This document shows, piece by piece, positions 1 through 50,434 of a stretch of 50,434 nucleotides of DNA (position 1 is its first letter; each line of letters starts with the position of its first letter). A model generated the notes under the pieces. It did not search any database. It had not been told where the DNA came from and saw nothing but the letters and a program-made list of their open reading frames with translations. The stretch is taken from NCBI GenBank assembly GCA_001657395.1, contig LYSY01000010.1, forward strand, positions 184,208-234,641. The letters are read 5' to 3'. The translations under genes were made by a program, and so were the position numbers. The stretch comes from Rhodospirillales bacterium BBD 1991-14. Its GTDB lineage: Bacteria > Pseudomonadota > Alphaproteobacteria > Kiloniellales > Kiloniellaceae.

Positions 1-574
1 GACGCTTACGCGCCGCGGTCTTGCGAGCGGTCGTCTTCCGCGCGGTGCTCTTCCGAACGACGCGCTTCTTGGCGGCCGTCTTGCGGACCGGGCTCTTACG
101 AGCCGCAGTCTTGCGAGCGGTCGTCTTCCGCGCGGTGCTCTTCCGAACGACGCGCTTCTTGGCGGCCGTCTTGCGAGCCGGGCTCTTACGAGCCGCAGTC
201 TTGCGAGCGGTCGTCTTCCGCGCAGTGCTCTTCCGAACGACGCGCTTCTTGGCGGCCGTCTTGCGAGCCGGGCTCTTACGAGCCGTGGTCTTGCGAGCGG
301 TCGTCTTGCGGGCCGTCGTCTTCTTCACAACGCGCTTCTTGGCGGCCGTCTTGCGAGCCGGGCTCTTGCGAGCCGTGGTCTTGCGAGCGGTCGTCTTCCG
401 CGCGGTCGTACGCCGGGCCGCGGTCTTGCGGGCCGTAGTCCGCCGGGCCGTCGACTTCCGGGCAGCCGTCTTGCGAGCCGTGGTCTTACGGCGCGCAGTG
501 GTCTTCTTGGCGGCGGTCTTACGCACCGCCCTAGTACCAGACTTCCGGGAAGCCTGTTTGCTAGTGATAGCCAT
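1..574 (-). CDS. Histone H1-like Lys/Ala/Arg-rich DNA-binding protein (3' end outside window)
   Basis: The minus strand from the ATG at 574 is open to the window edge, about 191 codons. After MAITSKQASRKSG the protein is almost entirely K, R, A, T, S, V and P, built from units such as RKTAAKK, RKTTARKT and RKSPARK. This is the composition of eukaryotic H1 tails and of bacterial H1-like proteins (AlgP, Hc1, BpH1), which bind DNA non-specifically and compact the nucleoid. AGGAAAT lies just upstream as ribosome binding site. The opposite strand is also open but is hydrophobic Val/Leu/Arg repeats, an antisense shadow. No folded domain is visible. The C-terminus is missing. Confidence 0.85.
   Translation of the reverse strand, partial: MAITSKQASRKSGTRAVRKTAAKKTTARRKTTARKTAARKSTARRTTARKTAARRTTARKTTARKTTARKSPARKTAAKKRVVKKTTARKTTARKTTARKSPARKTAAKKRVVRKSTARKTTARKTAARKSPARKTAAKKRVVRKSTARKTTARKTAARKSPVRKTAAKKRVVRKSTARKTTARKTAARKR
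21..380. repeat. Four tandem 90-bp units inside the H1-like gene
   Basis: The block beginning TTGCGAGCGGTCGTCTT recurs at 21, 111, 201, 291 and begins again at 381, an exact 90-bp period (30 codons). Copies 1-3 are nearly identical; copy 4 has diverged. The period keeps the reading frame, so copy-number change would lengthen or shorten the basic tail in 30-residue steps. Confidence 0.9.
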
Positions 575-968
575 CGCTATTTCCTCGTCAAACTTTGTAA
601 ACCCAAGTGGATTTCGGCTAATGGCATGAGGTTCATATCCCCATTGCATTAATAAAATCTTACTGGAGCCGCTACGGGATAGACGGGGCACAGTAGCCAG
701 TATTCCGGACTTAGGACGAATTGAGCAGAAATCGCACGATGACTATCGCCTTCACTGGGGCCTGAAAAGGCCTGAGAAACCGCCAAAAACCAAAGGAAAC
801 CCGCGGCAGACCGGCAGAACTGAGGGCTTAGGACCCGGGAGTACAGCGGCCCGATTACTGGCGCCTCGACTTGACCGCCGATCATGGATTTCTCGGTCGT
901 TTCTTCCCTGCAATGAGAGTGGGCCGAATTGACTTATTGGCGCGGCAAAGCGGGAGATTTCCGCCGTC
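575..968. other. Intergenic region between the H1-like gene and the tRNA promoter
   Basis: Short open frames exist on both strands, but none has a convincing ribosome binding site or protein-like composition. The stretch next to 574 should carry the promoter of the H1-like gene (an AT-rich patch lies at about 645-665). I see no RNA gene or repeat here. Confidence 0.4.
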
Positions 969-997
969 TTGACAGCCTGCGGCGCCTGTCCTACACC
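969..997 (+). promoter_or_regulatory. Probable sigma-70 promoter of the tRNA-Val gene
   Basis: A perfect -35 TTGACA (969-974) is followed after 17 bp by TACACC (992-997), a modest -10. The predicted start near 1004 leaves a 5' leader of about 50 nt before the tRNA. The spacing and orientation fit the tRNA and no other gene. Confidence 0.55.
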
Positions 998-1053
998 ACG
1001 CAGCCGCCGCCGAGGGCGGGTGGCCCCGGCCAAGGGGTCAAAAATCCTCAGTC

Positions 1054-1128
1054 GGGCGATTAGCTCAGCGGGAGAGCGCTCGCTTCACACGCGAGAGGTC
1101 GCTGGTTCAATCCCAGCATCGCCCACCA
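1054..1128 (+). tRNA. tRNA-Val (anticodon CAC), CCA encoded
   Basis: Acceptor arms GGGCGAT (1054-1060) and ATCGCCC (1118-1124) pair fully, followed by discriminator A and encoded CCA. The D arm contains TAGCTCAGCGGGAGAGC. The anticodon stem CTCGC/GCGAG (1079-1083/1091-1095) holds the loop TTCACAC with anticodon CAC at 1086-1088, reading GUG. The T arm has GGTTCAATCC. It is complete. It lies beside a convergent polysaccharide gene pair, and tRNA 3' ends are common integration sites, but I found no second copy of its 3' end in the window. Confidence 0.97.
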
Positions 1129-1180
1129 TCATCTTGCCTCTTCCCCGGTTGACGACCCGATCGATCGGCACAATTGGTCG

Positions 1181-2323
1181 TCAGGCCCTGCTCCACATAC
1201 TGCTGTAGGCGCGGATGAGCTCGTCTTCTTCCTGCTGCCAATTGAAGAGTTCGACGACCGCCATGCGGCCGCGGCGTCCCATCTCAGCGGCTTCTTGTGG
1301 ATTATCCAGAAGGTAGCGAATTGCCTTTGCGATCTCCTCCGCATCCAAAGGATCGACGAGAATTCCGCAGCGGTATGGCTCGACGACCTCTCGCCAGTGG
1401 GGAAAGTCGGAGGCAATCACCGGCAAGCCCGCCGCCATGTACTCGTAAAGCTTGTTCGGGCGGATCTTCAGGTAATTGTTTGTCGGGTGGAGTAACACCA
1501 GGCCGGCTCTTGCCTGATCCAGTTCATGCGCAAGTGCTGCACCACTCAGCCAGCCGAGATACTTTGACCTTCCGGCACCGTCATGGCGGCGCAGTTCAGC
1601 CTCATCGGCCTCGCTTAAACTCCCAGCCAGGTGAAGTTCGGCGTCGGCAACGCCCTCAAGCCTTGCCATGGCCTCCACCATGGAAAACAGACCGCGCTGG
1701 CGCGTGAGATCACCGTGATAGATGACCACGGGCGGGCGGTCCGCCATAGCAGTCGAGTTGCTGAGATGAAAGTCGGATGGGATCGGGAAGTTGCGAACGA
1801 CGACTATCCGTGCCTTCTCGAACTGCTCCTCCAAGGTATCGTGAGCAATGACGGTCAAAGAGGCATTGTTGGCCAAAAAAGCCTCGCAGCTCCGCCATAT
1901 CCTTGAAAACAAAGGCCTCACGAGACGGGGGATCCAGTCCCGATCCAGGATGACCATCGCGTAGGCTTCGTGCGCATCATACACGACCCGCCGCCCTAGA
2001 AGCCTCAGGACCAATCCGAGCAAAATGAGTTCAGGGTCATGTACATGATAGACGTCGTAGCGTTTACGAACGCAAAACCAAATCAGCCATGGAAGGCGAA
2101 CGAGAAAGCGGTGGGCCCGAGACGATGGAAGGTCGTACTCGATGTATTCCAAGTCGGCCGGGAGCTCCGCCCCCTCCGCACGCTTTAGCGCCAGGATGGT
2201 GACCTTGTAGCCGCCGCGCAACAGGCTGGCCGCTTCTTTCCTGGTAATGCGACCGTCGGAGACCCGATGCGCGGACGACACATGAATGACTGATCTACGG
2301 CCGCTCCTATGGGAAGCGCTCAT
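1181..2323 (-). CDS. Glycosyltransferase family 4 (GT-B fold)
   Basis: This 380-residue protein transfers a sugar from a nucleotide-sugar donor to a growing surface polysaccharide at the cytoplasmic face of the membrane. The N-terminal half carries a GT4 acceptor domain (VIHVSSAHRVSDGRITRKEA; YDVYHVHDPEL). The C-terminal half carries the donor-binding domain, with NKLYEYMAAGLPVIASDFP and GILVDPLDAEEIAKAI. I chose the ATG at 2323 (MSASHRSG) over an upstream in-frame start because it leaves only a 17-bp overlap with the preceding O-antigen ligase frame, as expected for translational coupling. G+C is visibly lower than in neighbouring operons. Donor and acceptor cannot be told from sequence. Confidence 0.85.
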   Translation of the reverse strand: MSASHRSGRRSVIHVSSAHRVSDGRITRKEAASLLRGGYKVTILALKRAEGAELPADLEYIEYDLPSSRAHRFLVRLPWLIWFCVRKRYDVYHVHDPELILLGLVLRLLGRRVVYDAHEAYAMVILDRDWIPRLVRPLFSRIWRSCEAFLANNASLTVIAHDTLEEQFEKARIVVVRNFPIPSDFHLSNSTAMADRPPVVIYHGDLTRQRGLFSMVEAMARLEGVADAELHLAGSLSEADEAELRRHDGAGRSKYLGWLSGAALAHELDQARAGLVLLHPTNNYLKIRPNKLYEYMAAGLPVIASDFPHWREVVEPYRCGILVDPLDAEEIAKAIRYLLDNPQEAAEMGRRGRMAVVELFNWQQEEDELIRAYSSMWSRA

Positions 2324-3053
2324 TTGGCTCGGCGTGCCTTTCACTCTGCGCCGCCGAACTCTGAGATCGACTTCCCATAACGATAGAAACTGAAACGGCA
2401 AGAAAGGCCCAAAACGGGCGGTTATCGTTGACGTCTCCGCTCACAAGGGAGCAGGAAAACCAGTAAACAAAACCGGCAAAAACGACTCCCTCATGGAGAT
2501 TGAGGCGGCGATACAATCTCTTGTAGAGGGATACCCAGAGCCAGGCTACAAGACAAGCGAAAATGGCTCCTGCAAGCCAACCAGCCTCCAGGGCGATCTC
2601 CAGGACAATGTTGTGGGGATAGAGGGCCAACTTCGCGTTGGCATGAAGGGCATCATGATAGACCTGAACCACCTCGGTGAACCTGCCCCAGCCAACACCG
2701 AAAGAATGCTCTGGTATCTGTTGCCAAGCCCCTTCCCACAGGGCGAGCCGCGTTAGTTCCGTGTCGCCCAGTTCGCCCGTCGCAATTCGCATCACACGCT
2801 GCCCAAGCCGGTGACCTTCCGCCGCCAGCCAAGCCAAAACGATTGTACCAACGACCACGAGCAGACCAGTCGTGAGCCAGGCCCGACGTCCTTCGACGGA
2901 GCGGAGTTTGAGAGCAGAGGCCGACAACACAGCCGCGCATGCGAGCGCCAGTAAAGGTCCTCTGGAGCCGGACAAAAGGAGACCGGTGAGAGCCAGCGCG
3001 ACCAGCAGAATCATCTGCCAAGAAGTCAGTCTTCCAAACCAGTAGAGAACCAA
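2307..3053 (-). pseudogene. O-antigen ligase/polymerase family protein, C-terminal part (frameshifted)
   Basis: This frame carries the Wzy_C/O-antigen ligase signature SGSRGPLLAL followed by further membrane segments (for example AWLTTGLLVVVGTIVLAWLA) and the large periplasmic loop typical of the family (GVGWGRFTEVVQVYHDALH, then PHNIVLEIALEAG). It has no good start of its own: the first possible codon is a TTG at 3053 inside the T-run shared with the upstream frame. Joined to the N-terminal part it gives about 420 residues, the normal length for WaaL/Wzy-like proteins, which ligate or polymerise O-antigen in the inner membrane. The stop overlaps the GT4 start. It may be a real lesion, a phase-variable state or a sequencing error. 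Confidence 0.75.
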
Positions 3054-3547
3054 AAAAACAACGCCGCAAATCCGCTCGCCCGCCCGACCAGAATCGGATT
3101 GACATTAAAGGCTGATGCGCGAGGACCGGTACCGCTGCTGCCCATGCCGGCAACCGCGAAGGCCGCCATGATCACGCCCAAGGCGGCGACGGCTGCCGCG
3201 AAGAACAGCCTGTCACGATCATCCCGGAGGAGAAGCAGAGGGGCAAACGCCGCAAGTGCGGTCAAGCTAAACAGCCGAAGGCTTTTCTGCGCCGCGTAAC
3301 TCCCGAACTCGATCGGCCAGCGCATGCCAAGCAAAAGAACGGCGAAGACGCAGATCATGAGAATGGTCCCGGGCGGCACTTTCGGGTCCTGAAGGAACGT
3401 CCAGGCCAGCAGGAGACCGGTCAGCCCGGCAAACAGCAGCGTGATGTCGACAGGCATAGCCTGAAGGACGTCCGCCGCTTTGTAGTAACCGGCAAACACA
3501 AAGAGGAACAGAACAAGGGCCTTGGGTCGCAACCAAGACAGGGTCAT
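3026..3547 (-). pseudogene. O-antigen ligase/polymerase family protein, N-terminal part (frameshifted)
   Basis: The ATG at 3547 opens 173 residues with about four hydrophobic helices (LVLFLFVFAGYY, ITLLFAGLTGLLLAW, ILMICVFAVLLLGM, LFFAAAVAALGVIMAAFAV) and the motif NPILVGRASGFAALFFW. The frame ends soon after a run of seven T on the coding strand (plus positions 3052-3058). One extra T there would join it smoothly to the downstream frame: FAALFF followed by LVLYWFGRL. The two frames overlap by 28 bp. Together they encode the multi-pass membrane enzyme that works with the GT4 gene downstream. Confidence 0.75.
3052..3058 (-). other. T7 homopolymer at the frameshift point of the O-antigen ligase gene
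   Basis: Reading the minus strand in the upstream frame gives TTG-TTT-TTT-TGG. A single added T, or a -1 slip on the last TTT, restores the long frame. The arrangement is not the canonical X-XXY-YYZ heptamer because the frame splits the run as TTT-TTT-T. Confidence 0.7.
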
Positions 3548-3885
3548 CGCCTGATCTCGCGGCTACAGTCACGGGTTCCTGGTCGGGACGGCATAGGCGG
3601 ATTGGCGGCGGCTGGCCCGTTGGTCGAGTGATGCGGAGGGATTGGATACTCTGCTCCGCCACGTCCCCCTCTATCACAACTCGAGGCCCTCTGGCGAGAA
3701 AGCAATGCCCCGGCCGCTCAGAGAGCCGATGGGTGGTCCGGAAGCTCAGCGAAACCGGTGAGATCGCCTATGCGCCGAAGGTCGGCCACTCAGAATCCTG
3801 AATCCTGTGCGTTTAGCCACAGCGCCGCTGTCCCCAGCGCGCGAAGATACGGACGCGCCGTTGTGACTGTGGGAAGTGGGAGAGC
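3548..3885. other. Divergent intergenic region, no gene seen
   Basis: This region separates the O-antigen ligase start (minus) from the membrane protein start (plus) and must hold both promoters. Open frames on either strand look random. I saw no strong hairpin, terminator or repeat beyond a short GAATCCTGAATCCTG duplication near 3790. Confidence 0.4.
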
Positions 3886-4599
3886 ATGGCTGGCGAAGCA
3901 ACACGGAAATCGGCTGAGGGCTACGTCCTTGGCCGTCTGGTGCTGGATTACATCCGGGCCTTCATGTGGCCCCTGGTCGCCCTCGTGGTGGTCCTGGTCT
4001 ACCAGAACGACGTCCGGACCCTTGTCTTCGAGCGTGAAATCGACGTCTTCGGGGTGAGGATCGGCGCCAAGGTCGAACAGATCGAGTCCCAGGCCCTGGC
4101 GGAGATCGCCGATGTCCGGATTCTGCTGGAAGCCCAGCAGTCCAGCGGCGACAATGCCGGCAACCCGGAGATCGCCCGCGACATCGAGGCCAAGCTCGAG
4201 ACCCTGGAACGCAATCTTTCCCGGGAAATCGCGGAGGTCCAGAGCGTGCAGCAGACACGCCGCCCCTCCCCGGCGCCCGAGCGGGCAGCGCCGCCGCCCG
4301 CGGCCGCGGTGAACGACACCGCCCTGGCCGCCGCTGCGGAGCGCAGAGGATTTGAAGCCCTCGTCGCCCACGACATCGCCGCTGCGATCACCGCCTTCGA
4401 CGAGGCCAGGCGGGTTCTGCCGACCTATCGCAACGTCGCGGAAATCGGCAACGCCCTGCGCCGCTGGGAGGACCGGCTGAAAGACCCGGAAAGCCCCATG
4501 TGGGCCCAGCTCTACCGGGAGATCCTGACCCGTTACTCCTGGGGACTGCCGGAAGATCTACGCACAGTCATCCGCAGGGGCGCGAAGCAGGCGTATTGA
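3886..4599 (+). CDS. Membrane-anchored coiled-coil protein of unknown function
   Basis: I do not recognise a family. The 237-residue product has one N-terminal membrane segment at about residues 25-40 (AFMWPLVALVVVLVY). A charged helical stretch follows at about 60-125 with heptad-like spacing, containing SQALAEIADVRILLE and AKLETLERNLSREIAEV, so a coiled coil is likely. A Pro/Ala linker (PSPAPERAAPPPAAA) then leads to a C-terminal helical domain, with FEALVAHDIAAAITAFDEAR resembling a single TPR-like helix pair. Start ATG 3886 follows GGGAG. The gene stands alone, convergent with the ArsR gene. A scaffold role in the inner membrane is only a guess. Confidence 0.7.
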   Translation: MAGEATRKSAEGYVLGRLVLDYIRAFMWPLVALVVVLVYQNDVRTLVFEREIDVFGVRIGAKVEQIESQALAEIADVRILLEAQQSSGDNAGNPEIARDIEAKLETLERNLSREIAEVQSVQQTRRPSPAPERAAPPPAAAVNDTALAAAAERRGFEALVAHDIAAAITAFDEARRVLPTYRNVAEIGNALRRWEDRLKDPESPMWAQLYREILTRYSWGLPEDLRTVIRRGAKQAY

Positions 4600-4653
4600 A
4601 GGGGCAGCCCGAAGCTGTCGGAGGCCGCGGGTCGGTGCTGCAGCGGGGAAACG

Positions 4654-4959
4654 CTATCGCGCTGTGGCCTTGCGCCGGCTTTCCCGCTTCAGCGGCCGCG
4701 ACACCGGGCAGACCTCCTGCACAAAGCCGTTCAAGGTGTTCACCAGGTTTTCCTCCACCAAGCGGTAGTGGATAAACTGGCCGCGCTTCTCGCCGACGAT
4801 CAGACCGGCGTTCTCCAGGATCGAGAGATGCTTGGAAACCGAGGGCTTGGAGATGTCGAAGCGGCCGGCAATCTCCCCCGCCGTCAGCTCCGAGGCGGAG
4901 AGATAGGCCAGGATCTTGCGCCGGACCGTCGACGATAAAGCCTGAAAAACCTTGTCCAA
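4654..4959 (-). CDS. ArsR/SdpR-type winged-helix transcriptional repressor
   Basis: This 101-residue protein is a compact ArsR-family winged helix: VFQALSSTVRRKILAYLS, then the recognition helices of IAGRFDISKPSVSKHLSILE and the wing GLIVGEKRGQFIHYRLVEEN. It has no ELCVCDL-type metal site; the only cysteine is in the C-terminal CPVSRP, so metal sensing is not supported. Autorepressors of the SdpR type have this plan. Translation starts at TTG 4959 behind AGAGGG; an in-frame TAA lies upstream, so no longer start exists. It is divergent from the KefB-like gene, with an inverted repeat in between, which suggests control of itself and perhaps of that transporter. Confidence 0.85.
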   Translation of the reverse strand: MDKVFQALSSTVRRKILAYLSASELTAGEIAGRFDISKPSVSKHLSILENAGLIVGEKRGQFIHYRLVEENLVNTLNGFVQEVCPVSRPLKRESRRKATAR

Positions 4960-4991
4960 GAGTCGCCCTCTTTCTTAATGGTTTAGCTTTC

Positions 4992-5008
4992 TATCTAATC
5001 GATAGATA
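4992..5008. promoter_or_regulatory. Candidate ArsR-family operator (TATCTA-N5-TAGATA)
   Basis: A perfect 6-5-6 inverted repeat sits in an AT-rich patch 33 bp upstream of the ArsR start codon, within the likely promoter. ArsR-family dimers bind palindromes of this type. The assignment to this particular repressor is inference. Confidence 0.5.
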
Positions 5009-5241
5009 TAGCGGCTCGACCGCCGCGAAACAAGGGCTGCCCAGGCCGAGACCGGAAAGCCCAGACCACGCTCCCGGCCCTGGCAACCGGAAGCGCACGG
5101 CGTGCAGGCCTCAAGAATGTGACGGCGGAGCGCCGCCGCTTTATGATCCGCTGCGTGTTGCATCGGCTGGGCGGGGAAACCGGCAACGCAGGTCCTTCGC
5201 CTACGAACAATAGAAATCAGTGAAAGAGGCGGAGCGGGTTC

Positions 5242-7023
5242 TTGGCAATTCTTTCTCAAGCAGCGGTCTTTCTGGGAGCAGCGGTCGTCGCCGTGCCGCT
5301 GTCAAAGCGCCTCGGCTTCGGCGCGATCCTCGGCTACCTCGCCGCGGGACTGGCGATCGGCCCCGGCGGCTTCGCCCTGATTTCGGAGGTCGATGCAGTT
5401 CTCCATTTCGCGGAGTTCGGCGTCGTCCTCCTGCTCTTCGTGATCGGGTTGGAACTGCAACCGAGCCGCCTTTGGGCCATGCGCAAGTCGGTCTTCGGCC
5501 TCGGCATGGCGCAGGTTCTCGTGACCGCGGTCCCGCTGGGCATTGCCGCCCTGCTCTACGGCCAGCGCTTCGAGACCGCGGTCATCATCGGTCTCAGCCT
5601 CGCCCTCTCGTCCACCGCCTTCGCACTGCAAAGCCTGGCAGAGAAGAACGAGCTGACCACACGCCACGGCCGCTCGGCGTTTTCGATCCTGCTGTTCCAG
5701 GATCTGGCCGTGATCCCGCTGCTTGCCCTCATCCCGCTGCTCGCGCCCGGCGATGCCGGGGACGAGAGCGCCGGCGGATGGATCGACGCCGTCATCGTCA
5801 TTGCAGTCCTGGTCGCCATTGTCGTGGGCGGGCGCTACCTGCTGCGCTATGCCCTGAGGATCGTCGCCGTCACCAAGGTGCGGGAGATCTTCACAGCCAT
5901 GGCGCTGCTGACGGTGACCGGCACGGCCCTGGCGGTCGAAGCGGTCGGCCTGTCGATGGCCCTGGGGGCCTTCCTGGCCGGCGTTCTGCTGGCCGATTCC
6001 GAATACCGTCACGCGCTGGAAGCCGACATCGAGCCTTTCAAAGGCCTGCTGCTCGGCCTCTTCTTCATCGCCGTCGGCATGTCCTTGAACATCGCGCTGA
6101 TCGCCGAGCGGCCCTTCGAGATCGTCGGCTGGGTGATCTTCCTGATGACGACCAAGGCCGTCGTCCTGATGCTGCTCGGCCGCATGACAGGCCTCAGCTG
6201 GTCTTCGTCGCGCAACCTGGCCGCGGCCATCTCCCAGGGCGGCGAGTTCGCCTTCGTGATCTTCGGCATCGCCGTCGCCGCACAGCTGATGGACGGCGGA
6301 CTCTCCGACCTGCTGATCGTCGTAGTTACGCTCTCCATGGCGGCAACGCCGCTGCTTGCAGCCGCCAACAACCGCCTCTTCATGCGGCGCAGCAGTGGCG
6401 GCGGCGAAGGCCCGGCCGAACCGGAGCCGCTCGAGGAGAACCAGGTGATCATCGCCGGCTTCGGGCGCTTCGGGCAGATCGTCGCGCGCATCCTGAGAGC
6501 CCGCAAGATCGGTTTCACCGCCCTGGACGCCAGCGCCGAACAGGTCGACTTCGTCAAGCGCTTCGGCAGCAAGATCTACTACGGCGACGCTTCGCGGCTG
6601 GACCTTCTGCGCGCGGCCCAGGCGGACAAGGCAGAGATCTTCGTGCTCGCCATCGACGATGTCGAGGCCTCTCTGCGCACCGCGGAGACGGTGGCCGAGA
6701 ACTTCCCGAACCTGACGATCTACGCCCGGGCGCGGAACCGCAAGCACGCCCACCGGCTGATGGACCTGGGGGTGAAGATCATCCGCCGCGAGACGCTGCA
6801 CGCGAGCCTGGATCTCTCGCAGGCGGTGCTGCGCGGCCTCGGCCTCTCCCAGCGCGAGGCCGAGCGGACGGTGAAGACCTTCCAGGACCACGACGAACGG
6901 CGTTTGCTGATGCAGCACGCCGAACACAACGATGAGGAAAAGATGATCTACCTGGCGAAGGAAGCGGCCGAAGAGCTGGAAGAGCTCTTCGAGGAAGACC
7001 GCAAGGCAGAGGCGGCAGACTAG
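5242..7023 (+). CDS. KefB/KefC-type monovalent cation:proton antiporter (CPA2) with TrkA-N domain
   Basis: A 593-residue inner-membrane protein that exchanges K+ (or Na+) for protons. The first ~380 residues form a Na+/H+-exchanger-type membrane domain with many helices (LGFGAILGYLAAGLAIGP, FGVVLLLFVIGLEL, LSLALSSTAFALQ, FQDLAVIPLL). A cytosolic NAD-binding TrkA-N domain begins near residue 400, with the Rossmann motif GFGRFGQ and GDASRLDLLRAAQADKAE. The C-terminus is acidic and helical (KEAAEELEELFEEDRK). Translation starts at TTG 5242 behind GGAGCGGG; an in-frame TGA at 5221 rules out a longer protein. In Kef systems glutathione adducts gate the channel, but no ancillary kefF/kefG gene is adjacent. 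It is followed after 28 bp by the thioesterase gene. Confidence 0.93.
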   Translation: MAILSQAAVFLGAAVVAVPLSKRLGFGAILGYLAAGLAIGPGGFALISEVDAVLHFAEFGVVLLLFVIGLELQPSRLWAMRKSVFGLGMAQVLVTAVPLGIAALLYGQRFETAVIIGLSLALSSTAFALQSLAEKNELTTRHGRSAFSILLFQDLAVIPLLALIPLLAPGDAGDESAGGWIDAVIVIAVLVAIVVGGRYLLRYALRIVAVTKVREIFTAMALLTVTGTALAVEAVGLSMALGAFLAGVLLADSEYRHALEADIEPFKGLLLGLFFIAVGMSLNIALIAERPFEIVGWVIFLMTTKAVVLMLLGRMTGLSWSSSRNLAAAISQGGEFAFVIFGIAVAAQLMDGGLSDLLIVVVTLSMAATPLLAAANNRLFMRRSSGGGEGPAEPEPLEENQVIIAGFGRFGQIVARILRARKIGFTALDASAEQVDFVKRFGSKIYYGDASRLDLLRAAQADKAEIFVLAIDDVEASLRTAETVAENFPNLTIYARARNRKHAHRLMDLGVKIIRRETLHASLDLSQAVLRGLGLSQREAERTVKTFQDHDERRLLMQHAEHNDEEKMIYLAKEAAEELEELFEEDRKAEAAD

Positions 7024-7051
7024 CAATGATCACCAGAGCAGCATTGACCCT

Positions 7052-7537
7052 ATGAACGATCAGACGCAAACGCAGCCGGCGCTGGTTCCCCTCGACACGG
7101 TTCGGACAATCAGCGGCCTTGCCTTGCTTCAAGGCATGATGGAGGGCGACTACCCACCGCCGCCGATGGCCGAGACCCTGGACTTCCACCTGCACTCGGT
7201 CGCGCACGGGCGGGTGGTCTTTCGGGGCCGTCTCGCCGGCCGCTTCTACAACCCGCTGGGGACCGTCCACGGCGGCTATTCCGCCACCCTGTTGGACTCG
7301 GCCATGGCCTGCGCTGTGCACAGCACGCTGGAGCCGGGTGAGATCTACACCACCATGGAATTCAAGGTGCAGCTGGTGCGCGCCTTGACCGAAGAGGTCG
7401 GCAGCGTTCTGGCAACGGGCAAGGTGGTGCATCGCGGGCGGCGCTCGGCCACGGCGGAAGCGAAGCTGACCTCCGAGGACGGCAAGCTGTTCGCCCACGG
7501 AACCACCACCTGCATGATCATGCCGATCACGCAGTGA
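7052..7537 (+). CDS. PaaI-type hotdog-fold thioesterase
   Basis: This 161-residue cytoplasmic enzyme should hydrolyse small acyl- or aryl-CoA thioesters. The hotdog signature GTVHGGYSATLLDSAMACAV sits at about residues 70-90, where PaaI-family enzymes keep the HGG loop and the acidic residue of the active site. It is followed by YTTMEFKVQLVRALT and the strand VVHRGRRSATAEAKL. The gene follows the KefB-like gene closely, so co-transcription is likely, but a shared function is not obvious. The ribosome binding site is weak. The substrate is not predictable. Confidence 0.88.
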   Translation: MNDQTQTQPALVPLDTVRTISGLALLQGMMEGDYPPPPMAETLDFHLHSVAHGRVVFRGRLAGRFYNPLGTVHGGYSATLLDSAMACAVHSTLEPGEIYTTMEFKVQLVRALTEEVGSVLATGKVVHRGRRSATAEAKLTSEDGKLFAHGTTTCMIMPITQ

Positions 7538-7543
7538 TCCGCT

Positions 7544-7732
7544 CTAGGCCGACCTGGACGTCCTGTAGCGCGTTGCGGAGGCGTTGTTGTTGTGTGCAGA
7601 AGGCGGGTTTGAGGCGCCGGAGACAAGCGGTCCGCCACGCCGGTAGGCGCCGCCGCCACGGTCCCGCAGGACCTCTTTGAGGCTGCGCAGCGGACGCTGG
7701 AGGTATGGGCTGACAGGCTTTGACTGCTTCAT
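7544..7732 (-). CDS. Small hypothetical protein (62 aa)
   Basis: The ATG at 7732 is preceded by GGAG at good spacing and opens 62 codons beginning MKQSKPVSPYLQRPLRSLKE, then VLRDRGGGAYRRGG. The first 25 residues look like a conserved amphipathic segment; the rest is low-complexity (Ser/Asn/Arg). It fits exactly between the stops of its neighbours and precedes the thioesterase stop on the opposite strand. I do not recognise a named family. It may be co-transcribed with the zinc-ribbon gene upstream, 42 bp away. The evidence is the start signal and fit, not homology. Confidence 0.45.
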   Translation of the reverse strand: MKQSKPVSPYLQRPLRSLKEVLRDRGGGAYRRGGPLVSGASNPPSAHNNNASATRYRTSRSA

Positions 7733-7774
7733 GACTCCATCTACGGCAGTAAGGTCCTGGCGGTTTCGCAATCC

Positions 7775-7939
7775 TCAGCCTTCGCGCCAGGCGGCAGTGG
7801 ATTTGCAGCGCTTGCAGATCCGCTCGCCATGCCAGGTGCTCTCGAAGCGGTCGCGGCACATCAGGCACTGCCTGACCACCGCCTCCTGCGGCACGTTCGC
7901 CACCGGCTTCTTGAAAGATGACTGTTTCATGACGCTCAT
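7775..7939 (-). CDS. Small zinc-ribbon protein (54 aa)
   Basis: The frame from ATG 7939 (or the second Met at 7930, MKQSSFKKP) encodes 54 residues with two CxxC knuckles, CLMC and CKRC, about 20 residues apart (QCLMCRDRFESTWHGERICK is the core), a complete four-cysteine zinc site. Short proteins of this layout are common in alphaproteobacteria and are usually left uncharacterised; nucleic-acid or protein binding is the usual guess. No strong ribosome binding site is visible, so the exact start is uncertain. Its neighbour downstream on the same strand is the 62-residue ORF. Confidence 0.72.
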   Translation of the reverse strand: MSVMKQSSFKKPVANVPQEAVVRQCLMCRDRFESTWHGERICKRCKSTAAWREG

Positions 7940-8063
7940 ATGGGGACGGATGCAAGCATTTCAAGGAGTTATAAGCTTACTCTAAGGTTACCAAAGCCCC
8001 GGCAACCGCCACAAAAGGTAGAAAAAGGAGAAAATTCCTCGCGACGCCTGAGGCGCAGAAAAC

Positions 8064-9311
8064 CTAGACCGCCTGCGGGCGAACCCGGCCGCCTCGACCG
8101 CCGTCCAGGCCAAAAAACGGCCGCAGCGCGTTGCCCAGGTAACTGCCCCCCAGGCCCGCGGCGAACCACAGCCAGCCGTGCAGGCTGCCGGATGCGACGC
8201 CGCTGAAATAGGCGCCGACGTTGCAGCCGTAGGCCAGCCGGGCGCCATAGCCCATGAGCAGGCCGCCCAGGGCCGCCGCCAGCACCTTGCGCCAGGGCAG
8301 CCGCCAGGCCGGATTGAACTTTCCGGCCAGCCCTGCGGCCAACAGGGCCCCGACGATCACGCCGAAATTCATCACCGAGGTGCTGCTTTCGAAGACCGAC
8401 CCGGCCAGGGCGCGGCTCGGGAAGGGCCAAGTCCAGAAAGCCCAGGCGGAGAGATCGACCCCCGCGGCGCTGGCCAGCTTGCCGGCCCAGAGGGTGTAGC
8501 CGAAGCTGATGGTCCAGGGATGGCCCGCGGAGACCAGGGTCGCGGCATTCAAAAGCGCCAACAGCACCGCACCCCAGACCAGAGGCCACGGTCCGGAGAT
8601 GAACCGCCGCCAGCCGCGCGTCGGCACGTCCAGCGGCACGGCAGCCGGACGCCGCCGCCGTTCGACCCAGAGCGTCACGCCGGCGATGGCGGCCAGAAAT
8701 GCGAGCTGCGCGCCGAGGCCCGGCAGCAGACCCCATTCTTTCAGGATGGAGATGCTTCCCAGGCTGGGCGTCTCGATCCACCAGGGCATATGAATGGAGC
8801 CGATCAGCGAGCCGATCATGAAGAAGATCAAGGTGAAGACCATGTGGGTGGAGCCGCCGCCGACCGTGTAGAGCGTGCCCGACGCGCAACCCCCGGCCAA
8901 CTGCATCCCAACACCGAAGATGGCGGCACCAAAGGCCACCGAGAGGCCGAGTGGCGCAACGGCACCGCCGCCGACAGACTGGCCGAAGAAGGATCCCTGG
9001 TGGATCATCGGAAAGAACAGCAGCGTCGCAAGGGCCAGCATGACCATCTGGGCGCGCAGGCCGGCGCCGCGGCCCTCGGCGATGAAGGCCCGCCAGGCGG
9101 AGGCAAATCCGAATGCGGCGTGATAGAGCACCAGTCCCAGCGCCGCACCGAGAAGGTACAGCCATGCCATCCGCCCGCTGCCGTCATCTGCGATGACGAT
9201 CATGCCGGCGGCGATCAGCACCAGCGCCGGCCCGGCTACACGCCAATCGACCTGCCTCGGGCTCTCCGCCCCGGCCGGTGCGGCAGTCTCCGCGCTGCTC
9301 ATCTGCGCCAT
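8064..9311 (-). CDS. YeeE/YedE family sulfur (thiosulfate-type) transporter
   Basis: A 415-residue inner-membrane protein with about ten helices. It contains two copies of the family signature, each centred on a conserved cysteine: MQLAGGCASGTLYTVGGGS (Cys near 142) and LAYGCNVGAYFSGVASGSLH (Cys near 363). In the thiosulfate transporter TsuA such cysteines pass the thiosulfate ion by transient hydrogen bonding. MAQMSSAET gives two possible starts (9311 or 9302). The rhodanese gene lies upstream on the same strand, 155 bp away, and sulfurtransferases commonly accompany YeeE proteins; together they would take up and activate reduced sulfur. Substrate identity is inferred from the family. Confidence 0.9.
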   Translation of the reverse strand: MAQMSSAETAAPAGAESPRQVDWRVAGPALVLIAAGMIVIADDGSGRMAWLYLLGAALGLVLYHAAFGFASAWRAFIAEGRGAGLRAQMVMLALATLLFFPMIHQGSFFGQSVGGGAVAPLGLSVAFGAAIFGVGMQLAGGCASGTLYTVGGGSTHMVFTLIFFMIGSLIGSIHMPWWIETPSLGSISILKEWGLLPGLGAQLAFLAAIAGVTLWVERRRRPAAVPLDVPTRGWRRFISGPWPLVWGAVLLALLNAATLVSAGHPWTISFGYTLWAGKLASAAGVDLSAWAFWTWPFPSRALAGSVFESSTSVMNFGVIVGALLAAGLAGKFNPAWRLPWRKVLAAALGGLLMGYGARLAYGCNVGAYFSGVASGSLHGWLWFAAGLGGSYLGNALRPFFGLDGGRGGRVRPQAV

Positions 9312-9466
9312 GCGCCTCCAGCCTTCAGGCGTTCCATCGGATTGCTGCCCATCGGATCGTTCCCGGGTTTGGCCATGCGGCGGTGCGGTAGGGCTTCAGT
9401 AAACCGCCGCATCCGTCCTGTCGAGGCGGCCGCACGGCATTGTGAGTAGAGATGAGCGGGGCTCCC

Positions 9467-10474
9467 CTAAGGTGCCTCGGCACCGCCGGCAGTCACAGGC
9501 AGATCGGGCCGGGCCGCCCAATCGACCATGGAGCCGTCGTAGAGGCGCACGTTCTCACGCCCGAGGATCTCGCTCTGCACGAACCAGCCAAGCGATGCCC
9601 AGTGGCCGGTGTTGCAGAACGTGATGGCACCCTCGCCCGAATCTTCGATGCCGGCGGACTGCGCCAGGGCAGCCGCCTTCGCCTTGCTGACAAAGCGGCC
9701 GGCACCATCCGTCAGGCGCCCTTCCGGAAGCGACAGCGCCCCGGGAATCGTTCCCGGGCGCGGTGCCGCCGGATGAGCGCTCTGGCCCAGGTACTGCTGT
9801 GTCGGCCGGTTGTCGATCAGGGCGGTGCCGGCCTGCATGGCCGCCACCACATCGCTACGGTCGGCAATCAACTCCGGGCGGAACTGTGCCTTGAACACGG
9901 CCGGCTGCGGCGATGCCGTACCCTTGGCGACCGGGTTCGCCGGATCGGCGGTGTAGGCGCGATAGCCGCCGTCCAGGATGGAAACGGCGTCGTGACCCAG
10001 CACCTTGAAAGTCCAATAGACACGGGTCGCGCTGCCCATCTCCAAAGCGCTGGCCCCGGCAGCGACGATCACCACGTGATGGTTGTTGCCGATGCCCAGA
10101 CCCCCGATCAGCGCCTCCAGATCGGCGACCGGAGGAAGCTGCCCGGGCACACCATCGCGCGGCTGGCGCCAGCCGTCGCGCAGATAGTCGCTGTAGACCG
10201 AGCCGGGAATATGACCCTGGGCGAAGACCGCTGCCGAACCGCCGCTTATCTGATTGCGGACATCGAGCAGGCGGAGGTCGTCGCGGCCTGCATTCGCCTT
10301 AAGCCAACTGACGTCAACCAAAGGCCCGGCCGCTTCGGCCGCCTGCGCCGGCCCGGCCGCCGTCCCCGGCGTCAGCACCACGGCCAGGACCATCAGGGCC
10401 GCGGCGCCCAGGATACGGGCTTTCAGCGCAAAGGCCGGCGTTGTGAAGATGGCAATTCGCTTCGTCGTGCCCAT
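9467..10474 (-). CDS. Periplasmic two-domain rhodanese-type sulfurtransferase
   Basis: The 335-residue product starts with a signal peptide (hydrophobic ILGAAALMVLAVVLT, likely cleavage near AQAAEA). The N-terminal rhodanese domain (LLDVRNQISGG; GHIPGSVYSDYL) lacks an active cysteine, reading VVIVAAGAS where a catalytic loop would be. The C-terminal domain carries the loop FCNTGHWAS with the catalytic Cys at about residue 287. This inactive-plus-active arrangement is that of thiosulfate/3-mercaptopyruvate sulfurtransferases, which move a sulfane sulfur to cyanide or thiols. Export to the periplasm places it on the outer side of the YeeE transporter. AAAAGGAG gives a good ribosome binding site. 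Confidence 0.9.
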   Translation of the reverse strand: MGTTKRIAIFTTPAFALKARILGAAALMVLAVVLTPGTAAGPAQAAEAAGPLVDVSWLKANAGRDDLRLLDVRNQISGGSAAVFAQGHIPGSVYSDYLRDGWRQPRDGVPGQLPPVADLEALIGGLGIGNNHHVVIVAAGASALEMGSATRVYWTFKVLGHDAVSILDGGYRAYTADPANPVAKGTASPQPAVFKAQFRPELIADRSDVVAAMQAGTALIDNRPTQQYLGQSAHPAAPRPGTIPGALSLPEGRLTDGAGRFVSKAKAAALAQSAGIEDSGEGAITFCNTGHWASLGWFVQSEILGRENVRLYDGSMVDWAARPDLPVTAGGAEAP

Positions 10475-10534
10475 GCGGCGCTCCTTTTGGGCTCAAACCG
10501 TCTACAAAACAGCATTGCACAAAGTAAAATAGAC

Positions 10535-10562
10535 TAAAATAACGAACAAAATGTGTATTTTA
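10535..10562. promoter_or_regulatory. AT-rich promoter region with inverted repeat TAAAATA-N14-TATTTTA
   Basis: The 7-bp arms at 10535-10541 and 10556-10562 are perfect complements in the AT-rich patch upstream of the rhodanese gene (minus). The patch stands out in this G+C-rich window. It probably includes the promoter, and the repeat could be an operator; no cognate regulator is next to it. Confidence 0.35.
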
Positions 10563-10925
10563 TGCCGCTATTTTGCCTCTTGCGGTTTCGCGCAGCAGTC
10601 GATTGAACAGGGCGTATTCAGGGCAGAGGATGCCCAAAAGCCTGTTTTCCTTAGGGCATTGTTCAAAAAAGGGGGGACCATGCCTGCCGTTTCCGTGGCA
10701 CCCGGGTCAGATTTGGCGCACGGGTCGGTAATGGTTGACGTCATTGTCGATCCGGCCGATGAAAGTCACCGGACGAACCGCCAATGAAGATCGTTCCTTC
10801 TTTGACCCTGGCCATAATCCCGCTCGTGTCCTCGCGGCGCGCGGGCGCGCCGCACAGAGACCGCCCCGCCGGCGGCCCTCTGACGGCCCGGCGCGGGCCG
10901 GATCCTAAGGACTGCCGCATTGCGG
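10563..10925. other. Leader/intergenic region upstream of the Sel1-PGB gene
   Basis: No convincing gene. A TTGACG at 10738 followed after 17 bp by GATGAA is a weak promoter candidate for the plus strand. From about 10840 the DNA is extremely G+C-rich, with two compact hairpins: CGGCCCG-GCG-CGGGCCG (10884-10900) and CCGC-ATT-GCGG (10915-10925). An ATG at 10784 is in frame with the downstream gene but reads through these hairpins into non-protein-like sequence, so I do not use it. Confidence 0.4.
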
Positions 10926-10949
10926 AACGGCTGCGGGAGCCGTTTTTCT
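10926..10949 (+). terminator. Intrinsic terminator-like hairpin in the 5' leader of the Sel1-PGB gene
   Basis: AACGGCT (10926-10932) and AGCCGTT (10938-10944) form a perfect 7-bp stem with loop GCGGG, followed by a T-rich tail that includes the stem end. It lies directly before the GAGGGGAG ribosome binding site of the gene at 10964. Its position suggests a regulated leader, or the end of a separate short transcript. Confidence 0.55.
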
Positions 10950-10963
10950 TGAGGGGAGTTTCC

Positions 10964-11995
10964 ATGAACCTGACCGGAAAGAAGCGCCGCGGCCTCGGCA
11001 CTGTGGCAGCTGTCGCCTTTCTCGGACTCGCCACCGCCGCCTGTACGGAGGTCAAGGACACCCTGGACGGCGCCAACGAAAGCGTGTCCAGCATCTTTGA
11101 CGACGAGACGCCCCTGCCCTCCGGCGAGCAGGACGCCCTGGTAGACAGCGCCGCCTTGAATGCGCTCTATGACGAAGGCCTGCGGCTGCGCGACAGCGGT
11201 GCGGATGAAGAGGCCCTGGTGCGGTTCCGTGAAGCCGCCGTGCGTGGCCACGGGCCGGCTGCCTATGAACTGGGCGAGGCCTATAACACCGGCAGCGGTG
11301 TCGAGCAGGATCTCAACGAAGGTGCCAAGTGGATCAACGCAGCGGCCACCCGCGGCGAACCGCGCGCGCAGTATGTCCTGGGCTCCGCCTACTATGCCGG
11401 TGACGACGTCGAGCAGGACTTCATACGGGCCGCCCGCTACCTTACCGATTCGGCCGAGCAGGGCTATGCCCCGGCCCAGTACCTGCTGGCGGAATGCTAC
11501 GCGAACGGGCGCGGGGTGACCAAGAACCTCTCCTGGGCGGCACGCTGGTACGGCAAGGCCGCCGAGCAGGGCCATACGGAGGGGGCGTTTTCCTATGGCG
11601 TGGTCCAGGCAGCCGGCCTGGGCGTTCCGGAGAACATGGTGGCCGGCTACTCCTGGCTGTCGGTTGCCGATCAGCAGGGCCATGCCACGGCCAAGGATAT
11701 CCGCGCCGCCATCGCCAATAACATGTCAGCCGAGGAACTGCAGCGCGGCAAGGCGGGAGCCGCCGCTTTTGAAGCGGTCGGGGACTCCGTCTTCGCCGAC
11801 AAACCGACCATCATGTTCGTGCAGCACAGCCTCAACCAGTTGGGCTTCAATGCAGGTGTGGTCGACGGCCTGATGGGCCCGCGGACCCGCGGCGCCATCG
11901 GCGCCTTTCTGAGCAGCCTCGGGGCCGAAGCGGACACGGCGGTAACGCCCGAGTTGGTTCAGCGCCTCTTCGAGAGCCAGCAGAACACCGCCTGA
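10964..11995 (+). CDS. Sel1-repeat envelope protein with C-terminal peptidoglycan-binding domain
   Basis: The 343-residue product begins with a signal sequence ending LGLATAAC; the Cys suggests a lipoprotein, although Thr at -3 makes the lipobox weak. Residues ~60-270 contain Sel1-like repeats of about 36 residues (AAYELGEAYNTGSGVEQDLN; AQYLLAECYANGRGVTKNL). Residues ~283-328 form a PG_binding_1 domain (VQHSLNQLGFNAGVVDGLMG, then PRTRGAIGAFL). Sel1 solenoids serve as protein-protein adaptors, and the PGB domain would tether this one to the cell wall. ATG 10964 follows GAGGGGAG. It is monocistronic and preceded by a terminator-like leader hairpin. Confidence 0.85.
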   Translation: MNLTGKKRRGLGTVAAVAFLGLATAACTEVKDTLDGANESVSSIFDDETPLPSGEQDALVDSAALNALYDEGLRLRDSGADEEALVRFREAAVRGHGPAAYELGEAYNTGSGVEQDLNEGAKWINAAATRGEPRAQYVLGSAYYAGDDVEQDFIRAARYLTDSAEQGYAPAQYLLAECYANGRGVTKNLSWAARWYGKAAEQGHTEGAFSYGVVQAAGLGVPENMVAGYSWLSVADQQGHATAKDIRAAIANNMSAEELQRGKAGAAAFEAVGDSVFADKPTIMFVQHSLNQLGFNAGVVDGLMGPRTRGAIGAFLSSLGAEADTAVTPELVQRLFESQQNTA

Positions 11996-11997
11996 CA

Positions 11998-12064
11998 GAT
12001 CTCAAGCTGATAGATCTCAAGCTGGCAGATCTCAAGCTGGCAGATCCCTGGCAGATCCCTGGCG
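11998..12064. repeat. Tandem repeat block: three 15-bp and two 11-bp units
   Basis: GATCTCAAGCTGATA, GATCTCAAGCTGGCA (twice), then GATCCCTGGCA and GATCCCTGGCG lie head to tail just past the stop of the Sel1-PGB gene. A smaller repeat of TCCGGATACGC follows near 12095-12120. On the minus strand the block spells a LEICQ repeat, which I take as coincidence. Confidence 0.85.
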
Positions 12065-12250
12065 GAGCCTATCCGCCGCCGGGCCGGCCCTGCCTTCGGA
12101 TACGCCTGATTCCGGATACGCGTAATTCCGGCTGCCGCCCTGCAGCCGGCGGGTCCGTGCCGATTCCTGAGGGCTGGCTCTTTAGGTAAGGCTAAATTAA
12201 CCAACTATGGGCAGTTTGTTGATCTCTCCCAGCAGGCACCGGACAGAAGA

Positions 12251-12703
12251 GTGACGGCACACCCGCTCTACAGACTCATTTACATGAGCACGGCCCGTGA
12301 CGACATGTCCGACGGAGAACTGGAAGCCATCCTTACGGTGGCCCGCCGGTCCAACGTGGCGGCGGGTATTACCGGCTTGCTGCTCTACGGCGACCGCCAC
12401 TTCCTGCAGTGCCTCGAGGGAGAACGGCAGCAGGTCGAAGCCCTCTATGATCGGATTGCCGCGGACCCGCGGCACAGCGGTGTGCTGCGGCTGATCGCGG
12501 GCCCGATCGACACGCGGGCCTTTCCCGACTGGTCGATGGGCTTCCGGCGGCTGGATCGAAATCAGGCGGCGGTTGTCGCCGGCTTCGTCGACCTGGCAAG
12601 CCAGGACATCAGCGACGTGCTGCCGCCCGAGGTTCCGCAGGAAGTTGCTGTGTTCATGGAACACTTTTCCCGGCACAACATCCTGCTGTCACGCGACCGC
12701 TAG
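12251..12703 (+). CDS. Stand-alone BLUF-domain blue-light photoreceptor
   Basis: The 150-residue protein is a single BLUF domain that binds FAD and senses blue light by rearranging hydrogen bonds around the flavin. The key residues match AppA at a constant offset of 10: Tyr11 (LIYMS), Asn35 (RRSNVAAGITGLLLY), Gln53 (FLQCLEG), Trp94 and Met96 (FPDWSMGF). About 50 C-terminal residues (VVAGFVDLASQDISDV and on) form the capping helices found in short BLUF proteins. There is no output domain, so signalling must go through a partner. Translation starts at GTG 12251; no strong ribosome binding site is visible. The gene is monocistronic and convergent with yedK, and no nearby gene is an obvious partner. 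Confidence 0.95.
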   Translation: MTAHPLYRLIYMSTARDDMSDGELEAILTVARRSNVAAGITGLLLYGDRHFLQCLEGERQQVEALYDRIAADPRHSGVLRLIAGPIDTRAFPDWSMGFRRLDRNQAAVVAGFVDLASQDISDVLPPEVPQEVAVFMEHFSRHNILLSRDR

Positions 12704-12739
12704 AGCCGAAAGCCGCCCCTTACCCTCCAAGGCGCAACG

Positions 12740-13495
12740 TCAGATCAGCTTCAGTTGGGCCGGGGCCTCCGGCAGGACCGACTCTTCCAGCAGCCCGGCA
12801 TCGTCTTCGCGCACCGCGTTTACACGTTTCGAGACCGGCGTCAGGGTCACGGCTGCCGCAGGCAGTGGGTGCAGCAAAGGGAAAAGATCGCCCTGGCCGC
12901 TGGCGGGATCGAGCCAGGGGCCGACGGCCTCCGGCGGCAGGATGACGGGCATGCGGTGGTGCACGGCCGCCATCTTGTCGTTGGCCTGGGTCGTGATCAG
13001 CGCACAGGTCCCGGCCACCTCCCCGCCGGCGCCCTGATTGGCGCCCTCGTTAGTGCCTGGAACCAGAGGCTCCCAGACGGCGGCGAAGGCGAACGGCCCG
13101 GTCTCGGCAAGGCGCACGCAGTAGGGCTGCCGATTGCCGTCCTGCCGCCACTCGTAGAAGCCGTCGGCAAAGACCACACAGCGGCGCTGGCGAAAGGCGG
13201 CGCGGAACGACGGCTTCTCGGCCACGGTTTCGGCGCGGGCGTTGATCAGCGGTGTGATTCCGCGGCCGCTTTGGGCAGCCCCCTCCCCACTGGTCCCGTT
13301 TCCTTTCGCCCAGGAAGGCACCAGGCCCCAGCGCAGCCAGACGAAGTGCCGCCGGCGCTCGGAGTCCAAACGCATCGCCGCCACCGCCTGGCCCGGCGCG
13401 ACATTGAAGCGCGCCGACAGATTCGGCAGCTCGGGAAAGCCGAAAAGGCGCTGCAGCGCCTCAACCGGCGCCGTCAGAAGGAAGCGTCCGCACAT
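12740..13495 (-). CDS. yedK: YedK/HMCES-type abasic-site DNA-protein crosslinking protein
   Basis: This 251-residue SRAP protein protects abasic sites in single-stranded DNA at replication forks by forming a thiazolidine crosslink through its N-terminal cysteine. The sequence begins MCGRF, so Cys2 is exposed after Met removal. The other conserved residues are present: Asn85 (INARAET), Glu115 (DGFYEW) and His180 (HHRMPVIL). Length and order are normal for the family. An unconserved Gly/Ser-rich insert lies at about 65-78 (GNGTSGEGAAQSGRG). It stands alone, convergent with the BLUF gene. Confidence 0.95.
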   Translation of the reverse strand: MCGRFLLTAPVEALQRLFGFPELPNLSARFNVAPGQAVAAMRLDSERRRHFVWLRWGLVPSWAKGNGTSGEGAAQSGRGITPLINARAETVAEKPSFRAAFRQRRCVVFADGFYEWRQDGNRQPYCVRLAETGPFAFAAVWEPLVPGTNEGANQGAGGEVAGTCALITTQANDKMAAVHHRMPVILPPEAVGPWLDPASGQGDLFPLLHPLPAAAVTLTPVSKRVNAVREDDAGLLEESVLPEAPAQLKLI

Positions 13496-13618
13496 GTCTC
13501 AAAATTCTTACCTGTGGGTAACCGGCGCAATCCCCTTGCCCCGCCGTGCCGCTGCGCTACTATGCTTAATGTTCTCATTTTGTTCATGATGACAGAATCA
13601 AGACTGCTGGCTAGATTT

Positions 13619-13666
13619 GGACCATATCTGGTGCGTGAGGGCGGCAATTAACCCTATATATTGTAC
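13619..13666 (+). promoter_or_regulatory. Two candidate NrdR boxes upstream of nrdA
   Basis: Against the NrdR consensus ACACWAWATMTTGTGT, ACCCTATATATTGTAC (13651-13666) matches 13 of 16 positions and GGACCATATCTGGTGC (13619-13634) matches 11 of 16. Their starts are 32 bp apart (16 bp between boxes), the helical spacing used by tandem NrdR boxes in other bacteria. They lie 50-100 bp upstream of the nrdA start. NrdR itself is not in the window. Confidence 0.6.
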
Positions 13667-13718
13667 ACGCATTGCACATTTGGGTCTTCCACACGCTGTG
13701 GACTGAGGGGAAATAAAC

Positions 13719-15791
13719 ATGGATGGATCGGGGATTTTCGGGCGCAGCCGGGCGGTTGACAGCGATGTCGAAACCGGGCCGGCCACTGTGGATAACGAAG
13801 TCGCTGCGGAAAGACAACCCGACGAATCCAGAACGCCGGACGCCTCCGCAGTTCCGGGCGCCGGCACGGCCGCGCAGACCGCTGACCACGCCGCCGAAGA
13901 TCTGCCCGAAGACCTGCCCGAAGACCTGCTGGGCAATGGCCAGATTCGCGACGAGTTCCAGAACGAGCGCGGCATCCGCGTGCGCATCCACCGGGAGCGC
14001 GACGACCTGCTGACCGCGTTCGGCAGGGCGACCCTGACCGACCGCTACCTGATGCCCGGCGAGAGCTTCCAGGATCTTTTCGCCCGCGTCGCCGCCCACT
14101 ATGCCGATGACAGCGCCCATGCCCAGCGCCTCTATGACTATATCTCGAAGCTCTGGCTGATGCCCTCCACGCCGGTGCTGTCCAACGGCGGCACAAAGCG
14201 CGGCCTGCCGATTTCCTGCTTTCTGAACGAAGCCGGCGACAGCCTGGATGGAATCGTCGATCTGTGGAACGAAAACGTCTGGCTGGCCGCGCGCGGCGGC
14301 GGCATCGGCAGCTACTGGGGCAACCTGCGGTCCATCGGCGAGAAAGTCGGCCAGAACGGCAAGACCTCCGGTATCATCCCCTTCATCCGGGTGATGGATT
14401 CGCTCACGCTGGCGATCAGCCAGGGCTCGCTCAGGCGCGGCTCGGCGGCCTGCTACATCCCGGTCTCCCATCCGGAGATCGAGGAGTTCGTCGAGATGCG
14501 CCGGCCCACCGGCGGCGACCCGAACCGCAAGGCCCTGAACCTTCACCATGGCGTGGTGATCAGCGACGCCTTCATGCGTGCCGTCGAAAAGGACGAGGAA
14601 TGGGGGCTGCTGAGCCCCAAGGACAGCGCCGTGATCCGCAAGGTGAAGGCCCGCGACCTCTGGATCCGCATCCTCACCGCCCGCATCGAGACCGGCGAGC
14701 CCTACATCATCTACGGCGATCATGTGAACCGGCAGATCCCGGAGCATCACAAGCTGGCCGGCCTGACGGTGAAGATGTCGAACCTCTGCAGCGAGATCAC
14801 CCTGCCGACCGGCATCGACCACCACGGCGTCGACCGCACGGCGGTCTGCTGCCTGGCGTCGATGAACCTTGAGACCTACTTCGAGTGGCAGGACAACGAA
14901 GCGCTGATCGAAGATGTGATGCGCTTCCTCGACAACGTGCTGCAGGACTTCATCGACAACGCGCCGGATTCCATGGAGCGGGCCAAGTATTCGGCAATGC
15001 GCGAGCGCTCCGTCGGCCTGGGCGTCATGGGCTTCCACTCCTTCCTGCAGGCCAACGGCATTCCCATGGAAGGCGTCATGGCCAAGGTCTGGAACAAGCG
15101 GATCTTCGCCGCCATCCGCAAGGGTGCCGACGCTGCCTCGCGCAAGCTGGCCGAAGAGCGCGGCGCCTGCCCGGATGCCGAGGAGTTCGGCATCATGGAG
15201 CGCTTCTCCAACAAGATGGCGGTCGCGCCCACGGCCTCGATTTCGATCATCTGCGGCGGCGCTTCGCCCGGTGTCGAGCCGATTGCCGCCAACAGCTATA
15301 CCCACAAGACGCTGTCCGGCTCCTTCAACGTGCGCAACAAGCACCTCACCGCGCTGCTGGAGGAAAAGGGGCAGAACACCGAAGAGGTCTGGACGTCGAT
15401 CACCGTCAACGAGGGCTCGGTTCAGCACCTGGACTTCCTCAGCGACGACGAGAAGGACGTCTTCAAGACGGCCTTCGAGTTGGACCAGCGCTGGCTGATC
15501 GAACACGCCGGCGACCGTTCCGAGTTCATCTGCCAGGGCCAGTCGCTGAACGTTTTCGTGCCCGCCGACGTGCACAAGCGCGACCTGCACCAGATCCACT
15601 ATCAGGCCTGGAAGAAGGGCGTGAAGAGCCTCTACTATTGCCGCTCCAAGTCGATCCAGCGGGCAGAGTCGGCGGAAGGCGCCGGCACCACCGCGGCCGT
15701 GCCGCACCTGGGCAAGATCTCTTCCAAGGAGACGCCGGCCCTGGCGGCCGCCAGCACCACCGACTACGAGGAGTGCCTCGCCTGCCAGTAG
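13719..15791 (+). CDS. nrdA: Ribonucleoside-diphosphate reductase, class I alpha subunit
   Basis: This catalytic subunit reduces ribonucleoside diphosphates to deoxyribonucleotides with the beta subunit encoded next door. The radical cysteine is in SNLCSEI (Cys357). The redox pair is Cys167 (ISCFLNEAG) and Cys377 or 378 (CCLASMN). The C-terminus ends ECLACQ, the CxxC tail that re-reduces the active site. MAVAPTASISIICGG lies near the nucleotide-binding pocket. At 690 residues it lacks an N-terminal ATP cone; instead about 75 acidic, Pro/Ala-rich residues precede the core, including a repeated EDLPEDLPEDLL. ATG 13719 follows GGGGAAA. Overall activity control by dATP through a cone is therefore not expected. 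Confidence 0.95.
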   Translation: MDGSGIFGRSRAVDSDVETGPATVDNEVAAERQPDESRTPDASAVPGAGTAAQTADHAAEDLPEDLPEDLLGNGQIRDEFQNERGIRVRIHRERDDLLTAFGRATLTDRYLMPGESFQDLFARVAAHYADDSAHAQRLYDYISKLWLMPSTPVLSNGGTKRGLPISCFLNEAGDSLDGIVDLWNENVWLAARGGGIGSYWGNLRSIGEKVGQNGKTSGIIPFIRVMDSLTLAISQGSLRRGSAACYIPVSHPEIEEFVEMRRPTGGDPNRKALNLHHGVVISDAFMRAVEKDEEWGLLSPKDSAVIRKVKARDLWIRILTARIETGEPYIIYGDHVNRQIPEHHKLAGLTVKMSNLCSEITLPTGIDHHGVDRTAVCCLASMNLETYFEWQDNEALIEDVMRFLDNVLQDFIDNAPDSMERAKYSAMRERSVGLGVMGFHSFLQANGIPMEGVMAKVWNKRIFAAIRKGADAASRKLAEERGACPDAEEFGIMERFSNKMAVAPTASISIICGGASPGVEPIAANSYTHKTLSGSFNVRNKHLTALLEEKGQNTEEVWTSITVNEGSVQHLDFLSDDEKDVFKTAFELDQRWLIEHAGDRSEFICQGQSLNVFVPADVHKRDLHQIHYQAWKKGVKSLYYCRSKSIQRAESAEGAGTTAAVPHLGKISSKETPALAAASTTDYEECLACQ

Positions 15792-15887
15792 GCACGCCTT
15801 AAACGATCAGGCGGCCCCGGCCCTCGCTGGTGCAGGCGGCCGCCCAAGCAATGCCTTCCGAAGATTTCAAGTGTGTGTAGGGGATAC

Positions 15888-15940
15888 TTCGGAGGCCCGA
15901 GGCCGGCGGTTCGGGGGGACCGCCGGCCTCAGCATCCGAA
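15888..15940 (+). other. Large intercistronic stem-loop between nrdA and nrdB
   Basis: GAGGCCGGCGGT (15899-15910) pairs perfectly with ACCGCCGGCCTC (15919-15930) across an 8-nt loop, and outer arms TTCGGA/TCCGAA (15888-15893/15935-15940) extend the stem. No T-run follows, so it is unlikely to terminate. It lies 28 nt before the nrdB start, and an mRNA-stability or processing role that sets the nrdA:nrdB ratio is plausible. Confidence 0.75.
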
Positions 15941-15968
15941 AACCCTGCCGTGGGAGAACCAGAACGCC

Positions 15969-16928
15969 ATGTCCCTGCTCGACGCCAGCCCGGTCTACAA
16001 ACCCTTCCGCTACCCCTGGGCCTATGACGCCTGGCTGATGCAGCAGCGCATCCACTGGCTGCCGGAAGAGGTGCCGCTGGCCGACGACGTGAAGGACTGG
16101 AACCGTAACCTGACGGGCGCCGAGCGCAACCTGCTGACCCAGATCTTCCGCTTCTTCACCCAGTCCGACGTGGAAGTGAACAACTGCTACATGAAGCACT
16201 ACAGCCGGGTCTTCCAGCCGACCGAGGTGCAGATGATGCTGGCCGCCTTTTCCAACATGGAGACGGTGCACATCGCCGCCTACTCCCACCTGCTGGACAC
16301 CATCGGCATGCCGGAGTCCGAATACTCCGCCTTCCTTCATTACAAGGCGATGAAGGACAAGTACGACTACATGCATGAGTTCGGCTGCGACTCGAAAGAA
16401 GAGATCGCCAAGACCCTGGCCGTCTTCGGCGCCTTCACCGAAGGCCTGCAGCTCTTCGCCAGCTTCGCGATCCTGCTGAACTTCCCGCGCTTCAACAAGA
16501 TGAAGGGCATGGGCCAGATCGTCACCTGGTCAGTGCGCGACGAGACCCTGCACACCCAGTCGGCGATCCGGCTGTTCAAGACCTTCATCGAGGAGAACCC
16601 GGAGATCTGGACCGAGGCCTTCGAGAAGGATCTCTACCGGGCCTGCGAGACCATCGTCACCCACGAGGACGCCTTCATCGACCTTGCCTTCGAACAGGGC
16701 GGCATCGAAGGGCTCGAGGCGGAGGAGGTGAAAACCTACATCCGCTACATCGCCGACCGCCGCCTCACCCAGCTCGGCCTGCAGCCGATCTACCGCACGG
16801 AGAAGAACCCGCTGCCCTGGCTGGACGCGATCCTCAACGGCGTCGAACACGTGAACTTCTTCGAGAACCGCGCGACGGAGTATTCCAAGGCAGCGACCCG
16901 GGGCAGCTGGGAAGAGGCCTTCGACTAG
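15969..16928 (+). CDS. nrdB: Ribonucleoside-diphosphate reductase, class I beta subunit
   Basis: The 319-residue beta subunit holds the diiron-tyrosyl radical cofactor that starts catalysis in NrdA. The ligands are visible in order: Asp67 (FTQSDVEVNN), Glu98 and His101 (NMETVHIAAY), Glu in FTEGLQLFASF, and Glu and His in VRDETLHTQ. Tyr105, four residues after His101, is the expected radical tyrosine, so this is a conventional subclass Ia protein and not a tyrosine-less variant. No ATP cone is present here either. ATG 15969 was chosen because MSLLDASPVYKPF is a normal N-terminus and upstream in-frame codons run through the stem-loop. Confidence 0.96.
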   Translation: MSLLDASPVYKPFRYPWAYDAWLMQQRIHWLPEEVPLADDVKDWNRNLTGAERNLLTQIFRFFTQSDVEVNNCYMKHYSRVFQPTEVQMMLAAFSNMETVHIAAYSHLLDTIGMPESEYSAFLHYKAMKDKYDYMHEFGCDSKEEIAKTLAVFGAFTEGLQLFASFAILLNFPRFNKMKGMGQIVTWSVRDETLHTQSAIRLFKTFIEENPEIWTEAFEKDLYRACETIVTHEDAFIDLAFEQGGIEGLEAEEVKTYIRYIADRRLTQLGLQPIYRTEKNPLPWLDAILNGVEHVNFFENRATEYSKAATRGSWEEAFD

Positions 16929-16942
16929 GAGCGCATCGTCTT

Positions 16943-17040
16943 CACCCTTCGAGACGCGCCCTTCCGGGCGCTCCTCAGGGTAAGGACTTGTCTTGACGCC
17001 TCATCCTGAGGAGCTTGCGCAGCAAGCGTCTCGAAGGGTG
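16943..17040. repeat. REP-like palindromic element, 98 bp
   Basis: CACCCTTCGAGACGC (16943-16957) and GCGTCTCGAAGGGTG (17026-17040) are a perfect 15-bp inverted repeat. Inside them CTCCTCAGG (16971-16979) and CCTGAGGAG (17005-17013) form a second 9-bp pair. Elements with TTCGAGACGC arms and CTCAGGATGAGG-like cores are dispersed in many alphaproteobacterial genomes. It lies between the convergent nrdB and 17080 genes, where it may also stop transcription from both sides. Confidence 0.85.
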
Positions 17041-17079
17041 GATTGCCGAAGGATGGCCTGTCGACCGCTCTGGAGGACT

Positions 17080-17607
17080 TCACTTGTCGCTCAAGGGCCC
17101 GTCGTGCGCCACGTAGGCGCCGAAGGCCTGGCGGAAGAAGGCGAGGCATTGGGTGAGGCGCAGGCTGCCGTCCGGCGCCTGCTCCACGTAGGGATTGAGT
17201 TCGACGACCACGTCCAGGCTGTCGATCTCATGCCAGCGGATCAGGCTCTGAATGCGGTCGAAAAGGGCGCGCTTCCCAGCAATCTTCGCGTCCGCCCCGT
17301 CACTGCTTGGGTCCGTCCAGGGCATGCGCAGGGTGACCCCCTGGCAGCCCGGTGCGGCGGCGCCGGGCAGATCCCCCTGCAGATAGACCTCGAACTGGCC
17401 GCCGTCGCTGAAGGTGTATTCCAGGCCCGGATCGCCAATGGCGCCGATCTCCACCAGCCTGTCCCGCGTGAGTTCCAGCGTGAGGTGATAGTAGGTCCGC
17501 CCGCCGAAGACGTTGGCTTTCACCGCGTCGGCCTCGGCCGGTGGCGCAAGTGCCAGAGAGACAGCAACAGTCGCCAGGACCGCCTGCGCCGCGCAGATCT
17601 TTCGCAT
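17080..17607 (-). CDS. Secreted protein of unknown function
   Basis: I do not recognise a family. Start ATG 17607 (MRKICAAQAVLATVAVSLAL) follows GGGAAGGGAAG and gives a clear Sec signal peptide, cleaved near AEADA. About 150 mature residues follow, rich in beta-strand (TYYHLTLELTRDRLVEIGAI; QFEVYLQGDLPGA), with two cysteines (GCQGV and TQCLAFF) that could form a disulfide in the periplasm. An upstream in-frame ATG at 17706 would add a non-signal-like leader and is rejected. It is 133 bp from the larger secreted Sel1-like protein on the same strand. Confidence 0.7.
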   Translation of the reverse strand: MRKICAAQAVLATVAVSLALAPPAEADAVKANVFGGRTYYHLTLELTRDRLVEIGAIGDPGLEYTFSDGGQFEVYLQGDLPGAAAPGCQGVTLRMPWTDPSSDGADAKIAGKRALFDRIQSLIRWHEIDSLDVVVELNPYVEQAPDGSLRLTQCLAFFRQAFGAYVAHDGPLSDK

Positions 17608-17740
17608 GGCTTCCCTTCCCGAGACTGCGTTCAACTGCAAACGAAGCTTTGGCAGCACGGCGATCGCTGACCGCTCCAGGTTATCTGTGTCGATGAACCC
17701 GCGCAAAGCCCTTACCGTGTTTAGGCAGCGGGAGCGGTGA

Positions 17741-18916
17741 TCAGATCTTGTTCAGCAGCAGCGGGTAGCCGAGCATCATTTCACGACACTCCTCGTAGCG
17801 CTTCGATAGCCTGTACTCGATCTTGAAGCGCTTATAGAAGGCGGGGATCGAGAGCTTGGTGCAGGCGAAGAAATGATGGTGGACGGCAGCCAGCAGGCAG
17901 TCTCCAAAAGATGGCGCCTCTCGCTCGTGATAGCACCGCCGCAGGTGCCAACTCCTCGTGTCGTTGTCAAAAACCCTCGCCAGATAATCGAGCGATGCGA
18001 CGGCCTCCACTTCCAATGACTCCAACTGTTCCGAACTAAAGCAGTCCTCGAGACCCAGGCTGCCAGTGTAGTGCCCGGCCAAGCCGTTCCTTTCTGCGAG
18101 GAAACGACCTCGCGCCAGGAACTCGTCAACCGACGGACAGTCTTGGACTCCAGTGAGATCGCGCCATACCGGGGCGGTCGCGGCTGCGGCGACATGAGGG
18201 TCGACATCTGCGTACCCAAGCGCAAGGTAGGGATCGAACCCCCTCATGGACCCGGATTCTTCGGCTTCGCCTGAGCGAAGATCGGCAATGATGTGGAAGG
18301 ACGCCGAGATAGCCCTCAAATTGTCAAACGCGATCCGCCTGCCCATCTCGATAGCTTCGTCCGTTACGTCGTCACCGCAGTCATAACCGCCGAACGTGCA
18401 GAGATGGGCAAGGCGCCACTTGGACGCTTTATGACCCTTGAATCCGCTCGTCTGCTTTCCGGCAACGCCTCTCAGAAGCTCGAAAGCTCTTTGTGGGGAA
18501 GGTCTCAGGGCCTCCTCTGCCGTTGTCAGCGTCCAGTTGCTGTATTCCGGCCAGAAGCGCGACTCGGCGAGCTGAAACAGTGCTTCTTCGTTGCCGCTCG
18601 CAGCAGCCCTCCCAAAGGCGCCGACAGCCTGCTTGTAATCCCGCCCCTCGTGAAGCGGGTCGGCGTAGAGGTAACCGAGCAGGACATCGGCGTCGGCAAG
18701 CCCTTCGGCGCTGAGGTCTTCCAGGATCGCCTTGGCCTTGTCGTCTTCCAGGTCGGCGAAGTGCTGCGCGGCCTGCTTGAGGCGCGCGTCGGGCCCGGCG
18801 GCGGTCGCGACAGGCGAACCTGAAACCAGGAGCAAGATGGCCGCGAAAGCGCCAGCCAAGCCCGGAAACCCCTCGCAGCGCCAATCCCTGGTGACCAGAC
18901 GCCAAAACCTGCCCAT
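17741..18916 (-). CDS. Secreted protein with N-terminal Sel1/TPR-like helices
   Basis: The 391-residue product has an N-terminal hydrophobic segment (LAGAFAAILLLVSGSPVATA), probably a signal peptide. Sel1-like repeats follow at about 45-140: DADVLLGYLYADPLHEGRDY, then KQAVGAFGRAAASGNEEALF. The C-terminal two thirds is unlike anything I recognise and contains ten or so cysteines (HLCTFGGYDC, LRRCYHE, GDCLLA), suggesting disulfides after export. G+C is lower and codon use less biased than in nrdAB, so later acquisition is possible. The function is unknown; Sel1 domains usually mediate protein contacts. Confidence 0.7.
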   Translation of the reverse strand: MGRFWRLVTRDWRCEGFPGLAGAFAAILLLVSGSPVATAAGPDARLKQAAQHFADLEDDKAKAILEDLSAEGLADADVLLGYLYADPLHEGRDYKQAVGAFGRAAASGNEEALFQLAESRFWPEYSNWTLTTAEEALRPSPQRAFELLRGVAGKQTSGFKGHKASKWRLAHLCTFGGYDCGDDVTDEAIEMGRRIAFDNLRAISASFHIIADLRSGEAEESGSMRGFDPYLALGYADVDPHVAAAATAPVWRDLTGVQDCPSVDEFLARGRFLAERNGLAGHYTGSLGLEDCFSSEQLESLEVEAVASLDYLARVFDNDTRSWHLRRCYHEREAPSFGDCLLAAVHHHFFACTKLSIPAFYKRFKIEYRLSKRYEECREMMLGYPLLLNKI

Positions 18917-19073
18917 GCCGCCCCCGTCCGACGCTCCATCCCGGATTCAATCTTAGCGATTGTTTCCCGCTCTGTCGCGATGCTTTGAGTGGCGTCGGGG
19001 CAGTAGCCGCGACTGCCGCGCTCCCTGCTTCAGGCACGACCCGAGGGTTCATGCCCGAAGACAGGCGCGGCGC

Positions 19074-19538
19074 TCAGGCCAGCGCCACCTTCATCGCGTG
19101 CGCGAGGGTGTAGACGTTGGCGACGGCGAGCAGGCTGCCCCCGCGCTGCACCGGGGCCAGGAGGCGTTGCATCTCCCGGCTTTCGAAGGCATCGAGGCGG
19201 TCCCAGGCACCGGGCAGCCTGGGGCTTTCCAGCAGCCTGGCCGAGACGGCCTGGCCTTTGGGGTCGAGGCGCAGCGCCGGCAGGCCCTGGTGCTCGCCCT
19301 GGCCGACGCGGTCGAGCAAGCCCTGCAGCGTCGCCTCCGTCCAGCGGCCGCCGAGCCCGGCGATCTGGTGATGGTTCGCCTCCCCCGGTGCCAGGGTGCC
19401 GTAGATGGCGAGCTTCTCCGAGGGTCGGAAGAGCGTTTCGATGACGTCTTCCAGGGCTTCATCGTCCTTCGCCAGGCCGAGGCGTGCCCGGTTCACCCGC
19501 GTCAGCACCGTCAGCAGGCCGTCATGGTCCAAGGCCAT
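19074..19538 (-). CDS. Gamma-glutamylcyclotransferase (AIG2/GGACT)-like protein
   Basis: The 154-residue protein contains the AIG2/GGCT signature LAIYGTLAPGEANHHQI, where the YGTL-type loop binds the gamma-glutamyl group. RLPGAWDRLDAFESREMQRL follows, whose Asp/Glu-rich turn provides the catalytic acid in this fold, and it ends ANVYTLAHAM. Enzymes of the family release 5-oxoproline from gamma-glutamyl amines or peptides. I use ATG 19538 (MALDHDG), behind a GGGGAGGG stretch. The VOC gene lies 25 bp upstream on the same strand, so the two are probably one transcript; a link to glutathione-dependent detoxification is possible but unproven. Confidence 0.8.
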   Translation of the reverse strand: MALDHDGLLTVLTRVNRARLGLAKDDEALEDVIETLFRPSEKLAIYGTLAPGEANHHQIAGLGGRWTEATLQGLLDRVGQGEHQGLPALRLDPKGQAVSARLLESPRLPGAWDRLDAFESREMQRLLAPVQRGGSLLAVANVYTLAHAMKVALA

Positions 19539-19563
19539 AGGCCCGACACCCTCCCCTTTCGAC

Positions 19564-20010
19564 TCATGTCTTTGCCGGCAGCGTGACGCTGCCGTCGTCA
19601 TTCAGCGTCCAAAAGGGATTGAAGGCAACCTCCCAGAGGTGGCCGTCGGGGTCGGCGAAGTAGCCGGAGTAACCGCCCCAGAAAACCTCCTGCGCCGGTT
19701 TGACGATCGTCGCGCCGGCGGCCTCGGCCTCCTGCAGCGTCGCATCCACCGTGGCCTTGTCGCGCACGTTGTAGGCCAGGGTCGTGCCGCCGAAGTTCGC
19801 GGCCGGCTTCAAGTCGGCCAGCGGCAGCTCCGCGTCCTCGGCGAGAGCCTCCAAGCCGTAGAGACCCAGCAGCATGCCGCCAAGCTGGTAGAAGGCGACC
19901 CGGCCCTCCACACCGTCGCCGAGCGCCCAGCCCAAACCCTCTTCGTAGAAGGTGCGGGCGCGCGCCATATCGCGTACGCCCAGGGTCACCATCGAAAGCC
20001 GCTGCTCCAT
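19564..20010 (-). CDS. VOC (glyoxalase/bleomycin-resistance fold) family protein
   Basis: A 148-residue protein with paired beta-alpha-beta-beta-beta modules: MVTLGVRDMARARTFYEEGL in the first and TLAYNVRDKATVDATLQEAE in the second, closing with YFADPDGHLWEVAFNPF. The DPDGHxWE segment carries the usual metal-ligand Glu. The family covers glyoxalases, dioxygenases and sequestering resistance proteins, so the exact activity is open. ATG 20010 follows AGGAG. It heads a two-gene minus-strand unit with the gamma-glutamylcyclotransferase-like gene and is divergent from the desaturase. Confidence 0.88.
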   Translation of the reverse strand: MEQRLSMVTLGVRDMARARTFYEEGLGWALGDGVEGRVAFYQLGGMLLGLYGLEALAEDAELPLADLKPAANFGGTTLAYNVRDKATVDATLQEAEAAGATIVKPAQEVFWGGYSGYFADPDGHLWEVAFNPFWTLNDDGSVTLPAKT

Positions 20011-20130
20011 CAAATTGCTCCTGTTATCGACTCTTCTCATTCGGGCCGGGTCGGGAGCCTAGACCAGGGGCCAACGAACAATCTCCTGCCAATTCCACGA
20101 AAGCCGCAGCGAGCCTAGCTTTATCTGCAA

Positions 20131-20159
20131 TTGACTAATTAGCCAATTAGCTACATAAT
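20131..20159 (+). promoter_or_regulatory. Desaturase promoter with operator-like inverted repeat
   Basis: TTGACT (20131-20136) and CATAAT (20154-20159) are -35 and -10 elements 17 bp apart, 27 bp before the desaturase start codon. Between them CTAATT (20135-20140) and AATTAG (20145-20150) form a perfect 6-4-6 inverted repeat. A repressor bound there would block RNA polymerase. The cognate regulator is not adjacent. Confidence 0.6.
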
Positions 20160-20185
20160 AACCTGACACAGAACAGGAGAGAGCC

Positions 20186-21163
20186 GTGACCGTCTGCAGT
20201 TCGACCGAACGCGTGAAAGCCGGACCGGGCGTGAACGCCGCCGAGGGCGTCGTGCGCTGGCGGCCCGGCAAGTCGCTCTGGGTGGCGGCCATGACCCTGG
20301 TCGGCGTTGTCGGCGCCCCCTTCACCTTCAGCGCCGAGGCCCTCGCGCTTTTCCTCGTCACCACCGCCGTCACCATCTGCGCCGGCCACTCCGTCGGCAT
20401 GCACCGCCTGCTCATTCACCGCAGCTTCAAGACGCCGAAGGCGCTGGAGTACCTGCTGGTCTGGCTTGGCGTGCTGGTGGGCATGGCCGGCCCCTTCGGC
20501 ATGATCCGCGCCCACGACCTGCGCGACTGGGCCCAGCGGCAGCGCGCCTGCCACGACCATTCGAGCCACGGACGCCCCTTTCTGACCGACGCCTTCTGGC
20601 AGATGCATTGCGATCTCGACCTGAAGCGCCCCCCAAGACTCGAAATCGAAGCGGAGGTGCGGGACGATCCGGTCTATCGCTTTTTCGAGCGGACCTGGAT
20701 GCTGCAGAACCTCGCGCTCGCAGTGGTCTTCTTCGCCATCGGCGGCCTCGCCTGGGTGGTCTGGGGTGTCTGCCTGCGGGTCGCGGTCTCGCTGACCGGG
20801 CACTGGCTGGTCGGCCACTTCGCCCACCGGCGCCCGTCAGGGAAATGGTACGTCGCCGGCGCCTGCGTTCAGGGATTCAACGTGCCCTTTGCCGCCCTGG
20901 TCACCTTCGGCGAGTCCTGGCACAACAACCACCACGCCTTTCCCGGATCGGCGCGTCTGGGCCTCGAAAAGGGTCAGGCCGACCCCGGCTGGTGGATGAT
21001 CCTTGTCCTGCGCGCGCTCGGCCTGGCCTGGGACATCCGTACGCCTACAACCCTCCCCGCCCGCGCCGATCTCCATCGTCTGCCGCCAGATCATACTGCA
21101 GCGGACCGGACCCGCGAAGGCTTCTCCGGCACCTTGGGCAGCAGCCATGCAGAACTGTCATGA
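20186..21163 (+). CDS. Membrane acyl-CoA/acyl-lipid fatty acid desaturase
   Basis: A 325-residue diiron membrane enzyme that inserts a double bond into a fatty acyl chain using oxygen. All three histidine clusters are present: GHSVGMHRLLIHRSF (His68, 73, 78), the HDLRDWAQRQRACHDHSSHG segment, and ESWHNNHHAFP. Hydrophobic helices flank them (MTLVGVVGAPF; LALAVVFFAIGGLAW). The second box is longer than the usual HDxxH form. Translation starts at GTG 20186 behind AGGAGAGAG. The dedicated promoter with an inverted repeat suggests regulation, for example by temperature or lipid state. The final ~30 residues are unconserved-looking. Confidence 0.9.
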   Translation: MTVCSSTERVKAGPGVNAAEGVVRWRPGKSLWVAAMTLVGVVGAPFTFSAEALALFLVTTAVTICAGHSVGMHRLLIHRSFKTPKALEYLLVWLGVLVGMAGPFGMIRAHDLRDWAQRQRACHDHSSHGRPFLTDAFWQMHCDLDLKRPPRLEIEAEVRDDPVYRFFERTWMLQNLALAVVFFAIGGLAWVVWGVCLRVAVSLTGHWLVGHFAHRRPSGKWYVAGACVQGFNVPFAALVTFGESWHNNHHAFPGSARLGLEKGQADPGWWMILVLRALGLAWDIRTPTTLPARADLHRLPPDHTAADRTREGFSGTLGSSHAELS

Positions 21164-21249
21164 CTTTCTCCTTGGTCGCCGCCACCGGTCTCGCCTATCA
21201 TTCCAGGTAATTCTTCCGACATCCTTTCTTCACGGAGACCTGAGGACCC

Positions 21250-23586
21250 ATGGGGCGATTTGGCGTTGGCCAGGGCCTGCGCCGGGTGGAAGACGTACGC
21301 TTCCTGACCGGCCAGGGCCGCTATAGCGACGACATCAAACTGGAGGGGCAGAGCTACGCCGTCTTGGTGCGCAGTCCCTTTGCACATGCAGAGATCACCG
21401 GCATCGATCTGGATGATGCCAAGGCGGCGCCGGGCGTGCTGGGTGTTTACACGGCCGAGGACCTGAGCGCCGACGGCGTCGGCGACATCCCCTGCCTGGT
21501 GCCGATGCCCGGCAAGAACGGCGGCAGGACCGTGATGCCGCCGCACCCTGCGCTGGCCCGCGGGCGGGTGCGCCATGTCGGCGATCCGGTCGTGCTGGTG
21601 GTGGCCGAAAGCGTGGCAGAGGCGCGCGATGCCGCCGAACTGGTGATGGTCGACTACGACGAGTTGCCGGCGGTCACCGAGACCCGGACCGCCGCCGCCC
21701 CCGGCCAGCCCCAGATCTGGGACGAGGCCCCCGCCAACACCAGCCTGGTCTGGGAAATGGGCGACGAGGCCGGCACCCGCGCCGCCTTCGACAAGGCCGA
21801 CCACGTGACGCGGCTGGAGTTCGTCAACAACCGCGTCGTCGTCAACGCGATGGAACCGCGCGCCACCATCGGCGACTACGACGCGGCCAGCGAGACCTTC
21901 ACGCTGCACACCGGCAATCAGGGCTCCCACCGCATGCTGGGGCCGCTCAGCACGATATTCCAGGTGCCGCAGGAGAAACTGCATGTCATCTCGCCCGACG
22001 TGGGCGGCGGCTTCGGGATGAAGATCTTCGTCTACCCGGAGACCGTGCTGGTGCTCTTTGCGGCGCGGCGCCTGGGCCGGCCGGTGCGCTGGATTTCGGA
22101 GCGCAGCGAGGGTTTTCTCAGCGACACCCAGGGCCGCGACCACGTGAGTCTGGCCGAGCTGGCGCTGGACTCCAGCGGCAAGGCGCTCGGCCTGCGGGTT
22201 ACCACCACCGCCAACATGGGCGCCTACCTGTCCAACTTTGCGCCTTTCATTCCGACCGGGTGCTACGGCCCGATGCTGAGCGGTCTCTACACCATTCCTG
22301 TTGGCTACACGGAAGTCACCTGCGTCTTCACCAACACCGTTCCGGTCGATGCCTACCGCGGCGCAGGCCGGCCGGAGGCGGCCTACATGATCGAGCGGCT
22401 GATGGACGCCGCGGCGCGCGACATGGGACTCGGCCCCGACGACCTGCGGCGGCGCAACTTCATCGCGCCGGAGGCCCTGCCCTTCACCACCGCGTTCGGA
22501 GAAACCTACGACAGCGGTGACTTCGCCGAGATCATGGCGCGCGGCATGGCCGCGGCCGACTGGGCCGGCTTTGCCGCCCGCCGCGCCGAGGCCGCCGCCC
22601 GCGGCAGGCTGCGCGGCCTGGGCATGGCCAGCTACGGCGAGGTCTGCGGCTCCAACGGCGAGGAAACCGCGCGCCTGAAACTGCGCGAGGACGGCGGCGT
22701 CACCCTGTGGATCGGCACCCAGTCCAACGGCCAGGGGCATTTCACCGCCTACACCCAATTGCTCGCCGACAAACTGGGCCTTGAGCCGGAGCAGGTCGAG
22801 ATCCATCAGGGCGACTCCTGGGATCTGCCCCAGGGCGGCGGTACCGGCGGCTCGCGCTCGCTGCTGATGGGCGGCATGGCGCTGGACGGCGCCGCGGACA
22901 AGGTGATCGAACGCAGCCGCAAGATCGCCGGCCACCTGCTGGAGGCCGCCGAGGCGGACATCGAGTTCGCGGAAGGCATCTTCACCGTTGCCGGCACCGA
23001 CCGCCGCGTCAGCCTGACCGACGTGGCCAAGGCGACCCAGGGAGACAGCCTGCCGGAGGATCTGCGTGAGACGCCCGACGAACAGCACCACATCGTCGCC
23101 GGCAAGCAGACCTATCCCAACGGCTGCCATCTCTGCGAACTGGAGGTCGATCCGGAGACCGGCACGGTGCGCCTGCAGCGTTACGTCGTGGTCGACGACT
23201 TCGGCACCCTGGTGAACCCGCTGATGGCTGCGGGGCAGGTGCACGGCGGCACGGTCCAGGGCATCGGCCAGGCACTGCTGGAACGCACCGTCTATGACGA
23301 GAACGGGCAGTTGCTGAGCGGCTCCTTCATGGACTACTGCATGCCCCGCGCCGACGACCTGCCCTCCATCGAACTCACCATGGTGGAGGACATGCCCTGC
23401 CAGACCAATCCCATGGGCGTGAAGGGCGCCGGCGAGGCCGGGGCCATCGGCGCCTGTCCGGCGGTTATCAATGCGCTGGTTGACGCACTTTCGCCCCTCG
23501 GCATCCGTCACATTGACATGCCGGCAACGCCGGAGAAGGTCTGGCGCGCCATCCAGGACGCGCAGCAACGTCAAGCAGCGGAGTAA
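21250..23586 (+). CDS. Form-II CoxL-like molybdenum hydroxylase large subunit (xanthine dehydrogenase family)
   Basis: The 778-residue protein has the CoxL plan: a small N-terminal domain (GQGLRRVEDVRFLTGQGRYS), molybdopterin-binding motifs (ISPDVGGGFGMKIFVYPE) and the conserved Glu in GVKGAGEAGAIGA that acts as base. The active-site loop reads AYRGAGR, the form-II signature; true CO dehydrogenases have AYRCSFR with the copper-binding Cys. It should therefore hydroxylate an organic substrate (an aldehyde or N-heterocycle), not oxidise CO. The family normally works as an L-M-S trimer with FAD and 2Fe-2S subunits, but neither coxM nor coxS is in the window. ATG 21250 follows GAGG. Confidence 0.9.
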   Translation: MGRFGVGQGLRRVEDVRFLTGQGRYSDDIKLEGQSYAVLVRSPFAHAEITGIDLDDAKAAPGVLGVYTAEDLSADGVGDIPCLVPMPGKNGGRTVMPPHPALARGRVRHVGDPVVLVVAESVAEARDAAELVMVDYDELPAVTETRTAAAPGQPQIWDEAPANTSLVWEMGDEAGTRAAFDKADHVTRLEFVNNRVVVNAMEPRATIGDYDAASETFTLHTGNQGSHRMLGPLSTIFQVPQEKLHVISPDVGGGFGMKIFVYPETVLVLFAARRLGRPVRWISERSEGFLSDTQGRDHVSLAELALDSSGKALGLRVTTTANMGAYLSNFAPFIPTGCYGPMLSGLYTIPVGYTEVTCVFTNTVPVDAYRGAGRPEAAYMIERLMDAAARDMGLGPDDLRRRNFIAPEALPFTTAFGETYDSGDFAEIMARGMAAADWAGFAARRAEAAARGRLRGLGMASYGEVCGSNGEETARLKLREDGGVTLWIGTQSNGQGHFTAYTQLLADKLGLEPEQVEIHQGDSWDLPQGGGTGGSRSLLMGGMALDGAADKVIERSRKIAGHLLEAAEADIEFAEGIFTVAGTDRRVSLTDVAKATQGDSLPEDLRETPDEQHHIVAGKQTYPNGCHLCELEVDPETGTVRLQRYVVVDDFGTLVNPLMAAGQVHGGTVQGIGQALLERTVYDENGQLLSGSFMDYCMPRADDLPSIELTMVEDMPCQTNPMGVKGAGEAGAIGACPAVINALVDALSPLGIRHIDMPATPEKVWRAIQDAQQRQAAE

Positions 23587-23589
23587 GAT

Positions 23590-24456
23590 TTGAGCACGGA
23601 AAACGGCGCCCTGGCGGAAACGGCCGCGGAGATGAACGAAGACTTGAACGGGGAGATGAACGAGGAGGACATCCTCGCCACCCTGAAGCTGATCGCCGAG
23701 CGGGCCGGCAAGATCATCCTCGCCTACTACGTCGAAGGCGAGGAGATCGAAGTGCGCCACAAGGACGATGCCTCGCCCGTGACCGAGGCGGACGAGGCGG
23801 CGGAGACCTTCATTCTCGGCGCCCTCAACACCCTGACCCCGGATATTCCCGTGGTCGCCGAGGAAGCCGTGGCCGGCGGCGAGATTCCGGTCATCGAGGG
23901 CAGCCGCTTCTGGCTGGTCGATCCGCTGGACGGCACCAAGGAGTTCATCTCGCGCAACGGCGAGTTCACCGTCAACATCGCCCTCATCGAGGACGGCCAG
24001 CCGGTGGCCGGCGTCGTGCACGCCCCGGCCATGGCGATGACCTGGGCCGGTGTCTGCGGCGACACGGAGGCCGGCGGCAAGGGCCCCGGCCGGGCGGTCT
24101 TCGCCAACACCGACCAGCCCCTGATGGACATCCGGGTGCGCAAGCAGCCCCACGAAGGGGCCGTCGTGGTGGCCAGCCGGCGTCACGGCCAGGGCCAGGA
24201 CCTGGAGGACTTTCTCAGCCGCTACAAGGTCGCCGAGACGGTTTCCGCCGGCAGTTCCCTGAAGTTCTGCCTCGTCGCCTCCGGCCGCGCCGATCTCTAT
24301 CCGCGTTTCGGGCGCACGATGGAGTGGGACACGGCCGCCGGCCACGCGGTGCTGCTGGCCGCCGGCGGGCAGGTCTATACCATGGACGACGAACCGCTGG
24401 ACTACGGCAAGCCCGGCTTCGAGAACCCGCATTTCTATGCCGTGGGCATGCCCTAA
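23590..24456 (+). CDS. cysQ: 3'(2'),5'-bisphosphate nucleotidase CysQ
   Basis: A 288-residue Mg2+-dependent phosphatase of the inositol monophosphatase superfamily. It removes the 3'-phosphate from PAP(S), recycling the by-product of sulfate assimilation. The CysQ-type signatures are present: ASPVTEADEAAE, VAEE, the metal motif WLVDPLDGTKEFISRNGEF, and MEWDTAAGHAVLLAAGG. Translation seems to start at TTG 23590 behind GGAG, 3 bp after the CoxL stop; in-frame ATG codons at 23632 and 23656 are alternatives that still leave the fold intact. The acidic extra N-terminus is unusual. The gene is coupled to the CoxL gene and overlaps the tctA stop by 4 bp. Confidence 0.9.
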   Translation: MSTENGALAETAAEMNEDLNGEMNEEDILATLKLIAERAGKIILAYYVEGEEIEVRHKDDASPVTEADEAAETFILGALNTLTPDIPVVAEEAVAGGEIPVIEGSRFWLVDPLDGTKEFISRNGEFTVNIALIEDGQPVAGVVHAPAMAMTWAGVCGDTEAGGKGPGRAVFANTDQPLMDIRVRKQPHEGAVVVASRRHGQGQDLEDFLSRYKVAETVSAGSSLKFCLVASGRADLYPRFGRTMEWDTAAGHAVLLAAGGQVYTMDDEPLDYGKPGFENPHFYAVGMP

Positions 24457-25964
24457 CCCCCAGCTTTTCGATCACCGGTGAGTGCCGAATTGCGCCACAG
24501 GCGGAAGGCCAGCGAACCCACCGCTAAGGCGAAGAACGCCAGAGCCACCGGCCGCTCAAGAAAGATTCCTGCCCCGCTGTCATCCAACAAAAATGACTGC
24601 CGCAGGGCGCGTTCCATACCGGGCCCCAGAATGAACGCAATGACGAAAGCCGGCACGCTCATATCGAGCCGCTTCATGGCAAAGCCGAGCACACCGAAGA
24701 CCGTCATCATCGCCATGTCAAAGATGGACTGACGCCCCGCGAAGACGGCCACATAGCAGGTGACAAAGATGATCGGATAGACCATCTGTGCGGGGATCTT
24801 GGCGATGAGGGCGCCGATGAGACCGCTGCCCCAGTAACCAACGACGAGATAAGTCGCGATGCACAGCAGGCCTGCGGCGAAGACCCCGAAAATGACGTCG
24901 TGGGAGGTAACAAAGACATTGGGCCCGATCTCGATGCCATGGATCAGCATCACGCCCGACAACAGCGCGGCAGCGGTGCTGCCCGGAATGCCAAGAGTGA
25001 GCAAAGGAATAAGGTTGGCGCCGGAGGTCGCATTGTTGGAAGCCTCCGCTGCGGCAATGCCCTCCAGTTCTCCTCGGCCCCAGGTGTCCGGCGTCCTGGA
25101 GCGCCGTTTCGCCTCTGAATAGGCGACAAAACAGGCAACGACCGACCCCAACCCGGGCAGCATGCCGATTGCCGCGCCGATCCCTGTCGAGCGCAGCATT
25201 GTCGGCAGTACCCGCCTGTATTCGGTGAAGGTGACATAGCTGTCTGACGGCTTCCGCGGCGTTCCGGCGATGGGCATTCCCCCCTGGTGTGTCGTGCACC
25301 GGGCCGCGCGCTCGAAGACCTCAGCCAAGACGAAGGCCCCCAGCAGCACCGGAACCAGCCCGATGCCGTCCAGGAGCTCGTCCATGCCGAAAAGGAAACG
25401 ATCGTCCGCCGTGATCGGGTCCGTGCCGACAAGCGCCATCGCCAGCCCCAGGATAACACTGAGAAACCCGGCAATGACCGACTTGCCGAGCAAGCTGCTG
25501 ATGACGACAAAGGCGCAGAGGTAGATGGCGACGAACTCCGGCGGCCCCAGTTCCGAAGCGAAGACGGCCAGCGTTGCAGCACCGAAAATCAGCAGCAGCT
25601 CCGAACTGAAGTCGCCCTGCGCCGAGGCGATAACCGCCATCCTCAAGGCCTTGCCCTGCTTTCCCTGTCGGGTGAGAGGAAACCCCTCGATCTGCGTCGC
25701 AGAAGCCTGTGGCGTCCCCGGCGTGTTGAAAAGGATGGCCGGAATGGATCCGCCGAAGTCGGAGGCCTTGCTGACGGTGTAGATCAGCGCCAGCGCGGCC
25801 AGCGGGTGGAGATGGTAGGTCAGCGGTATCAGGAGCGCGATCATCGCACCCGACGAGAGGCCGGGCACCGCCCCCCCGATCAGCCCGATCAGCGTGCCCG
25901 CAAGGGCGAAAATCACTACATCCCAGGAAGAGAAGAGCGCGTTGAAACCGTCAACAATACCCAT
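24453..25964 (-). CDS. tctA: Tripartite tricarboxylate transporter large permease TctA
   Basis: A 503-residue, roughly 12-helix inner-membrane permease that moves a carboxylate with sodium or protons. Family hallmarks are GAVPGLSSGAMIALLIPLTY near the N-terminus, the segment IPAILFNTPGTPQASATQIE, and the second, pseudo-symmetric copy EASNNATSGANLIPLLTLGI with PGSTAAALL. It is the last gene of a minus-strand operon IclR-RraA-tctC-tctB-tctA. The substrate is unknown; known TTT systems carry citrate, adipate, terephthalate or protocatechuate-type acids. Confidence 0.95.
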   Translation of the reverse strand: MGIVDGFNALFSSWDVVIFALAGTLIGLIGGAVPGLSSGAMIALLIPLTYHLHPLAALALIYTVSKASDFGGSIPAILFNTPGTPQASATQIEGFPLTRQGKQGKALRMAVIASAQGDFSSELLLIFGAATLAVFASELGPPEFVAIYLCAFVVISSLLGKSVIAGFLSVILGLAMALVGTDPITADDRFLFGMDELLDGIGLVPVLLGAFVLAEVFERAARCTTHQGGMPIAGTPRKPSDSYVTFTEYRRVLPTMLRSTGIGAAIGMLPGLGSVVACFVAYSEAKRRSRTPDTWGRGELEGIAAAEASNNATSGANLIPLLTLGIPGSTAAALLSGVMLIHGIEIGPNVFVTSHDVIFGVFAAGLLCIATYLVVGYWGSGLIGALIAKIPAQMVYPIIFVTCYVAVFAGRQSIFDMAMMTVFGVLGFAMKRLDMSVPAFVIAFILGPGMERALRQSFLLDDSGAGIFLERPVALAFFALAVGSLAFRLWRNSALTGDRKAGG

Positions 25965-25985
25965 TGTTGCTGTATCCGTCGGAGT

Positions 25986-26528
25986 TTACTGCAGGCCCAG
26001 GAGCTGCCGAAGATCGCGGGCCAGCGCATAGGTGTCATAGGAAAGGAGCCTGCCCGGCTCTTCGAAAACGCCCAGCAACACGAAGAACAGCAGGTAGCAG
26101 AACGATACGGCCAGCACTGGCACGACGACGGTCTTCACCACCCCCCGGCCACCGAAATAGCGGATCAGGAAGATCATGATGGCCAGGGTCGGCAGCACGT
26201 ACTGGAACAGTACGATGGCCCATACATAGAGGCTGGCGGCCAAACCCACGACCAGCGGCCCGGAGAGCTGCGCAGCCATGCCCCGCATTTCCGCGAAAAG
26301 CCGCAACTCCCCCTTTATCCAAGTCAGAATCACACGCCCCAACAACAGCAGCGCGAGGCCAATGCCCGTCACAGCAATCAGCCGGGGGAAATCGCGGGCA
26401 CCGAAACCCGGATCCGACGGATCGACATAGATGTCGCTGATCTTCAGCGAAAACGGCACCAGGACGGCCAGGGTGAGCACCGCCACACCGATCTGCTTCG
26501 CGCCTGATCCGGGCTCGTTCAGTTGCAT
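25986..26528 (-). CDS. tctB: Tripartite tricarboxylate transporter small permease TctB
   Basis: The 180-residue product has four hydrophobic helices: VAVLTLAVLVPFSLKI, LIAVTGIGLALLLLGRVI, LVVGLAASLYVWAIVLF and TVVVPVLAVSFCYLLFFVLL. The motif SDPGFGARDFPRLI, after the first helix, is typical of TctB. I use ATG 26528 (MQLNEPGSG); an in-frame ATG at 26633 would overlap the tctC coding end and add unrelated sequence. It lies 21 bp before tctA and 19 bp after tctC. Confidence 0.92.
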   Translation of the reverse strand: MQLNEPGSGAKQIGVAVLTLAVLVPFSLKISDIYVDPSDPGFGARDFPRLIAVTGIGLALLLLGRVILTWIKGELRLFAEMRGMAAQLSGPLVVGLAASLYVWAIVLFQYVLPTLAIMIFLIRYFGGRGVVKTVVVPVLAVSFCYLLFFVLLGVFEEPGRLLSYDTYALARDLRQLLGLQ

Positions 26529-26547
26529 GGTTCGTGCCAGCCGGAGT

Positions 26548-27564
26548 CTACTGATTGAGCGTCGAACGCACCTCGGCGATGGTCGGTGCCCAGGCACGCG
26601 CCAAGCCCAGCAAATGGGTTTCGACGTCGCCACTACCGCGATAAACGATCGCCTGTTGCGCCTTCTTTGTCAGATTGACGAAGGCGCTGTGCTGCGTGGC
26701 AGAGACGACCGCCTCCGACATGCATGCTACGAAAGCCTCCGGAACCCCCGTCGGCGCCGCCAGGACAATGGGGGAAGACGTCGGCACGAACTCGATACCC
26801 TGCTCCTTCAATGTGGGAATGTCAGATACCACGCTGTCGCGCTGGTCGGCGAGAACACCCACGGCAAGCAGGATGTCGTTGAAGGCCGGCACGGTGTGAA
26901 CGCCGCTTGCGGAAAAATCGACCTCACCGGAGATCAGGGCGTTGCGGGTCTCTGCCCCGCCCTTGAACGGCACATCCTGGGTCATGCCGAGAATGCCGTT
27001 CAGTTCCAGAAACGCGGTGACGCCGACGTGGCTGACCGAGCCGCGCCCCGGGTGGGACCATCGGGTCTTCTGACCGTCAGCGAACTCCTTCTTGATGAAG
27101 GCAATCAGTTCGGCGGCCGTCGTGATTCCGCTGTCGCGCTGTACCACGAGGGCCTGGTTCGTTTCGCCGAACTGGGCGATCGGCACAAAGTCTTCGAACC
27201 AACTGATGCCATGATCACGCAGCATCGTAGACATCAGGCCGCCGCCCATGGCCGTGACCTGCAATGTCAAGCCGTTCGGCGCGGCACCCTTGACGAACTT
27301 CATGGCCACCACCTGGGCGCCACCCGGTTTGTTGATGACGACAACCGGCGTTTCGTCCAGGAACTCCGGCAGCACACTCGCAAGGATGCGCGCATAGCTG
27401 TCGGTGCCGCCACCGGCGCCGTAGCCGACAATCACCTTGACCGGCCGCTCGAGGCCGCAGTTGTCCGCCATGGCCACACTGTTCACGCCGCCAGCAGCAA
27501 AAAGCACCGAGCTGGTAAGGACCGTCAGGCTGGCGAAGAAGGTTCTGCGCATACGATTGGTCAT
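26548..27564 (-). CDS. tctC: Tripartite tricarboxylate transporter substrate-binding protein TctC (Bug family)
   Basis: A 338-residue periplasmic binding protein with a signal peptide (MRRTFFASLTVLTSSVLF, cleaved near AMADN). The mature part shows the Bug pattern: RPVKVIVGYGAGGGTDSYAR for the first ligand loop and VVINKPGGAQVVAMKFV. The second loop contains THPGRG-like SHPGRGSVSHVG. Bug proteins bind carboxylates through water and main-chain contacts, so the ligand cannot be read from residues. ATG 27564 follows AGGGAGGAA. High expression relative to the permeases is usual for this position. Confidence 0.92.
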   Translation of the reverse strand: MTNRMRRTFFASLTVLTSSVLFAAGGVNSVAMADNCGLERPVKVIVGYGAGGGTDSYARILASVLPEFLDETPVVVINKPGGAQVVAMKFVKGAAPNGLTLQVTAMGGGLMSTMLRDHGISWFEDFVPIAQFGETNQALVVQRDSGITTAAELIAFIKKEFADGQKTRWSHPGRGSVSHVGVTAFLELNGILGMTQDVPFKGGAETRNALISGEVDFSASGVHTVPAFNDILLAVGVLADQRDSVVSDIPTLKEQGIEFVPTSSPIVLAAPTGVPEAFVACMSEAVVSATQHSAFVNLTKKAQQAIVYRGSGDVETHLLGLARAWAPTIAEVRSTLNQ

Positions 27565-27628
27565 TTGGTTCCTCCCTTGGGACTTCTCTTTCATTCATCC
27601 GTCTCTCGTGGACGGTGGTCGGTGGCAT

Positions 27629-28432
27629 TCAGCCGTTGTAGCGGCTGCGGAAAAGGGGTTTCAGCTCACTTAAAGGACGGCGGTCACGAATCATCTGGCG
27701 CGACTTGTCCTCGGCAGCCTCGGTTTTCTGGGCTTCGGCAAGGACGGTCTCCACGAGATCCGGGGGGATGAAGCAGATGCCGGAGTCATCGGCGACGACG
27801 AAATCCCCCGCCTCGACGCGGACGTCATGGACCGTGACCGGTCCGTTTATCTCGATTGCCTCCATCCGGTGCTTGCCCGTCTTGGGCGTCCCGCCGCGGC
27901 ACCAGACCGGAAAGTCCAGCTGCCGGATGGTGTTGAGGTCGCGGACCACACCATCGACGATGGCGCCGGAAACACCCTGCATCTTGGCGACGAGACAGGA
28001 CTGCCCGCCCATGTTGGAGGCTTCCAGATGACCGCCGAAGTCGACAACCAGTACGTCACCGGGCTCGGAAAGGTAGTGGCATTCCCGGCTCGACATCCGG
28101 ATCGGATCCTTGTCGATGGTTGCTCGCGTCGGTGATTTCCGCTCAGGCAGATTGCGCAGTGTCACCGCCGTTCCGGCGATGCGCTTGCCGGGGAGAAGAT
28201 TCGCCAGATGCGCCTGAGAGACCGCGCCCCGGATGCCGTAGGAATCCAGGCAATCGGACACACTGGTCGTCAGGTCGGTCAGCGCGAGATAGGCGAGGCG
28301 AACCTGCTCGGCCACCCGTGGAAAGGCTATCTTTCTGATTCGCGATGGCGGCACTTCGCCCCAGATGCGGCCCGCATCGTCGTACTCCGCATGTTCGCGC
28401 GCGATCTGGTCGGTGACGGCTTGATCGGTCAT
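27629..28432 (-). CDS. RraA-family protein, probable 4-hydroxy-4-methyl-2-oxoglutarate aldolase-like enzyme
   Basis: The 267-residue protein has the RraA/HMG-aldolase fold: LTTSVSDCLDSYGIRGAVSQ, the phosphate/carboxylate loop PGDVLVVDFGGHLEASNMGG, GAIVDGVVRDLNTIRQLDFP, and VEAGDFVVADDSGICFIPPD. The Arg-Asp pair in VVRDL and the Asp of DDSG are the residues that bind metal and pyruvate in the aldolases. At 267 residues it is longer than E. coli RraA (about 160), matching the enzyme branch and not the RNase E inhibitor. In the middle of a carboxylate-uptake operon, an aldolase or decarboxylase acting on the imported acid is the best inference. Confidence 0.85.
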   Translation of the reverse strand: MTDQAVTDQIAREHAEYDDAGRIWGEVPPSRIRKIAFPRVAEQVRLAYLALTDLTTSVSDCLDSYGIRGAVSQAHLANLLPGKRIAGTAVTLRNLPERKSPTRATIDKDPIRMSSRECHYLSEPGDVLVVDFGGHLEASNMGGQSCLVAKMQGVSGAIVDGVVRDLNTIRQLDFPVWCRGGTPKTGKHRMEAIEINGPVTVHDVRVEAGDFVVADDSGICFIPPDLVETVLAEAQKTEAAEDKSRQMIRDRRPLSELKPLFRSRYNG

Positions 28433-28441
28433 GGCCTCCCC

Positions 28442-29224
28442 TCAATGCCTGGATGTGTTCTTATGCGGTTGAAGCTTCATGAGTGCGTCGGCGGGGACAA
28501 GCCTGGCCTGCTCCCGCAGCAGGGCAACGGCCGCCTGCCCTGTTTCCTCACTGTAGATAGCCTCTGGTCCGGCGACGGTCAGGACGCCGAACAAGTCGCC
28601 GCTCTCAGCCAGCACGGGGACGGCAACGGCGAAGGCGTGGGCGGTGAGTTCGGACCTGCTCCGGTCGTACTCCCGTGTTCGAATCTCTTCCAGGCGGGCT
28701 TCCAGCTCTTTCCGCGCGGCGCCGTCCAAAGCGGCTTTTCGGTAAACTTTTTCCCGCAGTTCACCCCCGCCGAAGGCCAACATCACACGACCCGAAGCGC
28801 CCGCGTGAATAACGCGGCTGGTGCCTTCCGGCACCGTATAGCGCAGCGCATCCTCCGGTTCTTCCTTGCTCAGGATAAGGCGTGCAGTGCCATTCAGGAT
28901 CGAGAACAGCGCGGTGTATCCAGTGGCCGCGACAAGGGCGCGCAGCGCGGGACGGACAGCTTCTGAGATATCAGTGTATCGCCTGGAGAGCAGGCTTCCC
29001 GCACGGAACAGGTTGGGTCCCAGGAAGTAGCGCGAAGACTCGGCGTCGTGGGTGAGAAAACCCTCTGATGCAAGGGTGCCGGCCAAGCGGATTATGCGGC
29101 TGCGGGTCAGCCCCGTGCGCTCGTGAAGGTCTGCCAGGCGCAGGCCGGAGTCACTCTCGAAGCACGTGAGCAGGCGCAATGCGGATTGGACGGACTCCAC
29201 ATGTCTTTCGGATTCACTGGTCAT
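28442..29224 (-). CDS. IclR-family transcriptional regulator
   Basis: A 260-residue regulator with an N-terminal winged helix (VESVQSALRLLTCFESDSGL; HERTGLTRSRIIRLAGTLAS) and a C-terminal effector domain (LRALVAATGYTALFSILNGT; AHAFAVAVPVLAESGDLFGV). IclR proteins sense small organic acids and control nearby catabolic operons. It is first in the operon with the RraA-like enzyme and TctCBA, 9 bp ahead of the former, so it probably controls its own unit in response to the transported acid. A long inverted repeat lies just upstream. Confidence 0.92.
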   Translation of the reverse strand: MTSESERHVESVQSALRLLTCFESDSGLRLADLHERTGLTRSRIIRLAGTLASEGFLTHDAESSRYFLGPNLFRAGSLLSRRYTDISEAVRPALRALVAATGYTALFSILNGTARLILSKEEPEDALRYTVPEGTSRVIHAGASGRVMLAFGGGELREKVYRKAALDGAARKELEARLEEIRTREYDRSRSELTAHAFAVAVPVLAESGDLFGVLTVAGPEAIYSEETGQAAVALLREQARLVPADALMKLQPHKNTSRH

Positions 29225-29230
29225 GGTGTC

Positions 29231-29276
29231 GATCGCAAAATTTCTACTGTATAGACATATATTCTATTTTGTGATC
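29231..29276. promoter_or_regulatory. Candidate IclR operator/promoter of the tct operon
   Basis: GATCGCAAAAT (29231-29241) and ATTTTGTGATC (29266-29276) are inverted repeats with one mismatch, separated by 24 bp of AT-rich DNA. A smaller repeat, TCTA-CTGTA-TAGA, lies inside. The element begins 7 bp upstream of the IclR start codon. IclR-family tetramers often use such extended palindromes. Confidence 0.55.
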
Positions 29277-29421
29277 GGACACTACGAGCGCCCGATTTGA
29301 CTGTCAACAGTCAAACGGCCAACAGGCAGACGGCGGCGGCCACGCAGCCGCCGCACCCGGACCTTTCGCAATGGTTGGAAAAAGCGTCCGCAGACCCGAA
29401 GGCCCCGCGCCCGTACGCAGG

Positions 29422-30057
29422 TTACGACGCCGCTTTCAGCACTTCCTTGGAGAGGGCGCGGATTTCCTGGGCGGCGCGGCTGCTTCTCTGAAACTCCGTA
29501 ACGCCCTGGCCCTGCAGCATGGCGCCGCCGAAGCCGACCCGGTTGCCGATGCGGCTGCGCGCCACCTTGGCCCCGTAATCCTTGATCTCGGCCAGCATGT
29601 CGTCGGTGAGATTGGCGCGCGGCGGGACCCGGTTGAGCACCAGCAGCACCGGCGCCTTTTCCTTCTGCGCCATATCCAGCGTCGGCTCCGTCGCCCAGAC
29701 ATCCATCGGCGAGGGCTGGACCGGCACGATGACGAGGTGGGCGTGGCGCACCGCAATCTTGGCTTCGGTTTCCGCATGGGGCGGCGAGTCGACGATGACC
29801 ACGTCGTGATCGCGCTTCAGGCGGTCGATCTCCCCGGCCAGCTTCCAGCCGCCGACGGAACTGACGGTGAGGCCTGCAGTATCGCCATGCAGCTTCGCGC
29901 GCAGCGCATTCCACATGGTCAGCGACTGCTGCGGGTCGATGTCGGCAACCGCAACACGCATCTGCGCCTGGGCATACGCAACCGCAAGATTGGCTGCCAA
30001 CGTCGTCTTGCCGGCGCCGCCTTTTTGCTGCGCCACGGTAAGAATCTTTGCGGCCAT
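29422..30057 (-). CDS. Orphan ParA/MinD-type P-loop ATPase
   Basis: The 211-residue protein carries the deviant Walker A QQKGGAGKTTLAANLAVAYA (Lys12 plus the standard P-loop Lys), Walker A' DIDPQQS and Walker B VVIVDSPPHAE. It is the short, plasmid-type ParA form without an N-terminal helix-turn-helix. Such ATPases position DNA or protein cargo by forming gradients on the nucleoid. No parB or centromere array adjoins it, so chromosome segregation is unlikely to be its job; positioning of a protein cluster is possible. I use ATG 30057 (MAAKILTVAQ); the longer frame adds improbable sequence. Confidence 0.9.
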   Translation of the reverse strand: MAAKILTVAQQKGGAGKTTLAANLAVAYAQAQMRVAVADIDPQQSLTMWNALRAKLHGDTAGLTVSSVGGWKLAGEIDRLKRDHDVVIVDSPPHAETEAKIAVRHAHLVIVPVQPSPMDVWATEPTLDMAQKEKAPVLLVLNRVPPRANLTDDMLAEIKDYGAKVARSRIGNRVGFGGAMLQGQGVTEFQRSSRAAQEIRALSKEVLKAAS

Positions 30058-30081
30058 GCTGCCCACCCGCGCGAATAGCGA

Positions 30082-30106
30082 TTTGCATCGAGTTTGCACA
30101 TGCAAA
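30082..30106. promoter_or_regulatory. TTTGCA cluster upstream of parA
   Basis: TTTGCA occurs at 30082-30087 and 30093-30098, and its complement TGCAAA at 30101-30106; the last two form a perfect palindrome with a CA centre. The cluster lies 25-49 bp upstream of the ParA start. It could be an autoregulatory operator. Confidence 0.4.
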
Positions 30107-30171
30107 ATCGTCGGTGCAAGGCAGGTTCCGGTCCGACTTTTCCACAATTGGGCTCTTGACCAGACCAGTCG

Positions 30172-30243
30172 ATGAGTCGCAAGCTATCCGCACGTGGCCG
30201 GAAAACCGGTGACGATATAGCCGCCGCAAAGCCTGTGCGGTGA
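30172..30243 (+). CDS. Possible 23-residue leader peptide ahead of an attenuator
   Basis: An ATG at 30172 opens MSRKLSARGRKTG, continuing DDIAAAKPVR and stopping with TGA at 30241-30243, 10 bp before the first helix of the downstream attenuator-like structure. It has no run of one regulatory amino acid and no strong ribosome binding site; TTGACC at 30156 is the nearest -35-like sequence. Position relative to the helices is the reason to list it. It could equally be chance. Confidence 0.3.
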   Translation: MSRKLSARGRKTGDDIAAAKPVR

Positions 30244-30253
30244 CTCGACAGGA

Positions 30254-30325
30254 GGTTCCCCAAACCGCGGTAGGAACCGGTCCTGGACTGACGAGAGCAA
30301 AGGACCGGGGCTAAATGCCCCGGTC
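30254..30325 (+). promoter_or_regulatory. Attenuator-like leader: three overlapping helices ending in a terminator, upstream of tsaC
   Basis: GGTTCC (30254-30259) pairs with GGAACC (30273-30278). CCGGTCCT (30277-30284) pairs with AGGACCGG (30301-30308). GACCGGGGC (30303-30311) pairs with GCCCCGGTC (30317-30325) around loop TAAAT, followed by TCGTTGTTT. Each helix shares bases with the next, so adjacent helices exclude each other: the order protector, antiterminator, terminator. A further hairpin, CCGG-AAAA-CCGG (30198-30209), lies inside a CCGCAC/GTGCGG stem (30188-30193/30235-30240) upstream. The next gene on this strand is tsaC. A signal or ligand is not identifiable. Confidence 0.5.
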
Positions 30326-30339
30326 TCGTTGTTTGGGGG

Positions 30340-30407
30340 TCTCGTCGTTTACAGGGTCTCGTCGTTTACAGGGTCTCGTCGTTTACAGGGTCTCGTCGTT
30401 TACAGGG
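30340..30407. repeat. Four perfect tandem copies of a 17-bp unit
   Basis: TCTCGTCGTTTACAGGG is repeated at 30340, 30357, 30374 and 30391 without change. A degenerate fifth copy (TCTCGTTGTTTGGGGG) precedes it at 30324, overlapping the terminator tail. The array fills the space between the terminator hairpin and the tsaC upstream region. Confidence 0.95.
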
Positions 30408-30496
30408 TCTTTCGTTCGTGTTCCCCCGGCAGCCTCTGAAGTCGATGTTTCGACTGAGGGTTTTCTTTGCGCCGCCCGTGGTTAGACTGCGCCGCC

Positions 30497-31468
30497 ATGC
30501 AGACCGGCAGCGCAAACATCAGGGCCGCGGACGACGCAGGATTTCGGCAGGCCGCGGAAACCCTGCAGGCAGGCGGCCTCGTCGCCTTTCCGACCGAGAC
30601 GGTCTACGGCCTGGGCGCCGATGCGACCAGCGACCGCGCCGTCGCCGGCATCTTCGCCGCCAAGAAGCGCCCGCAGTTCAATCCCCTGATCGTGCACTTC
30701 CGCAGCACCGGGGGCGCGGCCCAGGAAGTCGTCTTTGATGCACGGGCCGAAACCGTGGCACGGCAGTTCTGGCCGGGGCCCCTGACGCTGGTGTTGCCGC
30801 GCCGGCGGGAGAGTTCCCTATCATTGCTGTGCAGCGCAGGACTGCAGACCCAGGCCGTGCGCGTGCCGGCCCACCCGGTCGCCCAGCGCCTGCTGAGCGA
30901 GGCCGGGCTGCCTCTGGCCGCGCCCAGCGCCAACGCCTCCGGCCGCATCAGCCCGACCTGCGCCGATCACGTGGCCCAGTCCCTGGGCACGCGCGTCGCC
31001 GTGATCCTGGACGGCGGCCCCTGCGCGGTCGGCCTGGAGTCCACGGTGCTCGATCTCTCGGTGCCGCAGCCGACGATCCTGCGCCCGGGCGCGGTAACAG
31101 CCGAGGACCTGGAGCCGGTCTTGGGACCGGTCGCCGATCCCGGCCACGACGCGGCGGTGAAAGCGCCGGGGATGCTGCTCAGTCACTACGCTCCCGCCAA
31201 GCCCCTGCGCCTCGCCGCCGACAGCGCCGGGGACGATGAGGCCTTGCTGGCTTTCGGCCCGCAGACTCCGCAAGGTGCAATGGTGACCCTGAACCTGAGC
31301 GCCACCGGCGATCTCGCCGAGGCGGCTGCAAACCTCTTCGCCCACCTCCACGCCCTGGACACAAGCGGGGCGCGGGCGATCGCCGCCATGCCGGTCCCTG
31401 ATCGCGGTCTGGGCGTTGCCATCAACGACCGCCTGCGCCGCGCCGCCGCGCCCCGCAGCCATACCTGA
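30497..31468 (+). CDS. tsaC: Threonylcarbamoyl-AMP synthase, Sua5 type
   Basis: The 323-residue enzyme makes L-threonylcarbamoyl-AMP from threonine, bicarbonate and ATP for the t6A37 modification of ANN-decoding tRNAs. The YrdC domain is clear: AAETLQAGGLVAFPTETVYG, KKRPQFNPLIVHF, PAHPVAQRLLSEAGLPLAAP with SANASGRIS, and GLESTVLDL before ILRPGAV. A C-terminal Sua5 domain starts near residue 220 (APGMLLSHYAPAKPL), so this is the long Sua5 form and not the short TsaC. I chose ATG 30497 (MQTGSANIRA) because the upstream in-frame extension is not family-like. It is the first gene of a possible pair with the FAD-linked dehydrogenase. Confidence 0.93.
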   Translation: MQTGSANIRAADDAGFRQAAETLQAGGLVAFPTETVYGLGADATSDRAVAGIFAAKKRPQFNPLIVHFRSTGGAAQEVVFDARAETVARQFWPGPLTLVLPRRRESSLSLLCSAGLQTQAVRVPAHPVAQRLLSEAGLPLAAPSANASGRISPTCADHVAQSLGTRVAVILDGGPCAVGLESTVLDLSVPQPTILRPGAVTAEDLEPVLGPVADPGHDAAVKAPGMLLSHYAPAKPLRLAADSAGDDEALLAFGPQTPQGAMVTLNLSATGDLAEAAANLFAHLHALDTSGARAIAAMPVPDRGLGVAINDRLRRAAAPRSHT

Positions 31469-31535
31469 GAGCACAGTCTGACCGGGGGTTCGGCGCAGGC
31501 TGGTCAGAACATCGCGAGGGTACTAGACTCCTGCC

Positions 31536-32978
31536 ATGGACGCCCCGAGCCCGAAGACCGCCGATTTCGATGATCTGCGCGCGAAGCTGACCGCGCTGCT
31601 GGGCGAAAAAGGCGTCGTCGGCGATGCCGAGGCGCTCGCCCCTTTCCTGAAAGAGCAGCGCGGGCGTTACGCGGGACAGGCGCCCTTCATGATCCGCCCG
31701 GCAAGCACGGACGAGGTCTCCCAGGCCGTGGTGCTCTGCGCCGAGGCCGGGGTGCCGATGGTGCCGCAAGGCGGCAACACCGGCCTCGTCGCCGGCGCCG
31801 TGCCCTTCGCCGCGGACGGTGCGGTCTTGATCAACCTGGGACGGATGGCACGCGTGCGTGTGCTCGATCCCACCGACTACAGCATCACCGTGGAGGCCGG
31901 CTGCGTTCTGCAGGACGTGCAGGCCGCAGCCGAAGCGGTCGACCGCCTGTTCCCCCTGAGCCTGGGCGCCGAGGGCTCCTGCCAGATCGGCGGCAACCTC
32001 TCGACCAATGCCGGCGGCATTCATGTGCTGCGCTACGGCAATGCCCGCGACCTCGTGCTGGGGCTGGAGGTGGTGCTGGCGGACGGCCGGATCTGGGACG
32101 GGCTGACGGCCCTGCGCAAGGACAACACCGGCTACGATCTGAAGCATCTCTTCGTCGGTGCCGAGGGGACGCTGGGGATCATCACCGCGGCAACCCTGAA
32201 GCTCTTTCCCCGGCCGCGGGAAACCGCGGTGGCCTTCGTCGCCATCCCCACCCCCGAGGCCGCGATCGACCTTCTGGCCCGCACGCGCGCCGCCTCCGGT
32301 GACCGGGTGACGGCCTTCGAGCTCATCCCCCGCATCGGCCTCGACTTCGCCCTGCGCCGTGTGGCGGGGATCGAAGATCCGCTGGCCGAGCCGCACGACT
32401 GGTACGTGCTGATGGAACTGGCCGCCGGCCAGTCTGACGGCGGCCTTGCAGGCGTGCTGGAAGACCTGTTGGCCGACGCCCATGAAGCATCGCTGGTCAT
32501 CGATGCTGCGCTGGCAGCCAACGAACGTCAGGCCGCTGCCTTCTGGCGCATCCGCGAAGGGCTGGTGGAGGGTCAGAAGTTCGAGGGCGGCTCCATCAAG
32601 CACGACGTCTCGGTCCCGGTCTCCCGGGTGCCGGTCTTCCTGGAGCGTGCCCTCACCCTCGTCCGGGAGATGGTGCCCGGCATCCGGCCGGTTGCCTTCG
32701 GGCACCTGGGCGACGGCAACATCCACTTCAACCTGTCACAGCCCGAGGATGCCGACCGGGAGGCCTACCTGGCGCGCTGGGACGAGGTGAACCACGCGGT
32801 CCACAGCTTGGTGGTCGAACTCGGCGGCTCGATCTCTGCCGAGCACGGCATCGGCTACATGAAGGTGGCGGAGAACGCCCACTTCAAGGCGCCCCTGGAG
32901 ATCGACATGATGCGCAGCGTCAAGGCGGCCCTCGATCCGCAGAACCTTATGAACCCCGGCAAGGTGATCGCGCTTTAG
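31536..32978 (+). CDS. FAD-linked D-2-hydroxyacid dehydrogenase (D-2-hydroxyglutarate dehydrogenase-like)
   Basis: The 480-residue flavoenzyme has a PCMH-type FAD domain: MVPQGGNTGLVAGAVPF, DYSITVEAGCVLQDVQ, and LGAEGSCQIGGNLSTNAGGI. The C-terminal FAD-oxidase domain contains the metal/substrate motifs GHLGDGNIHFN and SAEHGIG. Bacterial members oxidise D-2-hydroxyglutarate, often the by-product of serine biosynthesis, or D-lactate/glycolate, and pass electrons to quinone or an electron-transfer flavoprotein. Length and motifs match D2HGDH better than GlcD, but substrate choice is not certain. Its stop overlaps the nucleotidyltransferase stop by 4 bp on the opposite strand. Confidence 0.88.
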   Translation: MDAPSPKTADFDDLRAKLTALLGEKGVVGDAEALAPFLKEQRGRYAGQAPFMIRPASTDEVSQAVVLCAEAGVPMVPQGGNTGLVAGAVPFAADGAVLINLGRMARVRVLDPTDYSITVEAGCVLQDVQAAAEAVDRLFPLSLGAEGSCQIGGNLSTNAGGIHVLRYGNARDLVLGLEVVLADGRIWDGLTALRKDNTGYDLKHLFVGAEGTLGIITAATLKLFPRPRETAVAFVAIPTPEAAIDLLARTRAASGDRVTAFELIPRIGLDFALRRVAGIEDPLAEPHDWYVLMELAAGQSDGGLAGVLEDLLADAHEASLVIDAALAANERQAAAFWRIREGLVEGQKFEGGSIKHDVSVPVSRVPVFLERALTLVREMVPGIRPVAFGHLGDGNIHFNLSQPEDADREAYLARWDEVNHAVHSLVVELGGSISAEHGIGYMKVAENAHFKAPLEIDMMRSVKAALDPQNLMNPGKVIAL

Positions 32979-33493
32979 CCTGTCCAGTCGCGGAACGCCG
33001 CCGGCAGATCGAGACCGAAGGCCTTCGCCAGCGCCGTGACGTCGCGGTAGTCCTTCTCGGTCAGGGTATAGCCGCTGTGCGAGCGGATCTGAAAGGCCGC
33101 GGAGGTGCAGCGCACCGCTTGGCCGTTCACCGCCCCCCGTCCTTCCAGCGCCTCGGCCGGATAGCATCCCTCCCCCGCTTCCGGCGGGCCGTAGCGTCCC
33201 TCGCCCCGGTCATCGAGCACGATGACATGGAGGTCGACGATGCGCCCTCTGTCATCGCCCAGGGCGAAGTTCCAGGCGCGGGTGTCGGGGCGCGGCAGGT
33301 CGCGATAGCCCTGCTGCGTCAGGAAAGTGACGACCGCGGCAACATCCCTTTCCTGTACGACGATATCCAGATCGCTGTGCGCCCGCGTCTGCCGGCCCAG
33401 CAGGGCATCGACGCCCCAGCCGCCGTCCAGCCAGATCTCGATGCCGCGCGCAGCCATTGCGGCGCAGAAGGCCGTCACATCCTGGGCGGACAT
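32975..33493 (-). CDS. Nucleotidyltransferase of the lincosamide/aminoglycoside adenylyltransferase type
   Basis: A 172-residue protein with the Lnu/ANT(2'')-like signature IWLDGGWGVDALLGRQTRAH followed by SDLDIVV, which supplies the two catalytic acids of the Pol-beta-type fold; DLHVIVLDD supplies the third. Enzymes of this group add AMP to a hydroxyl of a small molecule, in some cases an antibiotic. Chromosomal members are mostly uncharacterised, and clinical resistance should not be assumed. I chose ATG 33493 (MSAQDVTAF) because GAGGGAGG lies right before it. The DMT permease gene is 32 bp upstream on the same strand. Confidence 0.85.
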   Translation of the reverse strand: MSAQDVTAFCAAMAARGIEIWLDGGWGVDALLGRQTRAHSDLDIVVQERDVAAVVTFLTQQGYRDLPRPDTRAWNFALGDDRGRIVDLHVIVLDDRGEGRYGPPEAGEGCYPAEALEGRGAVNGQAVRCTSAAFQIRSHSGYTLTEKDYRDVTALAKAFGLDLPAAFRDWTG

Positions 33494-33525
33494 GCCTCCC
33501 TCAACCGGTTCCATCGCGCGAAGCC

Positions 33526-34479
33526 TCACGCCCCCGCCGAGGGCGATGGCGCCCGCGCGCGGCGGCGCCAGCTTGCCATGACGATGCCCGCGACGATGGC
33601 GGCGATCCCCGCGGCATGAAAGGCCTGCAGGCGCTCGCCCAGAAAGGTGAAAGCGAAGACGGCGCCGAAGACCGGTACCAGGTGCATGAAAAGGCCGCCG
33701 ATGTTGGGACCGAGAACCTCGATGCCGCGGTTGAAGGCGAGGAAGGCCAGCAGCGAAGCGAAGACGACGACGTAGACAAGAGTGACGGCCGAGGCTGCCG
33801 TCACCGGCATGACCCGCAAGGTCAGGCTCTCCCAGAGGTAGACAGGAAACAGCATGGCGACGGCGAAGAGCATCGTGACCGCCAGCAGGACCTGGGGATG
33901 GAGCTCCGGCGGCCGGCGTTTCACCAGGACGGTGTAGACCGACCAGGTGAAGACGGCGATCAGCATGGTGAGATCGCCGGTGTTGAAGCTGATCGCCAGC
34001 ACGCGCTCGACATCGCCGCGGGTCACGATCACCACGACGCCAAGCAACGAAACGATCGTCGCCACCACCAAGCGCAGGGTCACGGCCTCGCGGTAGATGG
34101 CCCAGGACAGCACCGGCACCAGCACCGGGCAGATCGCCACCAGCAGCGCCGCATTGGTGGCCGTCGTGAAGTTCACCGAGAGATAGAGAGCGGTATGGAA
34201 AGCCGCCATGCCGAAGAAGGCGAGCAAGGCGAGGAAACGCCAGTGCCGCCGCACAGCCGGCCAGTCGGCGCGCAGCCGGGCAAGGACGAAGGGCAGCAGC
34301 ACACAGAGCGCCAGCAGCCAGCGCCAGAAGCTGAGCCCCACCGGCGGAATCTCCGTCGCGACCGCGCGGCCGAGGGTGATGTTGCCGCCCCAGCAGGCCG
34401 ATGCGAAGGCCAGCAGCAGGGCTGCCAGCAACGGTCCGGCTGCCTGTTTATGAGCCGCCTGATTGTGAGAGGACGTCAT
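33526..34479 (-). CDS. EamA/DMT superfamily permease
   Basis: A 317-residue inner-membrane protein with ten predicted helices in two EamA repeats: PLLAALLLAFASACWGGNIT to LLGVVVIVTRGD, and DLTMLIAVFTWSVYTVLVKR to AIVAGIVMASWRR. The motif pair ASACWGGNITLGRAV and FTWSVYTVLVKRRPPE occupies equivalent positions in the two repeats. DMT members export amino acids, metabolites or purines. It probably forms an operon with the DUF4169 gene upstream and the nucleotidyltransferase downstream. The substrate is unknown. Confidence 0.9.
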   Translation of the reverse strand: MTSSHNQAAHKQAAGPLLAALLLAFASACWGGNITLGRAVATEIPPVGLSFWRWLLALCVLLPFVLARLRADWPAVRRHWRFLALLAFFGMAAFHTALYLSVNFTTATNAALLVAICPVLVPVLSWAIYREAVTLRLVVATIVSLLGVVVIVTRGDVERVLAISFNTGDLTMLIAVFTWSVYTVLVKRRPPELHPQVLLAVTMLFAVAMLFPVYLWESLTLRVMPVTAASAVTLVYVVVFASLLAFLAFNRGIEVLGPNIGGLFMHLVPVFGAVFAFTFLGERLQAFHAAGIAAIVAGIVMASWRRRARAPSPSAGA

Positions 34480-34631
34480 CGACGGTTCGGTTCCTTCATG
34501 AAGGCTGCGGCAGCGGCGGCTGAGTGTCGTCAGACTTTGTGGCCTCTACGATCCGAAGGCTCAAAGCCATCCCTCGCTGTAAGAGAATCGAAGGCGCGAA
34601 AAGAAACGCGAGCGCCTTGCGGCTCAGGAAA

Positions 34632-34805
34632 TCAATCGAGCTTCTTGCCGTCCAGGTCCCGCGCCGTCTTGTCGCGCTCGGCGTCGCTCTTGCGGCGCTC
34701 CGCCTTGCTGCGGCCGAAGCGGGTTCGGTTCTCCGCCGCCTTTTCGGCCTTCTCCTGACGCTTCAGGCGCTTGCGTGCCTGACGCAAATTGACGATTTCA
34801 GCCAT
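34632..34805 (-). CDS. DUF4169 family small basic protein (57 aa)
   Basis: ATG 34805 opens MAEIVNLRQARKRLKRQEKA, continuing EKAAENRTRFGRSKAERRKS and ending with LDGKKLD. This is the DUF4169 pattern found throughout alphaproteobacteria: a conserved NLRQARK start, an ENR-RFGR-KAER core and a DG-K end. The protein is highly charged and predicted to be one long helix. Function is unknown. It is divergent from the M48 protease gene. Confidence 0.92.
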   Translation of the reverse strand: MAEIVNLRQARKRLKRQEKAEKAAENRTRFGRSKAERRKSDAERDKTARDLDGKKLD

Positions 34806-34933
34806 GGCGAGAACCTAGCCATCCATTCGATCAAGGTCTGCAAGTATCTACAATGCTTTGAATTCTTCAAACTTTTTTGGCGAACAGGCCCCTATAAGGA
34901 CCAATCCTGTGATTGAGTGCTTTGGGGCGAGCA

Positions 34934-36877
34934 ATGGTCCATTCTCCCTGCCGCGACGCCCATCTGCAGTTTACCGCGCAGATCGAGCATAGCGAAGCCT
35001 TCGCCAGACAAGCACCGGCTGAGTATCGGCGCCGCGTGGTGTTGCTTACCTTGCTCGGATACGCCTACCCCTTGTTGGTGTTGGGCGGGCTCTTCGCGCT
35101 CACAGCCGCCTTGTTCGGTCTGTTTACGCTCTTCAACGAGGCGTCGTTCCTCGCATCTCTTTTCAGCAAACTTATCATTGCGCCCTTGGTGCTCTCGGTC
35201 GTCGTCGCTCGGGCCATGTGGATAAGGCTCGATGCGCCTGACGGCCTTCGCCTGAAGCGGCGGGACGCGGAGGAACTCTTCGCCTTTGTCGACGAGGTCC
35301 GGAAACGCTGCGGAAATCCCCGTATTCACCGCATCTACATTGCCGCCGACCTGAACGCAGCAGTCTCGCAGAGCCCTCGCCTCGGTCTGCTGGGCTGGTA
35401 TCGCAATGATCTGATCCTCGGGCTACCGCTTTTGCAAGCACTCAGCCGGAACGAGGTCGCTGCCGTGATTGCCCATGAACTCGGTCATCTCACAGGTGCC
35501 CACGGCAAGACAGGAGCCTGGATTTACCGCACGCGGCAGGTCATGGCGAACATCCAGCAAGCTACCGGCCGCTCGAAATCCCTAGGCTCATGGTTCCTGC
35601 GTAAGTTTTACAACTGGTACGGCGACTTCTTCACAGCCTTCTCCTTCCCACTGGCACGCGATCAGGAGTACGAGGCGGATTGCTTTGCCACTCATGTGAC
35701 GTCATCAGCGCATACGGTACAAGCGCTGGCCAGGAGCCGAATTGCGGCTGAATTTCTGAACGAAGCCTTTTGGCCAGAGGTCGAGAAATCGGTCGCAAAC
35801 TGCAAACAACCAACCGAGCAGCTTTACGAGCGGATGGGCGAGCATCTTACAGACGTCGAAGATTGGCCGGGAGCCGCAAAGAGTCTGCGCCGGGCTCTGA
35901 CGCAGCCAACCGACTACACAGACACGCATCCGTCGCTGTCGGACCGTGCTGCAGCAATTGGCATGACTGTCGACGTGCCGGCGAAGCCCTCGGAGCGTGC
36001 CGTCGCATTGCTGCCCTGCGGGGGAGCGCAAATCGCCGCAGTTTTCTCCCGGGAATGGTACCTCGCGCATGGACCACAATGGGAGGAATCCCATTCGGAG
36101 CTTGTTGAGCAGCGACAGAAGCTGGATGAATTGGATGAGGCCGCAACCGAGGGTCGGCTCTCCGAGGAAGCGGCGTATCGTCGGGCCACGCTCGCGGACC
36201 TTCTCCTCGACCCTTCAGCTGCGTTGACGCGCACACGCCAGGCGCTGCGATGGCATGACACAGGCGCTGAATTGCTCCTGTTGGAAGGAAAGCTCCTGCT
36301 CTCGCTGGGGCAGGCTTCAGGGCTGGAAAGCCTGGATCGAGCCATGGCACTGGACCCGGATGCAACCATGGTCGCCTGTGAACTGGCCATACACCACCTT
36401 TACGGCGAAGGAGACGGCAAAGGGGCCGAAAAGTATCTCCGGCTGCGCAGAGACCATGAACTGCTGCTCGCCGAGGACTATGACGATCGCACCTGGATCT
36501 TCCCAAGCGACCAGCTCTCGGCGCCGTCGTACGACCCTTTGGGCATCGATGACCTTGTCTCTGTCCTCAGCAAGTACAGAAAGAAAGGTCTTCGGTGTGC
36601 CTGGCTCGTACGCAAGACAACAAGACATCGCGGTTGGGACCCCGCACACTTCCTGATTTGCGACATCGGTCCGGGCTCGCGCCTGCTTCACGACATCGAT
36701 GATCTTCAGGAAGAAATCAATTCGGACCTTTTTGCCCATCCAGGTGTCGTTGCGATGGTCTGCGATTTTCAGCATGACTGGCTGAGCGATATGGCGCGTC
36801 GCGTATCTTCAGCGCAGGTGTATCCGCAGGCTCCGGCGGACGACGAGGTCCCTATCCATCGGACGCGCGCGACCTGA
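34934..36877 (+). CDS. M48-family membrane zinc metalloprotease with long C-terminal helical region
   Basis: The 647-residue protein has two N-terminal membrane helices (LLTLLGYAYPLLVLGGLFAL with TAALFGLF; LIIAPLVLSVVVARA), then an HtpX/Ste24-type protease domain. The zinc site is HELGH (His181, Glu182, His185) with the third ligand in QEYEADCFA (Glu247). Such enzymes degrade or process misfolded membrane proteins. The remaining ~370 residues contain TPR-like helices (LLLLEGKLLLSLGQASGLES, AMALDPDATMVACELA) and a distinct C-terminal domain I do not recognise. I use ATG 34934 (MVHSPCRD); a TTG 21 bp upstream is the alternative. Lower G+C than its neighbours hints at different ancestry. Confidence 0.88.
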   Translation: MVHSPCRDAHLQFTAQIEHSEAFARQAPAEYRRRVVLLTLLGYAYPLLVLGGLFALTAALFGLFTLFNEASFLASLFSKLIIAPLVLSVVVARAMWIRLDAPDGLRLKRRDAEELFAFVDEVRKRCGNPRIHRIYIAADLNAAVSQSPRLGLLGWYRNDLILGLPLLQALSRNEVAAVIAHELGHLTGAHGKTGAWIYRTRQVMANIQQATGRSKSLGSWFLRKFYNWYGDFFTAFSFPLARDQEYEADCFATHVTSSAHTVQALARSRIAAEFLNEAFWPEVEKSVANCKQPTEQLYERMGEHLTDVEDWPGAAKSLRRALTQPTDYTDTHPSLSDRAAAIGMTVDVPAKPSERAVALLPCGGAQIAAVFSREWYLAHGPQWEESHSELVEQRQKLDELDEAATEGRLSEEAAYRRATLADLLLDPSAALTRTRQALRWHDTGAELLLLEGKLLLSLGQASGLESLDRAMALDPDATMVACELAIHHLYGEGDGKGAEKYLRLRRDHELLLAEDYDDRTWIFPSDQLSAPSYDPLGIDDLVSVLSKYRKKGLRCAWLVRKTTRHRGWDPAHFLICDIGPGSRLLHDIDDLQEEINSDLFAHPGVVAMVCDFQHDWLSDMARRVSSAQVYPQAPADDEVPIHRTRAT

Positions 36878-36911
36878 GTTCCGCAGAAACCGCCAACCGA
36901 GTCAGCAGCAA

Positions 36912-36944
36912 AGTGCCGCGTCACGCTGGATGTGACGCGGCACT
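36912..36944. terminator. Bidirectional terminator-like hairpin
   Basis: AGTGCCGCGTCAC (36912-36924) and GTGACGCGGCACT (36932-36944) form a perfect 13-bp stem with a 7-nt loop, centrally placed between the convergent M48 and hydrolase stops. T-tracts are poor on both sides, so it may act with Rho or simply protect 3' ends. Confidence 0.75.
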
Positions 36945-36973
36945 CAGAGGATGAAAGGTCTGAAGCTCGGTCG

Positions 36974-37951
36974 TCAGCCGGCGACCCGGTCGAGGAAGGC
37001 CAGCATACGCTCGGCGATGAAGGCACCGTACTCCTCCAGGGCGAAGTGGCCGGTGTCGAGCAGATGAAATTCGATATCCTTGAGGTCGCGCTTGTAGGGA
37101 TGAGCCCCCGCCTCTGGAAAGATTTCGTCGTTCCTGCCCCAGACCAGCAGGGCCGGCGGCTGATGCTGGCGGAACAGGGCCTGCCACTGCGGATAGAGCG
37201 CGACGTTGGTGCGGTAGTCGTAGAACAGGGCAAGCTGGATCTCCTGGTTGCCCGGCCGGTCGAGCAGGTACTGCACGTGCCAGAAGTTGTCCGGGCTGAT
37301 CTGCGCGGGGTTTTGGGTGCCGTGGAGAAACTGCCACTGGGTGGCTTCCAGCGTCAGGAAGCCGCGCAGCGCGTCGCCGTTCTCCGCCGAGCGGTCGGCC
37401 CAGTAGGCGCGGATGGGGTCCCAGAATTCCGGCAGCCCCTCTTCATAGGCGTTGCCGTTCTGGATGATGAAGCCGGTGACGCGCCCGGGCTCGGCGGCGA
37501 ACATGCGGTAGCCCACCGGTGCACCGTAATCCATCAGGTAGACGGCGTAGCGCCCGACGCCCTTGCGGTCGATGAAGGCGCTCATCACCTCGGCCAGCCG
37601 GTCGAAGCTGTAGTCGAAGTCCTCGACCGAAGGCATGGCCGAGGCCCCGAAGCCGGGATAGTCGGGGGCCAGCACATGATAGCGCTCGCCCAGAATCGGG
37701 ATCAGGTCGCGGAACATATGGGACGAAGTCGGAAAGCCGTGCAGCAGCAGCACGGTCGGCCTGGAGGGATCGCCGGCCTCGCGATAGGCGATCTCGACCT
37801 CGTCGATCACGACCTTCCCGAAGTGCACGCCGTCTGCGGGCCCAATGGCAGGCGCAGCAGAGTCGTCGGCCGCGGCAGCAGCGGCCAGTCCAAGTGTCAG
37901 TGCGAGCGTCAGGGCGGTTGCACTGGCAAAACCATAGACTCGGTCAAGCAT
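36974..37951 (-). CDS. Secreted alpha/beta hydrolase (haloalkane dehalogenase/epoxide hydrolase-like)
   Basis: The 325-residue product carries a signal peptide ([15 protein letters not shown]) and a complete alpha/beta-hydrolase domain. The oxyanion loop is [17 protein letters not shown]. The nucleophile elbow reads [14 protein letters not shown], so the nucleophile is Asp141, as in epoxide hydrolases and dehalogenases and unlike esterases (Ser). The base is His302 ([13 protein letters not shown]). Haloalkane dehalogenases have Trp after the Asp to bind halide; here it is Tyr, which weakens that assignment. Periplasmic location is predicted. The PPOX gene lies 79 bp upstream on the same strand. 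Confidence 0.88.
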
Positions 37952-38030
37952 TGGTCTCTCCTTTCGGAATTCTGGTCTGGTTTTGGAGTCTGGGTTTGGG
38001 GTCGAGGTTCGGGTGCGCGACGGGGCGCCG

Positions 38031-38672
38031 TCAGCCGACCTTCTCAGCCGCGGCCTCGGCCCCGGCGCGCAACGCGGCGTTCTCCGCTTCCAGGCGCTGC
38101 AGTTCTTCTTTCAGCGGGGCCAGCACCGTCTCCAGTTCCTCCACCGTGAAGCGCTGGGGAATATGCTGGGGGCAGTTCCAGTCGAAGGCGGCAAGGGTGA
38201 TCACAACCGCGCGCTCGGGCTTCGCGCGGTAGGCGGCGTCGTGCAGGCTGTCGACCAGCGCCGGGTCGTCGTCGCGCTCCACAATCCGGGCATGGCCCCA
38301 GACCTTCAGCCGGCGGCGGTTCGGGTAGTCGACCAGGATCAGCGAGACCCGGTCGTCGCCCTTCAGGTTGCCGACGCTGAGGTACTGGCGGTTGCCGCGG
38401 AAATCGGCATAGGCAACGGTCTTCTCGTCCAGCACCTTGAGGAAGCCCGCGGGGCCGCCGCGGAACTGAACATAGGGCCATCCGGTCTCGCTGACCGTCG
38501 CCTGAAAGAAGCCGTCGCGGGCGGCGATGAAGTCCGCCTCCCGCGCGGTCAGACTGTCGCCGCGGTCCGCCGCCGGATCGAGAAACCTGGCGTAGCTCGC
38601 GGCCGAGCCCTGGCGCGTCTGTTCGGCGCGGACGGCACCGGTGAAGGCGATCTCTGCAAAAGCGCGGGCCAT
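38031..38672 (-). CDS. Pyridoxamine 5'-phosphate oxidase-related (PPOX) flavoprotein
   Basis: A 213-residue split-barrel flavin-binding protein: [40 protein letters not shown], and [20 protein letters not shown]. These are the FMN-binding strands of the PPOX/FMN-reductase group (COG3576 type). The C-terminal 35 residues ([20 protein letters not shown]) form a likely coiled coil, unusual for the fold, perhaps for oligomerisation. Reactions in this group include reduction of nitro or flavin substrates and remain mostly undefined. It is divergent from a LysR gene, the standard arrangement for a LysR target. Confidence 0.85.
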
Positions 38673-38778
38673 GGTGCATCTCCTCTTGCGAAGGCCGCCG
38701 TGCTGCGGCCCGTGGATCTCCCGGACGGTGATGACGCCGCCCGTGCAGAGAAGATGACATCTGCCTATGTTCAGAATA

Positions 38779-38800
38779 ATATCTCAAATTCAGAAGATAT
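38779..38800. promoter_or_regulatory. Candidate LysR operator between the PPOX and LysR genes
   Basis: ATATCT (38779-38784) and AGATAT (38795-38800) form a perfect inverted repeat with a 10-bp spacer in an AT-rich patch 20 bp upstream of the LysR start. The inner bases keep the ATC-N12-GAT dyad seen at many LysR sites. Confidence 0.5.
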
Positions 38801-38819
38801 AATTCCGATTAATGGAATA

Positions 38820-39728
38820 ATGGATCGCTTTCGAGAACTCGCTGCCTTCGTCGCCGTGGCTGAGGAAGGGGCCTTCAACGCGGCGGCACGCCGCCTCGGC
38901 AGTTCGCCGCCGGCGGTCACACGGCTGATCACCGGCCTTGAGGCGCGCCTGGGCGTGCGGCTTCTGACGCGCACCACCCGGAAAGTGACGCCGACCGAGG
39001 CGGGCCAGCGCCTGCGCGAGGATGCCCAGCGCATCCTCGCCGATCTGGAAGAAGCGGAAAGCACGGTGGCGGGATCGCAGGCCACGCCCAGCGGCCACCT
39101 GCGGGTGACGGCGCCGGTCCTGTTCGGCCAGCGTTTCGTCGCACCCGTCCTGCGCGCTTTTCTGGATGCCTATCCGGCAGTGACCGCAAGGGCGCTGTTC
39201 CTGGACCGCAACGTGAGCCTGCTGGACGAAGGCCTGGACGTGGCGCTGCGCATTGGCGACCTGCCGGACTCCTCTCTGATCGCCCGGCGGGTCGGTGCGG
39301 TCCGCCGCGTCGTGGTGGCGGCACCGGCCTATCTGAACCGCCACGGCATCCCGGCGGCACCGGCGGCGCTGCGCGATCACCGCGTCATCTTCCCGGCCAG
39401 TGTCGACGACGCACCGGTCTGGACCTTCGTGCAGGACAGCCGTCAGCAGGGCCTGCGGCTGGACCCGGCGCTGACCGTGAACACCATGCAGGCGGCCATC
39501 GACACGGCGCTTGAGGGCTGGGGCGTGACCCGGGCCCTCTCCTACCAGGTCGCCGACGCCCTGGCCGCAGGGCAGTTGGTGGAGCTGCTGGCCGGCCAGG
39601 ACGAGGCTGAGATGCCGATCCACCTGCTCCACGCAGAAGGCCGGCGGGCGGCGGCCAAGATCCGCAGCTTCATCGACTTCGCCGCCGCGCGCCTGCACGG
39701 CGAAGGAGACCGCCTGCTGGCCCGCTGA
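38820..39728 (+). CDS. LysR-family transcriptional regulator
   Basis: A 302-residue LTTR. The N-terminal winged helix reads ELAAFVAVAEEGAFNAAARR, LGSSPPAVTRLITGLEARLG, VRLLTRTTRKVTPTEAGQRL. The C-terminal domain is a periplasmic-binding-type effector domain (HLRVTAPVLFGQRFVAPVLR; EGLDVALRIGDLPDSSLIAR). It resembles the DhcR/CrgA-like group that controls a divergent oxidoreductase. ATG 38820 is used; upstream in-frame sequence belongs to the antisense of the PPOX gene. Probable target: the PPOX gene and possibly the hydrolase behind it. Confidence 0.92.
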   Translation: MDRFRELAAFVAVAEEGAFNAAARRLGSSPPAVTRLITGLEARLGVRLLTRTTRKVTPTEAGQRLREDAQRILADLEEAESTVAGSQATPSGHLRVTAPVLFGQRFVAPVLRAFLDAYPAVTARALFLDRNVSLLDEGLDVALRIGDLPDSSLIARRVGAVRRVVVAAPAYLNRHGIPAAPAALRDHRVIFPASVDDAPVWTFVQDSRQQGLRLDPALTVNTMQAAIDTALEGWGVTRALSYQVADALAAGQLVELLAGQDEAEMPIHLLHAEGRRAAAKIRSFIDFAAARLHGEGDRLLAR

Positions 39729-39732
39729 AACC

Positions 39733-40167
39733 TCAATCGTCCTCGTCTTCCGGAAGCTGCGGCCGGCTGCGGAAGCCGAAGCCGACGACCCAGCCGACCA
39801 GGCCGCAGCAGGCGGCAAAGGCGGCAGCGAAGGCGGCCTGCCAGTTGACCGTCAGCCCCCCGTCGCCCCGCGCAACGGCAACCTTCAGCCAGGATTCCCC
39901 GGGCGGCGAGAGGATGTATCCCCCGGCCAGCAGCAGCACCGGCGCCAGGAGCACCACCCACCAGATGCGCAGTTGCCCGATCCAGATCAGCAGCAGCGCG
40001 ACCGGCAGGAAAAAGAAGATGCCGCAGACGACGGCAATCCCCGCACCCACCAGAAGCGCGAGAGGGCCGGCGACCGGCCCAACCATCACCGCGATGACAA
40101 GAACCGCAAGACCCGCACCCGCGGCGTAACCCAGCAGGGCGCGCTGCAGTTGATGGACTTTGTTCAT
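39733..40167 (-). CDS. Small multi-pass membrane protein of unknown function
   Basis: The 144-residue product (ATG 40167, MNKVHQLQRALLGYAAG) has four hydrophobic helices: GLAVLVIAVMVGPVAGPLAL, VVCGIFFFLPVALLLIWIG, IWWVVLLAPVLLLAGGYIL and AAFAAAFAACCGLVGWVVGF. It ends with an acidic tail (LPEDEDD). I do not recognise a named family. GGGGAT gives a ribosome binding site 8 bp upstream; ATG 40188 is an alternative start. It is convergent with the LysR gene and divergent from the acyl-CoA dehydrogenase. Confidence 0.7.
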   Translation of the reverse strand: MNKVHQLQRALLGYAAGAGLAVLVIAVMVGPVAGPLALLVGAGIAVVCGIFFFLPVALLLIWIGQLRIWWVVLLAPVLLLAGGYILSPPGESWLKVAVARGDGGLTVNWQAAFAAAFAACCGLVGWVVGFGFRSRPQLPEDEDD

Positions 40168-40393
40168 CGGCCGATCCCCGCTCGTCATGCCAGTCGTTGC
40201 ACGATCCGACCCGTCTGTCGAGCGGCGGCAGCCCCTGGGTTCAAGACCGGATTCCGGAGGGCCCCGCAAGCATTGCCAAGCAGAGCCTGCTACTCCATCT
40301 TACTACTGTAGAATTCAAGGAGAACCGGCACCGGTTCGGGCAAAGCCCGGCGCGGAAGCCGGCTTTCTGGGCGCCCTTTGGAGTTTACCCGTC

Positions 40394-42157
40394 ATGACCT
40401 ATGCCGCACCGCTGGCCGAGATGCGCTTTGCCCTCAATGCCGTGGCCGATCTGCCGGAGATCGCCAAGCTGCCGGGCTACGAGGAGGCGACGCCGGACCT
40501 GGTCGACGCCATCCTGGACGAAGCCGGCAAACTGGCGGGCGAGGTGCTGGCGCCGCTGAACCATCCCGGCGACCGCGAGGGATCGGTCTACGAGAACGGG
40601 GTGGTGCGCACGCCGCACGGGTTCCGCGAGGCCTATGGTCAGTTCGTGGAAGGCGGCTGGAATGCCCTGCCCTTCGACCCGGACTACGGTGGCCAGGGCC
40701 TGCCCTGGACCCTGGCCTCGGCCGTCCAGGAGATCTGGCACGCGGCGAACCTCAGTTTCGGCATCTGCCCGCTGTTGACCGCCGGGGCCGTGGAGTTGCT
40801 GCAGGCGCACGGCGATGACGCGCAGAAGGAAACCTATCTGCCGAAGATGATCTCCGGCGAGTGGGCGGGCACCATGAACCTGACGGAGCCGCAGGCCGGT
40901 TCCGACGTCGGCGCGCTGAGAACCAAGGCGGAGCGCAACGGTGACCACTATCTGATCTCGGGTCAGAAGATTTACATCACCTACGGCGAGCACGACTTCA
41001 CCGAGAACATCGTTCACATGGTGCTGGCCCGCCTGCCCGATGCACCGCCGGGCACCAAGGGCATCAGCCTGTTCCTGGTGCCGAAGTTCCTGGTGAACGC
41101 GGACCGCTCTCTCGGCCCGCGCAACGACCTGCGCTGCGTCTCCATCGAGCACAAGCTGGGCATCAACGCCTCCCCCACGGCAGTCATGGCCTACGGCGAC
41201 TCCGGCGGTGCGATCGGCTATCTGGTCGGCGAGGAGAATGAGGGCATGGCCTGCATGTTCACGATGATGAACAACGCCCGGCTCGCCGTCGGCATCCAGG
41301 GTGTCGCCATTGCCGAGCGCGCCTACCAGCAGGCCCGCGCCTATGCCTTCGACCGCGTCCAAAGCCGCCCCATCGAGGGAGGCAACGGGCCGGCGGCTAT
41401 CATCCGCCACCCGGACGTGCGCCGCATGCTGGCAACCATGAAAGCGAAGACCGAGGCGGCCCGGGCGCTGACCTACTGGGCCGCCGCGGCACTGGACCGC
41501 GCCAAGCGGGAGCCAGACGCCGAACGCCGCGCCGCACAGCAGGCCCTGATCGACCTGCTGATCCCTGTCACCAAGTCCTGGTGCACGGATGTCGGTTGCG
41601 ACGTCTCCTCCCTCGGCGTCCAGATCCACGGCGGCATGGGCTTCATCGAGGAGACCGGCGCCGCCCAGCATTTCCGCGACGCCCGCATCCTGCCGATCTA
41701 CGAAGGCACCAACGGCATCCAGGCCCTCGATCTCTTCACCCGCAAGCTGCTGCGCGACAAGGGCGCGGCCATGACGCAGCTCTTGATGGAGATGCGCGCC
41801 GGCCTGCCGGCCATGAACGGCAACAGTGACCTCACGGCCCTGCGCGCACCTCTGGCGGAAGGTCTTGAAGCGCTCGACCGGGCTGCGGTCTGGATGCTCG
41901 AAGAAGGGGGCAGGGATCTCGCGCGCGGCGCCGCCTCCGCCACCGCCTTCCAGAGTCTCTTCGGGGTCGTCCTCGGCGGCTGGCTGTTGGCAAAGGCGGC
42001 CCAGCAGAACGGCGAGAGCGACCCTTCAACCCGGGACGGCAAGATCAAGACGGCCCGGTTTTACGCCGAGAACCTGCTGGGTGAAGCGGCGGGGCTGGCA
42101 GACGCCGTCACCGGCGGCGCCGACTCGACGCTGGCTTTCGACGACGAAGACTTCTGA
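40394..42157 (+). CDS. Acyl-CoA dehydrogenase, DmdC/long C-terminal type
   Basis: A 587-residue FAD enzyme that forms a 2,3-trans double bond in an acyl-CoA. The core has MNLTEPQAGSDVGALRTKAE (FAD/substrate loop), KIYITYGEHD, GVQIHGGMGFIEETGAAQHF, and ILPIYEGTNGIQALDLFTRK, where the Glu of YEGT is the catalytic base. The extra ~130-residue C-terminal domain (the acyl-CoA dehydrogenase C-terminal domain) places it with DmdC, which handles methylmercaptopropionyl-CoA, and with related short/branched-chain enzymes. A DMSP role is possible in a marine bacterium but no dmdB or dmdD is nearby. Its last 97 bp overlap the convergent permease gene. Confidence 0.92.
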   Translation: MTYAAPLAEMRFALNAVADLPEIAKLPGYEEATPDLVDAILDEAGKLAGEVLAPLNHPGDREGSVYENGVVRTPHGFREAYGQFVEGGWNALPFDPDYGGQGLPWTLASAVQEIWHAANLSFGICPLLTAGAVELLQAHGDDAQKETYLPKMISGEWAGTMNLTEPQAGSDVGALRTKAERNGDHYLISGQKIYITYGEHDFTENIVHMVLARLPDAPPGTKGISLFLVPKFLVNADRSLGPRNDLRCVSIEHKLGINASPTAVMAYGDSGGAIGYLVGEENEGMACMFTMMNNARLAVGIQGVAIAERAYQQARAYAFDRVQSRPIEGGNGPAAIIRHPDVRRMLATMKAKTEAARALTYWAAAALDRAKREPDAERRAAQQALIDLLIPVTKSWCTDVGCDVSSLGVQIHGGMGFIEETGAAQHFRDARILPIYEGTNGIQALDLFTRKLLRDKGAAMTQLLMEMRAGLPAMNGNSDLTALRAPLAEGLEALDRAAVWMLEEGGRDLARGAASATAFQSLFGVVLGGWLLAKAAQQNGESDPSTRDGKIKTARFYAENLLGEAAGLADAVTGGADSTLAFDDEDF

Positions 42158-43062
42158 TCGCCGGCAGGAGAAGAACCGCCGCCGGGCTTCATCAGCACCA
42201 GTGCGTTGCCGGCCAGCACCAGTAAGAGACCCGCGACGGCCTCGGGCGACCAGACGTAGCCTTCCACCAGCGTCGAGATGGCCAGCGCCACCACCGGGAA
42301 CAGAACCGGGATGTAGGACGCGCGCGCCGGTCCCAGGCGGGCGACGATGGTGAGGAACCCCCAGAAGCCGACGACCGATCCGAAGAGGATGAGGTAGGCG
42401 AGCGAAACCGCGTAGGACGGCGCCGGATCCCAGGCCCATCCGCCCGCGACATCCGCCGGGGCAAAAGTCACATAGGCCGCAGTGGCCAGACCGCCGTACA
42501 GCATGCCGAAGGCGCTGACCTGAACCACGGGGATTCCCGCCTTGCTGTTGCGGCTGCCGACCACCGTTCCGCTCGATCCCATGAAGGCGCCGAACAGGGT
42601 GAGCAGGATCGCGATCAGCGTGAGGTCGGAGAGCACGAGGCCGTCCAGTTCCGGCCAGAAGACCAGGCAGAGCCCTGCGATCCCGCAGAGCGCACCGAGG
42701 CCGACGCGCCGCTCGATAGGCTTGCGGTCCACCACCCGGCCGAGCAGCAGGCTGAACACCACCACGCTCGAGAAGGCGACCGCCACCAGGCCGCTGGTCA
42801 GCCACTTGCTGGCCCAATAGAGGGGAATGTAGTTGAGGCAGAACAGGCAAAGCCCCTGCAGCGCCATGAACAGGTGATCCCGCGGGGCGAAGCGCAGCGG
42901 CAGGCCGCGCAGGGCACACCAGAGGAAGAGCAGCAGTGCGGCGCCGAGAAAGCGGTAGGCGACCGAGGCTTCCGGCGCCACCGGGCCGGCCTGGTACTTG
43001 ATGGCGATCCAGGTGCTGCCCCAGATGAAGACGGTCATGAAGAAGATTGCCACGCTGGCCAT
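42061..43062 (-). CDS. EamA/DMT superfamily permease with Ser/Ala-rich C-terminal tail
   Basis: The 333-residue product (ATG 43062, MASVAIFFMTVFIWGSTWIA) has ten helices in two EamA repeats, with IWGSTWIAIKYQAG in the first. It is an RhtA/YdcZ-like exporter or importer of small metabolites. The last ~35 residues (beyond GNALVLMKPGGGS) are Ser/Ala/Pro-rich and cytoplasmic, and are encoded entirely on the antisense strand of the acyl-CoA dehydrogenase 3' end, so they look like an extension created by stop-codon loss. It is divergent from the GcvA-like LysR gene, which probably controls it. Confidence 0.9.
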   Translation of the reverse strand: MASVAIFFMTVFIWGSTWIAIKYQAGPVAPEASVAYRFLGAALLLFLWCALRGLPLRFAPRDHLFMALQGLCLFCLNYIPLYWASKWLTSGLVAVAFSSVVVFSLLLGRVVDRKPIERRVGLGALCGIAGLCLVFWPELDGLVLSDLTLIAILLTLFGAFMGSSGTVVGSRNSKAGIPVVQVSAFGMLYGGLATAAYVTFAPADVAGGWAWDPAPSYAVSLAYLILFGSVVGFWGFLTIVARLGPARASYIPVLFPVVALAISTLVEGYVWSPEAVAGLLLVLAGNALVLMKPGGGSSPAGDQKSSSSKASVESAPPVTASASPAASPSRFSA

Positions 43063-43135
43063 GCCGGGATGCTCCTTGTCCGAAAGTCGACTGTCGCGCG
43101 GCGTGGAGCACCAGATAGTTTGAGAGCCTTGATAT

Positions 43136-43164
43136 TGGCAAACCATGTTTTCTGGGTTTAGCCA
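43136..43164. promoter_or_regulatory. Candidate LysR operator between the DMT permease and LysR genes
   Basis: TGGCAAACC (43136-43144) and GGTTTAGCCA (43155-43164) are inverted repeats apart from a one-base insertion, spaced by 10 bp. They lie in the AT-rich divergent promoter region, 28 bp from the LysR start. Confidence 0.45.
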
Positions 43165-43191
43165 TCAGAAAAACTAATATAAGATAGCGAG

Positions 43192-44121
43192 ATGAGCACG
43201 CTGCCACCGCTGAAGAGCCTGCGGGTCTTCGAAGCCGTCGCCCGCCACCTGAGCTTCACCAGGGCGGCTGACGAGCTCTGCGTCACCCAGGGCGCGGTGA
43301 GCCAGCAGGTCCGGGTTCTCGAGGACGCCCTGGGGGTCAAGCTGTTCCGGCGCCAGCACCGGGAGCTGAGGCTGACCAGCGCCGGCGAACGCTATGTGCT
43401 GGCGGTGCGGGAAGCCCTGCGCCTGATCGGCGCCGCCACGGCGGAGCTGCGCAAGGACCGCCAAGCGGGCCGGCTCACCCTCTCCTGCCTGCCGAGCTTC
43501 GCCCACAAGTGGCTGATGCCGCGGCTCGGCGACTTCATAGAGACGCACCCGGAGATATCGCTGCGCATCCACACCAGCTTCGAGGTGGTGGACCTGGCGC
43601 GCGACGGCATCGACTGCGCCATCCGTCACGGGCCGGGGGGCTATGCGGACCTCTTCGCCGAAGTGCTGCTGACCGAGGAACTGACGCCCATGTGCAGCCC
43701 GGCCGTAGCCGGGCGGCTGGCCCGGCCCGAAGACCTCGCCGGCGAGACCCTGCTGCGCGACTTCGGCACCGAGTGGGACGATTGGCTGGAACATGCGGGA
43801 CTGGCGGCCGGACGCTTTACCATGGGGGCCGAGTTCCTCGACAGTTCCATGGCGATGCAGGCCGCCATCGACGGCCGCGGGATCATTCTGGGGCACACGG
43901 CCCTGGCCCGCGACGACCTAGACGCCGGCCGCCTGGTCGCCCCTTTCGAGGCGCGCGTGCCCTACGACTGCGCCCACTGGTTCGTCTGCCTGCCGGGCCG
44001 GGAGACCACGGCGGAGGTGCAGGCGCTGCGCGGCTGGCTGAAGCAGCAGGCGGCGGATTTCCCGGCACCGGCCATGGGAGCTCAGCGGCGCAGGGTGCCA
44101 CAACCCTTGCCCTTCGACTGA
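43192..44121 (+). CDS. GcvA-like LysR-family transcriptional regulator
   Basis: The 309-residue LTTR starts MSTLPPLKSLRVFEAVARHL, the characteristic GcvA/AmpR-subgroup opening, then RAADELCVTQGAVSQQVRVL for the recognition helix. The effector domain shows LTLSCLPSFAHKWLMPRLGD and the GIDCAIRHGPGGYADLFAEV motif shared by GcvA-type regulators. Targets are usually divergent genes, so the DMT permease is the likely one. The HNH gene follows 21 bp downstream and may be co-transcribed. Confidence 0.93.
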   Translation: MSTLPPLKSLRVFEAVARHLSFTRAADELCVTQGAVSQQVRVLEDALGVKLFRRQHRELRLTSAGERYVLAVREALRLIGAATAELRKDRQAGRLTLSCLPSFAHKWLMPRLGDFIETHPEISLRIHTSFEVVDLARDGIDCAIRHGPGGYADLFAEVLLTEELTPMCSPAVAGRLARPEDLAGETLLRDFGTEWDDWLEHAGLAAGRFTMGAEFLDSSMAMQAAIDGRGIILGHTALARDDLDAGRLVAPFEARVPYDCAHWFVCLPGRETTAEVQALRGWLKQQAADFPAPAMGAQRRRVPQPLPFD

Positions 44122-44142
44122 GCATCCGCCAAGACCAATGAG

Positions 44143-44496
44143 ATGAAGAACTCAGAGAACCTCGGCCCCTGCCCCATCTGCGGCCGCGCGATGATCGAGG
44201 GGCCCAGCGTCGACCGGCACCATTGGGTGCCGCGCAAGGAGGGCGGTGTCGAGGCAGCCTTTCTGCATGTGGTCTGCCACCGGATGATCCACCGGCTGTT
44301 CGATGAAAAGGCGCTGGCGGCGGACTTCACCGACCCCGCCGCCCTGCGCGACCATCCGGACATCAGGCGGTTCATCGCCTGGGTGCGCCGCCAGCCGGCG
44401 GACTACGTCGACTGGCCGAAGAGCCCGCGCGGACGCAGGCGCGGCTCGGGGCGCGGCTCAGGTCGCAGCTCTTCAGGGCGCCGCCCGGCACGCTGA
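44143..44496 (+). CDS. HNH-type zinc protein with Arg/Ser/Gly-rich tail
   Basis: The first ~55 residues form a compact HNH-like module: CPIC (Cys10, Cys13), VDRHHWVPRKEGG (His26, His27), then VVCHRMIHRLF (Cys45, His46, His50). The four zinc-ligand candidates and the catalytic His fit an HNH fold, but the usual Asn is not obvious, so nuclease activity is unsure. The C-terminal 25 residues are Arg/Ser/Gly-rich (SPRGRRRGSGRGSGRSSSGR) and should bind nucleic acid. At 117 residues it is a free-standing module. No restriction or anti-phage partner is adjacent. Confidence 0.75.
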   Translation: MKNSENLGPCPICGRAMIEGPSVDRHHWVPRKEGGVEAAFLHVVCHRMIHRLFDEKALAADFTDPAALRDHPDIRRFIAWVRRQPADYVDWPKSPRGRRRGSGRGSGRSSSGRRPAR

Positions 44497-44517
44497 CCGG
44501 AGTGGCCGTCCGGACGC

Positions 44518-44555
44518 AAAAAATGGCCCGGTGCCGGGAGTGATCGGCACCGGGC
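44518..44555 (-). terminator. Intrinsic terminator on the minus strand (10-bp stem, T6)
   Basis: On the minus strand GCCCGGTGCC (44555-44546) pairs perfectly with GGCACCGGGC (44535-44526), followed by CA and six T (44523-44518). On the plus strand there is no T-tail, so the element serves a minus-strand transcript, although no minus-strand protein gene lies upstream of it. Confidence 0.85.
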
Positions 44556-44683
44556 TATAGCTGCGGACATTGCTTCGGAAAGCCTCCGAAATGCCCGCTC
44601 CGGTCCAACTGGGCTAAGACCGGGTCTGCCGCTCGGAAGGCCAAGAGTTATGGTGGGGACCACCTCCCGAAGCGCGACAGATG
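44518..44683 (-). ncRNA. Candidate FNR-controlled small RNA (~165 nt)
   Basis: A transcript starting near 44683 and ending at the T6 terminator would contain, in order, GGTGG/CCACC (44664-44652), GACCGG/CCGGTC arms at 44618-44623 and 44600-44605 (12-nt loop), TTCGGA/TCCGAA arms at 44585-44590 and 44574-44579, then the terminator hairpin. No convincing ORF lies within. A -10-like TATAGG and a CRP/FNR box sit at the right distances upstream. This layout matches that of an independent trans-acting sRNA such as enterobacterial FnrS, which is made without oxygen. It is a prediction from structure and spacing only. Confidence 0.55.
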
Positions 44684-44689
44684 CGCCAC

Positions 44690-44730
44690 CCTATAGCCCT
44701 GCCGAGTGCCGCTGCCTTGACGCAGATCAA
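44690..44730 (-). promoter_or_regulatory. CRP/FNR-type box and -10 element of the candidate sRNA
   Basis: TTGACGCAGATCAA (44717-44730) matches the FNR/FixK consensus TTGAT-N4-ATCAA at 9 of 10 defined positions. On the minus strand TATAGG (44695-44690) is a -10-like hexamer. The implied start near 44683 puts the box centre at about -40.5, the class II activator position. The box could also act on glpK (start 44895), but the distance to it is large. Confidence 0.6.
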
Positions 44731-44894
44731 TTCATCAGAGGTCGCTTAAAGGCGCATTGAATCCCTCGGCTGGCGGGTCCTGCGAAGGCTTGATCTTCGC
44801 CCGCCGGGCCGACACCATGCGCGCGCAGCGGCGCCGGCTCAGCGGCGCTCTGCGGGACGAAAAAGAACAACACAGACTGGGGGGACGCGGCGCC

Positions 44895-46388
44895 ATGGCC
44901 GACGGCAACAGCATTCTGGCAATCGATCAGGGGACCACCAGCACCCGGGCCATTCTGTTCTCGCCCGAAGGGCGGATTCTGGGCCAGGCGCAGCAGGAAC
45001 TGCCCCAGCACTTTCCCCAGTCCGGCTGGGTCGAGCACGACGTGGAAGACATCTGGCGCGACACCCTGAAGGTCTGCGAGGGGGCCGTGGCCGATGCCGG
45101 AAAAACCATCGCCGACGTCGCCGCCATCGGCATTACCAACCAGCGCGAAACCACGGTGATCTGGGACCGTGAGACCGGCAAGGCGATCCACAAGGCGATC
45201 GTCTGGCAGGACCGCCGCACTGCCGGCCTCTGCCAGGACCTGCGGGCCGCCGGGCACGAAGACCTGTTCCGCCAGCGCACCGGGCTGCTGCTGGACCCCT
45301 ACTTCTCCGGCACCAAAATCGCCTGGCTGCTGGACAAGGAGCCGGGCACCCGCGCGCGGGCCGAACGGGGCGAGCTGGCGTTCGGCACCATCGACTGTTT
45401 CCTGCTGTGGCGCCTGACCGGCGGCCGTGTCCATGCCACCGATGCGACCAACGCGGCGCGCACCCTGATCTATGACATCAAGCGCCAGATCTGGGACAAG
45501 GACCTGCTGGAGCTCCTCAAGATCCCGGAGAGCCTGCTGCCCGAGGTGCGCGCCAGCGATGCCGACTTCGGCACCACCGAGGCCGGCCTGCTGGGCGCCG
45601 CCCTGCCTATCGGCGGGATCGCAGGCGATCAGCAGGCCGCAACCGTCGGCCAGGCCTGCTTCGAAACCGGCATGATGAAGTCGACCTACGGCACCGGCTG
45701 CTTCGCCCTCTTCAACACCGGGAAGAACCTGGTGCACTCCCAGAACCGTCTGCTGTCCACCATCGCCTACCGCCTGGGCGACGAAACCACCTATGCCCTG
45801 GAGGGCAGCATCTTCGTCGCCGGCGCCGCGGTGCAGTGGATGCGCGACGGCCTCGGCATCATCCAATCGGCGCAGGAAACCGAGGCTCTGGCCAAGCAGG
45901 CCGACACCCGCCAGCGGCTCTATCTCGTGCCCGCCTTCACCGGCCTCGGCGCGCCATACTGGGATGCGGAGGCGCGCGGCGCCGTCTTCGGCCTTACCCG
46001 CGCCAGTGGTCCGGCGGAAATCGTGCGCGCCGGGCTGGAGGCTGTCTGCTACCAGACCCGCGACCTCCTGGAGGCGATGCGTGCCGACGGCGCCGCCGGG
46101 CTGGAGGCGCTGCGCGTCGACGGCGGCATGGTGGCCAACGACTGGATGCTGCAGATGCTGGCCGACATTCTGGGCGTCGCCGTGGAACGGCCCAAGGTGG
46201 CGGAGACCACGGCCCTGGGGGCGGCCTGCCTGGCCGGTCTCAGCCGCGGCCTGCTGCCGGACGTGGAAGCCATCGCCGGCCAGTGGCAGTGCGACGCCCG
46301 TTTCGAACCCCAGATGGCCGAAGACGAGCGGGAGGAGCGTTATGCCGGCTGGCAGGACGCCGTGGCGCGGGTGCGCAGCGCCGGCTAG
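44895..46388 (+). CDS. glpK: Glycerol kinase
   Basis: The 497-residue enzyme phosphorylates glycerol to glycerol 3-phosphate with ATP. The FGGY-family signatures are present: [20 protein letters not shown] at the N-terminus, [35 protein letters not shown], and the second ATP-binding motif [20 protein letters not shown]. The length is exactly that of E. coli GlpK when ATG 44895 ([13 protein letters not shown]) is used; an in-frame ATG at 44757 would add 46 unrelated residues. GGGGGGA precedes the start. No glpF, glpD or glpR adjoins it, so the gene is separated from the usual regulon. Confidence 0.97.
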
Positions 46389-46513
46389 CACCGCCCAAAG
46401 GGATGACGGAACGGCCTCAGACTGGATTCCGTTAACCCGCCGGGCTTAGACTTCGCCAGTCGTGCACCTTGGCGGCCGGAAGACGCCGAGGCCATGAAGC
46501 GGAGAGGCGGAGC

Positions 46514-46759
46514 ATGGAATCTGTCAGCCTGAAAATCGCCGAGATCTACGTGCCGGCCAAGCGCAAGCGCACCCTGAAGGCCGAGACGGTCGAAGCGCTG
46601 GCCGAAAGCATTATGGAGGAAGGCCTGAAGATGCCGATCTCCGTACGCCAGGGCAACGGCCGCTATGTCCTTCAGGAAGGCCTGCACCGCCTCGAGGCCT
46701 GCCGTGCGCTCGGCGAGGAGACCATCGACAGCATCATCGTCCGCGCCCGCCAGCACTGA
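46514..46759 (+). CDS. Mini ParB N-terminal-domain protein (81 aa)
   Basis: The 81-residue product is one ParB/Srx-like domain: SLKIAEIYVPAKRKRTLKAE, then TVEALAESIMEEGLKMPISV, and GRYVLQEGLHRLEACRALGE, where the GLHRLEA segment stands in place of the G-x-R/HR nucleotide loop of ParB. It has no helix-turn-helix or dimer domain. ParB proper is a CTPase; isolated domains of this size are of unknown role. ATG 46514 follows GGAGAGGCGG. It comes 125 bp after glpK; a link to the distant orphan ParA is not supported by position. Confidence 0.82.
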   Translation: MESVSLKIAEIYVPAKRKRTLKAETVEALAESIMEEGLKMPISVRQGNGRYVLQEGLHRLEACRALGEETIDSIIVRARQH

Positions 46760-46805
46760 GACAATGCCGCAAGCGCCTCCGAGTTGGCTGCCCCCGAGTT
46801 GGGCC

Positions 46806-46839
46806 AGGGCATCCTCAAATCCAGGGCATCCTCAAATCC
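46806..46839. repeat. 17-bp perfect tandem duplication
   Basis: AGGGCATCCTCAAATCC occurs at 46806-46822 and again at 46823-46839, immediately before the stop of the half-permease gene (minus). A CGAGTTGG pair also lies just upstream (near 46778 and 46796). The unit length equals that of the array at 30340 but the sequence is unrelated. Confidence 0.9.
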
Positions 46840-46848
46840 GGGGCAAGC

Positions 46849-47346
46849 TCAGAAGAATCCCAGCTGACCGGCCACGAAGCCCAGGATCACCGGCAGCGGC
46901 AGCGCCAGGACAAAGCGCTGCAGCGCCGGCAGGCGGCCGACGATCGGCACCTCCCAGACCAGCAGGCGGTTCAGGTTGTAGAGCGACCAGGCGGTGACGA
47001 AGGCCATGATCTGCGGCGCCCCGGCCCCGACCTCCAGCGCCGCGCCGCCGACCGCAAAGGCCAGCATCGGGCCGCCGGGGGTCAGAGCCCCGATGAGGCT
47101 GGCCAACAGCAAACCGGCAAGACCGGTGTCGCGGCCGACGAAGGCGGCGACCCATTCCGGCGGTACCAGCGCAGCGATGAAGCCGGCGCCGATGACGGCC
47201 AGCACGATGCGCGGAGCCACCGAAAGGGCCTGGTCGCGCGCGATGCGCAAGGCCTGCGGGATGGCACCGGCGCCGCGCCGATAGGCCAGCATCCCGAGAC
47301 CGAGAACCGCGCCGTAAAGGAGCACGGAGGCGATCAGGATGCTCAC
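46849..47346 (-). CDS. Half-permease B (ArsP/YraQ-like predicted permease)
   Basis: The 165-residue protein has five membrane helices and the motif GALTPGGPMLAFAVGGAALE followed by MAFVTAWSLYNLNRLLVWEV. This matches, position by position, the GALLPGGPMMTFPLAVALGA and AFIAGWALLSVNRTLVWEM segments of the upstream gene product. The two are homologous halves of a permease of the ArsP_1/DUF318 type, which usually is one chain with two such halves. Start is GTG 47346, overlapping the upstream stop by 4 bp (GTGA), so the two are translationally coupled. The substrate is unknown; relatives export organo-arsenicals. Confidence 0.82.
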   Translation of the reverse strand: MSILIASVLLYGAVLGLGMLAYRRGAGAIPQALRIARDQALSVAPRIVLAVIGAGFIAALVPPEWVAAFVGRDTGLAGLLLASLIGALTPGGPMLAFAVGGAALEVGAGAPQIMAFVTAWSLYNLNRLLVWEVPIVGRLPALQRFVLALPLPVILGFVAGQLGFF

Positions 47347-47933
47347 TCGCCGCCCTCCTGTTCCCTTGCCTGTTCTTTGGGCGTCCGCTCCGCCGCCTGC
47401 TTCGCCTTTCCGAAGAGCTGACGGGCCAGCCAGCCCAGCAGCAGCGGCAGCAGCAGGCTGAGGCCGTAGCGCAGCAGAACGAAGTCGTTGTCGAAGAACG
47501 ACATCTCCCACACCAGGGTACGGTTGACGCTGAGCAGGGCCCAGCCGGCGATGAAGGCGGTGGCCGTGCCGATGTCCGCACCGGCGGCACCGAGCGCGAC
47601 GGCCAGCGGAAAGGTCATCATCGGCCCGCCCGGCAGCAGCGCGCCGGCAACAGCCGCCAGGGCCAGGCCCTTGAAGCCGGAGCGCGACCCCATCCAGCGC
47701 GCCACCTGCTCGCGCGGCAACAGCACCGTCAGCAGTCCCGCCAGCAGAACGCCGGCCAGGACCTTCGGGGAGATGGCAGCGAGCAGCCAGAGATCGTCGT
47801 GCAGAACCTGCCAGAAGACCTCCGGCCCCTTCAGCAGATAGCAGAGGGCGCCGGCCGCAAAGGCGACAACAAGGACGATCAGCAGACCGGCGTCGGCTTT
47901 GCGCCGCACCGGGCCTGACGACGGCGTCGACAA
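47343..47933 (-). CDS. Half-permease A (ArsP/YraQ-like predicted permease)
   Basis: The 196-residue protein carries five helices (GLLIVLVVAFAAGALCYLL; ISPKVLAGVLLAGLLTVLLP; LALAAVAGALLPGGPMMTFP; IGTATAFIAGWALLSVNRTL; LRYGLSLLLPLLLGWLARQL) and a charged cytoplasmic tail (AAERTPKEQAREQEGGE). It pairs with half-permease B. The first possible start is a TTG at 47933 with no clear ribosome binding site; a GTG at 47909 behind AGG is an alternative. A 14-bp palindrome lies 115 bp upstream. No ArsR gene adjoins the pair. Confidence 0.82.
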   Translation of the reverse strand: MSTPSSGPVRRKADAGLLIVLVVAFAAGALCYLLKGPEVFWQVLHDDLWLLAAISPKVLAGVLLAGLLTVLLPREQVARWMGSRSGFKGLALAAVAGALLPGGPMMTFPLAVALGAAGADIGTATAFIAGWALLSVNRTLVWEMSFFDNDFVLLRYGLSLLLPLLLGWLARQLFGKAKQAAERTPKEQAREQEGGE

Positions 47934-48047
47934 AGGTTTGGGTCCGCTGGGTAAAGGAAATCGCGAAGACGGCAGCGTAGCACCGGCGGGCCTTGCCTCA
48001 CCAGCGGCCTGCCTGCATGCCGCCCTTACCGTATAAGCATGCGACAG

Positions 48048-48061
48048 ATAAAATATTTTAT
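48048..48061. promoter_or_regulatory. Perfect 14-bp palindrome ATAAAATATTTTAT
   Basis: It lies in an AT-rich patch between the divergent-facing region of the half-permease pair (start 47933) and the thioesterase stop. It is likely part of the permease promoter, and it resembles an operator. No regulator gene is adjacent. Confidence 0.4.
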
Positions 48062-48130
48062 TTCAATATCTTACGATGCGAAGCTTTGATTCTACAACAA
48101 ACTATCGAGCCGGACGGATGGGTCAGAGCC

Positions 48131-48715
48131 TCAGGGAGATTCTTCCGGCAGTTCCGCCTCCGCCTCGGTTTCCCGGTGGCGCACGTCGGAGGAACTCGTC
48201 TCGCGGTGCCAGTCTTCTACGGCGGTCCAGGCCTTGATGCCGGAGGGCATGGGCGGCGAACGCCGCCTTACGCCGAGCGCCGCCAGCACGTCGGCAGAGT
48301 GGATCTTGCGGCCCTCCTCGACAAAGGCTGCACGAACCAGAGCCAGCGCCGAAATCCGGCCGTCCGCCATGAAGACCTGCTCCATGTAGACGAAGTCCTC
48401 GTCCCAGCACACCACGCGGGTATGCAGTTCGAAAACCTGCAGCGGCCGGAGAGAGCGGCGAAAGGTGATCGTCTGGGCGGCGACGACGGGCATCCAACGG
48501 CGCTGGCGAAAGATCTTCAGGGAGCCGTTGCGGGCCATGAGATCGATCCGCCCCAAGTCCATGACGGTCAGATAACGCCCGTTGTTCATATGAAGGTTGA
48601 AGTCGAGATCGTTGGGCCAGACCCGCAGGCGGATGACCGAAACGTCGAGGACACCCAGGGCCGACCCGAACCGGGCGGCCAGCAGCACCTTGATCAGACG
48701 AAGGATGAGGTTCAT
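48131..48715 (-). CDS. Hotdog-fold acyl-CoA thioesterase (4HBT_2 type)
   Basis: The 194-residue protein begins MNLILRLIKVLLAARFGSAL and carries the family pattern LRVWPNDLDFNLHMNNGRYL with TVMDLGRIDLM, in which the Asp and the LHMNNGRY segment shape the active site. It continues with ITFRRSLRPLQVFELHTRVV and WDEDFVYMEQVFM. It is related to 4-hydroxybenzoyl-CoA thioesterase-like proteins that hydrolyse medium or long acyl-CoA. The C-terminus is acidic and disordered. ATG 48715 is used; upstream in-frame sequence is not protein-like. The ribosome binding site is weak. Confidence 0.85.
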   Translation of the reverse strand: MNLILRLIKVLLAARFGSALGVLDVSVIRLRVWPNDLDFNLHMNNGRYLTVMDLGRIDLMARNGSLKIFRQRRWMPVVAAQTITFRRSLRPLQVFELHTRVVCWDEDFVYMEQVFMADGRISALALVRAAFVEEGRKIHSADVLAALGVRRRSPPMPSGIKAWTAVEDWHRETSSSDVRHRETEAEAELPEESP

Positions 48716-48954
48716 CGCAAAAGGGGCCACCCCGCCCCAACTTTTCCGCCGGTCCCATCGCCGGTGCGGAGGCGCGCCGCCACATTGGACGCCGCTCCTG
48801 CCTCCGGCTTGCAAAGAGAGGCGCAAACGCGCCAAACTTTCAACAGAAACAAACGGCTTTCGAGGATGGACCACCCCGCGGCCGGCGGGGGCCCGGGGTG
48901 GTTGACGCCGCAGTCCCGGAACCCGACCGGAAGAATGCGGAAAGGGGAAGTGCC

Positions 48955-49605
48955 ATGCCGGATTCAATCGCCGTCACCGCCGACAACCGCGCCCACTACC
49001 TGGTGCGACCGCTGCGCCGAAGCGACCGCAGGCTGATCGAACAGGCGCTGCGCCTGCTTTCGGCGCGCACGCTCTATGCCCGCTTCCATACGCGCGGCAC
49101 ACGGCTCTCGCCCCGCGAGATCGACTATCTGGTGAACACCGACGAGCGCGACCATGTGTCCTGGCTGGTGCTCGACCCGGCCCAGCGCCCCGAGGACCGC
49201 CCCCACCACTGTCCGGGCGGCCTGCCCATTGCCCTTGGGCGCTATGTCCGCGACCCGGAGACGCCGAGCCGCGCCGAGGTCGCCCTGACGGTCTGCGATC
49301 ACCATCAGGGGCGCGGCGTTTCAAAAGTTCTGCTCGGCGCCCTCGCCGCCTCCGCCCACGGCGCCGGGGTCGCAAGCTTCTGCGGCAGCCTCCTGGCCGA
49401 GAACCACGCCATGCGCAGCCTGATGCAGGATCTGGGTGCGACCCTCAGGGTGCAGGACGGGACCATCTGGGCGGAGGCCCCGGCCGATCCCTGGCGGCTG
49501 CCGGACAACGGCACCGTGCGGCGCATCCGCCGCGTGGCCGCCCAGGTCGACGCGGGCCTGGGCGCTCAGCGGCGCTCGGCCAGTAACGCAATAATGCGCT
49601 CGTAA
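48955..49605 (+). CDS. GNAT-family N-acetyltransferase
   Basis: The 216-residue protein has the GNAT core: YLVRPLRRSDRRLIEQALRL, LYARFHTRG, RAEVALTVCDHHQGRGVSKV (the acetyl-CoA loop, H-x-G-R-G-V), LLGALAASAHGAGVASFCGS and ENHAMRSLMQDLGA. The N-terminal RPLRRSDRRLIEQALRLLSA resembles GNAT domains used in protein lysine acetylation and phosphinothricin-type enzymes. ATG 48955 follows AAAGGGGAAG. The last 13 codons overlap the convergent DUF4168 gene and look unconstrained. The substrate is unknown. Confidence 0.88.
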   Translation: MPDSIAVTADNRAHYLVRPLRRSDRRLIEQALRLLSARTLYARFHTRGTRLSPREIDYLVNTDERDHVSWLVLDPAQRPEDRPHHCPGGLPIALGRYVRDPETPSRAEVALTVCDHHQGRGVSKVLLGALAASAHGAGVASFCGSLLAENHAMRSLMQDLGATLRVQDGTIWAEAPADPWRLPDNGTVRRIRRVAAQVDAGLGAQRRSASNAIMRS

Positions 49606-49955
49606 AGCTGGTCGTCCTGCTCGGCCGCCTGGGTGATGGAGTTGTATTCATCGACCGTCAGGCCCTGCGCCTCGACCTCGGCAATCATCTTCTCGGTCGC
49701 TTCACGGGTCAGCGCCGCCGCCTCACCCGAGGTCTGCGCTCCCTCGATGCGCGGCTGCCAGGCCTGGTCGATTTCCTGGATCTTCACCACCGCATCGACA
49801 TAGGCCTCGAGCTGGCCTTCGCTGTAGTCGGCGGTATCGGCCTGGGCGAACTGCATCAGCAGGCTGCCTCCGGCAGTTTCCGCGCGGTCGGACAAAACCC
49901 CGAAAGACAGGGTAAAAGCGAAAGCAAGTGCGCCAAGCACCAGGAATCTCGACAT
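49566..49955 (-). CDS. DUF4168 family secreted protein
   Basis: The 129-residue product has a signal peptide (FLVLGALAFAFTLSFGVLSD) and a helical DUF4168 domain: YSEGQLEAYVDAVVKIQEID, then EATEKMIAEVEAQGLTVDEY with NSITQAAEQDDQLYERI. The pattern Y-x-I-T-x-A-x-x-x-D-x-x-L-x-x-RI is the family signature. It is periplasmic, of unknown function and widespread in alphaproteobacteria. ATG 49955 follows AAGGACC. Its 3' end overlaps the GNAT gene by 40 bp, convergently. A palindrome lies 62 bp upstream. Confidence 0.88.
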   Translation of the reverse strand: MSRFLVLGALAFAFTLSFGVLSDRAETAGGSLLMQFAQADTADYSEGQLEAYVDAVVKIQEIDQAWQPRIEGAQTSGEAAALTREATEKMIAEVEAQGLTVDEYNSITQAAEQDDQLYERIIALLAERR

Positions 49956-50017
49956 CGGCAGGTCCTTTCTCGTCTTGGGCCCAGATCGAACCCGGGCCCG
50001 GCGCATTGCCGGTCGGT

Positions 50018-50035
50018 TCATGCGTGGACGCATGA
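50018..50035. promoter_or_regulatory. Perfect inverted repeat TCATGCGT-GG-ACGCATGA
   Basis: The 8-bp arms (50018-50025 and 50028-50035) flank a 2-bp centre, 62 bp upstream of the DUF4168 start. Size and symmetry fit a dimeric regulator site within the promoter. Confidence 0.45.
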
Positions 50036-50344
50036 CCGCTGCACTACCGGGCCGCAAAGCTCCCTACCAGGGATGACGGCGGCGCTGCGCACCTATTCCA
50101 GACGCACTGAACGCGGGAGAACGGCCGGGTCCCGGGGGTGGCCGTGCGAGACCGTTCTGCGGCTTGGCCGCAGCCCGTGGCAACCCCGGCCCGTGGGGGC
50201 GGGCAGACCCGAAATTGTCACGCAGGCGGCGTTGTCAGCGCTCATGGGCTGTGGTCCCTTTGACGGCAAGAATGCAGGGACCGGCCCGGCGCCGTCGTCG
50301 TAACACTCAAAGGATGCCCGCCGAAAAAGGGCTCCGCCAGACGA
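50036..50344. other. G+C-rich intergenic region, no gene recognised
   Basis: No convincing ORF on either strand. A small hairpin CTGCGGC-TTG-GCCGCAG lies at 50157-50173, and the surrounding GGCC/GGGG blocks could fold further. I looked for riboswitch landmarks (B12 box, TPP, SAM, FMN) and found none. Confidence 0.35.
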
Positions 50345-50434
50345 CGAGACCGGGCCACGAGACCGGGCCACGAGACCGGGCCACGAGACCGGGCCACGAG
50401 ACCGGGCCACGAGACCGGGCCACGAGACCGGGCC
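50345..50434. repeat. 13-bp tandem array running off the right edge
   Basis: CGAGACCGGGCCA is repeated perfectly without spacers from 50345 to the last base, giving nearly seven copies in view. The total length is unknown. As 13 is not a multiple of 3, an ORF crossing it would change frame register each unit, which argues for a non-coding minisatellite. Confidence 0.95.

Follow-up and report, generated by a model that had tools for sequence, protein, structure and literature searches.

A Probable FNR-Activated Small RNA Gene Restricted to Pelagibius

Introduction

A stretch of 50,434 nucleotides (the window) from the alphaproteobacterium Rhodospirillales bacterium BBD 1991-14 carries, on the minus strand in front of the divergent glpK gene, a box of the FNR/FixK type followed by hairpins and a terminator, and the locus raises the question whether these elements form an independent gene for an oxygen-regulated small RNA (sRNA) or belong to the control of a neighbouring gene. 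The original prediction, made from the letters of the window, favoured the former and likened the arrangement to FnrS of the enterobacteria. It proposed that the stems be examined for compensatory changes and the interval compared with Rfam, and held that a box-to-terminator block without conservation in relatives would count against it.

Layout of the Locus

Along the minus strand the box TTGATCTGCGTCAA, the -10 element TATAGG, three hairpins and the terminator follow one another between an HNH gene and glpK (Table 1), and every element that had been claimed, including the T6 tail, was found in the sequence. The activator site had been placed at about -40.5, which is the distance from the centre of the box to the predicted start at 44683. 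The independent gene of about 165 nt that had been proposed agrees with a predicted length of 166 nt and with a box-to-terminator block that is kept as a unit in relatives (see below), the same start and end rule giving RNAs of 165–172 nt across the six homologues. The R1 covariance model (see below), which was built with this sequence included, matched 44517–44680 at 181 bits. As had been stated, no protein gene that would explain the terminator was seen on the minus strand in the list of open reading frames. A block resembling the promoter-like element of glpK was present in four of five aligned loci, the fifth (L002) being aligned in the opposite orientation; glpK appears to have its own separate promoter-like element and the box need not serve it.

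Table 1. Features predicted at the locus (positions in the window)
Feature	Position	Strand	Basis or remark
FNR/FixK-type box TTGATCTGCGTCAA, palindromic core TTGA-N6-TCAA	44717..44730	-	Sequence; class II position
-10 element TATAGG	44690..44695	-	Spacer of 21 nt from box
Predicted small RNA, ~166 nt	44518..44683	-	Start placed from the -10 element; end is the T-run
Hairpin 1: variable outer stem, GGAGG/CCUUCC inner stem, conserved C-rich loop GUCCCCACCAUAACUCUU	44626..44680	-	
Hairpin 2: stem CCGGUC/GACCGG, loop around GCCCAGU	44600..44623	-	
Hairpin 3: least conserved stem, outer part broken in some genomes	44563..44597	-	
Intrinsic terminator stem-loop, loop GAUCACUCCC	44526..44555	-	11 pairs, 10 of them G-C
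Terminator T6 tail	44518..44523	-	T-run on minus strand only
glpK, glycerol kinase, divergent neighbour	44895..46388	+	NCBIfam TIGR01311, 695 bits (cut-off 590), scored on a longer ORF containing glpK
HlpB-like HNH protein gene, convergent neighbour	44143..44496	+	NF058586, 58 bits, below cut-off 130
glpK promoter-like element TTGATC-N17-CACCAT, outside the RNA gene	44790..44818	+	Read by eye

Both ends of the window are repetitive, with a 90-base tandem repeat (4.5 copies, 93% match) at 5–406 and a 13-base tandem repeat, ACGAGACCGGGCC, in seven perfect copies at 50344–50434, reaching the end of the window, which is also the end of the contig.

Occurrence in Pelagibius and Beyond

A DNA search of 58 genomes recovered the block in this genome and four others, and a covariance model built on those five (R1) found a sixth copy at 115 bits in G004, a genome outside the model set. 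Among the 23 genomes of the family, this one included, there were seven matches at E <= 0.001: full copies of the RNA are carried by G000 (this genome), G002, G003, G004, G006 and G007, and the seventh match is a remnant in G005. The block, the conservation of which had been made a test of the original prediction, is kept in six of the eight Pelagibius genomes. At the level of the order 8 of 61 genomes gave a match, the additional one being a terminator-like match in G048 (29.5 bits) that was rejected as a homologue together with G002:C61 (34 bits), both aligning well mainly at the terminator. In the class the one match among 385 genomes was this genome itself, the search having used stricter filters with seven candidates scored per listed genome, such that distant homologues could be missed. 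The loop pattern of hairpin 1 occurs at six places in a contig collection of 84,980 species, which may omit records near this genome, and four of these are Pelagibius records, including P. litoralis and P. marinus. Places in Synechococcus spongiarum (nothing from the covariance model up to E 0.1) and in an Actinomycetota bin (12.7 bits) were unsupported, and a plasmid search gave no match. No convincing homologue was found outside Pelagibius among the genomes of the family, order and class or in the 84,980-species contig collection.

Neither the RNA nor a GlpK match was found in G001, such that the absence there may be an assembly gap. In G005 (G005:C260; L012, L090) a box one base shorter abuts the terminator upstream of glpK, with no body between them; this remnant seems to be a natural deletion of the RNA body, and with the body lost the RNA would be dispensable in that genome.

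The Box-to-Terminator Block as an Independent Unit

Identity of the box to that of this genome is 100% in G006 and G002, 93% in G003, 79% in G007 and 86% in G004, while for the body the figures are 84, 83, 89, 63 and 63%, respectively, and for the terminator 78–86%. The spacer after the box (52–61%), the stretch between the -10 element and the first stem (46–56%) and the flanks (49–61% over 150 bp upstream and 100 bp downstream) may be set against a baseline of 44–51% for random sequence of the same composition. It is the box, body and terminator that are conserved, identity in the spacer and on either side of the block exceeding that of random sequence slightly if at all. The next called gene beyond the terminator is convergent in all six homologues, which means that the RNA is no mRNA leader of a downstream gene.

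The original prediction described the gene as lying upstream of glpK. This holds here, where the box is 178 bp 5′ of GlpK, and the distance is 171–196 bp in four other genomes, which is what would be seen if the box were an operator of glpK and the remainder a chance or repeat-derived array of hairpins. As a relation, however, the position is incidental: in G003 the HNH gene stands between the RNA and glpK and the box is 740 bp from GlpK. The block there nonetheless keeps its box, spacing, body and terminator whole, the box having stayed with the RNA. In addition the spacing between box and RNA is nearly fixed, and no such box was found upstream of GlpK in any of the 13 other family genomes with a GlpK match (1.5 kb searched, ~0.4 kb for G011), a GlpK match being missing in 3 of the 23 family genomes. 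An operator of glpK with hairpins attached by chance is a very improbable account, and the locus is better described as a non-coding unit that is independent, structured and conserved and carries its own terminator.

Folding and Compensatory Changes

The minus strand folds more stably than expected from its composition, 171 nt giving -86.6 kcal/mol, whereas 200 dinucleotide shuffles average -63.8 (z -5.4) and none was as stable; the plus strand folds less markedly (z -2.6, with 1 of 200 shuffles equally stable). The compensatory changes proposed as a check are present, pairing being kept through two-sided changes at 14 base pairs in a model-fitted alignment of six sequences. In that alignment, which leans towards the structure, 91.9% of pair cells are standard pairs compared with 29–48% for slid structures; five of the six sequences were used to build the model. 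The covariation score was 0.290, whereas slid structures scored 0.077–0.117 and 500 shuffles averaged 0.179, none being as high; likewise the paired share and the two-sided counts were reached by none of 500 shuffles, and the number of pair types was reached by 153 of 500. A MAFFT alignment, which is unfitted to structure, gave 51 predicted pairs of which 12 have two-sided changes. The covariation terms from RNAalifold are small (-1.4 and -0.27 kcal/mol, the latter for the MAFFT alignment).

Pairing is well kept in hairpin 1 (92.9 and 93.3% of cells), hairpin 2 (98.3%, with two-sided changes in three pairs) and the terminator (98.6%, also with two-sided changes in three pairs), hairpin 3 being the weakest with 72–92% over three helices. 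The long invariant runs are the loops of hairpins 1 and 2 and the terminator. In hairpin 1, GGTGGTCCCCACCA is identical in all six genomes, with AUAA absent from G007 and G004, and the T-run of the terminator is six or seven long in every homologue.

This pattern also bears on whether the body encodes a small protein or a dual-function mRNA. All six homologues do have one frame that is open across the body, an occurrence that is not rare at this G+C, but inspection by eye found no in-frame start codon with a ribosome-binding site, and in this genome the frame (ORF 44403–44663) passes straight through the terminator. Moreover the loop core of hairpin 1 is identical everywhere, third positions included, and the stems vary with compensation, all of which leaves a coding function scarcely credible. 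The non-coding RNA could alternatively bind a protein in place of mRNAs, for example as a sponge for CsrA/RsmA-type proteins through GGA motifs, and both GGAGG and UUGGA motifs do occur in or near the hairpins. Against this, most of the invariant letters lie in the C-rich loops and GGAGG is within a paired stem, and protein sequestration appears an improbable role.

Promoter and Regulator

TTGAY-N4-RTCAA is retained in all six homologues. In the five other than this genome the box is at -41.5 with a 22-nt spacer, compared with -40.5 and 21 nt here, all relative to predicted starts. The -10 elements of these five are TAGCTT (twice), TAGATT, TAGGAT and TAAGAT, such that TATAGG at 21 nt is peculiar to this genome among the six. 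A simple sigma-70 scan detected no promoter at the RNA gene, as expected of an activator-dependent promoter that has no -35 element. An FNR-type box near -41.5 of an independent promoter, taking the starts as predicted, is the arrangement of FNR-activated anaerobic sRNAs.

The genome holds 21 TTGAYNNNNRTCAA sites compared with two for a reversed control pattern. By simple gene calling and a hand count, 11 of the sites fall between genes, 4 reach across the end of a gene and 6 are internal to predicted genes. Boxes are found upstream of hemA (658 bits, cut-off 339), moaA (371 bits, cut-off 284), hsp20 and a gene for a BchE-like anaerobic cyclase (829 bits, cut-off 481), in the last case 61 bp 5′ of the called start (L080; G000:C15:789500-794500), with two boxes between divergent genes for an FtrB-like regulator (335 bits, cut-off 211) and a NarK-like transporter (242 bits, below the cut-off of 312). 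At a hemerythrin gene the box overlaps the called start, a cation-efflux gene adjoins a box but points away from it, and for several proteins beside boxes no family was found.

A candidate for the regulator is an FnrL-like protein (L028) with CSACSIRNLTIC close to its N terminus, the cysteines being taken to play the role that they have in FNR. Its best NCBIfam match is FnrL at 182 bits, which is below the cut-off of 300, and the same cysteine spacing is seen in proteins from G002, G004 and G007. The cluster and the best match together point to an FNR-type oxygen sensor in this genome. The TTGA-N6-TCAA motif is common to several regulators of the CRP/FNR family, and there are 12–21 HTH_Crp_2 matches per Pelagibius genome; with these numbers, and with L028 below the FnrL cut-off, another CRP/FNR protein could be the activator. 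The sRNA would then be real but answer to nitric oxide, nitrate or another signal through a NO-sensing regulator of the Dnr/NnrR type, FixK under FixLJ or an FtrB-like protein, for the last of which the two boxes upstream of the FtrB-like regulator gene may be cited. The FNR-like cysteine cluster of the FnrL-like protein and the presence of hemA, moaA and the bchE-like gene in the box set speak for FnrL in preference to these, and control by a different family member is considered possible but rather unlikely.

Hfq is encoded in all eight Pelagibius genomes, and the presence of its gene together with T6 or T7 tails on the RNA would be in keeping with an Hfq-dependent sRNA.

Candidate Targets

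The search for targets covered 2003 predicted gene starts drawn from 2.4 Mb of this genome and the window. By raw duplex energy over these starts the three loops were no better than 30 shuffles each, and most shuffles of the terminator loop scored better than the loop itself. The top match by raw energy, upstream of an nrdB-like gene (named by eye), was rejected as the site is itself a GC-rich hairpin: at 15898–15931 in the window, GGCCGGCGG...CCGCCGGCC lies directly 5′ of this gene, which resembles that for the small subunit of class I ribonucleotide reductase. With scores corrected for accessibility, hairpins 1 and 2 were indistinguishable from shuffles. Of 20 shuffles of the terminator loop, one did as well at each of ranks 1 and 5, four did so at rank 20 and seven at rank 100, a result not taken as significant.

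A cytochrome c gene ranked first for hairpin 1 and fifth for the terminator loop after this correction. Its site in this genome, at -84 to -76, is not retained at that place in relatives; in G006, G003 and G002 the hairpin-1 site is near -31 to -24 of the gene, and G007 and G004, the two distant genomes, have weak sites only. For the site in the three relatives, 3 of 500 mononucleotide and 15 of 500 dinucleotide loop shuffles were as good, in a test that followed one gene across related sequences and left out this genome, the source of the choice of gene. Four sets of control genes, taken from these three relatives, gave lower sums. The cytochrome c mRNA is a candidate target for which this evidence is suggestive. 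In G000, G006, G003 and G002 (L227–L230) a GGGGAYC site 5′ of the cytochrome c gene can pair with the hairpin-1 loop. About 2 kb from a cytochrome c gene in this genome (L149; G000:C1:840001-860000), the minus strand encodes a cytochrome P460-like protein in which NPCNPCAA forms a long repeat.

The terminator loop resembles the 3′ end of 16S rRNA, GGAUCACCUCC. The motif GGGAGTGA is not enriched near starts, ranking 58th of 168 anagrams, and TGGATCACCTCCTTT, which we take to be the 16S rRNA 3′ end, was found once per genome in all four genomes searched. The likeness is compatible with a blocker of ribosome-binding sites and provides no evidence for one. On a broader proposal the RNA would be a translational brake for the switch to anoxia, with the terminator loop GAUCACUCCC mimicking the 16S 3′ end GGAUCACCUCC and, together with the hairpin-1 loop, occupying many mRNAs for aerobic respiration at or close to their ribosome-binding sites, cytochrome c being the first candidate; this is held to be unlikely.

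Comparison With Known sRNAs

No Rfam family matches the interval at its gathering score. The best match, anti-hemB RNA (RF02837), was rejected at 27.8 bits vs a gathering score of 49.5; two hairpins align, much of the match being a hairpin followed by a T-run. The weak matches to sX13, atoC and others, all under their gathering scores, were likewise rejected. The FnrS covariance model found nothing up to E 10 on 44450–44800, nor up to E 5 on 44500–44720. The parallel drawn with FnrS in the original prediction stands as an analogy of promoter layout, and the RNA is no FnrS homologue. A full-text literature search for Pelagibius and sRNA together returned no paper, and within Rfam and that literature the RNA is undescribed, in agreement with the remark that the sequence was unfamiliar in alphaproteobacteria.

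The fnrS gene of Neisseria gonorrhoeae, the meningococcal counterpart of which is AniS, offers a second comparison. The available text of one source describes it as an anaerobic FNR-dependent sRNA gene with a class II FNR site, a -10 element and its own terminator, the RNA being proposed as a functional equivalent of FnrS (PMC3032703). It has a 5′ stem-loop and an unstructured region, whereas the Pelagibius RNA has three hairpins, and the bacterial class differs. FnrS of E. coli and other enterobacteria has a class II FNR site at -41.5 according to the same text, which reports that FNR-controlled sRNAs of enterobacteria and Neisseria are without sequence homology (PMC3032703). The Pelagibius RNA is like FnrS in being an independent RNA of small size with a predicted class II FNR site, but differs in having three hairpins before the terminator and no sequence match. 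In the alphaproteobacterium Rhodobacter sphaeroides, RSs0019 and RSs2461 have FnrL ChIP-seq sites in their putative promoters, as far as the available text states (PMC4263372); these FnrL-bound sRNAs are likened to the present RNA by description, with no relation claimed. PcrZ of R. sphaeroides is reported in the accessible part of its source to be a low-oxygen sRNA dependent on PrrA and FnrL, with the control by FnrL thought to be possibly indirect (PMC8139620). The Pelagibius RNA has a class II box and here too the likeness is by description, not by sequence.

Discussion

The locus is very probably a real and new sRNA gene, restricted to Pelagibius and activated by FNR, with no homology to FnrS. 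The whole explanation, in which an independent Pelagibius sRNA gene is activated by FnrL at low oxygen and its product acts in trans with Hfq on mRNAs, is considered likely with good confidence. As oxygen falls, an FnrL-type [4Fe-4S] regulator would bind the box at -40.5 or -41.5 and, as layout and regulator suggest, bring about class II activation of transcription. A structured RNA of ~165–170 nt would then be made and end at its own terminator, in keeping with the conserved sequence and structure, and would most likely act in trans with Hfq. The C-rich loops of hairpin 1, UCCCCACC, and the terminator loop CAYUCCC may pair with G-rich sites near mRNA starts, and such pairing would block the translation of mRNAs that are unneeded without oxygen.

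For the alphaproteobacteria, the comparison so far consists, in the available text of the two sources, of FnrL-bound candidates and PcrZ alone (PMC4263372, PMC8139620). A compact and conserved gene with its box in the class II position, as predicted here in Pelagibius, would strengthen the view that unrelated sRNAs are repeatedly brought under the control of FNR.
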